Source of the DNA: Paramecium tetraurelia
Lineage: Eukaryota; Ciliophora; Oligohymenophorea; Peniculida; Parameciidae
Length of the DNA: 64,000 bases
NCBI RefSeq assembly: GCF_000165425.1
Contig: NW_001798978.1
Location: 310,001 to 374,000, forward strand
Direction: 5' to 3'
Positions within the stretch are counted from its first letter, which is position 1, and every line of letters begins with the position of its first letter. The notes beneath the pieces were generated by a model. The model searched no databases. It was not told where the DNA came from and saw only the letters and a program-made list of their open reading frames with translations. This document shows, piece by piece, positions 1-64,000 of the stretch. Made by a program: the position numbers and the translations under genes.

Positions 1-1
1 A

Positions 2-1079
2 TAGAATGCATATAATTATGATGCTTGGTTCGATTTAGCCAATTTAGAAATGAGTACTAAAGATGTTAATAGAATAAGAGATTCTTTTGAAGCTGCTATT
101 AAAAATGTCCCTCCAGGAAATGAAAAAAGATTTTGGAGAAGATACATATATTTGTGGTATAATTATGCTGTTTTTGAAGAATTAGAAGCAAATAATATTT
201 AAAAGGCTATTGAAATATTTGAAAGAGCTATTTAATTGGTTCCACACCAATAATTTACATTCTCTAAATTATGGATTTTATATGCTTAATTATTAGTAAG
301 AAGTAAAGATATTGATAAAATGAGAAAGGTTTATGGTTTGGCTATTGGATTCTGTCCAAATATAAAGATATTCCAGGAATACATCCAAATTGAATTGCAA
401 TTAGCTAATATTGACAGAGCTAGAATATTATACTAGAGGTTTATTGAAATATTCCCAGATAATCCCATTCCTTGGATTAAATTTGCAGAGTTTGAAAATG
501 ATTTAGAAGAATATGAAAGATCAGAAATGATATTTGAATTAGCATTGTAGAATAATCAAATGAACATGCCAGAAACTATATGGAGAGCATATATTGATAA
601 TTAAATTAAGTTGTAGAATTATGAAAAGGTCAGAGAGTTATATGAAAAACTACTTGAAAGATCCAAACATGTCAAAATTTGGATCAGTTATGCTTAATTT
701 GAGTTATCAATCAAGAATATTACTGGATTTAGAGCAGTTATGCAGAGGGGAGAGAAATGCTATATAGGAAAACCAGAACTCAAAGAAGAAAGAGCCATAT
801 TGTTAGAATAATGGAAGGATATGGAAATAGAAATTGGAGATGAGCAGGAAATAAAGAAGATTAGTGATAAACAACCTACTAAAACAATCAAGAAGAGAAA
901 AATCAAATTATTGGGAGATGAAAGTGAAGACTTTGGTATCTATTTATATTTTATTATTAGGTTATGAGGAATATTATGATTATATTTTCCCAGAAGAGAA
1001 TCCTCAATAGAAAAATCTGGGAATGCTCTTAAATAATGCTAAGTTATGGAAATAATAATAAGAATAAAGAAATGGATGA
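2..1079 (+). CDS. CRNKL1: Crooked-neck-like pre-mRNA splicing factor, 3' part (cut by window edge)
   Basis: This encodes the C-terminal part of the HAT-repeat splicing factor Clf1/Syf3/CRNKL1, a scaffold of the NineTeen complex in the spliceosome. The reading opens mid-protein with NYDAWFDLANLE, followed by the conserved stretches KRFWRRYIYLWYNYA, FTFSKLWILYAQ and HVKIWISYAQFELS, each matching successive HAT repeats of the family. A 25-nt intron at 936-960 separates the last exon, which has the typical ending YEEYYDYIFPEENPQ and a basic tail. TAA and TAG are used as Gln throughout and the stop is TGA at 1077-1079. The N-terminal repeats lie outside the window. The next gene follows after 83 bases on the same strand. 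Confidence 0.93.
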
Positions 1080-1162
1080 TATCTTTAGTATTTTATATTA
1101 TATAAATGATAATTTACAAATTGCTATATGCAATCGTAATATTCTCATTCCTATACATAATA

Positions 1163-2858
1163 ATGGCGTCGATTTGTGATTATCATGATTCCAACCAGAA
1201 GAAACTAAAAACACATTATGTGCCTCTGTTACAAACCTTTATGATGGATAATACTAACTATAGCAAATTCAAATAAGCATATAATGTATGATTGTAATGA
1301 TTGTAAGGAAAGTAGTCTGAACATGATAGAAGAGCCAAGTTATTGTATTGAATCGGACACATTGGTAAGGTATATATAAATATTCTAAGAAACTTTTGCA
1401 TCCAGATATCCTCTTGGAGGATAAATACATAGTGAGAGAGCTTGACAGAGGGAATCTACAAAGAGAAATAATAAAAAAGAGAATGTTCGATTCAATCTAG
1501 AATTTATCTCCTTTAAATAGTAAGCAATAATAATAGGATTAGAGCCTTAAACCAAATTTTAACACCGTGTACCTCCTTAACTTTCTTATTTTTACACTTA
1601 CAAACCGAGATTACAGGATAATTATTACTTAGGTCAAGGATTGGGATGCATGTTTTAAAAATTTAATCATATCCCAGGCTTGTATAGTTTAGCAAGTAAG
1701 AATAGTTTAATTTACAATTATGCAAAATATATATATGATATGAAGATGAGGAATGTGAGTAAGCAATGTATTTAAAATGCTTCTTATGTGCCGCATACTT
1801 TGAGATTGAATGTCAAATAGGAATGCTAATAATTCTTTAAGAAATTAACCCAATTACAAAATGATTATAAGAACAATGTTAAAATGTATAATGGTCCAGA
1901 ATATTTGTTAAAAACTGATGAGCATCGTGGAGAAGGAATCAGATTATTGTTTTAAAGTCAAATGGAAAATATCACTGAAGTGTATCAGAATGGAGAAAAG
2001 TGTGGGAACATTACAGAGAAGATAGTGGCACAAAAATATATAAATAGACCGTTCTTATATAAGGGACACAAAATAGAGTTTAGAATATATATATATTTGG
2101 CAAGCAGCAATCCATTATAATTGTACGTCTACAGGAGAGCATTGATAAAGAGATGTGCTAATGAATATAATCCATTGTCTGAATAAATACCTGCGCATAT
2201 TTGTAATACGGCAGTCACAGAGAAAACTCATAAAAATTAAACAAATCAGGGCGAGGGTGGTCTTGAATCAGAGGATGAAGAAATGTTTATTGATTGGAAT
2301 CTTGAAGGAATTGAAGAGTTACTTATTGAATAAGGAAGAATAAGTAAAAAACAAAGATGGCTTCAGGAATACCTGTATCCTAGGATTTACTCTAAAATTA
2401 TTCACACCATCAGGAGTGGACAATATAGTTTCTATAAAGATTCGAGGTTCTCAGAATTCTTGGCTATCGATTTCTTATTGGATTATGAACTAGATATCTG
2501 GTTATTAGAAATCAATTATAATCCATAAATTTTGAGTGTTACCCCTGATCGTATCAAAAGGAATTACAAAATGATTGAGGATACTGTGGAAATAGCATTT
2601 GCTTATTTGAAGTCCAAATACAAACGAATCAAAGAATTCATACAATAAGAATTATATAATTATAAGCACAGTGGTAATAGAATTAGATAGGTTGACTTCA
2701 AAAATAAATTCGGTAATAAGTTTAATCAATTGTTGGAGGATACTTCTATTGAATAAGAGTTCAGTATTTCACCTGATAATTTATACACTCACATAATTGA
2801 TGAGAGTAAGAGTGGTAAAGATAAATATTTCAATTTGATTGAGGAGGAATGTCTCTGA
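1163..2858 (+). CDS. Tubulin-tyrosine-ligase-like (TTLL) protein
   Basis: A 541-residue TTL-family amino-acid ligase, expected to add glutamate or glycine to tubulin tails on cilia or cortical microtubules. Recognisable parts are FQKFNHIPGLYSLASKNSL near the start of the domain, RPFLYKGHKIEFRIYIYLAS in the middle, and the ATP-grasp end FLAIDFLLDYELDIWLLEIN with the metal-binding E-x-N. Three introns (1286-1307, 1365-1389, 1520-1542; 22, 25 and 23 nt) are needed and together restore one frame. The start is the ATG at 1163, since it opens the frame leading into the first intron; an ATG at 1128 is in another frame. The acidic C-terminal tail is typical of TTLLs. The exact modification type cannot be told. 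Confidence 0.85.
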
Positions 2859-3003
2859 TATTTAATGTACATTAATATTTCCATTAAAATTAAATGATAT
2901 TATTCGCCTTACACACAATTCTTAGTACATCCTAATCAATCATCAGAATTATTAAGATAATTATTTTATATAAAGAGCTGATTAATAATCTTAACACATT
3001 TTA

Positions 3004-4862
3004 ATGTCTGAAATTTTGATGGAAATATTAGAAAAGGTGGATCAAGAAGAATGCACCAATGAATTACAAATAATCAGAGAATTTAACAATGTCATTCATC
3101 TTAAAGTATATTAGCAACATGTTTATAATTTCTGTGGTTATCATGCAACTTATAATATCTTACAATTACTTAACCATTTTCATTAAAAGAAGTGCTATCT
3201 ATATCATTCAGTTTCATTTTGGAAATATGTTAAGTTCGTCTAGAATTATCTAAAATTATACAGAACCAAACATAATATCAATCATGAACCTTGGAGTAAT
3301 CATGATATAGAGCACGGAGATTTTGAAAGATGTTATTTAAAGCCTTGGAAAGAACTTTATCATGATGTTATTGTGATATAGTATTAATTTGGAAGAATTG
3401 TCAATGGTTTGAAGGAGAAAGAATAGATAATACATTCTATCTAACAATTTATAAATTACGATTAAGTTGCTCCATTAATATAAGTTTATATGCTAGGGAT
3501 TACTTTTCATTGGGTTTCCTTTGTGGCTGTTAAAACTAAAAGTAAAACCAAATTCTATTTTATGGATTCAAAAAATATTGATTATTGTGAATGGAAGGAG
3601 TAAATCAAATACAAGAATACTTAAATGACATCAATAATTAAAGAATTAAGGTTGGTAGAATCCCTTATAAACCTTATGAGTTAGATATGTATTTATAGGG
3701 AATTCTTGATTTACAAGAATTAATCAAATTAATGGATTAAGCTTTAAGAGGCGAATTAAATTTTGCAGAATATTTGTGTGATTCCTCTACATTGATGTAT
3801 GTAAGACCTTTATATGAATTATTTGGAATGTCAGAATAACAATTTTTGGATGCAAACCCAGCAGAAATTAATTAAGACATAATTATCGTATGGGCTTAAG
3901 AATATAAAAACACGATATTTTCAGTCTTAAAGGAGGTATCTATTCTTTTTGATAGATCCAGAAAATTGTTAACTTAAGTTAATAAAATCACATCACATAT
4001 TCATTCTATAATAGGATAATAGGAGGTTCACGATCCTTTTTAATAGTGCCATGATGTAATTTAAGGGTTAGTAGAGAGTTTCAAATATGAGTGGAGTTAT
4101 CACCCAAAAGAAAAATAAATTAATTTATATTTCGAAGATGCTTCTAAATGTGAACACATCTCTTACATCACTTATGTAATGAAGGCGTATTTTAGAGAAT
4201 TTGTAACAAAATAGCATCACTATCATATCAGGATATAATTCTATGAAAATATATTTCATCCTCAAGGAGGTGGGTAACCTGATGACGTTGGTTCCATCAT
4301 TATTGGGGATAAGGAATTCATAATCAAAAATATGTATAATGATAGGCAGCATCAAGAGAGTTATGTGGATATCGAATTTTCTTAAGAAGCTTACGATCTT
4401 TTATTGGATTGTAGAACAAAAAAAACTCCTATTTTATAGAAAGTAAACCCAGAAGTAAGACTTATTCATTCCTAACTGCATTCTGCTGGACATTTATTAA
4501 AGGAGGAACTTATAAAGTTAGGCAAGGGATTGAAGTATATAAAGGGAATGCATTTTCAAAAAGAATCTTATATTCTATTAGAAGGGGAATTTGAAATTCC
4601 TATAGAATAAATACCAAGAGAGTTCTAGTTTTAGGATCTTTAGTTATCAATATGTTACTACACACACAATAAAGTATTTGAGATTTTAGGATATGTCCCT
4701 GAATTTGTGGAATTCTCTGAAATGGTTAGATGGATTAAACTAAGGGATTAAGACATCGGATTTCCTTGCTATGGAACACATACAGTAAAAGGGTTAGACA
4801 AAATTTAGATCACCAATATTCTGAAAAATAATAACTAATTTACAATATTTTATAATTTGTGA
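3004..4862 (+). CDS. Papain-fold cysteine-peptidase-like domain fused to AlaX tRNA-editing domain (one frame change)
   Basis: About 619 residues. The N-terminal half carries a candidate catalytic triad: Cys about 44 in NFCGYHATYN, His about 169 in ITFHWVSFVAVK and Asp about 188 in FYFMDSKN. This layout resembles Ulp1/Josephin-type (clan CA) peptidases, though no named family is certain. The C-terminal half is an AlaX/alanyl-tRNA-synthetase editing domain, with HPQGGGQPDDVG (about 4257-4292), the zinc motif HSAGH (HxxxH, about 4479) and CYGTH (CxxxH, about 4768). Such domains hydrolyse mischarged tRNA-Ala. The frame changes between about 3592 and 3603 with no room for an intron, consistent with one missing base. 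The next gene is a tandem relative without the AlaX half. Confidence 0.75.
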
Positions 4863-4944
4863 AAATAAAATCCCATTCGTATTCTTTTATAATCTGACGA
4901 GCAAATTCTACATTTAAAGTCAAATGTCAATATTAATAAATATA

Positions 4945-6299
4945 ATGGAAAACTTACATCCTGCTGAAGAAATCGTTAGAAACATTCTTGACAATATTGA
5001 ATAGCATCATAAGTTTATAGATTTTGTTAATACAAATTCTAATAAATCAAAATAAGGAGTCTGGATTAAGTAATATCATAAGGGAGAAGAAATTAAAGCT
5101 ATCACTTAAAATACAATAAGAATAGTAGAATTGCAAAATGAATATGTTCCAAATAAACAACAGTTCCATCATATTTTGGTTCATAAATAATTTGTTCCAA
5201 ATCTGTGTGGTTACCATGCTACCTATAACTTAATATAATGTGTTTAGAGTATCAAATATAAGTAAATGTGTAATTATATTCTCAGAATCTCACCTTAGTT
5301 TTATGATATAGCAGCATTTTGGTCCTATGTTCGTCGAACTTAAGATTTTCTAAAATTATACAGAGACTCACGAGGTTTAGATGGTTCAGTCTGGCCATGG
5401 AGGAATGACGATATAGAAAATGGAGACTTTGAAAGAACATACTTGAAATGCTGTTTAGAGTCTAAACCACTTTTTAAATAAACATTTTAAAATGAAGTCT
5501 TTGACGGAATTAAGTACTTTATTACTAATGATACTATATTCTATTAATATGGTAATATAGTTAATGGATACAATGAACGTTTGGCTTTATAAAAGTATAG
5601 TATTATTCATAATTTAGAAAATTCAATTTATTTTAAGAGTTTAGGCCTTCCTAGAGTGAAGAAATGATTTAAACATATATGCTTGGTGTAACCAACCATT
5701 GGATTTCCTTTGTTGCAGTTAAAAGCATTAGAGGAATTCAATTTATTGTAATGGACTCAAGGAATCGAGATTTCTTCCTGTGGAATTAATAATAAATCAG
5801 GGATTTTCTATAGTAAGATTAATTGGATCGTCCAAAAAGAGGATAGAAACCATTAAGTTAATTTTATTTGGATCTTTATGAATAAGGGATGAAGGATTTA
5901 CAATAATTGATCACTCTTTTAATATCATGGCTAACAGGGCAATCAAAATTAGAAGCCTATGTGAGTAACTAGAAAATATTAGTGTTTTTGAATCCTTTGG
6001 TTGAACTACTTGAAATCTCTTAGTAATAATATATCAATCTGAAATTTACTAATGAAAAAGCTGATGAACTCTATTAAATATTGGCTTTATGGTCAGATTA
6101 ATATCGGATAACAGTTCGAGAATACATAGGAAATGCAACATAAATAACTTAATTAAATAAAATACTATTTGTAAAGGCTTTGGAATTGACCAAGTGTGCA
6201 TTGGACTATCAAACAAAGAGAGGATTGTGGAATCAACAAAAGTAATCATCTCTGCATCGAATGCTAGAATATTTATAATTAGTTTATAAATCTTTATGA
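4945..6299 (+). CDS. Tandem paralogue: cysteine-peptidase-like protein without AlaX domain
   Basis: A 443-residue protein sharing the N-terminal domain of the gene just upstream. The shared blocks are CGYHATYN (Cys about 88), a W-x-x-x-D-I-E-x-GDFER block, GVTNHWISFVAVK and the following MDSRN. The candidate Cys-His-Asp triad is therefore intact here. After the domain comes an alpha-helical, Gln- and Leu-rich tail in place of the AlaX editing domain. One 23-nt intron at 5595-5617 joins the two frames. The start at 4945 is chosen, but an in-frame ATG at 4924 is possible. The gene begins about 80 bases after its relative on the same strand, which suggests local duplication. Substrate and role are unknown. 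Confidence 0.7.
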
Positions 6300-6334
6300 A
6301 TAGTATACTTGTATATAAGTAAGCTTAATATATA

Positions 6335-6904
6335 TCATTTTCTTTTGAGTTAGTCGATTTCTTTTTTCAAGAATTGAATTAATTCTTTTTGTTATTATCT
6401 GATTGATTCACTTTTAAGAAAGTTTTCCTTAAATTTTTCATTCTCTAACAATTATTGTTTTAATTGTGTGATTGATGCTTAGGCCTTTTTAAATTTTTTC
6501 GACAATTATTTAACTTCTTATTGAAGTTCTGAATTTTTCTGCTTTTCTAAAATCAAGGCTTTAGCATTAATTTATTCTTGGGAAACTTTCTTTAAGCTTT
6601 TTTTTTGTTCAATTGACAATTTTTTGTGTTTAGATGACGTGGCTCTAATGCGAGTAGATTTTCTTTGTGTTTGCTTAAATGGAGTGAAATCCTCATCAGT
6701 ATCTTTAACACCTAAAGTTGGGAATGCTCTTTCAATGATTGATTGTTATGAACCAAGTTGGTTATCATTATTTCGTTGTAAGTGGGATTCAAGGGATGAT
6801 ATTTTGTTATTGGGTATATCTCGTAGATCACAACTTTACGTTAATTGTTGGAGTTCTTAATCTAGAAGTGAGTTGAGGAAATTTAATTTGTTTTGAGTAA
6901 TCAT
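6335..6904 (-). CDS. Coiled-coil protein of unknown function
   Basis: A 189-residue intronless reading frame. The N-terminal third is Asn/Gln/Ser-rich and contains TLGVKDTDEDFTPF, followed by a basic stretch (RKSTRIRATSSKHKK). From about residue 95 to the end the sequence is a charged Lys/Glu/Gln heptad-like helix, ending EIDQLKRK and TGA. I do not recognise a family. It is convergent with the peptidase-like gene (36 bases between stops), and its start lies 20 bases from the start of the divergent secreted-protein gene, so the two must share a very short promoter region. Confidence 0.65.
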
Positions 6905-6924
6905 TATTAAAAATAAAAACGGAT

Positions 6925-7933
6925 ATGAAGCTGATTTCTTTCTGTCTTATAGGTCTTGTTATGTCCAATAACATCATGCTCTAAACAGCAAATCATTCAG
7001 CCTTTTAGGAGGTGTTTGGATAATTTGCATAATCAAGCGATTTCGGAAATAAATTATTTGGAGAGCTTTCAGCATTCATTCAAAAAGGAGCAACACTCTA
7101 AGATTTGAATGACCATGTCGAAGAATTAAGAAAACATTTAGCCGATGATTAAGCAGAAGATGAAAAATATTTCAATGAATAACAATAATCTCTTGAATCT
7201 GGATTAGAAGGTTTAGTAAATGAAGTACAAGAATTAAAGGAAGCAGTGGACACAGCTGCAAAGAAGATTTCAGTTTTGAATCATTAACAATAGATCATTG
7301 ATAATCTCTTCTCTTAAGATTAAGCAGCATATTAAAAAAGACTTGCCAATTAAAATGTTATACTTGAAACAATATCTCTTTTGGTTGAGAGAGTTCACGC
7401 ACTTTCATTAGATGGTCATAGTCTTATTGAAATGGATAATCTTCTTGAGGAAATCAAATAATTAGGTAGAGGAAAACATGTAGAAGTCTTGGCTCAAGTA
7501 TTTTGCTAATCAAATGTAGATAACTGCTCATTTAGATACTGAATAAGCGGAAAAGGTTTTGAATCTTTTAGAAAGTCTTAACAAGGCAGTGCTCGCTAGT
7601 TTAGAAGCTGATGAAGCCAAAGAACAAGAGAATATTAGATTGTACAATAAATTGACTGGAGAGATAAATGCGTATTTATTTTTATGATGTAGTTCTCTTT
7701 CAGAAGCTTAGAGACACTACTAGCAATTGGAGGTTCATTTTGAACAAAAAGATTATGAACTTAGTGTCGGTAAGGAAGGTGTGAAAGATGTAGGACTAAA
7801 GTTATAAGATAGAAATGATTCTAGGTATTGTATATCATAATTAAATAGACAATTCATATTGGATAGAGTTTAGGAAGCACAACAATTATTAAATGATAAT
7901 ATAGATAGAATAGCAAGATGGTCATAAGAATGA
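6925..7933 (+). CDS. Secreted coiled-coil protein, trichocyst-matrix-protein-like
   Basis: A 321-residue protein with an N-terminal signal peptide (MKLISFCLIGLVMSNN) followed almost wholly by acidic, heptad-rich helix such as VNEVQELKEAVDTAAKKISV. Two introns (7498-7519, 22 nt; 7672-7692, 21 nt) restore the frame. Trichocyst matrix proteins of Paramecium are secretory, acidic, coiled-coil proteins of this size that crystallise in the trichocyst body and are discharged on exocytosis. That class fits, but no diagnostic proteolytic-processing motif was verified. It could be another luminal coiled-coil protein. It is the only clearly secreted product in this part of the window. Confidence 0.6.
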
Positions 7934-7963
7934 TTTATATATAAATATTATCTGCCTAAGTAT

Positions 7964-8530
7964 TCAACTCCTTTATTAATCTTATAATTCTTTAAATTTC
8001 TGCTCCAATGCTTCTTCTTTGACTTTCAATTTTTATAATTCTAGATCTTTCTCAGCCAATTTCTTTTTTAAGTCTAAATTCTCTTTGCTCAATTACTAAA
8101 TCATTTACTATTGATTGGTCTAACTATTATTACTATACATTACTGGGATTGTGCTTTGAGGTTTAATATTAGGTTGAGGCATTGTTCTGGTATAAGGCTT
8201 ATTAGGAATTACAGTTTATGGATTCTATCCCTTTGGAGGTGCATTGTTGGACAGACTTCCTTACACTCTTTGAGGTGGAGGATTTGAGGGTACGGCTTTT
8301 CCTGTGATTCGAGCTTGAGGTGTCTGTGCTCTTTGATTTGGGTTTTGAGTAGGGATTGGAGCTCTTTGACTTATGGGCAGAGAAGGTTGAGGACGATAAG
8401 TATTTTACTAAACGAAGGGGTTTACGAAACTCATTGTAGGTGAGGATGTTTGATAAAATGGGCGAGGCATAACTGGAGAATTGGGGACACCTTTGAATAA
8501 TGGATATCTTTAGGGTGTTGTTAGGTACAT
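7964..8530 (-). CDS. Pro/Gln/Asn-rich protein with C-terminal coiled coil
   Basis: A 188-residue intronless frame. Residues 1 to about 135 are low complexity and rich in Pro, Gln, Asn and Ser with repeated short motifs (RPQPSLPISQRAPIPTQN, RTMPQPNIKPQ). The last 45 residues form a Lys/Glu/Leu heptad helix (NLDLKKKLAEKDLELQKLK). No catalytic or membrane motif is visible. It is convergent with the trichocyst-matrix-like gene, 30 bases away. No family is recognised; a scaffold or basal-body type protein is possible but unproven. Confidence 0.6.
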
Positions 8531-8634
8531 TAATATTTTATTTATATATTAATTTATGAGATTGATGGATGGAACACACAATTCTTATTTTGTTATCATT
8601 ATATTTTATTTTAATTTTTACATGCATATTTAAG

Positions 8635-9578
8635 TCATGAAATCAACAATTGTTAGACACCTTTCTTTTTGTCACCCATTTCTCTTTTTTATAAGGCACT
8701 TTTTATTAAATTTGTCTTCTCGAACATATCCTTTCCTGCTATTTCGAATCTATATTTATTATGATGAATTCATTACTTGATGTCACTGTCGCTGCTCTAA
8801 CATTCTAGTAAACATGTTTCTATAAATTTAATAAAAAACAAAGGAGCTTGCAATTTAAACTATTCATAGCTGTAGAATTCAGGAAGTGGAGTTATTCCAT
8901 CACTCCTCTGTTTCCATTATAATTAGAATACACAATTGTCTTCGGTTATTTATAATTTAATCACTGCTAATTTGTCATCTTAATTTGCGTAATGTTAGGT
9001 TACTTTTCTATAAAAATGATAAATAAAATTTACTAAGTTAATTCCTATTGTTTTTACGAGATTATACTACCAGTTTTATGATTCTGTTAATGCATATTGA
9101 CAATCAGCGAGGTTTACAGATTTGAAATTACATTATTTTAATTGGAATTCTGAGGCGTTTAGTTTTCATTGCAAATAAGAATGTTATTATTATTTGAAGC
9201 ACTAAGAGTGTGGTTGTTATTGCCATTCTCTAATTGACTTTACGACAAGGTTTCGCTAATTTCTGATTACTTTTAATCTACTTTTTCTGTCTTTTTATCC
9301 TTTTTGTTTGGATCAGGAGGTCTCGGTCCAGCAACTCTTTTTATTGCAGTTCTAGGCTAAGCTTATGCCGTTATTTATCTGATTTCATCAAGTTTCTTGT
9401 CATCATATCTTTCTCCTGTCAAACAGAAATAGTTGAAATCTTCAATTAGTTCTTTGTACTTTTTTACATTATCTTCAACTTCCCATGTCGTTTCATCAAA
9501 ACCCTTCCATTTCACTTAATATTTCAATTAGCCATTTATATGTTGTTTCTTAATGATCTTCTCAGGTTCTTTCATCAT
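8635..9578 (-). CDS. HP1-like protein: chromodomain plus chromo-shadow domain
   Basis: A 296-residue protein. The chromodomain is at the N-terminus: VEKII-type start EKIIKKQ, then LKYQVKWKGFDETTWE, which contains the aromatic-cage Trp and the KWKG core. A basic Pro-rich hinge and an Asn/Gln-rich linker follow. Near the C-terminus GITPLPEFYSYEQFKLQAP and FIKFIETCLL match a chromo-shadow domain, the dimerisation module of HP1 proteins that bind methylated histone H3. Introns are at 9008-9033 (26 nt) and 8750-8776 (27 nt). The second is a multiple of three and carries an in-frame TGA, so failure to splice would truncate the protein. In Paramecium such proteins may act in heterochromatin or small-RNA-guided DNA elimination; that role is inferred. 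Confidence 0.82.
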
Positions 9579-9676
9579 TTTTTATTTTTATGTTTCGAAT
9601 GCAAGGCTGCACCTTTAATATGCCAAATATCACCAGGAAAATTAATACAATCTAATATTAAAATTTTATTATCTTA

Positions 9677-10387
9677 ATGGCTCAATTATTAGGAATTATT
9701 TAAGAATCGCATAAAGATCAATTATAAGATTTAATTTCATAGATTCACTCTACCAATAGATTAGTATAATAAAAAGGGAATGTACTTAAAAAAAGAAGGG
9801 ATACACTTCTTACAATCCTCAAAGATATAAGAGAAACAGACACAAAATTAGCAGATTCCAAGGTATCTTGCAGTACAGCACTCTACTCTTCGATGAATGA
9901 CGATAGTGATTTGATTCAAAAACTGTATGATGAAATCTCGCATAAAGACTAATAGATTTAGGAATTGAAAGATTAGGTCGACACTCTCACATCTAAATTA
10001 CGGAACTCCCAAGCTTGCAATGAAGAGATGCAATATCAATTACAATAAAAGCAATAGCAACAATATCAAAGGGTGAATAAGCCAAGTTAATCTATTATTA
10101 ATATACTATATACTTAGCGATTGTTCCCTCCGTTCAACCTCGATGTGTTTAACCAATAGGTAATAATAATATTGGTTCAGACTCTGTCCACAAATTCAAG
10201 TATTTCAATAGAGAATCCAAAATCAAAAGAGGATATGCAAAAAATGATTAGAAGAATTTCAATGCAAGCTGCTGCTTCTGCCCATATCCTGGCAGTCAAA
10301 GGGGATTATACTTCATTACAAGTTGCTCATGAGGAAATGCTGAGTTAGAAGAGTCTTGGATCCTAAAAGTCATTGTCTTTTAAGTGA
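9677..10387 (+). CDS. Coiled-coil/Gln-rich protein of unknown function
   Basis: A 236-residue frame readable without any intron. It starts MAQLLGIIQESHKDQLQDL and is helical with a coiled coil around residues 85-140 (QIQELKDQVDTLTSKLRNSQ), then a Gln-rich run. A stretch at about 10160-10180 has the form of a 21-nt GTA...CAG intron but is in frame and stop-free, so the splice is optional. I do not recognise a family. The stop is 39 bases from the stop of the convergent kinase gene. Confidence 0.55.
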
Positions 10388-10426
10388 ATTATCATATTGT
10401 ATAATATTATAAAATAAGATAAAGAA

Positions 10427-12102
10427 TCAAAATTAGGAAGCTGATAAATGACTACTTAATTTAAGTGGTTATGATGTTTCATTTGAAATCTTAATGGTTT
10501 TTACGGCCGATAGAGGGTCCTTATGATAAAAAGTACCTGAAAACTATCCACTGCTTCTTTTTGCTGAAAGTGGCATCTCATTCATCAATAAATATCGTTT
10601 TGTATCGTTAATTTTAGAATTCTACAATTACTCATCATTAATCTCATTCTAACTATTATATTTGGATTCAGATTCTGCCAAATTCAATTAATAAATAGCG
10701 TTTTTAGTCATTTATTAACCAGTTGATTAAATAGCTTAAGTGCTGAAATCACTATTAGAGTCTAAAAATTAATGCTACAGAGCCTAAGTGGCACTGATCC
10801 TGATTTTTGGATTCTTGTTAAGCATCCTCCTCAAAATATCCTAGAATACTTAGAAATAGTTACTATTGATTATTCTGTAATGTAAACGCCATCAATGGGT
10901 AGATCCAAATCGATCTAACACATTTTATTGGACTTCAATACTTCATCGAAATTCTATCCAATGAATAAACTGTGTCCAGTAAGTAATTTATAAAATATGC
11001 ATCCTGCAGAAAATATATCAACCTTGCAATTATATCTCAAATCTGATCTAGTTGTCAATACCTCAGGAGCCACATAACCAGGTGTCCCGCATTTGGGAAA
11101 CAAATACCTTATATTTGATCACAATTCTTACTTGTCTAGAAGCTCTGAAGTGGCCAATCCAAAATCGACAAGAACTAACGATGTGTAATCATTCTTTTTA
11201 GAAAACATCAAATTATCTGGTTTTAAGTCTCTATGAATAATCTATAACTATATTTTTATTAATACACGATGAGAATGCAAAATTTTTAAATTCGTCAAAA
11301 GTTTCCTCATTATTATCTTTATACTGTTTATTGGTAGTCTTTTGTTGGGCAGAGTCTTGATATGGATATTTAATCGTACCTTGGCTTTTTCTAATTCTCC
11401 ACTCAGACTCAATCCTTCCAAATATGATGTAACCACATACAAAGTGTTGTCACCCTCATAAATCTCCTTCAACACCAGAAAATTATTTTCGTATTATTAT
11501 AATGCTCTGAGAATTTGAACTTCCGATTGAAAACCTTACTAAAAATCTTAAATATATTTACTAATCCGTTTCCATTCTCAGATATCTTGAGAAAGGCCTT
11601 CTCTATGGCCTTTACAGCATATACTCTTTAATCTAAAGCACTCTTTGCACTATACACCTACATATCAACAAAAATGCTGTACTTTTGCTGAGCTTCCTTT
11701 CCCTATCTGATATAGGGGTTAGTATAAATCGCCAATGCCCTCAAAGGTTACTTTTCCTGCTAATAGTTCTTTGAATCTAAAATACTGAAACAAAACTGTA
11801 CTTAAATAAATCATTTGGCTAGCTGTGAACAACTTTCCTTTTGTTTTAATGCTCAAACTCAAAGCAATCGAGTTCCGCCTTATTCTTTCGTAACTCCCAA
11901 TTTATTTTTGTTTCAAGATTCAGCTTTAGTTTGTATTTCGGGTTTTGGCAATCCGAAGTCTAAAACAATTATATAATGTTTTTACTGTTCCCATAGTGAC
12001 CATATCATCAAACACAGTTATGTGATAAATGACATCCTTAAAGAAGTGTTTGCGAACACCTTGAAATTTGAATTTCGCTTCTTAGTAGTCTATTGAATCC
12101 AT
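10427..12102 (-). CDS. Serine/threonine protein kinase with N-terminal PH-like region (CAMK-like)
   Basis: A 501-residue kinase. Motifs in order: a glycine-free N-terminal module starting KFKFQGVRKHFFKD, the lysine in YAVKAIEKAFL, the spliced catalytic loop IIHRDLKPDNLMF, VLVDFGLAT, CGTPGYVAPEVL, and VDIFSAGCIFYKLLTG. A Ser/Gln-rich tail follows. Seven introns (11960-11985, 11760-11785, 11539-11561, 11357-11380, 11242-11265, 11108-11131 and 10841-10863; 23-26 nt) bring all motifs into one frame of 502 codons. The 24-nt introns leave the frame unchanged; the one at 11108-11131 contains an in-frame TGA. Ciliates have a large family of such calcium/PH-type kinases; the target is unknown. Confidence 0.85.
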
Positions 12103-12826
12103 ATTATAAGGGGCTTAGTATTTTTATAAATATTTATCTAATTTGAGATTCAATATATAATTAATATCCTATCACCTCATTCATTAATTTACAGTAAAAT
12201 AATCTCCTAACTTTGAATGATTCTTAGAATTAGGAATCAGAATTCTACTTTATACCAATCATAAAATATATATGAATTTAATCAAAAGTGAAAATTTAAA
12301 ACATGAATATCGAGGATTCTACCATCCAAGTATAATTAATCTTCCCAATTTAAGTTAGTATAACAATCTATTCAATAAATATCTTAAATAATTTAATAAT
12401 TTTTTATATGACATTTCTTATAAATATTTACATTAATTAATTTTATATCCCATTTATAAATCTATAGATATTTCTATCTCTTAATAGAACTCAATAATTA
12501 ATTCTAGTTTACGTAAAATCGATATTATTCTCAATAACAACACTCCCCACCTATAAATTTCATAAAATTGTTAGGACATCAAATAAGATCTAATTTTTAA
12601 CATTATTGAAATTTATTCTATACTTGATTTAAGATGCTCCTACAAAATATTAAGAGTAAAGATATATGGATATTACATAATAACTAAAATCAAATATAAT
12701 TCTTACTCTTATTTAATCGAATAAAAAAAATTATTGATTCAAATCCTTATATAAATAATTTAAGACAACAACGATCAATGATTATTATTTAAAAAAGTTA
12801 GTTATATATATATCTAGCTTAAAGGT
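12103..12826. other. Unusually long AT-rich intergenic region
   Basis: About 720 bases lie between the kinase start and the stop of the Cys-rich gene, long for this compact genome. I see no RNA gene, repeat array or clear coding signal except one 106-codon open frame on the minus strand, listed separately. The rest is AT-rich sequence with runs of A and T, compatible with a kinase promoter and 3' flank. Confidence 0.5.
12259..12579 (-). CDS. Doubtful 106-residue ORF
   Basis: A frame of 107 codons from ATG to TGA in the long intergenic region. With TGA as the only stop, frames of this length arise by chance in AT-rich DNA, so the coding status is weak. The translation is hydrophobic and rich in Leu, Tyr and Ile. 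Two segments, KKLLNYLRYLLN and LGWQNPRYSC, loosely recall Mediator subunit MED31, but the order and spacing do not fit well enough to name it. Confidence 0.2.
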
Positions 12827-13645
12827 TCATAGATACTGCAAAACATAAATTAAATAGAGAATTAAACTCAGGGAGGAACTCGAATTATCTTCATAATTTT
12901 TTGGGCATGAGACACAAGATTCATTTTTCCAATAATATCTACCATCAGTCATTTTTGAGCAAGTGATATTAGTAAAATCTTTTGTTTCAGTTCTTTCAAT
13001 ACATTTTGGAGTTTAATCTTCTTTCCATTAGCAAAGTGTCAATGAACCCCAAGTACCGTCTTGTACATACGTACATTGGTCTTATGAAGTAATGTCAGAA
13101 CATAGGAAGGCTGAGCATTGACTATTTGAGTTTTTGCATTCTAATTTATCACAGACATCTAACGGTAATCCTTCACAAGAGTTTATGTTATAGCTTTGAC
13201 ATTATTTAGTTGAATTTAGCCAGCAAAATGTTTCTCTATCTTCATAATTATTAGTACAATTTTCTGCTGCTAATGAATTGCAATCAACGGAATTATAAGA
13301 TTTACATTAATAAAATCCAGCAGCATTCTTTTGATTTTCAGCTCCACAATTTCCTTTCTTAATCATACAATCAATTTGGTCTTTGACTTGATAATTGGTA
13401 CAAAATGAAGAGGATTCACAATTGCCTTCTTGATTAAGACTGCATTTTCCTATTAAATCACATTCGTTTTCATCCATGTCAAAACAATCCTTGTTAACAC
13501 AGAGTTCATTAATCCAATTGCAAGTGTCAATTCCTAAACAAATCGATTCTTCTACAAATAATGAGCAATCGCATTAATATTTAGCAATGAGAGCTCCTAA
13601 GATATTAAATATGAAAATTTATATGAATGAGATTAAATATTTCAT
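12827..13645 (-). CDS. Secreted Cys-rich surface protein, possibly GPI-anchored
   Basis: A 272-residue intronless gene. It begins with a signal peptide (MKYLISFIQIFIFNILGALI), followed by more than 25 cysteines in irregular CxC and C-x6-12-C spacing with several NxS/T sites. It ends with a small-residue stretch (EDNSSSS) and a hydrophobic tail (LSLILYLIYVLQYL), the arrangement of a GPI-attachment signal. This is the general architecture of ciliate cell-surface proteins, of which immobilisation antigens are much larger relatives. The short length and lack of tandem repeats argue against a full surface antigen. Function unknown. Confidence 0.68.
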
Positions 13646-13920
13646 ATTTTATTAATAAAATTAAGTTTCTGATGTAGAATTCAAAATTTATAGTATGTTT
13701 TCCTTTGTTAGTCATGAATAATCATATATTTCCCACAAAAGAATTTAATATGTAAAATGAGTAGATATAATTAATAAATCGATTTTTGTGGATATTTTAA
13801 TCTTAGAATGTTGTTGAAATTGGTTGATTCAATTTGAAGGAAGAGTGTTTTAATATAAAATCTATATGAAGTTATTTAGAATAGAGTAGTTTAAAGTTCA
13901 AAACATAATTAAATTAATTA

Positions 13921-15598
13921 ATGACATCTAGTTCTATTTAACAATAAAAGGAGTTGAAGGTGTTCAACAATTAGTTTGTTGTGTTGAAAAAGTTAAGTTC
14001 TGGATCATTTGGTGTTGTTTTTCAAGGGGAAGACAAGAAAACGAGTGAGTAAATAGCTTTAAAGATTGAGAAGGAGGAGAGTGATGAAGCTAAGTCTCTG
14101 GATAGAGAAGTACATAAATTTTAGAATCTATAGCTTAGTCATAAATATTATAGAGGTTGCAGGGTATAAAAGGCATTCCAAAATTGTATTGGTTTGGTTC
14201 AGAAGGACCTTACAACATTATGGTAATTCAATTGCTGGGAAGAGATTTGGCTTATTATGCAAAGCATCTTAAAAGATTTTAACTGAAAACATTGATCATG
14301 TTGGCTGAGTAGATGATAACCATTTTGGAGCAATGCCATACAAAGTAATATGATAAAAAATATAATTGTAGATCAATAATTCATAGAGACATGAAACCAG
14401 AGAATGTGCTTGTGGGACGTGATCCTAATGAAATATATCTGGTGGACTTTGGGATTTCTAAGATCTACAAGGATGCTAATGGAAATCATGTGTAAATTAC
14501 ATTAAATACATTAATATAGACCTTTCAGAGATGGAAAACCCTTCATAGGAACGACGAGGTATGCCTCGATTGGTGCTCATAAGGGTTTCGAATTGGGAAG
14601 GGGAGATGATTTAGAATCTTTGGGATATATGCTGGTATTTTTATATAAAGGTTCGTTACCTTGGTAAAATTTATAAAATGTAAGTGATAAAGAGAAAACT
14701 AAAGTAGTTGGAAAAATGAAAATGTAAATATTGATTGAAGAGCTATGTAAAGACATGCCCAATGAATTTTCAAAGTACTTTGAATATGTAAAAAAACTGC
14801 AATTTAAATAAACACCTGATTATGAGTATTTAAAATAATTGATGCGCAAGTGTGCAAGTGATAACAAAATTGAATTAGATTATAAATATGAATGGGCATT
14901 ATTAGAAAGAAGAACTTCTGATGTAAATTATTGATATAATTATTGTAAAGTTGTAATCTCAGCAAAATTCTTAGAGGAATATTAAAAAAGATTCAACCCA
15001 TCAGGATCCTAATAAAAAACAAACGAAGAATAATATCAACTCGTAAAGTAAATTAAAACCAGAAATAGACAGTGAAAAAATATCAAAATCAAAAAGTCCT
15101 GCTAAGAATACTAAAAGGTAATCTCTGGTACCAGAAATGCAATCATAAAATTAATCATAATCTAGTCAATTTGATTTTCTTCGTCCTCCTGATCCTTATG
15201 CTAAGGCTAGAGCCATTATATAAAGAAGTTAAGATAGACATAAATCTGTATCATCATTAGCACCATCATAATATAGCTAAGTGAATACAGTCCAATCAAG
15301 CATTGCAGGAAACTATCAAGCTAGTCACATAGATATGTTTGCAAATGATAGTCAATAATAATAATAATAAGAGACAACAGAGAAGAAATAGGATATGATT
15401 CAAGCATAGAATTTTGGTTTTCAACCTTTGGAGAATAACGATACAATTGCTATGCTGATAGGTGAGGATGAAGAAGGTCCTTGTTTCCAATATTAGGAAC
15501 TATTAGAGAGATAAGTTCAAGCGTAAATATAACATATTATCATAAGGCAATTTAAGGAATACGTGAAAAGTGGGAATAAAAGTAAGCGAAACAGATGA
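13921..15598 (+). CDS. Casein kinase 1-like protein kinase with long Ser/Gln-rich tail
   Basis: A protein of about 530 residues. The CK1-type domain reads [76 protein letters not shown] and [13 protein letters not shown], the last replacing the APE motif as in CK1. Introns at 14110-14138 (29 nt), 14492-14519 (28 nt) and 14923-14950 (28 nt) are all required for the frame. A further 24-nt candidate near 15520 is optional. The C-terminal 180 residues are low complexity and polar, with a run of Gln codons at about 15352-15371. CK1 enzymes in ciliates act in ciliary and vesicle signalling; the specific role here is unknown. The stop lies 37 bases from that of CK2 alpha, which is convergent. Confidence 0.87.
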
Positions 15599-15635
15599 TT
15601 TTAATAATATATATTTAATATATCTATTATATCGT

Positions 15636-16755
15636 TCAATTTTTTTTTAATTCTGCAAAATATTGATGTAACATGGCATCTTTTGGAGTGATTCTTTCGG
15701 CATGATCATAAAGTAACATTTTGGACAACAAATCAATGGCATCCAAACTACACAAATTAGAATTGTCTTGATTAACAAAGGACAGCCAATCTTATTTTGG
15801 ATAACAAATAAATAGTATGAATATTATACTTAAGTAAGAGTCCATTGTATGCATTATCCAATTTGATATTGTATTTTTTTATATATTATTTTAAACCATC
15901 TGTTCCTAAGACCTTAGCAATCTTTACTAATTGATCATAATTATCATTCCCTTGGAAGAACGGTTCCTTTTTAAAAATCTAAAATTCACTATATCAATGT
16001 ACCATGGAAGCAAACATTGCACCAGTACTCCATATATCCAACGAATAATCATAATAAATATAGTCCACCAACAATTCTGGTCCTTTAAAATATCGTGATG
16101 CCACTCTAACATTATAATCTTGTGAGGGATGATAGAATTCTGCCAATCCCCAATCTATAAGTTTCAAGGTTCTAGTTTTTGGATCGACAATAATATTTTA
16201 TGGTTTCACATCTCTATGAAATATACCTCTTTAATGAGCATAATCTAAAGCCTATTTTAAGTTTTAGTTTACTTTTAACAATTCAAATAAATAATGCTTG
16301 ATATCATTATCTGTTAATTTAGGGAACATGCTTCTAAAATCTGTATTCTCCATATAAGGGAAGATCTAGGTTAACTTGATTCTTTTACTAAAGTTGGGAT
16401 TTTTAAATTTTCATCTCTAACCACATCGTAAAGATCAATAATATTAGTGCCGCCTTTTAACACTTAAAGAATGCGGATTTCTCTGCGTATTTTTCTCTTT
16501 TTGACAGGCTTGAGAACTTTAAGAACTACTTTGGTTCCATTCTTATTATCAACACCTTCAAAGACTTCAGAATATTTGCCTCTTCCAATTTTACAAATTG
16601 CTTCGTAAGGTTCTTCGGATCTGATAAATAAGAATGTAATTGTACCCATATTCAATTTTAGCATTCTCATAATCCCAATAAGATGGTGGTTGAGTCTGAT
16701 TGAAGGTGGCATAATATTTAGGTTAAACAACAACAACCCCTTATTACTATTTCAT
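15636..16755 (-). CDS. CK2A: Casein kinase 2 catalytic (alpha) subunit
   Basis: A 333-residue CK2 alpha. Diagnostic stretches are [40 protein letters not shown] (the basic cluster specific to CK2), [25 protein letters not shown] (DWG in place of DFG, the CK2 hallmark), and [20 protein letters not shown]. Introns are at 16621-16645, 16366-16388, 16252-16272 and 15979-16002, plus 15805-15829. With all five removed the frame closes exactly at 334 codons. The fifth is odd: it starts GT but ends in TG in this sequence. The start at 16755 gives the usual short N-terminus. CK2 phosphorylates acidic Ser/Thr sites in nucleus and cytoplasm. Confidence 0.93.
15805..15829 (-). other. Apparent 25-nt intron ending in TG (GT-TG) in CK2 alpha
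   Basis: Removing these 25 bases joins NGLLLN to YPKQDWLSFV, which is what the CK2 alpha family expects, and restores the frame to the TGA stop. The intron starts GTATAATATT on the minus strand like its neighbours, but its last bases read ATTTG instead of a TAG end. No GT-AG pair in this stretch gives the correct frame. Either the acceptor is non-canonical or mutated, or one base is miscalled. Confidence 0.55.
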
Positions 16756-16797
16756 TTATTAAATATAAAAATCTAATATAAAATTTACAAATCAAAA

Positions 16798-18879
16798 TCA
16801 CTTAGAAACCAACTCTTACATTTTACTCCTCAGTTCTTCAACTTGTCTGTATGTGCATCTATTTTGTTTCTAATCAACCATCTAATCAATTTTTAGCATC
16901 TTTGAGAATTTCTTATAATCATTCATATTTTAGAGAGTACAATGACAGATAAGCAAATAATTGCACAATTGCTGACCCACAAAATAACTAAAATTATACT
17001 AGGAATAATAAATTAAAAGTACTTCTTCAGGCAAGAAAGCATCTAAATCAGAACTAGAGGTTGGCAATTCACTTTTCATTTCTTGCAAGGCTTGCCTTAA
17101 GTAGGATTGAGTGATGAAATAGAAACTTTCAAATTCACTTAAGTCTTTATCAAACAGGGCCTCAAATTTCTTATCTTGAGGGAGATCTGTGTATAATTAC
17201 ATAAGATGTTACTTTTATTAACTATCATTTAGTAAGTCTTCTCAAAGTATCTCTTATAGTTTTCGTTATATTCTGCAATAGCTTAACTAAACTTCTGGAA
17301 TGATTCAGCCTTTCTGTACACATCGAAATCTTCTAGTTAGAAAGTGTTATCTTTAGAATTCTCTTTATCGATGATTGTGTGAAGTTTAGAAATCTTCATG
17401 GCAATGTTCTTAGCCATCAAGAATAACAACTTCTCTTTTAAGCCATTGGATAGAGTCAATGACCTTGAATTAATGATTTGCTATGAGAATTTGTACAGAA
17501 ATCTACAATAGTTAATTTAGGCAAATAGGATGTCATTATTTGACTTGAACTTTATGGGTGACTAAACCGGAGTAGTATTTTAGGATGGCTGAGTTTATAC
17601 ATTAATAGATCGTCTATGATGATGAATTGAATAAATACTCTTAAAGTACAGTATTATTTTTTTTAAAACTCCTTTTTTCTAACTAATTTTCTTGAGTAAT
17701 GGTTTTTCTTGATTCTGTGATTTGCTTTTGACTTTTGGATCTCATGGGATCAGAAATAGGAGGTTCAATAACAGTGGTAGGTGGATGAGGGAGATGATAC
17801 ATTTCGGAAGGACATCTCTTACTTACTTTGCTATCATTATGAATTTGAGTCTTGGATATTGAACATAATTACTTGGCACTTGGGTCTAGATTAGAAGTCT
17901 CTAATTCCCTGACTTTGAGATCTGTCCTTGTTGATAATAGGAGTTCTGGTTGCAGGTGTGGGAACGTTGGATGATTGTTGGGTTTATAAGGGTATGGGTT
18001 TATAAATTGGTTGGGAGTATTGTGAATAGATTGCGTGAGTGGCCATATCCTTGACTCTCATTCTCTGATTCTCATCGATGCAAAGACATCTACGGATGAA
18101 ATCTTTGGAAGCATCTGATATTGAGGGATGTGAAGGAATGACTAGATGGTGATGCAAAATAGCTGTTAGCAATCCCTATTCAGTCTGGGCTGTAAATGGC
18201 GTTTGTCCGAATAGCATTTCAAAGAACATTACACCCATGGCCCATACATCTCCTTTTTCGGTGTGGCCCTATTGTCTCAAGGCTTGTGGGGACATGTAGA
18301 GGGGAGTTCCTACATTGTAATGTCTGCCTTGTTGTTTGACTTCCATGCTGTTTATTTTGGACAGCAAAACCAAAATCTGCTATTTTTGGAGTCTGCTTCT
18401 CTATGAGAATGTTTGCTGGCTTAATGTCTCTATGGATGTAACCTTTTTGATTAATCTCCAGTAGTCCTGTGATTATTTCATTCATGATTCGCAATGCTTC
18501 AGTCTCGTCTATTCTTCCTCTCTTTTTTATCACACCACTCAGATCTCCAGAATCGCAATACTCTGTTATGATGTATGTATTATTCTGTGTTTAGAAAACA
18601 TCATACAATTTTAGTATGTTCTTTGAGTTAAATGATTTCAAAGCATTTATTTCATTCTTTAGTAAAGTGGCATGAATACTCTGTTTAACCATCTTCATGT
18701 CAATTACCTTGTCTTACAAATTTATATCATACTTTAACAGCCACAGTCATTTAATTGTTTTCATCTCTTCCTCTATAAACTTTGCTACTAAACCCTCTTC
18801 CTATTTCTTCATTCAGAGCGTAACTGTAATGATCGATTGCTTTACGAGTTTCAGGATAATAACAGCGATTAATTAACAT
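16798..18879 (-). CDS. ULK/ATG1-like autophagy-type protein kinase (one frame change at the DFG motif)
   Basis: About 661 residues: an N-terminal kinase domain, a polar linker and an ATG1/ULK-like helical C-terminus. Seen in order: NEEIGRGFSSKVYRGR, MTVAVKVIDMKMV, GYIHRDIKPANILIEK, NVGTPLYMSPQALRQ and GDVWAMGVMFFEML. The C-terminal region includes LKEKLLFLMAKNIAMKISKL and YEFDVYRKAESF-type helices. Introns are 18708-18732, 17851-17872, 17614-17638 and 17187-17212. Just after DFG the frame must shift by one base; a run of four A (plus strand 18366-18369) has one base too many, and removing one restores DFGLLSKINSM. ULK kinases start autophagosome formation. Confidence 0.8.
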
Positions 18880-19274
18880 TCAAATAATAAATTAACGACA
18901 ACATTCATTTAATTATATTGCATAATATCTAAATTATAATCATCATTCATTTTATCTCTGTCCATTTTAATCTATAAACTGAGACTTCATTAAGATACAA
19001 TGATTATATGATATATTAAACTTATTAATATAATAAGTCGTTTAAAGTATTTTTATCACTATTAATAGTAAGTTTAATTTCTAGATTATATTTTTTCTTT
19101 CTATTTAATTGCTTTAAATGAATTATCAATTGTCCACTTTTTTAAATCGAGTTTCCCTTCTACAAATTCGGCTAATATCAGAATTTATTAGATATATTTA
19201 ATTTACATTCATTTAAATCATATAATAGCGTCGATGAATATCTTTTTATTGATTAGAATAAATATCTTTTAAAT
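18880..19274. promoter_or_regulatory. Divergent intergenic region between ULK-like kinase and the giant gene
   Basis: Both flanking genes start here and are transcribed away from each other, so these 395 bases must hold both promoters and 5' leaders. The sequence is AT-rich with no long reading frame on either strand and no recognisable element beyond poly-T and poly-A runs. Confidence 0.45.
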
Positions 19275-22200
19275 ATGTCAACTCAAGATTTATAATTGTT
19301 AGAAAATTAACTCTTATTGTCTAAGGATGAGGCAATAGGTAAACTTATCAAGGGCACAGACCAATATTATTATTATTATTTTTTAAAGATTTTCAATCAG
19401 CATGGATATCAATTAACTACAGAATAAAAGCAGCAATTGGAAGCATTTAAAGACATGCAAACTGCTAATGCCAATAAAACTAATTTGAGAGCATTGTTTT
19501 TAGAATATGATCGATTAAGCAGTGAAACTCCATCAGAAGAAATTGACTAATAACTAAAGGCTATAGTTGACAAAATGAATAGATAATACTTTAAATTTTC
19601 CTTTGCTCAAGAGGCCCCCGCAATAGCAAGAGTATGAAGCTTAGTTTTATTTTAGGGTTAATCCCAATCTGGAGGACTTATAGAATAAATGACTTACAAG
19701 TCGAAATTCAATGACAGCGTCTTTGAAGTAAGCAAATTCTTAGACAATGCATACACAGAGGCTGGATTTGCAAAAATTAAGCAACAACTTTATGGATAAT
19801 TGGATGTAAACAAAATAGCAGCCAGCTCTATTAAAGTAATCAAAACTTATTTGAACAACGTTGGCAACGAAATTGTAGAGTAATCACTATTTTCATATAC
19901 ATAGCTTCCCAGGCATCCCTGAGTTCTATGATAAGTTATCTAATTTGAAGGACTTCAAGAACGATTTTCAATAGGCTCATTTTAGAAAGTTGAGTTTGTC
20001 TTAACTGGAAGGATTGCTTCAATTGAACAAGAAGTTTCTGGAAAACCAATAGTTTGTCGGAGAATACTATCTCAAAAAATTCCAATACAATTTGAAAGAC
20101 ATTCAATATTCTAAATTGACTGAGGAAGAAAAGAAAAAAGTCTTATAAAACATCAAGGATGTCTACAATTGGACAAGTACTTTGCCTCCAAAATTCAAGT
20201 CATTCAATGATTAGATACTCTACGAATTATTACAAATTGGTATTGAGGTGAACGAATATGACTTCGATTTATTCTTGGTTTTCTTAAAAGATCCAAAGGA
20301 TGATTATGATGCTGCAAATGAAAAATAAAAAACATTCATAAAAAACAATAAGAGAAATTATCAATAATAATGGCACGAATACCATTAGTTGAACACAAAT
20401 AGATGGATTGCCACAGATCAAATAATTGAGAAATACTTATAAAAATATTTTGAGAAGAATGACGATTTAGGTATTTTAGAATAATATCTCGACACAAAAT
20501 ATCTGAAGAAGGTTTAAGCGACTGTCAAATTACATCAAGGTTTAGAATTATAAAACATTTATGATTATCTCACAAGTGCATAAATTGAATAAATGAACTC
20601 AAGCAAATTGCTGACTATTTGTTCATTCAATAAGATGTATTTTAAACATGGAGATTCAGTTAAATTGTATGTTGAACTCAAGAATATTCCAAAATTAAAT
20701 ATTAAAATATTTGAATTCAACTCTGAAAACTATTACTTATAGAAGTAATAATAATTAGATTCTTCAATTAATTTGGATGGATTGATTGCATTTGAAGAAA
20801 CTGATTTCTCTTACAATTATCCCCCCATTTAAAAAGTAATAAAGGAATTCGAATTTCAAACTATTACTAACATCTAGAGAGGAATCTTTATAGTTGAGTT
20901 TATTGGTAATGGTATATCTTCTAGAGCTCTAATAAAGAAGGGTAGACTTCAATTAAGAGAAACCATCACAGCAGCCGGTCACAGATTCTAAATATGTGAT
21001 GAGAATTTCGAATTATGCACAGGTGAGAAAACAGGAGTTTGGATTGATAAGAAATTTTACAATGTGGATCAATCAAGAAAAGAAATCCTGATACCATTTG
21101 GTCAAAGGGATTAATAATTTAATGCAGTAATTGTCCATGATAATTTTGCTGAATTTACAACTGTTTTCATTTAATAGGAGAAGTATCAATTGAAATGTGC
21201 CTTTTTGATTGCTGATGAATCTTTGTTAATGGGATGTTAAGCCAAGGCAGTTATAATTCCAAAGTTGTTTGTGAATGGCACTGAAGTAGGTTTGGCCTTG
21301 CTTTAAGATCAAAAGATTTCTGTAACAAGCACAAATGATGCAGGTGTTCCAGCAACTTTACCATTTGATAATATTAAATTAGAAAATGACAAGCCATTTG
21401 AGGTGTAATTCCCTATCACTTCTAAATTAAAGGCTATTGAAATTAAAATCACAGGAAAGATCACAAGAATGCATAAGGATGAGAAAAAGTAAGAAGATTA
21501 ACTTGAATAATCACATTTCATCTATTTTGACAATCTTGAGGGACAACAAGTTATTTGCAATTAGTTATTGAAATATGATAAAATAAATGGATATTAAATC
21601 CTGATTGTAGGAAAGAATGGTGAACCAAAAAGAGGATTTTAAGTGAATGTCACATTCACTTTGAATTCCTTAAATCATACTTACAACGAGTAATTCACAA
21701 CAGATGAAAAAGGTAGAGTCTATTTGGGAGAGTTGAGGAATGTAAATTCAATAAGTTCAAATATCAAAAGTGTAGGAGACATCAATGTGTAATAGAAATC
21801 ATGGCCAATTAACTAAAAGAGTTAAATCTCTTATCCTACCAAAATCACAGTGTTACCAGGATAAGAAATCAATCTACCTTTTAGCAATAGTGGAGATATA
21901 AATAATCCATTTGTCTTGTATCAAGTCTTTGGATAAACAGAGAGAGCTGTCATCAAAAGTTTGACAGATTCAATCAAAAAGTAGGAATAATTCATAGCAT
22001 TTAAATTGGAAAGTAAAGGAATTTATGAGTTGCAATTTGTGAAAGATAGATTTACCATTTACATCAATGTGATTGATGGAGAATTGTGGAAGGGCACTTC
22101 TATTATAAAATCTTAGAATCAATTAATAATTGATAAGGGTTTGGATCAATTGATAGCAATATCGAAGGTTGATTAAAAGAAGGAGGAGAATGGAACTAAG

Positions 22201-25200
22201 ATCAGTGGTAACATTGTGTCAAAACAAAAAGTGTAGGTTTATGCTTATGCAACATCATTTTTGAATGAATAATTTGAATAATAAGTGAATCAGATATAGT
22301 AATTGATAAATAAAGATAGATCTGAACAATTATCTATAGATTTATACAGTAGTGTATTTTAATCAAACAAAGAATTGTCGGATGAATAAAAGTATGTTTT
22401 AAATAGAAAAACATAAGAGAGATATATTGGTAACACCCTTGAAAAGCCATAATTCCTATTGAAGAGATAATAAATTAGAGAAACTACAACTCAAGGTGAA
22501 TCATTGAATCAAGAGGGATCATATAAGGATAAATTCGAATAACAAAATCAACAACCACGAGCCTTAAACAAATAAGCAGGTTATGGATCAGCAGGCTAAA
22601 GACATTAATAAGTGACTACTTTCAATGACTTTTTGAAATATCCAGCCATATTGTATTCAAATGTTGGTCTAGATGAAAATAATAACTTCTAAATTGATGT
22701 ACCAGCTCATTATTCAACAGTGACATTGCTTGTATTCAATGAGTCATCCTATTAATTTTAAATATTGCCACTTGAAAATGAAGAAGTGCAAACTAGAAAC
22801 CTCGCTCATCTTTCCACATTGTAGAAGGATAAATTTTATTCAATTTATAGAAATTCGTCTAATGTCTAAAAGAATGTCCCCATTTAAGTCCAAGATTTAA
22901 CATCAACAGAAATCAAATTGGTGGATTCCTTAGATAAAATGTTTATTGTCTTAAAAGAATTGAAAAAAGCTAATGGAGATGATAGTGGATCTAAAGACTT
23001 TTAAAAGTGGGAATTCTTGATTAAGTGGTACCAATAAACTACTGAGCAAAAACACAAGCTCTATGACGAACATCAATGTGATGAGTTGAACCTCTTTATT
23101 TTCTTCAAGGATTCCGCATTCTTTGAAACCTACACAGAGAGTTACATCAAAAACAAAATTGAGAAAAGCTTTATTGATTATTTCCTATTAAAGGACGATG
23201 CTGCATTAAGATAATATGGGTCTATGTAAAAGATTACATAGTTGAATGCATTAGAACAAGCATTATTGGTGATCTACTTTGCAGAAATATCCAATCAATT
23301 GGAAGATGCCAAATAAATAGCCTCCTACTTAGAAAATCTTAATAAATAGAACATAATCGATTAGAGAATCTTTAAGAAGTACTTTGATACAGTCTTGGGT
23401 GCTAAAATAGAAGCTGAAGATGAAAACTTTGACATTAATTAAGGTGAAGTAATGTATGCATAACAACAAATGATATAACAAGTACAATAGCCAATTCAAA
23501 GGAATTTGATGTGCATGAATTAAGCACCTGCCCCAAGAATGATGATGATGCAATAGCAAGCAATGGCACCTTAAGCTGCAATGATGAATATGAATATTTA
23601 ATAGGATAGAATGAGGATGCCAATGGTTTAATAATCTATTGGTTCATTGAGAAATGCATCATATAATAATGCATGCTAAGATTTATATCTGGGTGATGAT
23701 ATGATGGAATGTGCTTACGAATCAAAATCAGCTAAGAACGATAGCTATTATAGAGATAAGCGTTCTTAATTCATTGAGAACTTCAAAAATATTGAAAAAA
23801 CTAAAGAATATTGTGAAAAACATTATAGTACTGGATGTTAGAAGGATAGCTTTAAGAATTTGGTTAGTTTAAATGGATTCTATGTTGACTTAGTAAATCA
23901 TTCAATCACTAAGGGCATATTAAAGGAAGATTTCCTATCTTCTAAGTTCATCTACTGTATCAATAACTAAACTGAAATGATTGCTGTTTTAGCACTCATT
24001 GGTTTACCTAATGAGGCCCCAGTTTAAGAGTATAAATAATTTGGAGGAAAGGGAGTTGAGATCACTACAAAATCTTCTGCTTTGTTCTTCATGAAGGAAA
24101 TCAAAGAAGGCAAGGCCTAATTAAGATAGGATATTTTAATTGCTTAAAGATTCTTTGATCCAATCGATAGATACATAATATCTGAAGACGATCCAGAATT
24201 ACAACTGGAAAAAGATGTATCAGAATGTCTGATTGATAAGATCTATGGTTGTTAAGTCATCATTACAAACTGTTCTTCAACTAGAGCTGATTATTAGGTT
24301 TTAGTGGAGTTACCTAACGGTGCAATTCCTGTTAACACAGTATTCTATACAAAATCATATACCATAAATTGCCAACCATATACAACCTAAAGAATTGAAT
24401 ACTTCTTCTATTTCCCCAAGGTAGGCACATTCTCTGTCTATCCAGCCAATGTGTCTAGATTTGGTTAGGTTGTTTGTGTTGCTTAAGAAGGCCAATTGAA
24501 AGTAGTTGAATCAAAGTCTATTCAAAATTTAGAGGCCATTGATGATATCTTAGCTAAAGGCAGCAAGGATGACATTTTAAATTTCTTGTCAACCAAGAAT
24601 ATATTCAATAGAAATATTTTCAGAGCTGAAGAAATCCGATATCTATTGAAGGACAAAGAGTTCTATTTGAAAGTAATAGCTATCTATCGAAAGAGAAGAT
24701 TTAACGATTTCGAAAGTTTGAAGTTCTCAATCTATCATGCAGATAAAGAAAGCATGAAAGAGTTGTTCCTTCATAACAATTGCTAAGACTTGTTCAAGAG
24801 AACCTTCAAGTACTTCAAATGTTCACTTTTTGAAGTTAGCAATATTAGAATGTTGGAGTATTATCCCCTTATCACCAAGAGAGTCCATAAACTTACATCT
24901 GAAGCTAAAGGAATTCTAAATGTTGAATTCAGAACTTAATATGTTGATTTCTTGACTTACTTGGTTGAAAAACCCACTCATACTTTGAGTGATAAATTAG
25001 GATTCATCTATTATCTATTGTTGCAAGAGAGAATCAATGAAGCAATTCAAGTTTACAAGACTGTCGCAGATGTTGAAGCTCAAGGGGAAGCTGTCTTATA
25101 ATATGATTACTTCTCGGCCTATCTTGATTTCTACATTGGATATCCCAACTTTGCTAAGGCCAGAGAAATCTGTGAGAAGTATCTCAACTATCCAGTCATA

Positions 25201-26080
25201 CATTGGAGAAATATATTCTATGAGGTGGTTAACTTGTTGGCAGAATATGATGGTGATGATGATGAGAATCAAAAGTTGAAGACAGAAACCACAGTTAAAT
25301 AAAAACAAATAGAACAAGCCAAGAAAGAAGAAACCTTGTCATCTGTTATTGAGGGCAACGAAATCTAAATTACATATTCCAATTTGAATAAAGTTGTCAT
25401 TCAATTCTACAAGATAGATTTGGAAATACTGTTCTCTAGAAATCCATTCTTAAATTAAAATGAAGAAGACTTTGCCTTTGTCTTGCCTAATTCAATTGTG
25501 GAAGCATCACTAGAAGCCATGCAATAACCAGGATTGTAAACTATTTATTTTTAATTTATAGGACATACAAAAAGTCAGTTCCCATTCCTGAAGAATTGAA
25601 AAAGTTCAATCTTTTCATTCAAATCAAAGGTGCTAGCAAGAGAACATCAAATCGTTTCTACTCTACTTCTCTGGGAGTCCAGGTTATGGAAAATTATGGT
25701 TAAATCAGAGTCTCTGATTCTGAAGGAAAATACCTATCCAAGGTTTACGTGAAGGCTTACATCAAGGAGAAAAATGGAAAGGAATCCTTCTACAAGGATG
25801 GATATACTGATCTAAGAGGAAGATTTGATTATGCTTCCTTGAGTTCAGCTAATTTAGACGATGCTTCTAAATTCTCTTTATTAATTACAAGTGATGAATA
25901 TGGTACTTAAATATTGTAAGTCTAGGCTCCATAATCAAGGAAATCAAGGCTCCTTCTTAAGTTGGTAAATTTGAAACTGAAGTCAAGTTGGTTTCTAATA
26001 AGTGGAATGAAAGGGCAGTGTGTGAATAGGTCAAACAATCCAATTTGTACGAATGCAAGAAACTTAGCAAATGCAAATGA
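19275..26080 (+). CDS. Giant (2,236-residue) protein with macroglobulin-like domains
   Basis: The largest reading frame on the plus strand. Four introns (19632-19655, 19880-19904, 25536-25561, 25920-25939) make exactly 2,237 codons. There is no signal peptide or transmembrane helix. A beta-rich region around residues 450-620 (FKHGDSVKLYVELKNIPKLN, IKIFEFNSENYY, RGIFIVEFIGNGISSRALI) resembles the MG modules of alpha-2-macroglobulin-type proteins. The C-terminal part is alpha-helical with TPR-like segments (AREICEKYLNYPVIHWRNIF). A low-complexity Met/Gln stretch lies near 23500-23620. The first intron contains an in-frame TGA. I do not recognise an exact family; a large cytosolic scaffold or inhibitor-like protein is possible. 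Confidence 0.72.
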
Positions 26081-26130
26081 TGATCTATTATTTTATTCAT
26101 ATAATAACATATATTTCATTTAATAAATTG

Positions 26131-26676
26131 ATGTTCGAGATAATAACTTTAAACGATGTTATTGATATTAATGGTGGACACATACTCAATTATCAGGCTG
26201 AGTTAACCAAAAAGATCAGAGAGAAGTTTGAATACAAACCTTTGAAGAATTACGGGTTCTGTATAAAAGTACTCGGAATTAAAACATCTGATGGACACAT
26301 CCAAGATGGAGATATTTTATATTCAGTCATTATTGAGATCCTGAGTTTTCAGCCCTTCCAATCCGAATTAGTATATGGCACAATATTTAAATCCTCAAAA
26401 GAGGGCTTGAAAATTAAATTCCTAGAAAACAATAATAATGATAAACAATATTTAGTTTGCTTTGTTCCCAAGGATTAGTTATTAAATGCCAGATTCGACG
26501 AAGGAAAGTAATTATGGATATGCAACTACGAGGAAATCAACTTTTTTTATTTGTTAGGAGAAGAGGTGCGATTCAAAGTGCATTCATTAAATTTCGACAC
26601 AGTCGATCAGATGGATTAGATTATTATAGGAAGGATGAATGAGAGTGGATTAGGTGGACTAACTTGGTGGGTTTGA
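26131..26676 (+). CDS. RPC8: RNA polymerase III subunit RPC8 (Rpb7 family)
   Basis: A 181-residue intronless gene. The order of motifs matches the Rpb7/RPC25 family: MFEIITLNDVIDINGGHI at the start, a conserved NYGFCIKVLGI, DGHIQDGDILYSV, FQPFQSELVYGTI, and the S1-like C-terminal half with LLNARFDEGKQLWIC and EEVRFKVHSLNF. The wording FDE...W matches RPC25 (Pol III) better than RPB7 (Pol II), so RPC8 is preferred. In Pol III it forms the stalk with RPC9 and helps initiation on tRNA and 5S genes. It starts 50 bases after the giant gene and is convergent with the cyclase gene 49 bases further on. Confidence 0.85.
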
Positions 26677-26725
26677 GTTCTAATTCTATTTATTATTAAG
26701 TATTCGATTAAATAACCATAAATTA

Positions 26726-29700
26726 TCACATAAATTTTGAATTGTCTTATCTATTTTAGATATCAGCTTTTGTTGCAAAATATGCCTCCACCTTCTTTTT
26801 AGCAACTGGGATATCTACTCCTTTGTTGTAAGTAAAATTGTATTCACCAGGAAAATGAATATTAATCAATCGTCTAGTATCCTCACTCACCATAACTTTG
26901 CCTGCCTCTCCCTATGATTCCATCTTATTTGCTATGACAGCATCGATTCCAAAGATGTCATATCGCACAATATCAGTACCGATGATCCCCCCATAAAATT
27001 GTCCCTAACATATATCAAACTACTTACTGTGTGTATTCCTATCCTCATATTCAAATTTTAAAAGTTGATTTCCCTCCTTACTTTCTTAATGATTTCAACC
27101 ATTTCCAACCCCATTTCCAATACGTTTTTAGCCTCTTAACCAGGATGTCTCTACTCCATATCATTGATGCCCAATACAACATAACAATCCCCTATGGTGT
27201 ATACTTTATACACATTCTATTGTAGACACTCCTTATCAAATGAAGTCATCAATTGTCTCAACATTTTGACTACCTATTCAGCTGGAACACTTGCAGAATA
27301 CGCAGTGAATCCACTGATATCTGCAAACAAGAGAGTTGCATCTATCAACACATCTGACAATTCTAATTTGATCTTGCTATTTTAATAAAATCTAGTGAGA
27401 ATGTGAGATGGCAATAAATTGGTTAATAATGAGTCCCTCTGTTCTTTTTTCAAATTTTCATTGGCTGCACTATTAAAATTCCTGATTGTCAATTCGAAGT
27501 TATTATGGGAGACTATGACCAAAATAATAGTTGATAAAACAATGAACACTAATAAATTGTTATGATGATGCAATAACAGTTGTACAAACCAGGCTGCTTA
27601 TTGTAACAAAATATAGAAGAACATGTACTTAAATTTTAATGATTATTAGTTGACAGCTGAAAATGCAAAAAAGTATGCTTCTGCATTGTCTGATATTAAG
27701 AATCTTTATTGATTGTCAAAAGTCACAAAAAACATTGTTAAGAAAGCACTAACATAATACAACCCTGTCAATGCTAGATCCAAATTGTGCATATTGTATT
27801 TTTTGAGTCTGCTCGTTATGAAGTACAGAATTATTAAGTACAAACTTAAAAACATCCTTACAATATAAATTGTTAATCCATCATAGCCAGAATCAAGCAA
27901 TTATATTTATGCTTTAAATAAGGTGTACACAATAGTCATAGGATAAAAGATATCTTTGAGTGCAGATCTCACTTCCTAATAGTATTGTTCAAATTGCATC
28001 ACTATATTGGCATCATTACATTTCTCATATTCTAATGTTAATTTGTTATATTTCAATATGTCCAAATCTATGATCTTCTTTATTTTTTCACTCTTCATTT
28101 CATTCTCTGGAACATCCACATCATTATCAGAAACACCAACTATCCTATTTTCAGGATCCTTCTCGACCTACTTCATTTAAATCTCGTCTTCCTTAATTTC
28201 TTCCCAATCGTTCGTGTTATAATCTGTCTTTTAAATGACCTGAGATTTTGCTCTGTCTTTCCAAACTGTTTCACTTATCGAAGTAAAGTCTTCCTTGATG
28301 GTTCCCTTTTTGTTTCCTCTCGTTTATTCAGGTCCTTTATTTTTTCTAGGTTATTTTATCATCTAAGATCCCTACATAGGATGATTCATTATCTTGGATC
28401 TACGACCATAATCTTTAGTAGTTGGATGCTCATTTTGATTTAGAGATAAAGGCGGAGATATATCTTTAAAGGTCTATTTCATTAGAGTGGATCTAATATT
28501 TGAATTATTGGTATTGTGAGTTTTGAATGTTAATACTCTTCCATTCTTCTAACCCTCAAAATATTTCACTTGAGATAGATGCTTTTTTTATTATAATTTT
28601 CTTTGAGTTACTTGATGAACGATCAAATGACCTTTACCTTTTGCTTCAACTTCCCTGGAAGTGAACAAGAACTCTGTGTCCTTCACTCTTTCATACGCCT
28701 CGGAAGAGATTGTAATTCTACCCACTTCTCCAGTGGAACACATCCTAGAGGCTGTATTGACTGTATCTCCAATTAATGAGAACTATGGTTTATGATATCC
28801 AATGACTCCTGCAAACACTTAACCATAATGAATTCCTATTTTTATCTTTAATTTATATAATTTCACAATTTCTTATTCTTTGTATTCATACCTAAATTCA
28901 GACACTGCCTTCAAAAAATCTAATGACAATTCTAATGCTAGAGCTGTTTCATTTTTCTTTTGTTGATTCAATCCATCCTTATTATTTTCAATTTCAGTAG
29001 ATTTCAAACCAGAACAAGCCATATAAGTCTTACCAACAGTCTCGATCTTTTATACACCATACTATAAACATATCTTATCCAAAACTCTAAAAATATCATC
29101 TAGAAATGAAACCACTTATCTTTGTTTTGATTATAATATTTTGTCAAATTCACATATTTCTAGAAATATAATTGAGACTGATCCTTGATTCTCTTCAATT
29201 TAGGTTTCCTCTGCTTATTCAATTTTTTCATATATAAATGCTGGCAATAGGGATTTCAAAATTTAATTTGTTTACTCCTACTGGGTTTATAATGCCTGAT
29301 CAAACAAAAATACTAATCTTTGGAATCGTTAAAACTAAAACTTAATTAAATAATTATACATTATAGTGAGTGTAATTTGATAGTAGATTTAAGAAGAACA
29401 GCAGAACATACAATGTTATGAATTCTACTGTGAAAGTAGGAGTTTCAGAATCAGAATTAACCTAAATGGTATAAAATTGACCAACTCTAATAGTATAATT
29501 GACAAAAAAGATCAAGGTCAAAGTAATCGGATAATAAAGGGGAGGAGGGAATATGTCCCATGCTAAAAATTGCTGATAAAGCAACTATCCAAAGGTACTA
29601 AAATAATACTGACTCTTATCTTCTGGAAGTGTCACACTCAAAAAATGATCTAATATTAACACTACTGGAATAAAAAAGTAAGCCTCAATAGTTCCACACT

Positions 29701-32700
29701 TTATTTAGAATACTGTCTAATCAGCCTACTTCTTCTCTATTACTTTAGTTATCAGCAAAGTCAAGATCCACATAATCATTACGATTGCCCATAAGATATT
29801 CAATACTGTATCTTCCTGAGTAAGGAATGGAGCCCATGCTATTACACTGCTCACTCTTAGTACTATAAACAACACTAAAACTACTTCTCTTCTTTATTAG
29901 TAATATAATTGAACTTTAAATTGTCTAAATTGTTTTTCGTAATTATGATTCTTAAAGACCAATGAAAATTTTGAATATTCTCCATTGAAGGATTGGGTTT
30001 TCTCACTCTCAAACAGAGAACGAATAAAAGGGTCAATCGAAACATTCTCAAATACCTTCTTGATCTTTCTGAAAAACTATCGATTTATTTTGATATGATT
30101 GGTCATTGGGAATTGTTTTAATTACTCTGAAACTATCTTCCCTCCATAGTTTTTTAATGCTGTCTCTACGAATTTCACAAAATTCAATATTATTCTCGGA
30201 GTAAACATCATCTCTCTTGTCTACTTTACGATCTAATCTATTGTAATTATTATGATAATTCCAGTTATTATACCAATTATGAATTGCCATTTGAATATGT
30301 TTCGAATTATCTAAACTCTTAAATCTGCTTATATGACTATTGCAAATGATATAGTTAATAAACCCAAAGTAATAATTAAGTTCCATATTATCTTCTAAAA
30401 TGGCACATTAAGATGAATCATCTAAGAAGTTCCAAAAGCAAACACACTGAATAATTAAAATAAGAACATCAAATGAGCTAAATTATTAGAATCTGAAGTG
30501 AAAAACATCATGAATTCTGCAAATATGTAGGTGTTTAAAAGTCCTGTGATTCCTGCTGAAATCAGAGCTTCATAAAATAATTCTTATAGCCATCTGAAAT
30601 TTGATTTGAAACACTTATATGTCTAAGGCTAGTTCTATGGAAGCATCAATTCAATTTGTTCATGACTGGATCTATCTTCAAAGGCAGGCAACAACCCATT
30701 AATTATGATATGAATCTATACAGCCAACAAATAAACAACATCCTCTTCAATATAGAGAGTTTTTCTAACGCAAACAAAAAGAGTCAAAATTATCAATTAA
30801 TATAAACTTATTTTTGTACACATGACTGTCAACTGACTCAAATGCATTGGTAATATTTTAGCAAAATAGAGTACTAATTATTTTATGTGTTACAAATCAT
30901 TAACTTATATGTTTTGATATGCTATTTTTAAAGACCTTTTCTCTTTTGAAAATTGAATAGTAGCATTTGCATGAGAATTCATGTTGAAATCATCAACTGA
31001 GTCTGATATTGTTAAAAGTGTACTGCTTGGTTCAAAGATTTTCGTGACAGCTTTTGTTATTAACTCCTTATCTGCTGATGAACAATCATATGCAATGACA
31101 GTCTTCAAAATTAGAGCAATAAACAAAAAATGGCTTTTAGTATAATCATCACTGAATATGGTTTTTATAGATTTTCCATTTACCAATAAGAACACCATCT
31201 GTAAAGGTTCTTCTCCCTTCTTTGATTTCATAATCATATTTTCATCAAACGTAGCTTTCTTTTAAAGTCCACTTCTCTTCATTTCTGTAACTGATTTTTA
31301 AGTAACAAAACTCTTAGTTGATTCATTTTACTAACTTTCATCCTCCTTCAATAATTACTTCCTTATAAACAGCAATTAGGATTTAATTTATAATTTTAAT
31401 TTCTCTTCATCTACTTCATCAATTCTTAGCAGAGTATTATTATTATTCACAATTCCAACATAATTGGCTGCTGATAAGGTCTACATCTTCTTATCCCCAC
31501 TCAATATCCATTATGAAATTCCTAAACTTTTAAAAGTCTTAACTTAAGCATAAGCTCCAGGATTTTAATCTTCCTTGAGACAAATCAAACCGTAATAATC
31601 TAAATCTTTAATCAATTCTTTATCATGATGAGTCATTTCCATAGTATCAAAACTTGCTTCTTAATATTTATTCTTATTCTTGACTGCATCTTCTGGGATA
31701 TCCTTACCTGCATAGACAATAAGCCTTTAGCCTTATTAGGCTTGATGAGTCATTTACTTTTCTAAATTCACTCTCTTCTTTTATGATAACTTACATTTAT
31801 CAAGCAAAGCTAAATTCTCACTCTTTACATATAATTTGAGTAATGCTCCTTTTTTTGATCCTCTTTCAGTTCCCTACCTCTCAAATTGATTTGCTTAATT
31901 TCTAATCCTTTATTAGATAGGTTTCATGAAAATAGCAAATGTTTCATTGTCACTAACCTTCTTAGAAACTAGATATCTTTCACTTAGTCCCTTAGCACTG
32001 ATTTCATAGCAAATTTTCTTGTTTAACAACCCTGCACAATTGAACTCAAATTAGTATTACTTAGCAAACTTGATAATAGATTCTTAATATTCCTCAGTGT
32101 TTTCATTTAGGAAATTTTGGGGATTCATACTTGGATGTTCATTCATGAGTCCAGACATGCCTATAGTTGGTACGTTTTTATCTCTACTAGGTTTATTTTA
32201 TGGTTTAGAGTATTTAGTTTTAACATCTTAACATAATATTAAAGATCTCATAAAGTTGTCTGCTTACTTTTAACCAGTTTTGATAATCTCTTATAAATCT
32301 TTTCTTCCCCCTTATTATTCCTTGTCATCACAATCACTTTCTGAGGGCTACTTTTATTACAATTCGTCCTCATTTATCTGGGATTCCCCAAGTTTATTTT
32401 CTTTTCTAAAATCCTTTGAAGATGTAATTGGAGATGGAGATAACATTGATCCATTAGCAGGATCTTAAGTTTATTCAAGTACTCGTTCAACAATCCTTAA
32501 TTCTCTCCTTGGTTTAGTTAAAAGCCTACTAGTGTTATTTAATGTTCTTCTATTATATCTATTTGAAACCGCTTTCTCTGGGGGAGACAATTCTTCGTCA
32601 ACACTCTACGCCTTTTTGGGTTTAATGTATTCATTTTGTCTAATAAAATGAGGATTGAAATTAAAGACCATGTTCCTGCTCTCAGGTTCTTCCTCATTGA

Positions 32701-34106
32701 AAACTGCATCATCTTAATTAAAGCTAATTGCCTCATCATGCTGTGATTGAAGTCTACTTTTTACTGACTAATGACTTCCTGGATTTTAAATGAATCTTTC
32801 ACTCTTCTGTAATGAACCAATACCAATGTTGTTCTCTTCTTAATCCTCTTGTTCTTCCTAGATCTCTTGCATGTTGTTATGGATATATGGAGTGGTATTT
32901 AATTTTCTATAATTTTTTGTAGCATTCCTAATTACATCTCCATTGATTAGATTATAGAAATAGACTCCACATATGACTCCACAGAGGACAGTATTAGTGT
33001 TTGTCAGTGTACCAGTTTTATCGTAGATGCAATGATCAACTTTAGTTAAAGTCAATAGTTCAGATGAATGAGATACAATGATATTTTTGTTCTTCTCAAA
33101 GATATTATTGAAGAATTGAAAAGTCACTTCGCATAAACCAGTAATAAAACAAGGATGAACAAATGTTATGCTCTGAAATATTCTACAAATTATATTGTAA
33201 ATATTGAGATCATCAGGTTAATTTTGAAATCTCACAATGATTGTGATACAGAATGCAAGTTAGATGAAGTACAAAAGAGAAAATATTAATGAAAATTTCA
33301 TCAAGTATCTATCAAAATGAGTAGTGGACTTTTTAAAACAATTCTGCCACATTTTAATGACATCCTCATCATCATGACTTATCACAATACCAACTACCCA
33401 ATCCGTATTGATTATCATATTACTTTAATTCACGATATTCCTATAGTCCAAATACTCACCTTTGGGATCCTTTTACAGTTTAATGAAACCTCTAAAGGTA
33501 TTATCATTAGTGTCCAAGTAATCGAATTCTATTTTGCCAGTCAATATTCTCTTATAATAAATTAATGTTTGGTTTTTCTATTGATCAGAGGTGGATGTTA
33601 ATTTAATTGATTGCTTCTGGGTCATATGCGTCATCCCTTCCTTTTCTGATGTTTACACCATAAACTTCTCTTCCTGAGAGTTCAGAATTAAAATACTCAT
33701 TGGACTTGGTTAATGTCTTTTGAGGAACACCAAATTACCAACTGTCACATCGCGTTTGGGACATTTGCTAATGTGGCATTTGGGATCCCAACCAATCACA
33801 TATACAGTTTAATCGTAATGTTCATTAACTTATTTTAATGCTTTACAAATTTACTGATAAAGTTTGTAAGAAGACATAAATAAATTACCAGCCAATTATA
33901 TTATGCAAATAAATAGTTGTTGTTTAGCTTTGAAACTAGCAGACAATATTATCACCACGAAGAGCCATAAATTAAAGCCTTACTTCAACCAATCTAGAAA
34001 GTGAAGTATGCATGTTTTAAGAATCTAAATAAATCTAATTTTCATACTAAACCTCTAAGTAATTGTTTTGGATCTCGTTTGAACGATTAATTCTAAGGAT
34101 AACCAT
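26726..34106 (-). CDS. Guanylyl cyclase fused to a P-type ATPase-like domain (ciliate type)
   Basis: A membrane protein of roughly 2,400 residues in the ciliate arrangement. The N-terminal half resembles a P-type (P4-like) ATPase, with the phosphorylation motif DKTGTLT at 33002-33022 and hydrophobic helices on both sides. The C-terminal half has two groups of membrane helices, each followed by a cyclase domain. The first (about 29180-28620) includes YHKPQFSLIGDTVNTASRM; the second (about 27440-26800) includes LLFADISGFTAYSA and IGDCYVVLGI. Such proteins make cGMP. Several small introns are clear, for example a 28-nt one near the start, but not all were placed, so the exon map is partial. The stop at 26726 follows the end of the second cyclase domain. 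Confidence 0.87.
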
Positions 34107-34190
34107 TTTTGAAATAAAGTTTATGTTAATAATCCTTCTAGTTAACCTATTCTTAATATGATCTCTACATAATTATTTAATTAATTAATT

Positions 34191-35992
34191 ATGTAACCAC
34201 AGCAGAGAATGGGAACAGCAGCCATGCGAGTGCCAACTCGAATGACTACAGCTATGAGAGTAGATTTCATTCACTATTTCAATAGAATGATCCAAATTTC
34301 TAATCAGTAGCAAATACAACCAATTTAAAATTCGTGGAGAGACCTGTTACATAACATGGAATTATTGGAGTCAAACCTACGACAGCTGGACCTGGCAGAT
34401 AAATCTAAGATAAATCATATTATCTAAATCAATTGAGAGAGAAGCAGAAGGAAATATTTAATGAAATTGAAAGATTCAAAAAATAATAGGATGAAATTTA
34501 AAAAGCCAATACACTTTATGTTTAATTCGAAAGAAGGTATTATTTCTCTTAAAATCATAGACATGAAGAATTAACAAAGGAAGTCAGAGATCTAGAAGGC
34601 TAATTGGCTGATTATAATTTAGCATTCGATAAATGGAGAGCCAACACTAGACCAGAAGATATCAAAAATATTTATGAAAGAATCAAAGTTTACATATAGA
34701 TTAATTTTAGATTTAAAATGAGAGACAAAGATCTCAATTAGATGATATCTTCATTGAAAGAAGAGGTTAGGAAGACTCAATTAATTAAATCGAAAATAGA
34801 TTAAATGAACTATAATCATTGGCTGATATGAAATTACAAGAGTTGGATCCAGAATAAAGAAATGAATATATGAGTTTGATTAATGAAAATAAATCCCTTT
34901 AATAAGAAATTAACAACCAAAAAGGAGAATTAGAAGAATTAAATGCCAGAATGTAGAATGCAGATAATAGATTGAGAATGGATGCTTAGAAATTGAAGGG
35001 TTAGATGCTAAAAGAGTAAATCAATGAAATGGACTCTAAAAAAAATGATTTAGAAGTTCAATTAAATGAAGCCAATCTAACATTCCCAGAAGCCAGAGAT
35101 AGATTGTTAAATAAGATTAAAGATGATAATGCTTTTATTTAAAATTCAGAGAAAAGAGTACGAGAAATTAGAAGAAATATCGAAAATTATGAAAAAAGAT
35201 TAAGAGAATTATAAACTGAATTGGAAGACAAGAAATCATAAGAATAAGACAAATAGAAATATGAAATATTATATTAAAGAGATCAAGAAATGACTGATTA
35301 CATCAATAATTTTGATAAAACAAGATAACAAGAATTAGAAAAAGTCAATGCTGTAGAATAGGTTATTGTAGAATTACTAGGATAATCTTCACGGATTGTA
35401 TAAGATATTAAGACTATACCCTCATTAACTGATTATGCTGGCCTATCTGCTGAAGTGGATTACAAAGATAATTAAGTCAAAGATTCTGAAATGACACTAA
35501 AAAAACTCTAAGGAGTCTACGAACAGACAGTCCAAGATTTAAAAAAAATTGAAAGAGCTGAAGAATAATTACCAATTGAATTACAATAATACAAATAGAA
35601 ATGTAAGTAGATGTAAGATGAAATCGATACTAAATTCAATAAAATAGATGAATATAAGGTTAAAGCTCAGGATAAAAAGCTTAAACTAGAAAATCAAAAG
35701 AAGGACTTACTCAAACTTAAAGATGATTTTACTGCATAAGTAAATTTAACATTCATATTTCTAGAGTCAAAATATGAAACATGAATTTGATGTCAAAGAA
35801 AAGAAATACACTATGCATGAATAATACAGCACTTTAGCTGATTTAGAAAAGAAAGTGTCTTAATTAGAATCATAAGCCAATACTTTCTAGATGTTTATTG
35901 AAACCAAATCAAAAGATATGAATTTTGAATAGTTAAAGAAAGAATGCATGGATCTAATGGATAAAATTAATAAGGTCTTGTGTAAGACTTGA
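34191..35992 (+). CDS. IFT74: Intraflagellar transport protein IFT74
   Basis: A 575-residue coiled-coil protein. The basic N-terminus MQPQQRMGTAAMRVPTRM, rich in Arg, Met and Thr, and the signature VERPVTQHGIIGVKPTTAGP followed by GRQIQDKSYYLNQLREK are specific to IFT74, whose N-terminus binds tubulin with IFT81. The rest is continuous coiled coil including EGQLADYNLAFDKWRANTRP. Introns are 34260-34285, 34688-34710 and 35740-35764; their removal gives exactly 576 codons. The start at 34191 is in frame with a second ATG at 34209. IFT74 is part of the IFT-B core that carries cargo into cilia. It is divergent from the cyclase gene with only 84 bases between. Confidence 0.93.
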
Positions 35993-37080
35993 AATCAATT
36001 ATAAATTATGGATAGATATATATATTCAAATTAATATAAACATGTAATCAATCTATAATTTTAAACTTCTTAACAAGCATTTTTCTAGATTTGTGTATAT
36101 TTTATCTATAAGGAAAGAAAGTTTCTGATGATATACTCTTAATAACAGATCTAGGAGATTTTGCTTAAGAAAAACATTATTCTTATGCTTTCTATCCACT
36201 AAATTGGCAGAGGTAAGGAGAATTAATCAGAGAAGAGTTATAATTCAGTAAATTATACTCTTTTTTAGGGGATTTTTATTCATCCTCTAGAGTTTTCAAA
36301 ATTCTCATTGGTTAAAGGAATTTACTTGAATGGGAATTATGATATTTGCTATAGGCAATTGTTGGTAGTGTGCCAGAGGATTCTATTTTGTTGTTATTCA
36401 ATTTTTATTATAAGTAGAGTCTTACTGATTATCTCTATTTGTGCTTCTAATCTATCATTTAAGCTTGAATTGATTGAACTTGTTGATTCTGATTTACTTT
36501 GTCATCATAAGGAATTTAAGGATTGCTATATATAATATGATTTGGGTAGTGATGCTATTGTCCAGGAAAAAAAGATTAATTTTCAAAAACTTTTGTTTTA
36601 AATCTAAATAATCTTTTTGCTCTCTCTTATTATCTAATTTTTTTCCACTTCTCCAAAAGATATTTGATACAGAGAACTGCATTTTTGAATCTCCTTTATA
36701 ATCGTTGTTTTCTTAGTACTGACATTTTGGTTGTGAAGATTATAAACTTTTTTTATAAATGCTTTGCTTTCCTACTAACTGCTCCACAATCCAAACAGCA
36801 GCAACTCTTATTATCTTGGAAGGACTCGTTCATGGGAGACTCAGAACTATATATACAGTGAAATTTTCAAATACTTTAATGATGTGGCTAAATCTAAATT
36901 TTTAAAAGAAAAGGGTTTCACATAATTAGCAACAGGTTTTAGGGTTTTTGAATATGTTTTTTATTGAAGCATGAAATTCAAATGTCTATTGTTGTCAGAA
37001 TTGAAGGAAGTTTTTATCTTCTGCAGACTCTACCTTGTGTGAGTTTAATTCATTCTTTTTTGAGATTATTAGTAATTATT
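35993..37080 (+). pseudogene. Decayed or unresolved coding region
   Basis: Several blocks translate into protein-like sequence in different frames without a consistent set of small introns. They are ITDLGDFAQEKHYSYAFYPL near 36150-36210, AIVGSVPEDSILLLFNFYYK near 36360-36420, and NSYYLGRTRSWETQNYIYSE with KFLKEKGFTQLATGFRVFEY near 36800-36955. TGA codons and frame changes interrupt them. It looks like a host gene that is losing its reading frame, or one whose splicing I could not solve. No family is recognised. It follows IFT74 closely on the same strand. Confidence 0.4.
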
Positions 37081-37920
37081 TAATTATGGATAATAATATT
37101 AAAAAGAGTAACTTTAGTATTCCTAAATCCATATACTTATAGCTTCATAAAGATCACTAAAACAAAAAATGGCAGAATATTGGACTTATTAACTTCTCTC
37201 TAATAAATATTATAAAAATAGCTTTGTTTAATAAATGATATCACAGGAATACAGAATAAGTAGAGACTATTAATTTTGATCGAAGAAAGGAAAGCTAGTT
37301 GATTAACAGAAAGAATAAACATAATTAATTTAAGTTTTATATTGAAATAATGATAGTCAAATAATTAATTGCTTATTAAGATCAATTATTCATGCCAAAT
37401 AAAATGATTCCTTAAATATTATTTAAGAGTTATAATATCAGCCTATGTGTTATATTAAATTATTCAATATTAAATTATATTTAGTTTAGGTTACTATTGG
37501 AGTAATTTAATTACAATATTTTCTAAAGAGGTTAAGGAAAGTATCTTTATTAACTAAGGCATGGTTGAATCTTATATCATAATATTTTCAATAATCCCTA
37601 AGAATTTATTTTCATTATGATCAAGACCTAATTATTACTGTATAATTGTATATAGACATCATAAAGGTAGTATTTAAAGTGTTAAGTACCTTATTGTTTA
37701 TTATCTTTCTATATAATAAATTTATTCACTTAATTTTGTAAAATAATCAAATAAACCTTCATTAAATTATTCAAAAAGGGATCTTTTTATGAAACAAAAA
37801 TGTAATAGTATTGAAGATAGTAATATTTAAAAGGAATTACATAATCCAGTAATACACTACTTATGGATTAGTTAGATATTGATAAAAATGAGATAAATAT
37901 ATTTTTGTATAATGTGATCA
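37081..37920. other. AT-rich stretch without visible gene
   Basis: About 840 bases of very AT-rich sequence with many short A and T runs. I find no coding-like frame, no tRNA-like cloverleaf and no tandem repeat. It separates the decayed region from the stop of a minus-strand gene. Confidence 0.45.
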
Positions 37921-39219
37921 TCAATTTTATTTCCTATTCTTATTTGAAATGATTCTGAGAGGAAAATCAGCAAAGGGTTGCTGAGCAGTTGGTTTTAAGA
38001 AGGCAATATCATAGTTTTTGACACTTCTATGTTTTCTAACAAGAGTCTGTTTAGGAGAAACAAAACCACTCATAATGATATCACTCTATTTTTAAGTTCT
38101 GCATTTTTCATATTTTAATTTAACTGAGTTGTTAAAATCTTATAATAGGGGATTTCTACTAATTGGTTCTGAATATCTACCCATATCACTAAGCATAGGA
38201 CCAGACTCAAATGTCTTCTATTAATTAGAGCGTTAAGATTTGATTTCCTGCACCTTAGATTTTGGTGTAGAGTAACTCTTTATTGGCAAAGGTTTCAATT
38301 TATATCGTTTGTATTATTCATAATATCTATTTACTGACTTTTATACATGGGAATTTTAATCCATAAGTTCCTTAATCAATTTTTCGTATCTTTGAGTTAT
38401 AATTTCTACAGTACTTTCAACTGGAACGTACACTGATTAAGTGTTATCAACTGATTTATCCTTTAACTTTGTAATACTACTCACTAAACTAATGAATCCT
38501 ATAGGTGATGAATATTAACATTACCTCCTCCTTGCAAATATAAGACTCTTGTGTTATCATCAATAGCTAACACATCATACACGTTTCTTTTACTGTGTCT
38601 ACTGACGGTATAGCAATACTTCCGATGAAGATCATTAAGATATCTTAATCCAAAAACCCCTAGGATCAATGGCTCACTGTAAAATTTCTCATTTCTATTA
38701 CATCGGTCTTCTCTTGATTTAAGATTGGTATATACTATTCATAATTGAGCAAATGTGAAAGTTCATGTTTTAATTTTTATTGCTGGTTTTTGATTATAAA
38801 TTTCAAAATTCCCACTAGAGGTTCGTGCATTATTTATTGAATTGTAGCCCTAAGATTGGGCTAATTGACAGTATCTTAACACAATTATTATCCCTATTTA
38901 GGAAAGTATATCTAATATATAAAAAATTATAATTTACTTATGTCTTAACTAAATAGTATTGAGTAATCTTCGTGTATTTTTGTATAATTTTTGGAAGAAA
39001 GAGCTTGCGATAACCTTCCCCTAAATGTTAATACAGAAAATTCTCAAGGTTTTCTCTTTTCTATTCTCCTCGATAAATCTCCTCTGATAATTCCTTCAAA
39101 GTGCCTAATCTATTACGACAATCTTCATGCATCTAATGTCCAATTATTCTTATCATAAATATAACTTCCTCCCTAGCAGCCAGAATACTTAAAAATAACT
39201 ATAAAGGATTCTATTACAT
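37921..39219 (-). CDS. Protein of unknown function, 407 residues
   Basis: Three introns (38912-38937, 38713-38735 and 38499-38524; 26, 23 and 26 nt) join the exons into 408 codons. The N-terminal half is helical with alternating charge (RNRLGTLKELSEEIYRGEQK). A compact central segment (EPLILGVFGLRYLNDLHRKY, VYDVLAIDDNTRVLYLQGGG) may be a small folded domain, and the last 150 residues are Ser/Lys/Gln-rich and basic. No catalytic motif or membrane helix is seen and I do not recognise the family. The start at 39219 gives MQQNPLQLFLSILAAREE; an in-frame ATG 39 bases upstream is possible. Confidence 0.65.
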
Positions 39220-39258
39220 TTTATTAATATGAATAATTATAACTTAGTTATACTCCAT

Positions 39259-39698
39259 ATTTTATTAAGACTAATGTAACTAACTTCATTTCTTAAAACC
39301 TCCAAATTTTGATATAGAAACTATTGAATAACATAAATCATATTGTCCAAGAGTTGGATTTCGATTAAATTATTTCTAAAAATCCCATTATTTTAATTGA
39401 TCTGATTTAAAAGAGACTTCAAATTTTAAATGAAACTTCTCTTACAAACTCATAATTTGGATTGAAGTGAAAAATAATTACATTTTCATATAATAAACAT
39501 AACATTTCAGACTCTTTTAAAATATTTTTATTATATCATCAATGTATATAATTAATTGAGAAATTAAAATAGCTATTTTAAGACATTTCTTTATTAATGC
39601 TATTTCATAATTTGAGTTGAATATATACTAAAAAAGAAAGTTATATCTTAAAGGAGATAACAGTTGATTATTTAGAAAACCAACTTAGGAAATCAGAA
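39259..39698. other. AT-rich intergenic region
   Basis: Between the start of the unknown protein gene and the stop of the mitochondrial carrier gene, both on the minus strand. No coding or RNA signal is apparent. Confidence 0.4.
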
Positions 39699-40495
39699 TC
39701 ATGATTTATCATTATATGCTAAAATATGAAATTTGCATCTTTCATAGGCACTGAAAAAAACAATTCCCGAGGTTGATATCTGCATAGTTCTGATGTGAAC
39801 TGCTCTGAAAAATCCTAAAACTCCTTCAGTTTCATAAATCAGCTTTATGCATTCACTAATTGAATCATAGAATTAGTTTCTTTGAGTCATTAATTTAGCT
39901 TTCACGACATCACAAGGTGTAGTTAAAAATGCGGCTGTTCCCCCTGCAACAGCTCCATTTACAGCATGATCCACAACTCCATCATTACCAAAATGAGTTT
40001 TCATTTTTTCATACAATGGAAATTATATTGCACTAAAAGGAATTTCCCTCATAATGAAAGTGGGAAACCCAGCATAAAAACCTCGAAATCCTTAAATTTA
40101 ATATATTGATCTTATAGTATTTCTAATATTTGGATCTAATCCAACTTACATCTAATTTTTCACTACTTCAAATGGGTTTCGAAAAAAGTCGACAGCAAAC
40201 TCACCTAATCCAGCTGCAACTATATGTGAACATCCGTTTTTTTTTGCTGTATCATAAGTCGAGAAAAATAAAAAAGCAGATGGAAAAGAGACTGTCAACT
40301 GGGCAAGCAGCTTTTTAGCTATTAAAACAATAATACTCCTCTATATTTATTAATCCTGGCTGCTGATTTATAATAATCAATTTTGATGTTTGATGCTTGA
40401 ATTCTTGTTCTAATAGTTTCTACAGGAAAGAAAAGAAAGTCTGTAAAAATTCCAGCAGATCCCCCAGCCACTCCAGATATCAATATTTAATCCAT
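39699..40495 (-). CDS. SAMC: Mitochondrial carrier, S-adenosylmethionine transporter type (SLC25A26-like)
   Basis: A 256-residue, three-repeat mitochondrial carrier. The signatures are FPVETIRTRIQ in repeat 1, NPFEVVKNQMQV in repeat 2 and TPCDVVKAKLM in repeat 3, with GFRGFYAGFPTFIMREIPF and FFSAYERCKF helices. The order FPSAFLFFSTYDTAKK plus GLGEFAVDFFRNPFEVVK fits the SAM carrier subgroup of the inner mitochondrial membrane, which exchanges cytosolic SAM for S-adenosylhomocysteine. A 26-nt intron falls after KYRG. The length is typical for the subgroup. Subgroup assignment is by pattern only. Confidence 0.8.
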
Positions 40496-40800
40496 TATAT
40501 TTAATAAAATGCAGAAATGCTTGCAAATTTAATTCTAATATAATTCTTAAAATAATCTTTTTATAAAACGCTAGAACTTAAAACTTTTTCTTTCATGCAT
40601 TCATCCATAAAACTTTTAAGTTTTTCAAAAATGAACTAGATAACTTCATAAATAATTGTCATATATTTTGAGAGCTGAGTAGAATTATGCTCTTAAAATT
40701 ATAAAATTCTAAATTATGATCTTATTAATTTATATTCCAAAAAATTAGCTTTGTAAAATAGTAGCATCAGAAAATGTCTATTTTACTTCTGAGAATTCAT
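40480..40800 (-). CDS. Possible small protein, 106 residues, overlapping the carrier start
   Basis: An ATG-to-TGA frame of 107 codons in the gap upstream of the carrier gene, on the same strand. Its centre reads like a real helix (TIIYEVIQFIFEKLKSFMDE then CMKEKVLSSSVL), and the ATG sits in a plausible context. The stop overlaps the first 16 bases of the carrier gene, which is unusual here. It may be a short gene with an unseen intron, or chance. The rest of the gap, 40801-41025, shows nothing. Confidence 0.3.
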
Positions 40801-41025
40801 TTAAATAATATTTTGTAAATTGTTCCTAAAATAATTTCTAAAATTTAAAACATTTATTTCTGTTTATCGAACTCCAAAAGGGCTTATTTTTAGAAAACCT
40901 AAGAAAATATTAAGAGATCATTAAATAATATTTTGGCTTTTCAAAATTATAAGCTTTAATGACATTTATAAATATTATTGGATTTCATATAAGATTTTAT
41001 TTTATATTCTTAAAAACATATATAT

Positions 41026-42718
41026 TCAACCTTATTTGCTTTTTACTGACTCATATTTATTAACTAATTCTTTCCATTGCTCAGTCTAATTGATTTAAAA
41101 ATACACTTACATATTTTTGGCATAGTTTTTGCTTAGCATATAGAAATCCACCAAAATTTGCATTTACTTTAAGTAAGTCAGCTCTAAATTATTCATCCAT
41201 AGCCTTAGAAAATTATTGTATCATATACACTAATTGATCCTAAAGTTGTTAATTTTATTAAGTTTCTGGAACATATAGAAAGCTTTTTAAGTAGTCAGAA
41301 TCTGCTGATAATTTATCAAATTCAGATTAATCAAATTTGTTTTATTAAATTATTCTTTATACAATTAATTTCAACTCATTATTCTTAATAAGATCATCTT
41401 TCTTCTTATTTAAATTATTATGATCTTACACAAACTTATTTTTAATTTCATTAACATTTTAACATAATCTAATGTATGATTTATGACTTCCCAATAACTT
41501 TGCGAATGTTAATTTTAAATGATTATCAAGTAAAGCACAAGAGTCATCTATCTCATAGATTATTTAATTAAAATGATCATTAACCAAATTAATGTAATCA
41601 ATAAGTCCACTTTAATCGGGATATTTTGGTAAAGTATTAGTGAGTTCAAATAAACATTAGGCAGCATTTCCTAAAAAATCTTAAGATTTTTTCTGATAAG
41701 CAAAGAATTCATTCATATTACCTATTACTTAGTTGAGGAGATTGATAGCATTTTTTGGATAAGATGATTGATCTAAGAATTTTTAATAACTATCAAAAGT
41801 TAAAGAGACCTTAATTTCCCCTGTTTTAGTCTATTTTTGTTGTAAATTATATCTCTTTTCTTTTTATAATTCATCTTTAAGTTTCTTTTATAACAATTGA
41901 TCATTGACTTCATTAACAAACCACAAACAAGGCTATATTGTTCTTATTATTGGTATTTTGTTATAAATGGAGAGTAAATTCTAAATTTTAATAAAAATTA
42001 CTTTTATTGAAAGAATAATCTCCTCCATCATAGGTAGCATATCCTCTAATTTAGTGTATCCTCCATAAGGGAATCTAGGAATCTATTAAATCGATTAATC
42101 TCATACAATTTTTTCAGGAAAGTATTGACAAATTATATTCCTCAATTCTGCAAATTCTTGTAAAGTTCTTTAGACTTTCCACTACATTGGAAACGTTTAA
42201 ATTTAGAATACTACAATACTTTTTTACGTGATAAAAGACCATAATCCTGAATCTCTTACTTCCTAGGGACTAAATTATCATTTATGTTTACTGTGAAATT
42301 TAAAATTATAACTCAACATCATTTTCAATAAGATACTTTTCTTATTAACATCTTATAACTTTTTCATAGGGATCCAAAGAGATATTATCCTAAATAGTTT
42401 AGGAATTTATACAATATAGATTTTATGTTAATTTGAAACAATTACTGAGTATAATTTTTCATCAATGTTTTAGAATCCGTAGATTTCGTTTTCTTAATTT
42501 TAAGGTAATTTTTAATTCTTCTTGAGAGATTGAAAATTGTCTATACATATTTTTAAATCCTCATAACTCCACGATGATAGATCATCTAAGATCAGAATAT
42601 CTATATTACCTTTCTCTGGTGCTTAGGCTTGCACATACTGCTCAAACTCTTCTTGGCTGTATTGTTTATTTATGATTTCTTCAATTAAAAGTTTCTGTAA
42701 TATTTCAATATTGTTCAT
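41026..42718 (-). CDS. PX-domain sorting nexin with BAR-like helices
   Basis: A 525-residue protein. After a short helical N-terminus comes a PX domain: IYGFQNIDEKLYSVIVSNQ, then VQRTLQEFAELRNIICQYFP and IPRFPYGGYTKLED, the usual order of the phosphoinositide-binding fold. The C-terminal 300 residues are helical and resemble the BAR region of SNX1/2/5-type nexins (KYPDQSGLIDYINLVNDHFN, FAKLLGSHKSYIRLCQNVNE). Five introns of 21-25 nt restore one frame of 526 codons; the one near the PPK loop is 24 nt with an in-frame TGA. Sorting nexins of this type shape endosomal tubules and recycle cargo. Confidence 0.75.
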
Positions 42719-42771
42719 TATTAATAAGAGTTATTTAATTAATAGTAAATGGAGGTACTTATTATCAGTTG

Positions 42772-43193
42772 ATGTATGAAGTGTAGGTTGAACAAGAGTA
42801 GACAGTAGTAATACGAGAAACCAACAAAAAAAGAGAACAATTCCGACATGATTTGAGAAGGAAAGCTTTAAATGAGTAATTTAAGGTAAATTAATTTTCT
42901 ATATGAAAAGAGAAAGAGAACGCCTGCAAAGGAATTAGATATGTTAAATATACTTAAGAAACTTAAAAATAATGAGTCAGAACTAGTATTAAAAAAATTT
43001 ATTGTTTTAGTGCAAAGTATTAAGATTAATGCTGGATGCAAAACTAGAAGAAAATGAAGACATAGCACAATTTTTACGAGAATTATTACAAGAAAATTTG
43101 AATTAGGAAATAAGATAATTGTGTAAATCATTGATAAATCTTAAATTCTGTTGCATTCCTTAACCTGCAATCAAAAATAGACAATAACATTGA
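42772..43193 (+). CDS. Short importin-alpha IBB-like protein (truncated paralogue?)
   Basis: A 123-residue frame with two 25-nt introns (42886-42910 and 42986-43010). The N-terminal 45 residues, NKKREQFRHDLRRKALNEQF followed by KRKR, resemble the importin-beta-binding domain of importin alpha. A short helical segment (VLRLMLDAKLEENEDIAQFL) could be the first armadillo repeat, but the protein stops there, far short of the usual 500 residues. The downstream 480 bases hold only weak protein-like fragments. It may be a truncated copy, a pseudogene, or a free IBB-type regulator. Confidence 0.5.
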
Positions 43194-43673
43194 ATGATTT
43201 TGTAAATATAGCACTTATAAATATTATTATTTGAATCCCTGACAATTTTGATTCGAGTAATGCCTTAGCAACTTATTAATCCAATAAGTTAAACTAAATA
43301 AAGTGAAAAAATATTAGAACACACCATTTTGAGAGTTCGATTATTATCAAATTAATCAAAGGTGTAAATTTGTATTTAAAATCTGCTTTCATTTAATAAT
43401 TCTTATAAGACTAGACAAATCAATTGAAATAGAAGCAACCAAAACATTCAAATATATTTAAAGAAAACCTTTCTATAAATGAAATTTCATAGACTTTTTT
43501 TCTCATAACTTATATATTTATAAACTCATACCGATCTGATGATTAAAAAGTATTTAATAGTATTTTGCTGACATTCTATAATGATCATTAAAAACAATTT
43601 AAATCATTATAAAGAAATAATCTAAAACCGAATATAAGAATTAATATCATAGATATTTATTTTATATTAAAAT
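43194..43673. other. Intergenic region with possible gene remnant
   Basis: About 480 AT-rich bases between convergent genes. One plus-strand frame (about 43195-43490) yields protein-like pieces such as EKILEHTILRVRLLSNQSK, which might be the decayed continuation of the importin-alpha-like gene. No clear start, splice pattern or known family is seen. Confidence 0.3.
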
Positions 43674-44266
43674 TCATTTTACTTTTTTGTTGTTTTTGTC
43701 TCCTTGAATATTTTTTAATTCCTTGTACTATAAGAAAATTTATTAAAGTGGAACGACAATCCAAATTTGGTTTACTATTACAAAGACAAACCAAAAATAA
43801 AATATATTGGATTATGTAAATGAAAAACAACTTCCATGACATACATCTACGAAGTCTCTAAGCCATGCATTGACTATAAACAGCACAGTTCCCATAATCT
43901 AGACAGCTGAAACAAAAGTAATTAATATTGCTGTCAATATAGGATTTGCCTTAGATCTTTATCTAATTGCAATCCATATACACATTGGCCCCATAAATAC
44001 CAATTCTATACCTGTCACAACTATTACTGTTAGCTCCTTCTCTGGATATCTAGCATCTAATTAACTGTACTAAGCAAAGAGCCTCACAATACTAATAGTT
44101 AATACCATTTATTCATTTGACATAAACCGACCAATCCATCAAGATAAATATGAATCCATATTCCATTAATGATAAACCAATAATATGAAATGCTGGGGCC
44201 TTTGACAAAAAAGAGTGAAACCACAATAAATGCCAAGATAATAAGATTTTCTTAATCTAATATCAT
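43674..44266 (-). CDS. EBP: EBP-family sterol delta8-delta7 isomerase-like membrane protein
   Basis: A 189-residue multi-pass protein of the emopamil-binding-protein family, which isomerises the sterol double bond in the endoplasmic reticulum. Matching features are the early helix with WIHIYLDG (the position of the catalytic His), LFAQYSQLDARYPEKE (human form KEYAKGDSRY), VTGIELVFMGPMCIW, and the final YFWFVFVIVNQIWIVVP. A Lys-rich C-terminus (KNNKKVK) looks like an ER-retention tail. One 23-nt intron is at 44083-44105. The acidic residue after the catalytic His is Asp where the human enzyme has Glu, so activity should not be assumed. Confidence 0.8.
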
Positions 44267-44489
44267 TAATTAAATTTTTAATTGTATAATATTATTAATT
44301 TAGCATCTAAATAATATTCTTAATTAATATCTGACGAGCTTATAAAACCACTAAGTTGATAATAAATTTAATTTAGTTTAAGTTGGTTGTTTTCAATAAA
44401 CAATTCGATATATGAATTTATCTAAGACTTTATTTAATTATTTTACACATTAAATAATAAAAATGTATAAATATCATTTCTTTTTGTAT

Positions 44490-47400
44490 TCAAGCCCAAG
44501 AATAATCATACTTTTACTATAATTCAAAATCAAATCTCTTAATCAATTATTTTTTATCCTTCCTTGTTTACAACTATTATTGTTGATTTGATATCACACT
44601 AATTTTATTCACAGACATCTACTAAAGGAACTTAGACTCAGAAATTTATTATGTGACAGCATATTATTTCAAAACTCTCTCCTTTTAAACTATTGATATT
44701 TCAGATAATTTACTCTTATATGAAGTTTCTGTTTAGCATGTGTCACAAAATGGAATTTTATAGATGCCTTTTAAGACACAATAATCATGGAAAACGTGAG
44801 AACATGTAAAAGCAATAGCAAGTTCAGAATCAATTATATGATTTTAACATCTTTAACAAATATGATTGCAAATCCATGCACTTTACTAAAACTAAATGAA
44901 TTATTACATTAATTTCTTTTAATTATTGTATGATCTGATATTTCTCATTACTCTAGATTAATGAAGTTTCTTTTAATGTTCTTAGATCATCATGAAACTT
45001 ACTCACAACTCTATAAATAGTCTATCTAAATACAGATACTGGTAATTAAGGATAGTTAAGATTTAATTGATCAAATATTTATGAGACTTAGACTTTATCA
45101 CTGATTCTTGCTAAATATTCACTTAAATAAAGACTCAATAAATCTTTCACACTTTAAGGGATATTTGGCATAATGAATGTTCTTATTTTATTTTGATTTA
45201 TATATAGATTGACAAAATGCATCCATAACGTCTAATCATCATCATTATTAGATTAATTTTACTTTAAATCCTCTAAAATCATTTAAATAATGGTTTCTAA
45301 TTTACACTTTAATTTATCAGTGCAATTATTATCCAGAGTCTACTTTTTCATTAGCAAAGCTATAGACTTTTTGATTTTCTTTAAGAACGAATTGATATAT
45401 ATATCCAATGCTTATTTTATAGCTCCACTAATTTAATGAATATAGGCAGCTGCCTAATTGATCTTAAATTCCTTTGCCAATCTTAATGCTTCATCCAATG
45501 GAAAATTCATGCTTTTAATAGCCTATAATACTTATTTAGGCTGAGTTTCACATAATCTTTTGAGATAGAGTATTTTGGTTTAATCATTAATTAAAAACAC
45601 TTTTTAAGATTAAAACAAGTAGGATATGAAATTAGCAAAGTATTTCTAATCTTCAAAATCTTTTTAAAAACAACTCAATATCTAAAAGTGTTTCTGATGA
45701 AAACATTTTTCAATTAATTTATACGTTTATTATTCATCTATTGTAATTAGGTATTTCAAAATTTCTAATATAAATTCATCATTTTGAGAATTCAAAATCA
45801 TTGGCCTTAATTCAACCAATTACTAAATCCACGGAAAAATTAGTTCTCTAATCTAAGGATTTACTATTTTAAATGCTTCAAAAGCCTTTTTATATTGTTG
45901 TTATTGAGAATATATGAAGACTAAAGCTAAAGAAAACTTTTTAACAATTGAAGCTGAAAACTCTAAATCAGACAATTATTGTTCTGTAAGTTTTTTCGAC
46001 ATCATCACACGGATGATAAATTGATTAACTAATAGTATATCATTGTTGAGTTATAATAGAAATTCGTAGTTTCTACATAGTGTGTAAATTGTTTCATAGG
46101 CTACTTGGGATGAAAAAGAAAACTTTTATATTAACAATTTTGCAGTTAAGTATGATATCCAAATATCTGATTTTGGAAACTCTAATTTTCTAACTGATAA
46201 ATACATTAGTCTATGGGTTGAACTTCGCACATTATTTTAGTCAAAATCAAATAGAGAGCTTTCAGTCTCATCGACTTAAAATTTTAATACAATCTCTGCT
46301 CCACTATTCTCAATGCAAGTTTATGCTTTACCAATATAAAATTAATATATTATATCTATAGCTCCCTTTGGATCTTTATTAATAAATTTAAATAGATTTT
46401 CACTTACAAATAGAAACTAAATTAAACTCCGTAAAGCAATAGTAAATTATTCGTCAGTTAGATTCTTTCCTTCAAATGATTTACCCTCTAAAATGCTCAA
46501 AATATATTTTTGGCATTCCTCTAATAACTAATCTCCTCCAAACAATTTTACAAGCGGAGTTACAAAGTCTTGAGACATTTGACAAACATAGATCATCTCA
46601 TTATACATTTTCATTTGTTCACAGCAAGTAATTAATATAGCACTTGATATCCTATGAAAATCAGTCGAACAAACTAAATGATGTATCATCTCAACATTTT
46701 ATTAATTTTAATACATTTTACATAATTCGTATAATTATTAATCAGGTATGTAAGGAATCTAATGCTGTCTAAGTAGGCTTTCAATTGTATTAACAAAGAC
46801 ATCTTTGTATCCCAAATCAGATGTGACATCACTGATAATAGTAAATAAATAATGCTCTTGTTTAGTTTTTATTAAAAACTTAATAATCTCGGATAAGGAT
46901 TAGACAGTTAGATTTTTTTATTTGCCCAAAAATAAGCATTCAGTAAAGGCTAATTTTTAGAGTAATTCTGATAATTAATCAGAAGGGGCAATTTTAATCA
47001 TTAATAAATCACCATTCATAATTCTAACTGCATTTTACATAGCTTTTCTAAACTCCAACTAATCTGCTTGGTTCTATAACAAAGTTCTACAATCTTATAG
47101 CATCATGAATTCAAAAGAGTCTTCAGTTAAGCCTAACATAAAGTGACCATTAAATTTTTTGATTTTCAAAGATTGATTGAGATAGTTTAATTTGTTCTCA
47201 CACATCTTGAATTCTGTTGTATGCACAAGTGCAAAGCCATCATCAAATAAAACTACAAATATATCAGAATCACAACATTCCAGACCATTTATTTTTCTTT
47301 CATTTTCTAATTGCTTGACTCCAATTTCATCAACTGTAATTGAGCCTCCAAAAATTTCATACATAAACAAATGAATGACATTGCCATAACTACAGCAAAA

Positions 47401-48240
47401 TGAATATCTAATTTAACTACTATTATCTAAGCAAGTTGATAGACATGCCCAACCAGAATCTATTTGATCGTTCTATAAATTATACAATTGAACTGGTGTT
47501 TCTTTATTAGTTTTGCTTACTCTAATAATTGAAATTCGATTGTGCATTTGATATAATAAGAATGCATAATTTTCATTGCTTCCTTGTAAGACTAATAACT
47601 CGTAAAGGATGCTAAATCCTGAATCATTAAACTTTTTTTGTTTTGAATCTATAATTGATCCACTTTATGTTAGCTCCTAGGTTGAAAATTATACATTCCT
47701 CTTATTAAAGAGCTTAAAAATGTTGCATTTGATTTTGGAAGAGTTACCCTTGAGATCAGCAATCACAACTTCATACCAATCTAATTGTTTTTAGGATTCA
47801 TTAATCACTCTTAGAAATGAAAAAGGAACCTAAACTTATTCTAATTTATAGGTACCAATAATTGAAAAATCCTTTGAGATTTCAATTAATAATATGTATT
47901 CTAGTTGTAAAATGAACAAGCAATCCTCAGTTTCTTAGATTATAAGGGAATTTTATATTTCTAGTTTCTGAATCAATTTAATTCCAGTTCTAATATCAAA
48001 AACCTGGACTCTTTTTTGACTGCCTAGGTATACGAATCTATTTGAACAATGCATAATGTTTATATATTCTTGAAAGGGTAACTTAACAGATTGCTTGACA
48101 ATAATAGGATTAACAAATTCATTTTCAAATTGAAATTCTTATAGAGGATGTTTAATAATTTCTTGATATGTGACTTAAGGATGAGAATTCAAGAACTAAT
48201 GAAATTATTCAAAGTTTTTGTACTCTACAAATTTAAACAT
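44490..48240 (-). CDS. VPS8: VPS8, CORVET tethering-complex subunit
   Basis: A 1,242-residue protein with one 22-nt intron (44886-44907). The N-terminal 450 residues are beta-propeller-like. The middle is alpha-solenoid with the VPS8-type stretch QHQIPYIPDQQLYELCKMYQ, then MYNEMIYVCQMSQDFVTPLV, matching the family's LYDALIYVYN...TPL region. The C-terminus is a RING-H2: CQRC, CSHVFHDYC, CDTC. CORVET tethers early endosomes through Rab5. In ciliates several Vps8 paralogues are known to serve lysosome-related organelles such as mucocysts, and trichocysts could be the equivalent here; that link is inferred. The single intron in 3.7 kb is unusually few. Confidence 0.82.
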
Positions 48241-48460
48241 AAAAATTATAAATAAAAAATTACATTACTAAACAAAATGTATTTTATGCTAAACATTATA
48301 TAATCAATAAGAAAATAAGTATGTTTATTTTTAAATCAGGAAATTGTATATTAATTTGGTTATTCTACTCCTTTAGATTGATTTTTATTAGAAGAGGATT
48401 AAATATTTCATTGAATAAATTTAATCACTATATTATATTAAAATTATATAATAAGTCTAA

Positions 48461-49894
48461 ATGTAGCTGAAGGAAGTAGATGAAAATGATGAGGAAGAAA
48501 CATGTTTCTTCTGTTTTACGATAAGTAGAAAGAAATAACAAAGTAGAACCTCTCAAGCATAATCAAATGACAAAATGAGCATGCAGCATTTATCCTACGA
48601 TCATCACATTATTGAATAAGGAAGATAAGTAATGCAAGATTCAAATTTGAAAGTAGTGGAGTCAGTATTGAAGATCTCCGACTATCCAAAAAATAAATTA
48701 TTTTTCTTAAGAAATAAGGCTAGTAAAGAAGAAATAATAGCTAAAATTACAGAAAAGAGATTTAATATTAATGATTTGTCTGGCTCTACTCTAGGATTAG
48801 ATTCTCCAAAATCAGCACTATAGGAGTAACTATCCTAAATAGAATACACTCCTGATCATGTTGCTAGATACATAGCAAAAAGACTCAAGGAATTTGTTAT
48901 TATCACTGATTTAGGTTGTGGAGTGGGAGGTAATACAGTTTAACTGGCCAAAGAGTGTCATTATGTCATAGGGGTAGAAATAGAGAGTAAATTGATTGAA
49001 TTGGCAAAGAAGAACTGCCACCATTCAAGAGTGAATGTAGATCTAATTAATGCAGATATTTTTACTTTGAATAACTTGAAAACTGATGTAATTTTTGTTA
49101 ACCCAAGCTTAAATGCAGAAGCATCTCAACAAAAAGACTTATTAAAAAGCTTCAATCCTGATATCAACAAAATATTATTGAACCATTAAAAAAATACGAG
49201 GAACTTTGTTTTTCAATTGCCTGCCCAAATCGATATATCTTAATTGCCTTTATTGCTTAATATCAATTCTCAATTTGCCTATTTTAGATAAAATTGCCCC
49301 TCTTTTTGCAGCATCGAAATAGAGTAGATCATTCTAAATCAACAACTTGAATATATAGTAGTGTATTGTGGAGATGTATCTGATGTATTTATTGATCATC
49401 TAAACTTATTTAGATTAAATAATCAGAGATAATTAAATTTCTTACTAAATAGTTTCGTAAGGTTCAATTTGATTTCAATTCGATTCAGAAATAACATTTA
49501 TTCTGGCTCTTCGAATTGATCAATAGAAACATCGGAATTCAAAATCTTATTTACAGAGCAGTGGAGGCAATTAAGTAGAAGAAATCTATAGAAAACTTCT
49601 GTAAATTTATTTAACAATATTTTTAAATACACTAAGATCTTTACTAAACCTATACTAATCAGTAAGTTTTCATATAACTTAAGCTATAACAATGAAAAAG
49701 ACGAGATGTACTCTGTGTCAAAACAGGACATTGATCAATAAGACATAGATAATATGAGTCCGAGCAATTTCTCATATAAATAAATCGAAGTTGCTCATAT
49801 GCACTAATCCTATACTAATGAGAATGTGTTTGAAGTATTTGAAGATGAAGAAGTTGATGCTCATAATTCATTTGTGATGAATGTTAAACAATGA
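48461..49894 (+). CDS. TGS1-like RNA cap methyltransferase homologue lacking the catalytic PPW motif
   Basis: A 459-residue protein. The methyltransferase region follows trimethylguanosine synthase in order: EYTPDHVARYIAKRL, the SAM-binding ITDLGCGVGGNTVQLA, VIGVEIESKLIELAKKN, VDLINADIF, LKTDVIFVNPSLN, and CSIEIEQIILNQQLEYI. In active TGS1 the sixth block is SPPWGGP; here it is NPSLNAE, so the Trp that stacks on the cap guanine and both prolines are absent. The cofactor pocket is otherwise kept. Introns at 49457-49488 (32 nt) and 49662-49683 (22 nt) fix the C-terminal frame, which ends in an acidic tail. A non-catalytic or altered-substrate paralogue is likely. Confidence 0.78.
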
Positions 49895-50021
49895 GATATT
49901 TCATATTATTTGACTTTACAAATTAATTTATTAAAATATAGGGGTTTGTGAACAATATAACCTGAATTGATATTATAATAACGCATTAAATTAAAAGAGA
50001 TTTATTAATAATTCTATATTG

Positions 50022-51088
50022 TCAATCGCAAATGGCTATATCACGTATGGTAAATTTGCCTTCCTCATGGCTTTTTGCAATTCTTAGATACTTTTCAATT
50101 TTCTTATGTATTAAAGAACACAATACTTCTCTGCAAATGTAACAATTTTTCTGTTTTTCTAACCATTTTTAAATGCACTCTTCACATATTCCTCCATGTT
50201 GACATGGCAATAATACGATATTAGGTTCTACGTCATAACAGATTTGACATTTCTCTTCGCTGTGTTTGATTAGTTCTAATTCCCTTTCAGCTGCGGGAGA
50301 TTGCAATTATTCTGTCTTTCCCACAAATTCAAATGCCTTCAACTTAGTTTTATTATGAATCACAGATTGATTGCTATGAGTAACAGTGATGATGTTCTTC
50401 TAATAATTGATGATGTCAAAATAAGTAGATGATATTTGAATGATTTTATAGGGGATGTTGACTTTAATGAATTGCTTCTGAACTTTCTGAGTTGCTTCAT
50501 TAGATGAGTTTTATCTCATTTCAATGATATACAATCTCTAAATACTTGAGATTATTACTTAATATATGAAAAGAATAATATTAATCCCAAAAGTATGAGA
50601 CCGTTGTAAATGATTAAGACTAAGAATAGAGTGGACAAAGTATTTGAATAGTTGGTTTCTTCATGCCAACTAACTTCTAATAGAAACCACATTGGAAATA
50701 TTGAGAACGAATTCATATAAAGCGATAGCCATAAGCCTCCTATCACTGTTATTATGATGTATATGTACATTGAGTTTTGGTTGTTCTCTTCCTAATGAAG
50801 TCCACGATAGTCTCTCCAATGGAGAGTAAGAACACGAAATATACAATGAAGGATAGAATCAACAACCCCCAAGAGATACTAAATACACTGTACCAATTCC
50901 AATTGATAGTCTTGGTTTGCTTCATTGTCATCAGCATTATTTATAGAACAAAGAGTAATTTGATTCCTTAAGCGATCTCTTATTTATATAAATGTTTACG
51001 AAAGAGTATTATGTTATTTATTGATTGTTAGATATTTTCCGAATATTCTGAACTAGCACTCTGATGAAGTAGTAAGCCATGATTGCAT
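50022..51088 (-). CDS. Membrane protein with C-terminal RING finger (putative E3 ubiquitin ligase)
   Basis: A 347-residue protein. After a soluble N-terminus (MQSWLTTSSECQFRIFGKYL) and an acidic linker come three hydrophobic helices (IIITVIGGLWLSLYM, IFPMWFLL, LFLVLIIYNGLILLGLILFF). The C-terminal RING reads CQICYDV, CQHGGICEECIQKW, CYICRE, a C3HC4-type pattern that recruits E2 enzymes. One 23-nt intron is at 50536-50558. The upstream frame is open for over 300 bases and its ATG at 51088 was chosen over internal ones. A hydrophobic frame overlapping the N-terminal part in another register is a shadow. Likely an organelle-membrane ubiquitin ligase; target unknown. Confidence 0.75.
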
Positions 51089-51567
51089 AACTAAAATATT
51101 AGATTTGGAATCGCTGATAATATTTCACATTAATTAATAGTAATAATTTGAGCACACTCCCAATCAATGTATCCATTATTAGATTATGTACTATAGCTTT
51201 ATATCTACATTAATTCAAATGTACTTTATTTTCAATAGACCCAAAGCTGTTAACATAAATATATCAAGCAGCCAATACTATGACATCAAATATAAAGGAT
51301 CAAAGTTCCAAATGAGATAGGAAAGATATATAATCTGATAAGACTATGATATTTGTTACAGAAACAACAATTACCATATTTTTATATTTACATCGTTTGA
51401 TGTTTCATCTCTCATGTTTATAATTCTTTGAATTATTATTTATAAATATATTTTCCTTATTAAGCTAATATAAACCACACAACGATATAAGTGTTTAAAG
51501 AATAGTAAAACAATTGAATTCTCAAATTTAAACATAAATGTTATGTAATATTTCTATTTATACAATA
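51089..51567. other. AT-rich intergenic region
   Basis: About 480 bases upstream of the RING gene and downstream of ETF beta, both on the minus strand. Hydrophobic fragments can be read on the minus strand but no frame is continuous and no start or splice pattern supports a gene. Confidence 0.4.
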
Positions 51568-52372
51568 TCAAAATAATTTGGCTTCAGTTCTTAATTTCTG
51601 CAAAAGCACATCCACATTTTCTACAATAGCTCCTCCTTTTCTAACTGCAGGAGCCTCAGTTTTAGTGATTTAAATGGAATTGTGTAATTTGCCTAATTTA
51701 TCAAGTGGAATAGTTTCTAATGGTTTAGATTTTGCCTAAATTGAGATACATCAATATTTGTTTACTTTCATAATATTAGGAACACTAGCGAATCTTGGTT
51801 GATTAAGTCTTAAATCGCAAGTGATTACTCCTGGCAATTTGAATTTGACAGTCTAGAGTCCTCCATCGATTTCTCTGATAACCTATGCTACTCCATCTGT
51901 AATTTATATATTGGAAGCAAATGTTGCTTAGGGCCAATCCAATAATCCAGCCAACATTTATCCTGTTTAATTGAAATCATCATCAATTGATTACTTACCC
52001 ATTAAGACGAGATTATAACTAGGATTACAAACTGATTTACTTATCTCTCTCAACCAATTTGGCTAAGATATTGGCAACATCTAATGGCTACACAGCTTAA
52101 TCAATTCTAGCTTCAGTTGTGACATGAATTGCTTTATCAGCCCCCAAAGCAAGAGCATGTCTTAAACTTTCTGCTCCCTATTTTGGTCCAATGGTGACTG
52201 CAACAATTTCAGCTATCAACTTTTTTTCTTTCAATCTGACAGCCTCCTCTACTGCTATTTCACAGAAGGGATTGATTGTCATCTTAACTCCTTGAAGATC
52301 TATGCCTTCTGGTTTGACTCTAACTTTTATTCCTGAATCTACGACTCTTTTGACAGCCACCAAAACTTTCAT
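51568..52372 (-). CDS. ETFB: Electron transfer flavoprotein beta subunit
   Basis: A 260-residue protein that carries electrons from acyl-CoA dehydrogenases in the mitochondrial matrix as a heterodimer with ETF alpha. It starts [20 protein letters not shown], the family's N-terminus, and continues [20 protein letters not shown], then NLVLMGKQSIDDDFNQTGQM, which contains the ETF beta signature and AMP-binding loop, and [20 protein letters not shown]. The C-terminal [15 protein letters not shown] is typical. One 22-nt intron at 52019-52040. Length is near the usual 255. It starts 58 bases from the stop of CCT8 on the same strand. Confidence 0.95.
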
Positions 52373-52430
52373 TTAATAATATTTATATATCAAATACATT
52401 GATGTTATAATTATATGATTATCTTCATAC

Positions 52431-54203
52431 TCAATCTTAATCATCCCAATGTCCTCTATCTGGCATTTTAGGTCCTCCTGCAGGTTTAGCGATGATAATC
52501 TAATTTTAATAGGTGATATTTACTTAATCTACTCTCAAAATAGTAACAGCAGCATCAGTTGCCAATTTGATAGCCCACCATTTAGTTTTAAGATGATCAA
52601 ACACTTTCAAATCTTAGGATGGTGACAATGTAGCTGTCTATAATACTATGATTGTTAATAATACCGAAATGTTAAGTGAATGAGGTTTCTCAGAATTTAA
52701 TTTATGCATTTAAGCCATCATTTCATTTTAAGCAAGACCAGCATTTTCAATCAAAATTCTTGGGATTATCTCAAAGGCCTAAGCATATTGTCTATAGGCA
52801 TATTAATCAATTGATTTAATCTTATTAGCTTCTTATTCTAATAATTATGCTAATTTCTAAAGCGATATTAAAGTATTTTACAATTTCTGTTGCACCACCA
52901 CCATAAACAAATCTTGCATCTTTAATGAGTGATCTATAACAACTAACACCATCATCAATAGCTCTTTCGATATCATCCAATAAATTTTGAGTTGCTCCTC
53001 TTAATACAATGGTTGCTAATTTACAAGTGTCACTTTGTTTTTCAAAGATAGTCACTTTTTGACTACCAATTTCTTGTACATGTACTCTATCACATGTTCC
53101 TAACTCATCTGGCATAGGTGCTGATAATCTAGATAATGCACTAGCTCCTATGGCTTTGCATAATCTCTTTAACTCAAACTTAGATTAGACTTTCACAATC
53201 ATCATTTTATATTTCTCAACAAAATGTAATACTAATTCTGAAATGCTACCTCCTGCAACAATAAGATTGACACCTGCATCAGCAATACTCTTAACAATCT
53301 TCTCAGCTAATTCCTCTTCACTTTTAGTGTAATTCATTAATTCTGTTGCATTTTTAATCAACACTGTTCCTTTAGTCTCCTGAGATTATGGATCTAATGG
53401 AGCATTAAAAACACAAATCTTTGGATTTTCCAGTCTGTTAATTTATCCTTCCACATTTCTAGTTACAATAAGTCCTGAGAGAACATGACTGTCTAATACT
53501 GAACCACCTAAGATTTTTGTAACTCTGACATATTCAGAATCAAAACTGGTCTTTTCTTTGGGCAAACATCTTATACAGGCTTTTGCTACTAAGCCAGCAA
53601 TTAAATTAGAATAACTTTGAATATTAAAGTAAATATTACTCTGATAATTTGCTGCTTAAGGATGTTCTAATTGCTTACAGTACTTATGTTTCATCAGCTA
53701 CATCTGTGATTTCCCAAATTTTTTATTGATCTAATAAATCTAATGCGCTTTTAAGGGCAGTTTCATATCCAACCACAATTTAGCTTATAAATGATATTTA
53801 ATGTTACCTTGGATGTAATCCCAATTTAATCAAACTTTCAGCTTATTATAATAATTCACCAGCCAATGTGATCACAAAATTGGTTGCATCACCTTATTCT
53901 GTTTCTTACATTTTGGCTGCCATAAGAACCATCTTAGCAGCAGGATGTTAGATTTCCATCTCCTTAAGAATTGTTGCTGCATCACTTGTAACAAATATTT
54001 TATCAATATGATTGACAACCATCTTTTTCATTCCATTAGGTCCTAATGATGTTTTTGTCATATTTGATATTTCCTTGCATGCTTATATGTTTTTAAGAAT
54101 GGCCTCCTCTAATCCTTAATAATGACGAGCTCCCTTAAAATTATCAATCAACTCATCATACTTCTTTTAACATAGACTGGAAACCTGCGGCTGTGGATAA
54201 CAT
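52431..54203 (-). CDS. CCT8: Cytosolic chaperonin CCT subunit theta
   Basis: A 547-residue TCP-1-ring subunit that folds tubulin and actin. The N-terminus AAGFQSMLKEGARHYQGLEE and the C-terminus IIIAKPAGGPKMPDRGHWDD are both diagnostic for the theta subunit. Also seen: SLGPNGMKKMVVNH, VTSDAATILKEMEIQHPAAK, and WWAIKLATDAAVTILRVDQ. The ATP-site motif reads GDATNF where GDGTNF is usual. Five introns (54134-54161, 53615-53639, 52857-52881, 52638-52664, 52500-52523) give exactly 548 codons, matching the length of other CCT8 proteins. The 27-nt and 24-nt introns keep the frame. Confidence 0.95.
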
Positions 54204-54681
54204 AAATTAGATAATTTAATTTTTAAATAAGCGCTATACAAAATATTTATTATGAAATTAGGAACCTTTTATTACTTTAAATGAATTTTAAATTAGAAAT
54301 GTAAATATGACACCTACGTATTCTTTAATATCCACCTTTTTAAATGAATCTTTTTATATTTCTTGTTATATTCAATAATACCGATAGAAAGAAACATAGG
54401 ATGGATAGGGATTTTTATATCGTAAGATAATCATTTTATTTTTAAAGTGGGTAATTGAATCCAGAAACAACTAAATTCTAGAATACAAAATGAAGGAACA
54501 AAGCTTGAAAAAATCTAAAAATATATGAAGAACCTATAGTAAATCATATTTACAGTAGAATTAGATGAGGCCTCTTAAAAAAAGGCAGATTTAAACCTAT
54601 CCTGAGTAATAGACTAACATTAATGTGAATTTAACAAATAGATTTTTAGATTCAATAAATTTGCGTTATTATGTTATTCAA
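54204..54681. other. AT-rich intergenic region
   Basis: About 480 bases upstream of CCT8 and downstream of a short fragment gene. No coding or RNA signal is apparent. Confidence 0.4.
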
Positions 54682-54996
54682 TCAAATTATAATCTTTAAA
54701 TTATATTAGATAAATTTCTTATAAGGATTTTCTTATTCATTTTTGAATTTAAACCATCCTGTCAAATAATTCCATGAGGCTTCATTATCAACTTTAAGTC
54801 TAATAGCATATTTTATGTAATTCAATTCTGTATTAAAATCAAATGGAAATCTGAGTTCAATAATTTCAAACATTTTCTTCGAATGAAATAAGCATTATAA
54901 ATAGATGGCAATTTTAAATTTATGATTTTTATTGTTAAAATTATTTGAAGTAAATTAATCCAGCATTAAATCATTTTGTTATAAATAAAAATCCAT
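54682..54996 (-). pseudogene. Fragment resembling protein prenyltransferase alpha subunit
   Basis: A 104-residue frame. The segment ELNYIKYAIRLKVDNEASWN followed by YLTGWFKF closely resembles the repeat of farnesyl/geranylgeranyltransferase alpha subunits (family form EIxYTLxxIxLxPxNESAWNYL). A complete subunit needs five or more such repeats over 300 residues; only one is recognisable here and no introns connect it to others. It is most simply the remnant of a duplicated host gene, though expression as a short protein cannot be ruled out. It lies 21 bases downstream of the stop of the next minus-strand gene. Confidence 0.5.
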
Positions 54997-55017
54997 TAAA
55001 AAAATAAAATCAAAAAT

Positions 55018-57401
55018 TCAAAATTCTTTTTAAAATTCTTCTATTAGCTACTCAAATATTTAGTCGCTTAATTCCATTAAATAGTCAACTCTTTCATCTT
55101 CAACAAGGTACCACTTGTTTTCTGACTCTTTTATCTAAATATATCAAAGTTATACATCTTAAATAAGTAATTTATATAATTATTCATCTCTAATCAAACC
55201 CAAATTATCGAAAGATGAATTATAATCAGATCCTGTAGGATTCTCAAATAAATTTAATTATTGTAATTTCATAGATAGTTTTTTCTCTTCAATAATTTAT
55301 TACTTTTCCTCTTTTACTTTTTCATTTTCCTCTAAAGGTAAGAATCCACAAAGAAAACTGCTCCAATCGATTACTTTTTTTTTTGATTACTCTAAGATTT
55401 ATTCCAATTGATTTGGCATAAAAATTCTTTGGTTAATTTTCTACCAAGGATAAACAATCCCAGAATCTTATTTTAAGGAATATGAATACTTAGAAAATAT
55501 GGTCTCTCATAATTTAGAGCTTCATTGCTAGCATCAAAAATAGCTTTGTTATGTATATGCTCTAATTCACGAATAGTAAATGCAATCTAATCATTCAAAT
55601 CCAATTCTTAGAGTCTTTAATTTTCAAACTCTATAAATATGTGATCGCTTAATGGAAATGCTATGTTTTAATCAATTTCTTCATTATTTTCATCATCATC
55701 ATATCCATGGATCAATTTCATTCTTTTCAAAGGAGTAAAACCGAAAGGTAAATTCAAGTGTTTTAATAAATCAGTAGAATAATTCTCGAGTACAAACTTA
55801 AAAAGGGCTTCGAGATAAGACTAGATTTCTCTTACAGAAGTAGGAGCGATTGAAATAATATCCTTATTAAGATCTGAAAAAAATATAAAGAAATTGTCTT
55901 TATTATTTTACACTTCATCTATTAACTCATCTAATAGATCATTAAAGATTTCTCCAGTTATCAAATTAATTGTCTTTTAAATATCTTCCTGAAATATGTT
56001 TTCATATTTTTGTTTAGTCACTTAATTAAATGAATCATCAATTTGCTTTGATATTATTTAGATTTGTTAATTTTCTGAAGAATCTTTATCTAACTCTTCT
56101 GAAGCTATTAAAATATCCCTCTAAATCTTTTTTAAGGCTGATATTTCTCTCTTATGACATATCTCTATTGCTTTTCTGGTATTTTATAGATCTTCCAATT
56201 CATTATTGAGCCATTCATCAAGAGATTACTTATTCTCAGAATTAACTGACTTTTTTTCAGCTTCATACCTTAAATATATTGCCTCTTCTCGGAATCCTAA
56301 TAACTTTCCTTCTCCTCTCAAAGCCTATTATTGGAGTTACAAAATTGAGGATTTTGATAATTCATCGCTTAATTTTTTTCTATAAGAATTAAAGCTTCTT
56401 TCTTAATGTATTTCATTCTCACTTCTTTTGTCAGATAAACTTTCAGATTTTTTCAAATGGTTTTAAACAATATTTATGATTGATTGCTGCATTTATCTAT
56501 TGATTTAAGACAGATCTTGATTTTTAACAATACTCTAAATATAGACATTCCAATTATCTAATTCTTGGTTGAGTTGATTCATAATTGATAAAGACTCCTC
56601 AGATACCACAGAACTTCTAATGTTTGATATATGAACCTGCTTTTCTCCTCCCTGACAAAACAATAATCCTTCATCACTATTTAATGTTTATTATGACATT
56701 ACTGCATTTGCTTCCCAATCTATACTTTACCTTTAGGATGGAAGAGACTTCCTCTGTTATTTTTATCTCTTCAAAAATTCTCTCCAATTCACTTAAATAG
56801 TCTAAGCAGCTTAATTTAGATAATATTCATAAATATTTTCTTGATCTTTCTCTTTTTCTAAATTTTACAATTATTTTTAAGCTATTAATTGTTAGAACTA
56901 TTCAATCTAAGCATTCTAAAACTTTTCAAATCGTTTAGAAATTTCTTCAAACTTTTTTTTTATTTCTATAACTTTTTCTTTTTACAAAGGTTTATCTTTT
57001 ATGCATTATTTTTTTTATTTTTTCGATTTTTCAAATATTTTCTTTGTTTTTCTCTTCAACTTATCTAAATTGCATTACCTATTTAAAGTTTTTCAAAATA
57101 CTTCTTTTATTCATAATCCCTTAATTTCTATTTTAGTTCATTTTCTTTCATCTATTAGGATACCTGCTTTTATTTTATATATTTCTTTAAAGGTGAACCA
57201 TTTTTTTACTTTATATTATTTGTGTCTTTAGATGATTGTTGCTTTGTTTATTGAGGGCTTTCTACATTTTAATGATTTAATACTTCTACTCTTTTTTTTT
57301 AATTCTTCTGGTGATACGCTTCTCTTAGTTTCAATTGTCTATTTAGTAGTTTTGGTTGACATATTAACAGGACTTCTCTATGATGTAATTTATTGAGCCA
57401 T
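55018..57401 (-). CDS. Coiled-coil IQ-motif protein with CEP350-like C-terminus (one frame change)
   Basis: Roughly 770 residues. The N-terminus is basic and Ser/Thr-rich (MAQQITSQRSPVNMSTKTTK). A calmodulin-binding IQ motif follows (AAQTIQVNWREFLKRQKQQR), then long coiled coil (RGEGKLLGFREEAIYLRYEA). The C-terminal 220 residues form a folded-looking module with FIEFENQRLQELDLNDQIAF, ELEHIHNKAIFDASNEAL and the final ELSDQIFEQLIEEFQKEF, resembling the C-terminal module of CEP350-type centrosomal proteins. The introns near 56720-56750 and 55160-55180 are clear; the N-terminal exons are not fully solved. A run of ten A (plus-strand T) at 55375-55384 coincides with a frame change that one added base would resolve. 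Confidence 0.6.
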
Positions 57402-57667
57402 CTTGTTTGTTCGTTGGTTTTAAATAGAAATTATATTCATTTTTTTCTATGATGCTTTAAACCCTTTTTTTTGATTTTATGATCTCCCCTACTATCCTTA
57501 TAATCCATTATTAGATCTTTAAGGAGAAGGAGTGTGATTTCCATATTACATTAGTTAACGAACAAATTAATATTTATATGATTTAATAAATGTCATATTT
57601 AAAGAATTTTATAATAATTTAATGATCTTCCTAATATTTTGTTACTATATCAAATATCCATAGAACA

Positions 57668-57844
57668 ATGTTTATAAATAAAATAAGTATACTAATTATT
57701 TTTATTTCATCAGTTGCTATACTTTTATCATTATTTATTTATGAATTAAAAGCTTAGCATTTTCTATTTTAATAAGAATTAGATTTGACAACTTCAGCTT
57801 AATCTCTGAAGTTAAAATTTTAAAAGACAACTAATGTATCTTGA
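57668..57844 (+). CDS. Possible small membrane protein, 58 residues
   Basis: A short ATG-to-TGA frame between two minus-strand genes. It begins with a strong hydrophobic helix (ISILIIFISSVAILLSLFIY) followed by a Gln/Ser/Lys-rich tail, as in a signal-anchored small protein. No family is recognised and the length is within what chance allows, so this is tentative. Confidence 0.3.
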
Positions 57845-57923
57845 AGAATTTTCGCTAATAATTCAAATAATAAAAATATAAAACTTAGCAGGTCTAACAT
57901 ACAGAATTTTAAATTAAATGAGA

Positions 57924-58723
57924 TCACTTTTATATACAATTTACACTTAATTTATCATCATTGTTATTTCTCAACTTTTAAAGTAAATACTCATTTTGGT
58001 TATAAAAAAGTTATACAAAGAAGAGATATGTTTCCATTTTATATTTCTTATCTATTAAGTCCTTTAATAAGTTCTGTTAGATTCGAAACCTTTTATTTAT
58101 TTATTTTGTGATATAATTTTCTGATTGTTTTAGCTTAATTATATCATCTTCTTGTAACAATTAAACATCTTAATCTTAATTTTTACAAGTATTTCTCTTT
58201 CTAATTTTCTTAGTTTTTTTTCCAATTGGAATTTTTTCAAATACAAACTCCTCATTTTCCAATTCCATGAGTTAAATAAAATTCTATTAGTTTTTTATTG
58301 AAAGAAGTTCTTTAATAATAAGAGATGTGTTGTCATTTGAGTCGTCCTCAACAAGCTAGTATTGAATTGATTGTTTTTCTGACTAATACGTTGTGCATTA
58401 GTCGAAGCGATGAGTTTTTAACTCCTTCATAAGTCCAGTCCATTTATTGCATTTTAAACATGCTACTTCTAATTAACTTACCTTTTCAGCCAGAATTTCA
58501 TCTTTTTCTTAAACGGTGTCATCAGATTACCATTTTCTACAGCAAGGACAATGTTTCTTTTTTTGCACCCATTTCGTGATACATTTAATGCAAAAGTTAT
58601 GCCTAACTTCTAATTAGATCAATACCCACAAGTTGTTTTGATTGGCTTAGTGAAAATCTGAAAGCAAATCGAACAAATGAATTCATTGCAGTCTACCGAA
58701 AGTATTTTTATATCTTCTTTCAT
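57924..58723 (-). CDS. RING-finger protein (putative E3 ubiquitin ligase)
   Basis: A 258-residue protein. The RING is at the N-terminus: CSICFQIF, then a spliced CGHNFCIKC, and CPCCRKW, a complete C3HC4 set with the usual Cys-x-His-x-x-Cys core. A second small Cys/His cluster follows (CLKCNKWTGLMKELKTHRFD plus Cys), resembling a TRAF-type zinc finger, and then a coiled-coil tail with a basic stretch (KKTKKIRKR). One 23-nt intron (58603-58625) splits the RING between CG and H. The start at 58723 opens directly into the domain. Soluble; substrate unknown. Confidence 0.8.
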
Positions 58724-58968
58724 AATTAAATTAATTAATATAGTCAATTATTTTTGAAATCTTAATCCAAATACCTTGATTTTAATTGCGACGTCATTAT
58801 TAGATCAGTCTAATTTCTTGAAAAAAAAATTAGAAACCATCTTTGTATTTTTAAAGTATTTCTATCTGATATTGGTTGCTTATTTTATAAAATTGATGTA
58901 CGTTTTCTGCAATATCGATAAAGTTAAAGATAAATTTAAATCGATGATCATTTTACATTTTTTATTGA

Positions 58969-59415
58969 GATGCTGAAGGAATTGAACATAATTGGCCACT
59001 TTCAAATTTTCAAAAATTGATTGGCCTACTTCTCCATTTTCTCTGCTATTACTTAGAAAATTGTTATGTTTACATTTCTGAAAGAGTTATTTAATACGAA
59101 TTATGTTAACCAAATGAATTCGAAGAATTTTAAGAAACTTTTTTCTCATATTTATTGTAGCATCCTAATTAAGTTTTTGTGTTATCAGATTAAATCTAAT
59201 TTAGACATCAATAGAAAATGATTGTTAAATTTACATATTAAAGAGCAGACCCAAAGTTTTTGTTATAATGTTTCTTCATTGGCTTAGTTGATAATAATTG
59301 GCTAATTTCTAATATTCTTATTTCAGTTTATGTTGCAATTCAAGTTCATATATTATTATAGGTCTAACATCAAATAAAGGTGGGTGGAAAATATAATATC
59401 GTGGGAATTGGATGA
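58969..59415 (+). CDS. Unknown protein, 3' part only
   Basis: A continuous frame of 148 codons to TGA that reads as a well-formed protein (NWPLSNFQKLIGLLLHFLCY, QYELCQPNEFEEFQETFFSY, VDNNWLISNILISVYVAIQV). A TGA lies immediately upstream in frame and there is no ATG before the conserved-looking part, so at least one 5' exon must be missing; the hydrophobic frame starting at 58776 is a candidate but I could not find a joining intron. No family is recognised. It ends 43 bases before the next plus-strand gene. Confidence 0.45.
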
Positions 59416-59458
59416 ATTAATTTTTTCCAGATTCTTTGATTAAAAAGCATATAAATTA

Positions 59459-61007
59459 ATGAAAAGATTAGCATAAAAAAGAAGAGAGCCAACTGAAACT
59501 ACTGTTTGTGTATAAATTTGATAAATTATAGTTTAGCGATTTGAAGACTGAGCCTGAGGAACTTAAGCAACAAGATAAAAGACTGAAAAATTGGAATAAT
59601 ATGTTTGGAAATTTTTTAGGGGAAGGACTTGTTCGTTAAAAGAAGAAAAATAAACATTTAGATCCAGTATTTCTAAAAGAAGCTCCTTTGTATTGTGGAA
59701 ATAATTTGTACGATAGTCCTTCAGTAAGAGATAATTTTGAGAAATTCATTGAAGGGGAAATAACAGCTTGTGAGTTCTTGGCTCGCAAAAATCAATCAGA
59801 GTTGTTGGACAGATAGAGACCTACTTCTCCTAAAAAAATTAGACTATTCAGAGTAGAAAATTGCAAGAATTAATTCAACTAAAATAACCAATAAACTGGA
59901 TTCTTAAAATTACTGAAAGACAAAACTGAGGAAGTAAATAAATAATTTAGAATTCAATCACGATTCGCTGTTCTGAGGAATTTAATAGAACACAAAATTA
60001 AAATGAAAGAAGAAGAAGATATTATTAAAAGAAGCAGAGAACTCAAAAATGTGGGAGTCATCAAATAAATGTATGATATAAGTGATGAGTACATTAAATT
60101 AATAGAAAGAAGATTTATGGAAAAACGATCAACTCCAGTAATTATTAAAAATTAGGTTAATGGATATTAAATCAAACTTATTCAACACTAAAACCCGTAC
60201 CAAATTCTTAAAACTGCATCATATGAAAATGAAACCAAAAATAAATATGAACCACCTACTCAAACCTCAACCATCAAATTCTAAATTGATTAAAAGGCTT
60301 AATAGTACATTGAAGAACTATAAACCAAGAATTGTATTTCAAATGAAAAGGCCAAGAAGAAAATATTTTTCAATTCTCAATACAAAAATGTAGTCCATAA
60401 ATAATCTTAATCTTTGCACAATCTTAGAAATGTAAAATCTGTCGTTCCGTTTGTTAAATAAAAGTATTTAAATAACCAATACATAAATAATGATTTGGAA
60501 CTCATCAAATACATTACTGATTATTAAGTAGAAGATCCATTTCATGATAAATAAATTTAATCTAAAATAAGGAAATCTTTACTCATATCGGCAGGAATTG
60601 TTCCAAATCATCATTCCCATAAAAATGTTTAAAAAGCCAATAAACAAACCTATTTAAATATTAAAGATTAATTATCCCAAAAATCTTCATAAACGATAGA
60701 TGATTCTTTGAATTCCATGTATGAATTTAATGTTGATTCCTTGTATAATCAAAGTATTGGTTTACAAAATAAACTGCTTGGAAGATAACATGATGGCTTT
60801 AGTAAAACAATTAAATCCATTCAAAAAAACGAAAGTTTGAAAAAGTATTTTTATCCATTTTAATATCATTAGAGAAATTATTATTAAAAACATCTAAAAA
60901 CTCGAAGGTTTGGAGAAGTTAAAGATAACAGAGTGATATAAATATATTTTTACATAATAAATGCTTTCTTTATTTGTTCTCCTCTTTCATCAGAATATTA
61001 CTATTGA
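59459..61007 (+). CDS. Basic protein of unknown function, 508 residues
   Basis: One 22-nt intron (59510-59531). The protein is rich in Lys, Asn, Gln and Ser, with few hydrophobic stretches. A compact block near the start (NMFGNFLGEGLVRQKKKNKH, SPSVRDNFEKFIEGEITACE) may be a small domain, and a helical segment (RFAVLRNLIEHKIKMKEEED) follows. The rest looks disordered. The final 20 residues are hydrophobic and could be read-through past the true end. I do not recognise the family; a cytoskeletal or ciliary-associated protein is a guess from composition alone. Confidence 0.6.
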
Positions 61008-61072
61008 TTTATTTATCAACTTTAATAAATAAGAATGATAATTTTAATATGTATTTCAATAATATATTAATA

Positions 61073-62897
61073 ATGAATTTGTCTGGGGAATCAACAATTA
61101 ATTTAGAGAGCAGAAGATCAAGAAACAAAACAGAAACTAAGTGCAAATCACAAAGTCCTCAAATAAAGCCTTAATTTACTAAATATTAATAACAGCATAA
61201 GAAAAGCAAAACCAAGGAAAAATTATCTTAGAATTCTGAGCAACTGCCTATATTATCGAGAAAACTAAACCTTAAGTCTATTAGCTTTACAAAAAAAAGA
61301 AATCAATTTAAGCCTGCTACTTAAGATTTATTTTTAAAAGTATTTGTTTTTAATAAAATAGTATTATATTGGATGGGGTAACAATGAAGCATTAGTGAAA
61401 CGAATTATGTCAAAGAGATTATAATGGAAAGAGACAACTGACTCAAGTTCAATGCTTGTAAACTTTAAATGGCAATAAAGTGAAAGAGGTTACAGATATG
61501 AAAGACTAATAGTAAGTTAAAATTATAAATAACTTGTCAATCATTTTGAACATCACAAAGAGATATCTAACAAATCTTACCTGATTAAAAATTTGTCTTA
61601 ATATTGTGAAGTAATACATAATAATAACACTAGAAACATAAACTGAATGTATTTGATTATACTCCATTAACTTTTGTAATTGATTTTAGTGATGAAAATT
61701 GTGATTACAATATAACACAGTTTCTTAAAACCTATGAGTAATTTGCTCCAAAAAAACCCTCATCTAAATAAATGTTGGATGTGAAAAGAAGATTGAGGGG
61801 AAATTTTTGTTGTGCCTATCGAGGAGAACTGATGTCACAATTCACTAAAATCTAATTAAACAACACTTTCTTAGCAGAGGAATCTACCTATATGTGGCTA
61901 TTGAAACCGACGTTTTTAAATAGAGGAAGAGGAATCTAAATTTTTGATAATCTAGAAACATTAGTCAAATTAGTATCTGAATTTCAAGAAGGATTAAAAG
62001 AGAAGGCATTAAATTAAAAAGAAGAATCATCAGGAGAAGACGAAACTCCGAAATAGGTTCAGAGTGCCTAAATAACAAAAAAAGAACCAAACTAATAAAT
62101 AAAGTAATAGTCATCAGGACAATGTATAATTAAATCTCATTCCTTTGTTATTCAAAAGTATATTGAAAAGCCTGCATTAATTAATAAGAGAAAATTTGAT
62201 ATCAGAGTCTGGGGTTTGATAACTCATGAATTAGATGCTTACTTCTTTTAAGAAGGGTATATAAGAACATCCTCTGAAGATTTTACATACAATATTGAAA
62301 ATACATTTGTCCATTTAACAAATAATGCTATCTAAAAATATTCTCAAAACTATGGTTAATTTGAGGATGGAAATCAATTATCCTTCAAAAACTATTAGGA
62401 TTATTTGCAATCACAAAAGATTAATTGCAATGTTTAAGATGTATTTATATATATATAAAGTAGTTAATTAATAAAATGAAGGAAAGAATTTGGATGGTTT
62501 TTAATTCAGTAAAGAATAAATTAAACTTTGAAGATAGAAAATACTGTTTTGAAATATTTGGATTTGATTTTATCTTAGATGCTGATTAAGAAGTGTGGTT
62601 AATAGAAGTCAATACAAATCCATGCATAGAAGAATCAAGTCCATTGTTAAAAATGTATATTCCTAGAATGCTTGATGATGCATTTAAACTAACTCTTGAT
62701 GTTTTATTCCCACCTCCAAATTCTCATAAATAATCACTTCCATAAATATGTATAATTAATATTTCATATAAGATTAATTACCTTAAATAAAGGAGGAGTA
62801 GCACTCTGACTATCCGGTAGTTGGCTACTCTAATGATGAAAATATGTGGATGCTATTGGGTTCATTAAACGATCGAAAAAATAAAAAGAAAAAATGA
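61073..62897 (+). CDS. Tubulin-tyrosine-ligase-like (TTLL) protein, polyglutamylase/glycylase type
   Basis: A 578-residue TTLL. After a basic N-terminus come YYIGWGNNEALVKRIMSKR, VNHFEHHKEISNKSYLIKNL, then the core ESTYMWLLKPTFLNRGRGIQ, SFVIQKYIEKPALINKRKFD, RVWGLITHELDAYFFQEGYI, TFVHLTNNAIQKYS, and the metal site IFGFDFILDADQEVWLIEVN followed by TNPC. Introns at 61340-61361, 61611-61633, 62441-62460 and 62750-62772 (22, 23, 20 and 23 nt) give 579 codons exactly. The KFDxRxW and HLTN motifs are those of the active family. It is more like TTLL3/10 than the TTLL at 1163. An in-frame ATG at 61049 is also possible. Confidence 0.9.
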
Positions 62898-63290
62898 TTA
62901 TTTGTTATACTATTTAATTATAATTGCTACTTTTATGTATTTCTACTATCCACTCATTATAATAATGAGGGCAATAGTTTGCAAAATTTCACTTTCTTAA
63001 AAACTTGTTAGAAATTTAATCAACGATGTGTTCTTACTAAAATAAACAATAAATTTAAATTAAGAATCTCAAGATTTATAAAAAAAGTTTGATATAAAAA
63101 ATTCGTAATTTATAATAAAGAAACACCATTTATTTTCTTTTAATTTTGTATTTCCAAAACAGTAACTTCTCTTTACAAATATCATTCTTTTATCTTGTGT
63201 TCCATTTTAAAAGGTTAACCCAAATTTAATTAATACTTTCATTATATTTATAATCATACAAAGAATCCTTTGCATTAAATAAATATTAAG
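62898..63290. other. AT-rich intergenic region
   Basis: About 390 bases between two plus-strand genes, without coding or RNA signal. It should contain the promoter of the Myb gene. Confidence 0.4.
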
Positions 63291-64000
63291 ATGATTAAAA
63301 AAACGTCTATTGATAGAAAAGCTATTTATGATCTATTCCAAAACATTGACATGATATATGCTTAAGCATTAATATCGAATTCTTTTCCTTTTATATATGG
63401 CATTCCGGACCAATAATAAATTGAGAGTAGTTTGAACAGAGTGGAAGCTGAATTAATTTAAAATAAAGGAATTTGGACTGAGGCTCAGGATTAATATTTA
63501 AAAATAATAGTCTTTGGAACTTGTTTATAAACTAGAACACGGCCTTTAGATTTGGTAATATAAAGTTTCTTATAAATATAGTCAACATTGTAATGGGATT
63601 AAATCTCTAGAATATTCAAATTTCATAATTGGAAAGCATGCAGGAATCGGTGGCTAAATGAGAAACGCAAAAAAGTTAACTGGACTCCTTAAGAAGATTA
63701 AGTGCTTGTGTAATTGTAATAATTACATCCAAATAAATGGTGCGAAATCGCCATAGAATTAATGAAAATCTGCTAAACTCCATATGTAAGATTGGGAAAA
63801 TAATGTCGAGACAGATGGGTTAATAAGCTTGACCCAAAAATACTAAAGTATGAAAATTTAAAAATAAAATAAAAGTGTACCATGGTATAAGGAAGAAGAA
63901 TTAAAATTATTTTAGGAAGTAAAGAAAAGGGGTAAACGATGGGCGGATATATCAGCTTAAATTTTTAAGTTTAAGAGAACAGAAAATACAATAAAAAATA
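63291..64000 (+). CDS. Three-repeat Myb-type DNA-binding protein, 5' part (cut by window edge)
   Basis: At least 215 residues, open at the window end. Three Myb/SANT repeats are seen: R1 from GIWTEAQDQYLKIIV to NWKACRNRWLNEKRK, R2 NWTPQEDQVLVQLQQLHPNK to GKQCRDRWVNKLDPKI, and R3 PWYKEEELKLFQEVKKRGKR to ISAQIFKFKRTENTIKN. Each repeat has the spaced tryptophans (or an aromatic replacement) and R2 keeps the recognition-helix core QCRDRW. An intron of 28 nt (63848-63875) is needed to join R2 to R3, and one of 27 nt (63555-63581) is likely. Such proteins regulate transcription, often of cell-cycle genes, or act in snRNA transcription (SNAPC4-like, with more repeats). Confidence 0.85.

Follow-up and report, generated by a model that had tools for sequence, protein, structure and literature searches.

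Two reading frames overlap between positions 3004 and 4862 of the DNA studied here (plus strand; gene 1), and the question raised by this locus is whether they belong to one gene that joins an N-terminal domain to an AlaX tRNA-editing module, and if so what that N-terminal domain is. The window, which is the whole 64,000 nucleotide stretch of Paramecium tetraurelia DNA that was analysed, corresponds to positions 310001-374000 of contig C25 (C25:310001-374000), and the genome searched comprised 69.07 Mb in 231 contigs. The window has an average G+C of ~28% and uses genetic code 6, with TAA and TAG encoding glutamine and TGA as the sole stop. Under this code, frame 1 of gene 1 is a single ORF running from a putative start at ATG 3004 to the TGA at 3793-3795, and it contains the candidate residues Cys (3133-3135), His (3508-3510) and Asp (3565-3567). 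The second ORF (3591-4862) has 423 codons, starts at ATG 3591, stops at the TGA at 4860-4862 and carries the motifs GGGQP (4266-4280), HSAGH (4479-4493) and CYGTH (4767-4781); all motif coordinates in gene 1 were derived by hand from the ORF translations. As the two ORFs overlap, the junction is without a spacer. A TGA-free run of at least 423 codons was found in one of 2000 first-order Markov sequences of matched composition.

AlaX proteins hydrolyse Ser- or Gly-tRNA-Ala via a zinc site, and AlaX modules guard against serine or glycine replacing alanine. Judged by sequence comparison, the C-terminal AlaX module of gene 1 (4116..4862, plus strand, AlaXM-type, ending at the TGA at 4860-4862) is real, and the claim that the module looks complete was borne out by a profile match, by the retained GGGQP, HxxxH and CxxxH motifs and by a stand-alone paralogue. 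The C-terminal half matched the NCBIfam AlaXM model (NF040865) with E=2.6e-9 over residues 195-415, at a score of 37.1 bits that lies far under the equivalog cut-off of 300. When the genome was searched with this half one other gene was recovered (E=2.3e-23), a stand-alone, 294-codon AlaX-like ORF on contig C108, and the reverse search from the C108 sequence returned the same pair. The local alignment of the two scored 319, against a mean of 37.6 (s.d. 6.1, best 58) for 300 shuffles, and the AlaX homology begins at residue 176 of the C-half ORF. Gene 1 was not among the matches to Pfam tRNA_SAD, and the C108 paralogue scored 22.2 bits with that model, for which the cut-off is 24. Both lie outside the seven tRNA_SAD matches of the genome; by their motifs we take these seven loci to be three AlaRS and four ThrRS, the three AlaRS-like loci bearing editing motifs of their own. 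A PDB search with the C-terminal half gave 2e1b (E=0.088) and 9iuw (E=0.11), both named as alanyl-tRNA-synthetase-like fragments, and the predicted structure of the AlaX part (two rows) had a mean pLDDT of 39.9, which makes it a weak model for the geometry of the four zinc ligands.

Viral contigs were scanned with a degenerate F-P-GGGQP pattern, which detected one AlaX gene, located at a contig end (L046). Positions 1-645 of this IMG/VR contig hold a clear stand-alone bacterial-type AlaX gene at its extreme end, and this is perhaps flanking host DNA; a follow-up scan gave no match beyond L046 itself. The L046 protein is also under the NF040865 equivalog cut-off (81.7 bits vs 300), and its HSAGH and FHPQGGGQP closely resemble those of the Paramecium proteins. 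FHPQGGGQP, LHSAGH and PC.GTH are identical in all three sequences (gene 1, C108 and L046), and gene 1 has CYGTH where the other two carry CGGTH. Prokaryote contigs scanned with the two Paramecium AlaX sequences gave 289 pattern matches, none of which was confirmed, and as the patterns lay mostly outside the AlaX motifs this negative says little.

The N-terminal domain of gene 1 (3004..3606, plus strand, in the frame 1 ORF) has relatives in the same genome. A search with this half recovered five pieces in three genes, namely gene 1 itself, a tandem neighbour (gene 2) and a gene on contig C166, with N-domain identities to gene 1 of 42% for gene 2 and 39% for the C166 duplicate. The candidate residues Cys44, His169 and Asp188 are invariant in all three sequences, as are 70 of 200 gene 1 residues. 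None of the three N-domains matched any Pfam family, those of gene 1 and gene 2 were without a match in NCBIfam, the best match of the domain in PHROGs was only E 0.16, tblastn against phages returned nothing and no PDB entry was matched by the N-terminal half. Six PDB matches were obtained with a profile of the domain (four chains from the repeat proteins 6een and 4ozs, plus 4xe5; best E=0.011), and these were taken as chance; none is a peptidase. Contig scans for the domain gave 410 pattern matches in viruses and 105 in prokaryotes, none confirmed in either set, and as such scans rely on short patterns distant relatives may escape them. The predicted structure of the N-terminal half (three rows) had a mean pLDDT of 39.6 and is unusable as a model. 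The domain appears to be an orphan family with two stand-alone members in this genome, gene 2 and the C166 duplicate.

The sequence-only reading had proposed that this domain is a papain-fold cysteine peptidase with a Cys-His-Asp triad, and that the fusion could couple translation fidelity to proteolysis or to removal of a modifier. The three residues are indeed present in that order; the papain fold is backed by no search or model, since Pfam, NCBIfam, PHROGs and the PDB gave no peptidase match and the structure model has a pLDDT of ~40. What speaks for a peptidase is the order of the motifs, shared by three related sequences. No evidence was found that fidelity is coupled to proteolysis or to the removal of a modifier, and such a link of AlaX to proteolysis is speculation. 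That the domain is a thiol hydrolase confined to ciliates, with a ubiquitin-like modifier as its possible substrate, and is coupled to an active AlaX in a bifunctional protein is very improbable; if true, it would link mistranslation control to protein removal.

Gene 2 (4945..6299, plus strand; 435 aa once spliced) is a tandem stand-alone relative of the N-terminal part of gene 1 and is without AlaX. Two introns were inferred in it: a 24 nt GTA..CAG segment at 5262..5285 (plus strand), whose C166 counterpart is 29 nt and GTA..TAG, and a 23 nt GTA..TAG segment at 5595..5617 (plus strand), with a 23 nt counterpart in C166. The C166 gene also splices to 435 aa with both inferred introns at the positions seen in gene 2, and the introns of the genes spliced here measure 23-29 nt. 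A genome search with the spliced gene 2 recovered six pieces, again from gene 1, gene 2 and the C166 gene only. Between gene 2 and the C166 duplicate dN is 0.18, dS is 1.86 (near saturation) and dN/dS is ~0.10, and both stand-alone orphan genes are under purifying selection. In both, the N-domain is followed in one protein by a helical region, 'helical' being our own reading of the sequence and not backed by a confident model. Compared with gene 2, gene 1 has a shorter N-terminus, is shorter inside the N-domain and contains neither of the gene 2 introns.

This layout was compared with the C-half ORF of gene 1. Its residues 6-133 scored 162 against the C-terminal part of gene 2 (300 shuffles: mean 34.7, s.d. 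6.6, best 62), and the gene 2 genome search also recovered this middle region, which occupies 3606..3989 (plus strand) and is on these two grounds a homologue of the C-terminal part of gene 2. Residues 96-176 scored 39 against the last 90 of gene 2 (300 shuffles: mean 24.9, s.d. 4.6, best 46), a score that gives no clear homology up to the end of gene 2. As the middle region sits in the AlaX-bearing frame, the orphan part of gene 1 extends past the frame change, and since gene 2 and its C166 duplicate encode N-domain and middle region together in a single protein, both halves of gene 1 would derive from one ORF to which AlaX was added at the end. With gene 2 homology extending to residue 133 and AlaX homology from 176, the fusion point falls between these two residues, and the parts seem to be joined end-to-end. 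An ancestral fusion of the orphan gene and AlaX is on this evidence highly probable. The fused gene had been described as a single coding unit, and of this description the adjoining halves and the ancestral fusion stand, but gene 1 is not one open frame, as it breaks at ~3601-3606. Each half has a stand-alone counterpart elsewhere in this genome, and one instance of the joined form was found; the titles and abstract openings of keyword-matched literature mentioned neither a peptidase-AlaX fusion nor a Paramecium AlaX gene.

The surrounding DNA is duplicated. The closest duplicate block found is on contig C128, with identities of 86.5% and 84.8% over 3151 and 1795 aligned columns. The equivalent there of C25:311124-316211 (window 1124-6211) has shrunk to ~60 bp at C128:457592-457654; the ~5.09 kb that is absent holds the TTL gene, gene 1 and most of gene 2, with a piece of the end of gene 2 retained, and the loss looks like one deletion. 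Contig C166 carries what looks like an older duplicate block, in which TTL and gene 2 are kept. The TTL gene, at window 1641-2858, belongs to the Tubulin-tyrosine ligase family (Pfam TTL, E=9e-31); it is present in the C166 block and missing from C128. Remnants of gene 1 were sought in C166:435900-437300 with tblastn, which gave 16 matches at E values up to 10 (best 0.82) that were taken as chance, and gene 1 was found in neither duplicated block. A cysteine-rich ORF lies on the plus strand at C166:436041-437054 (L010 1998-3011), between TTL and gene 2, in the place where gene 1 would be expected.

On C108 a matrix-protein-like gene follows the AlaX gene in the same orientation; on C25 a similar gene is found further downstream of gene 1, beyond gene 2 and a minus-strand ORF. 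This arrangement hints that the two AlaX loci share an old neighbourhood; the next match between C25 and C108 is not collinear, and the matrix-protein-like gene family is large. The copy in the window (6925-7700), which we take to be trichocyst-matrix-like, differs from its C128 counterpart by several small gaps whose lengths are not multiples of three, so one of the two copies may be decaying.

Our preferred reading, with a probability of roughly 0.6, is that gene 1 is a copy of the orphan gene joined C-terminally to an AlaXM-type tRNA-editing gene, which would most likely make it an AlaX-type trans-editing enzyme with an orphan module. The fused copy, made up of N-domain and helical tail, would be a diverged tandem duplicate of this ciliate gene, attached head-to-tail to the AlaXM-type gene. 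By analogy with AlaX proteins the AlaX part, if made, would hydrolyse mischarged Ser- or Gly-tRNA-Ala via its zinc site, and the orphan part would be an appended module, for binding or targeting, and not a proven protease. Whether the fusion is made as a single protein today is an even bet; function is argued against by the break in the frame, by the lack of gene 1 in the duplicated blocks and by the existence of each half in stand-alone form.

The net frame change from the frame of 3004 to that of 3591 was placed at ~3601..3606 (plus strand) by the comparison with gene 2, by intron enumeration and by codon usage. In the frame-wise comparison the homology of gene 1 to gene 2 switches frame at this point, and codon usage, scored in 60-nt blocks, roughly agrees: between 2980 and 3580 frame 1 comes out on top in 8 of 11, and between 3640 and 4780 the C-half frame leads in 16 of 20. 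An error of assembly, an unusual intron or splice event, or a young lesion in a gene intact until recently could each account for the change. Retention of germline sequence (an IES) at the break was ruled out on inspection, there being no extra stretch. GT..AG segments that join the frames were enumerated with donors at 3540-3719 and lengths of up to 110 nt; none of the 18 found is a 20-30 nt GTA..TAG intron. The two that are GTA..TAG measure 44 and 59 nt, and the three of 20-30 nt (3587-3615, GTG..AAG; 3655-3680, GTA..GAG; 3689-3717, GTA..AAG) would each cut out or skip residues aligned to gene 2. According to PMC5485702, ~98% of P. tetraurelia introns are within 20-30 nt; PMC9612004 gives 69% of annotated introns as GTA..TAG, so ~31% are otherwise, and PMC5663052 puts the share at 69.8-77.4% depending on class. 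These lengths and shares leave room for an unusual intron, and a functional single protein could be obtained if, for example, the 29 nt at 3587-3615 were removed, as this length is within the published range, its splice ends would be among the ~31% and the frames join without a stop. Its removal would, however, delete gene 2-aligned residues on both sides (the W...Q stretch and QI..(F/Y)L), and the alignment of these flanking residues indicates that the stretch was once coding; moreover both ends are off consensus and gene 2 has no intron there, which makes this explanation unlikely. If the locus instead held two distinct genes overlapping at their ends, one would encode an orphan protein that terminates with the TGA at 3793-3795 and the other a protein of 423 aa, helical region plus AlaX, from ATG 3591. 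Such a layout fits the start and stop codons that both ORFs possess, but the helical region and the N-domain are the same protein in gene 2 and C166, there is no spacer between the ORFs, and the frame 1 tail past ~3606 has by eye no counterpart in gene 2, so we consider it quite improbable.

A larger share, still well short of even, goes to the possibility that gene 1 is a former fusion and now a young pseudogene, in which one frame change has parted the halves and neither is needed, given that stand-alone AlaX and orphan genes exist (and, by our own labels, three AlaRS-like loci with editing motifs). The break without a consensus intron and the absence of gene 1 from both related blocks would be expected of such a gene, and a further point in its favour comes from the assembly: between C25 and C128, at 305990-307549 and 308983-311105 (~1.6 and 2.1 kb), there is no gap of a length other than a multiple of three, and with none in ~3.6 kb the assembly is not full of such breaks. 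An indel rate for the assembly from the wider C25/C128 alignment (119 gaps, 93 of them not multiples of three) was discarded, as introns and spacers are too mixed in. Against decay, no in-frame TGA is present in the 423-codon C-half or in the N-half before the break, only a single break was seen across 1859 bases, and the residues of the AlaX motifs are kept. The odds given to these readings overlap, as the pseudogene and the unusual intron are the two ends of the question of whether the protein is made today.

For the preferred reading, the fusion of an orphan gene copy to an AlaXM-type gene, a motif-complete AlaX on a protein that is not a synthetase would be an unusual placement of an editing activity, and with stand-alone relatives of both halves in one genome the effect of the fusion is directly testable. 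If gene 1 is freshly broken, it would record a gene fusion followed by loss in a repeatedly duplicated genome.

Among known systems, clan CA and ubiquitin-like-protein peptidases have a Cys before a helix, a His before a strand and an Asp after the next strand. The N-domain of gene 1 may share this order of Cys, His and Asp, as far as a model with a pLDDT of 39.6 indicates, but, unlike them, it matched no peptidase family by profile or by sequence. The AlaX-M enzymes (NF040865; P. horikoshii AlaX-M) have, like gene 1, a core of ~220 residues with GGGQP, HxxxH and CxxxH, to which gene 1 adds an orphan region of ~370 residues upstream. The apicomplexan tryptophanyl-tRNA synthetase (Pf-WRS) is described in PMC3680381 as having an N-terminal AlaX-like domain with its zinc-binding residues replaced. 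It resembles gene 1 in being an alveolate case of an AlaX-like module fused to another protein, whereas in gene 1 the AlaX module is C-terminal, its partner is an orphan domain and not a synthetase, and the zinc residues are kept.
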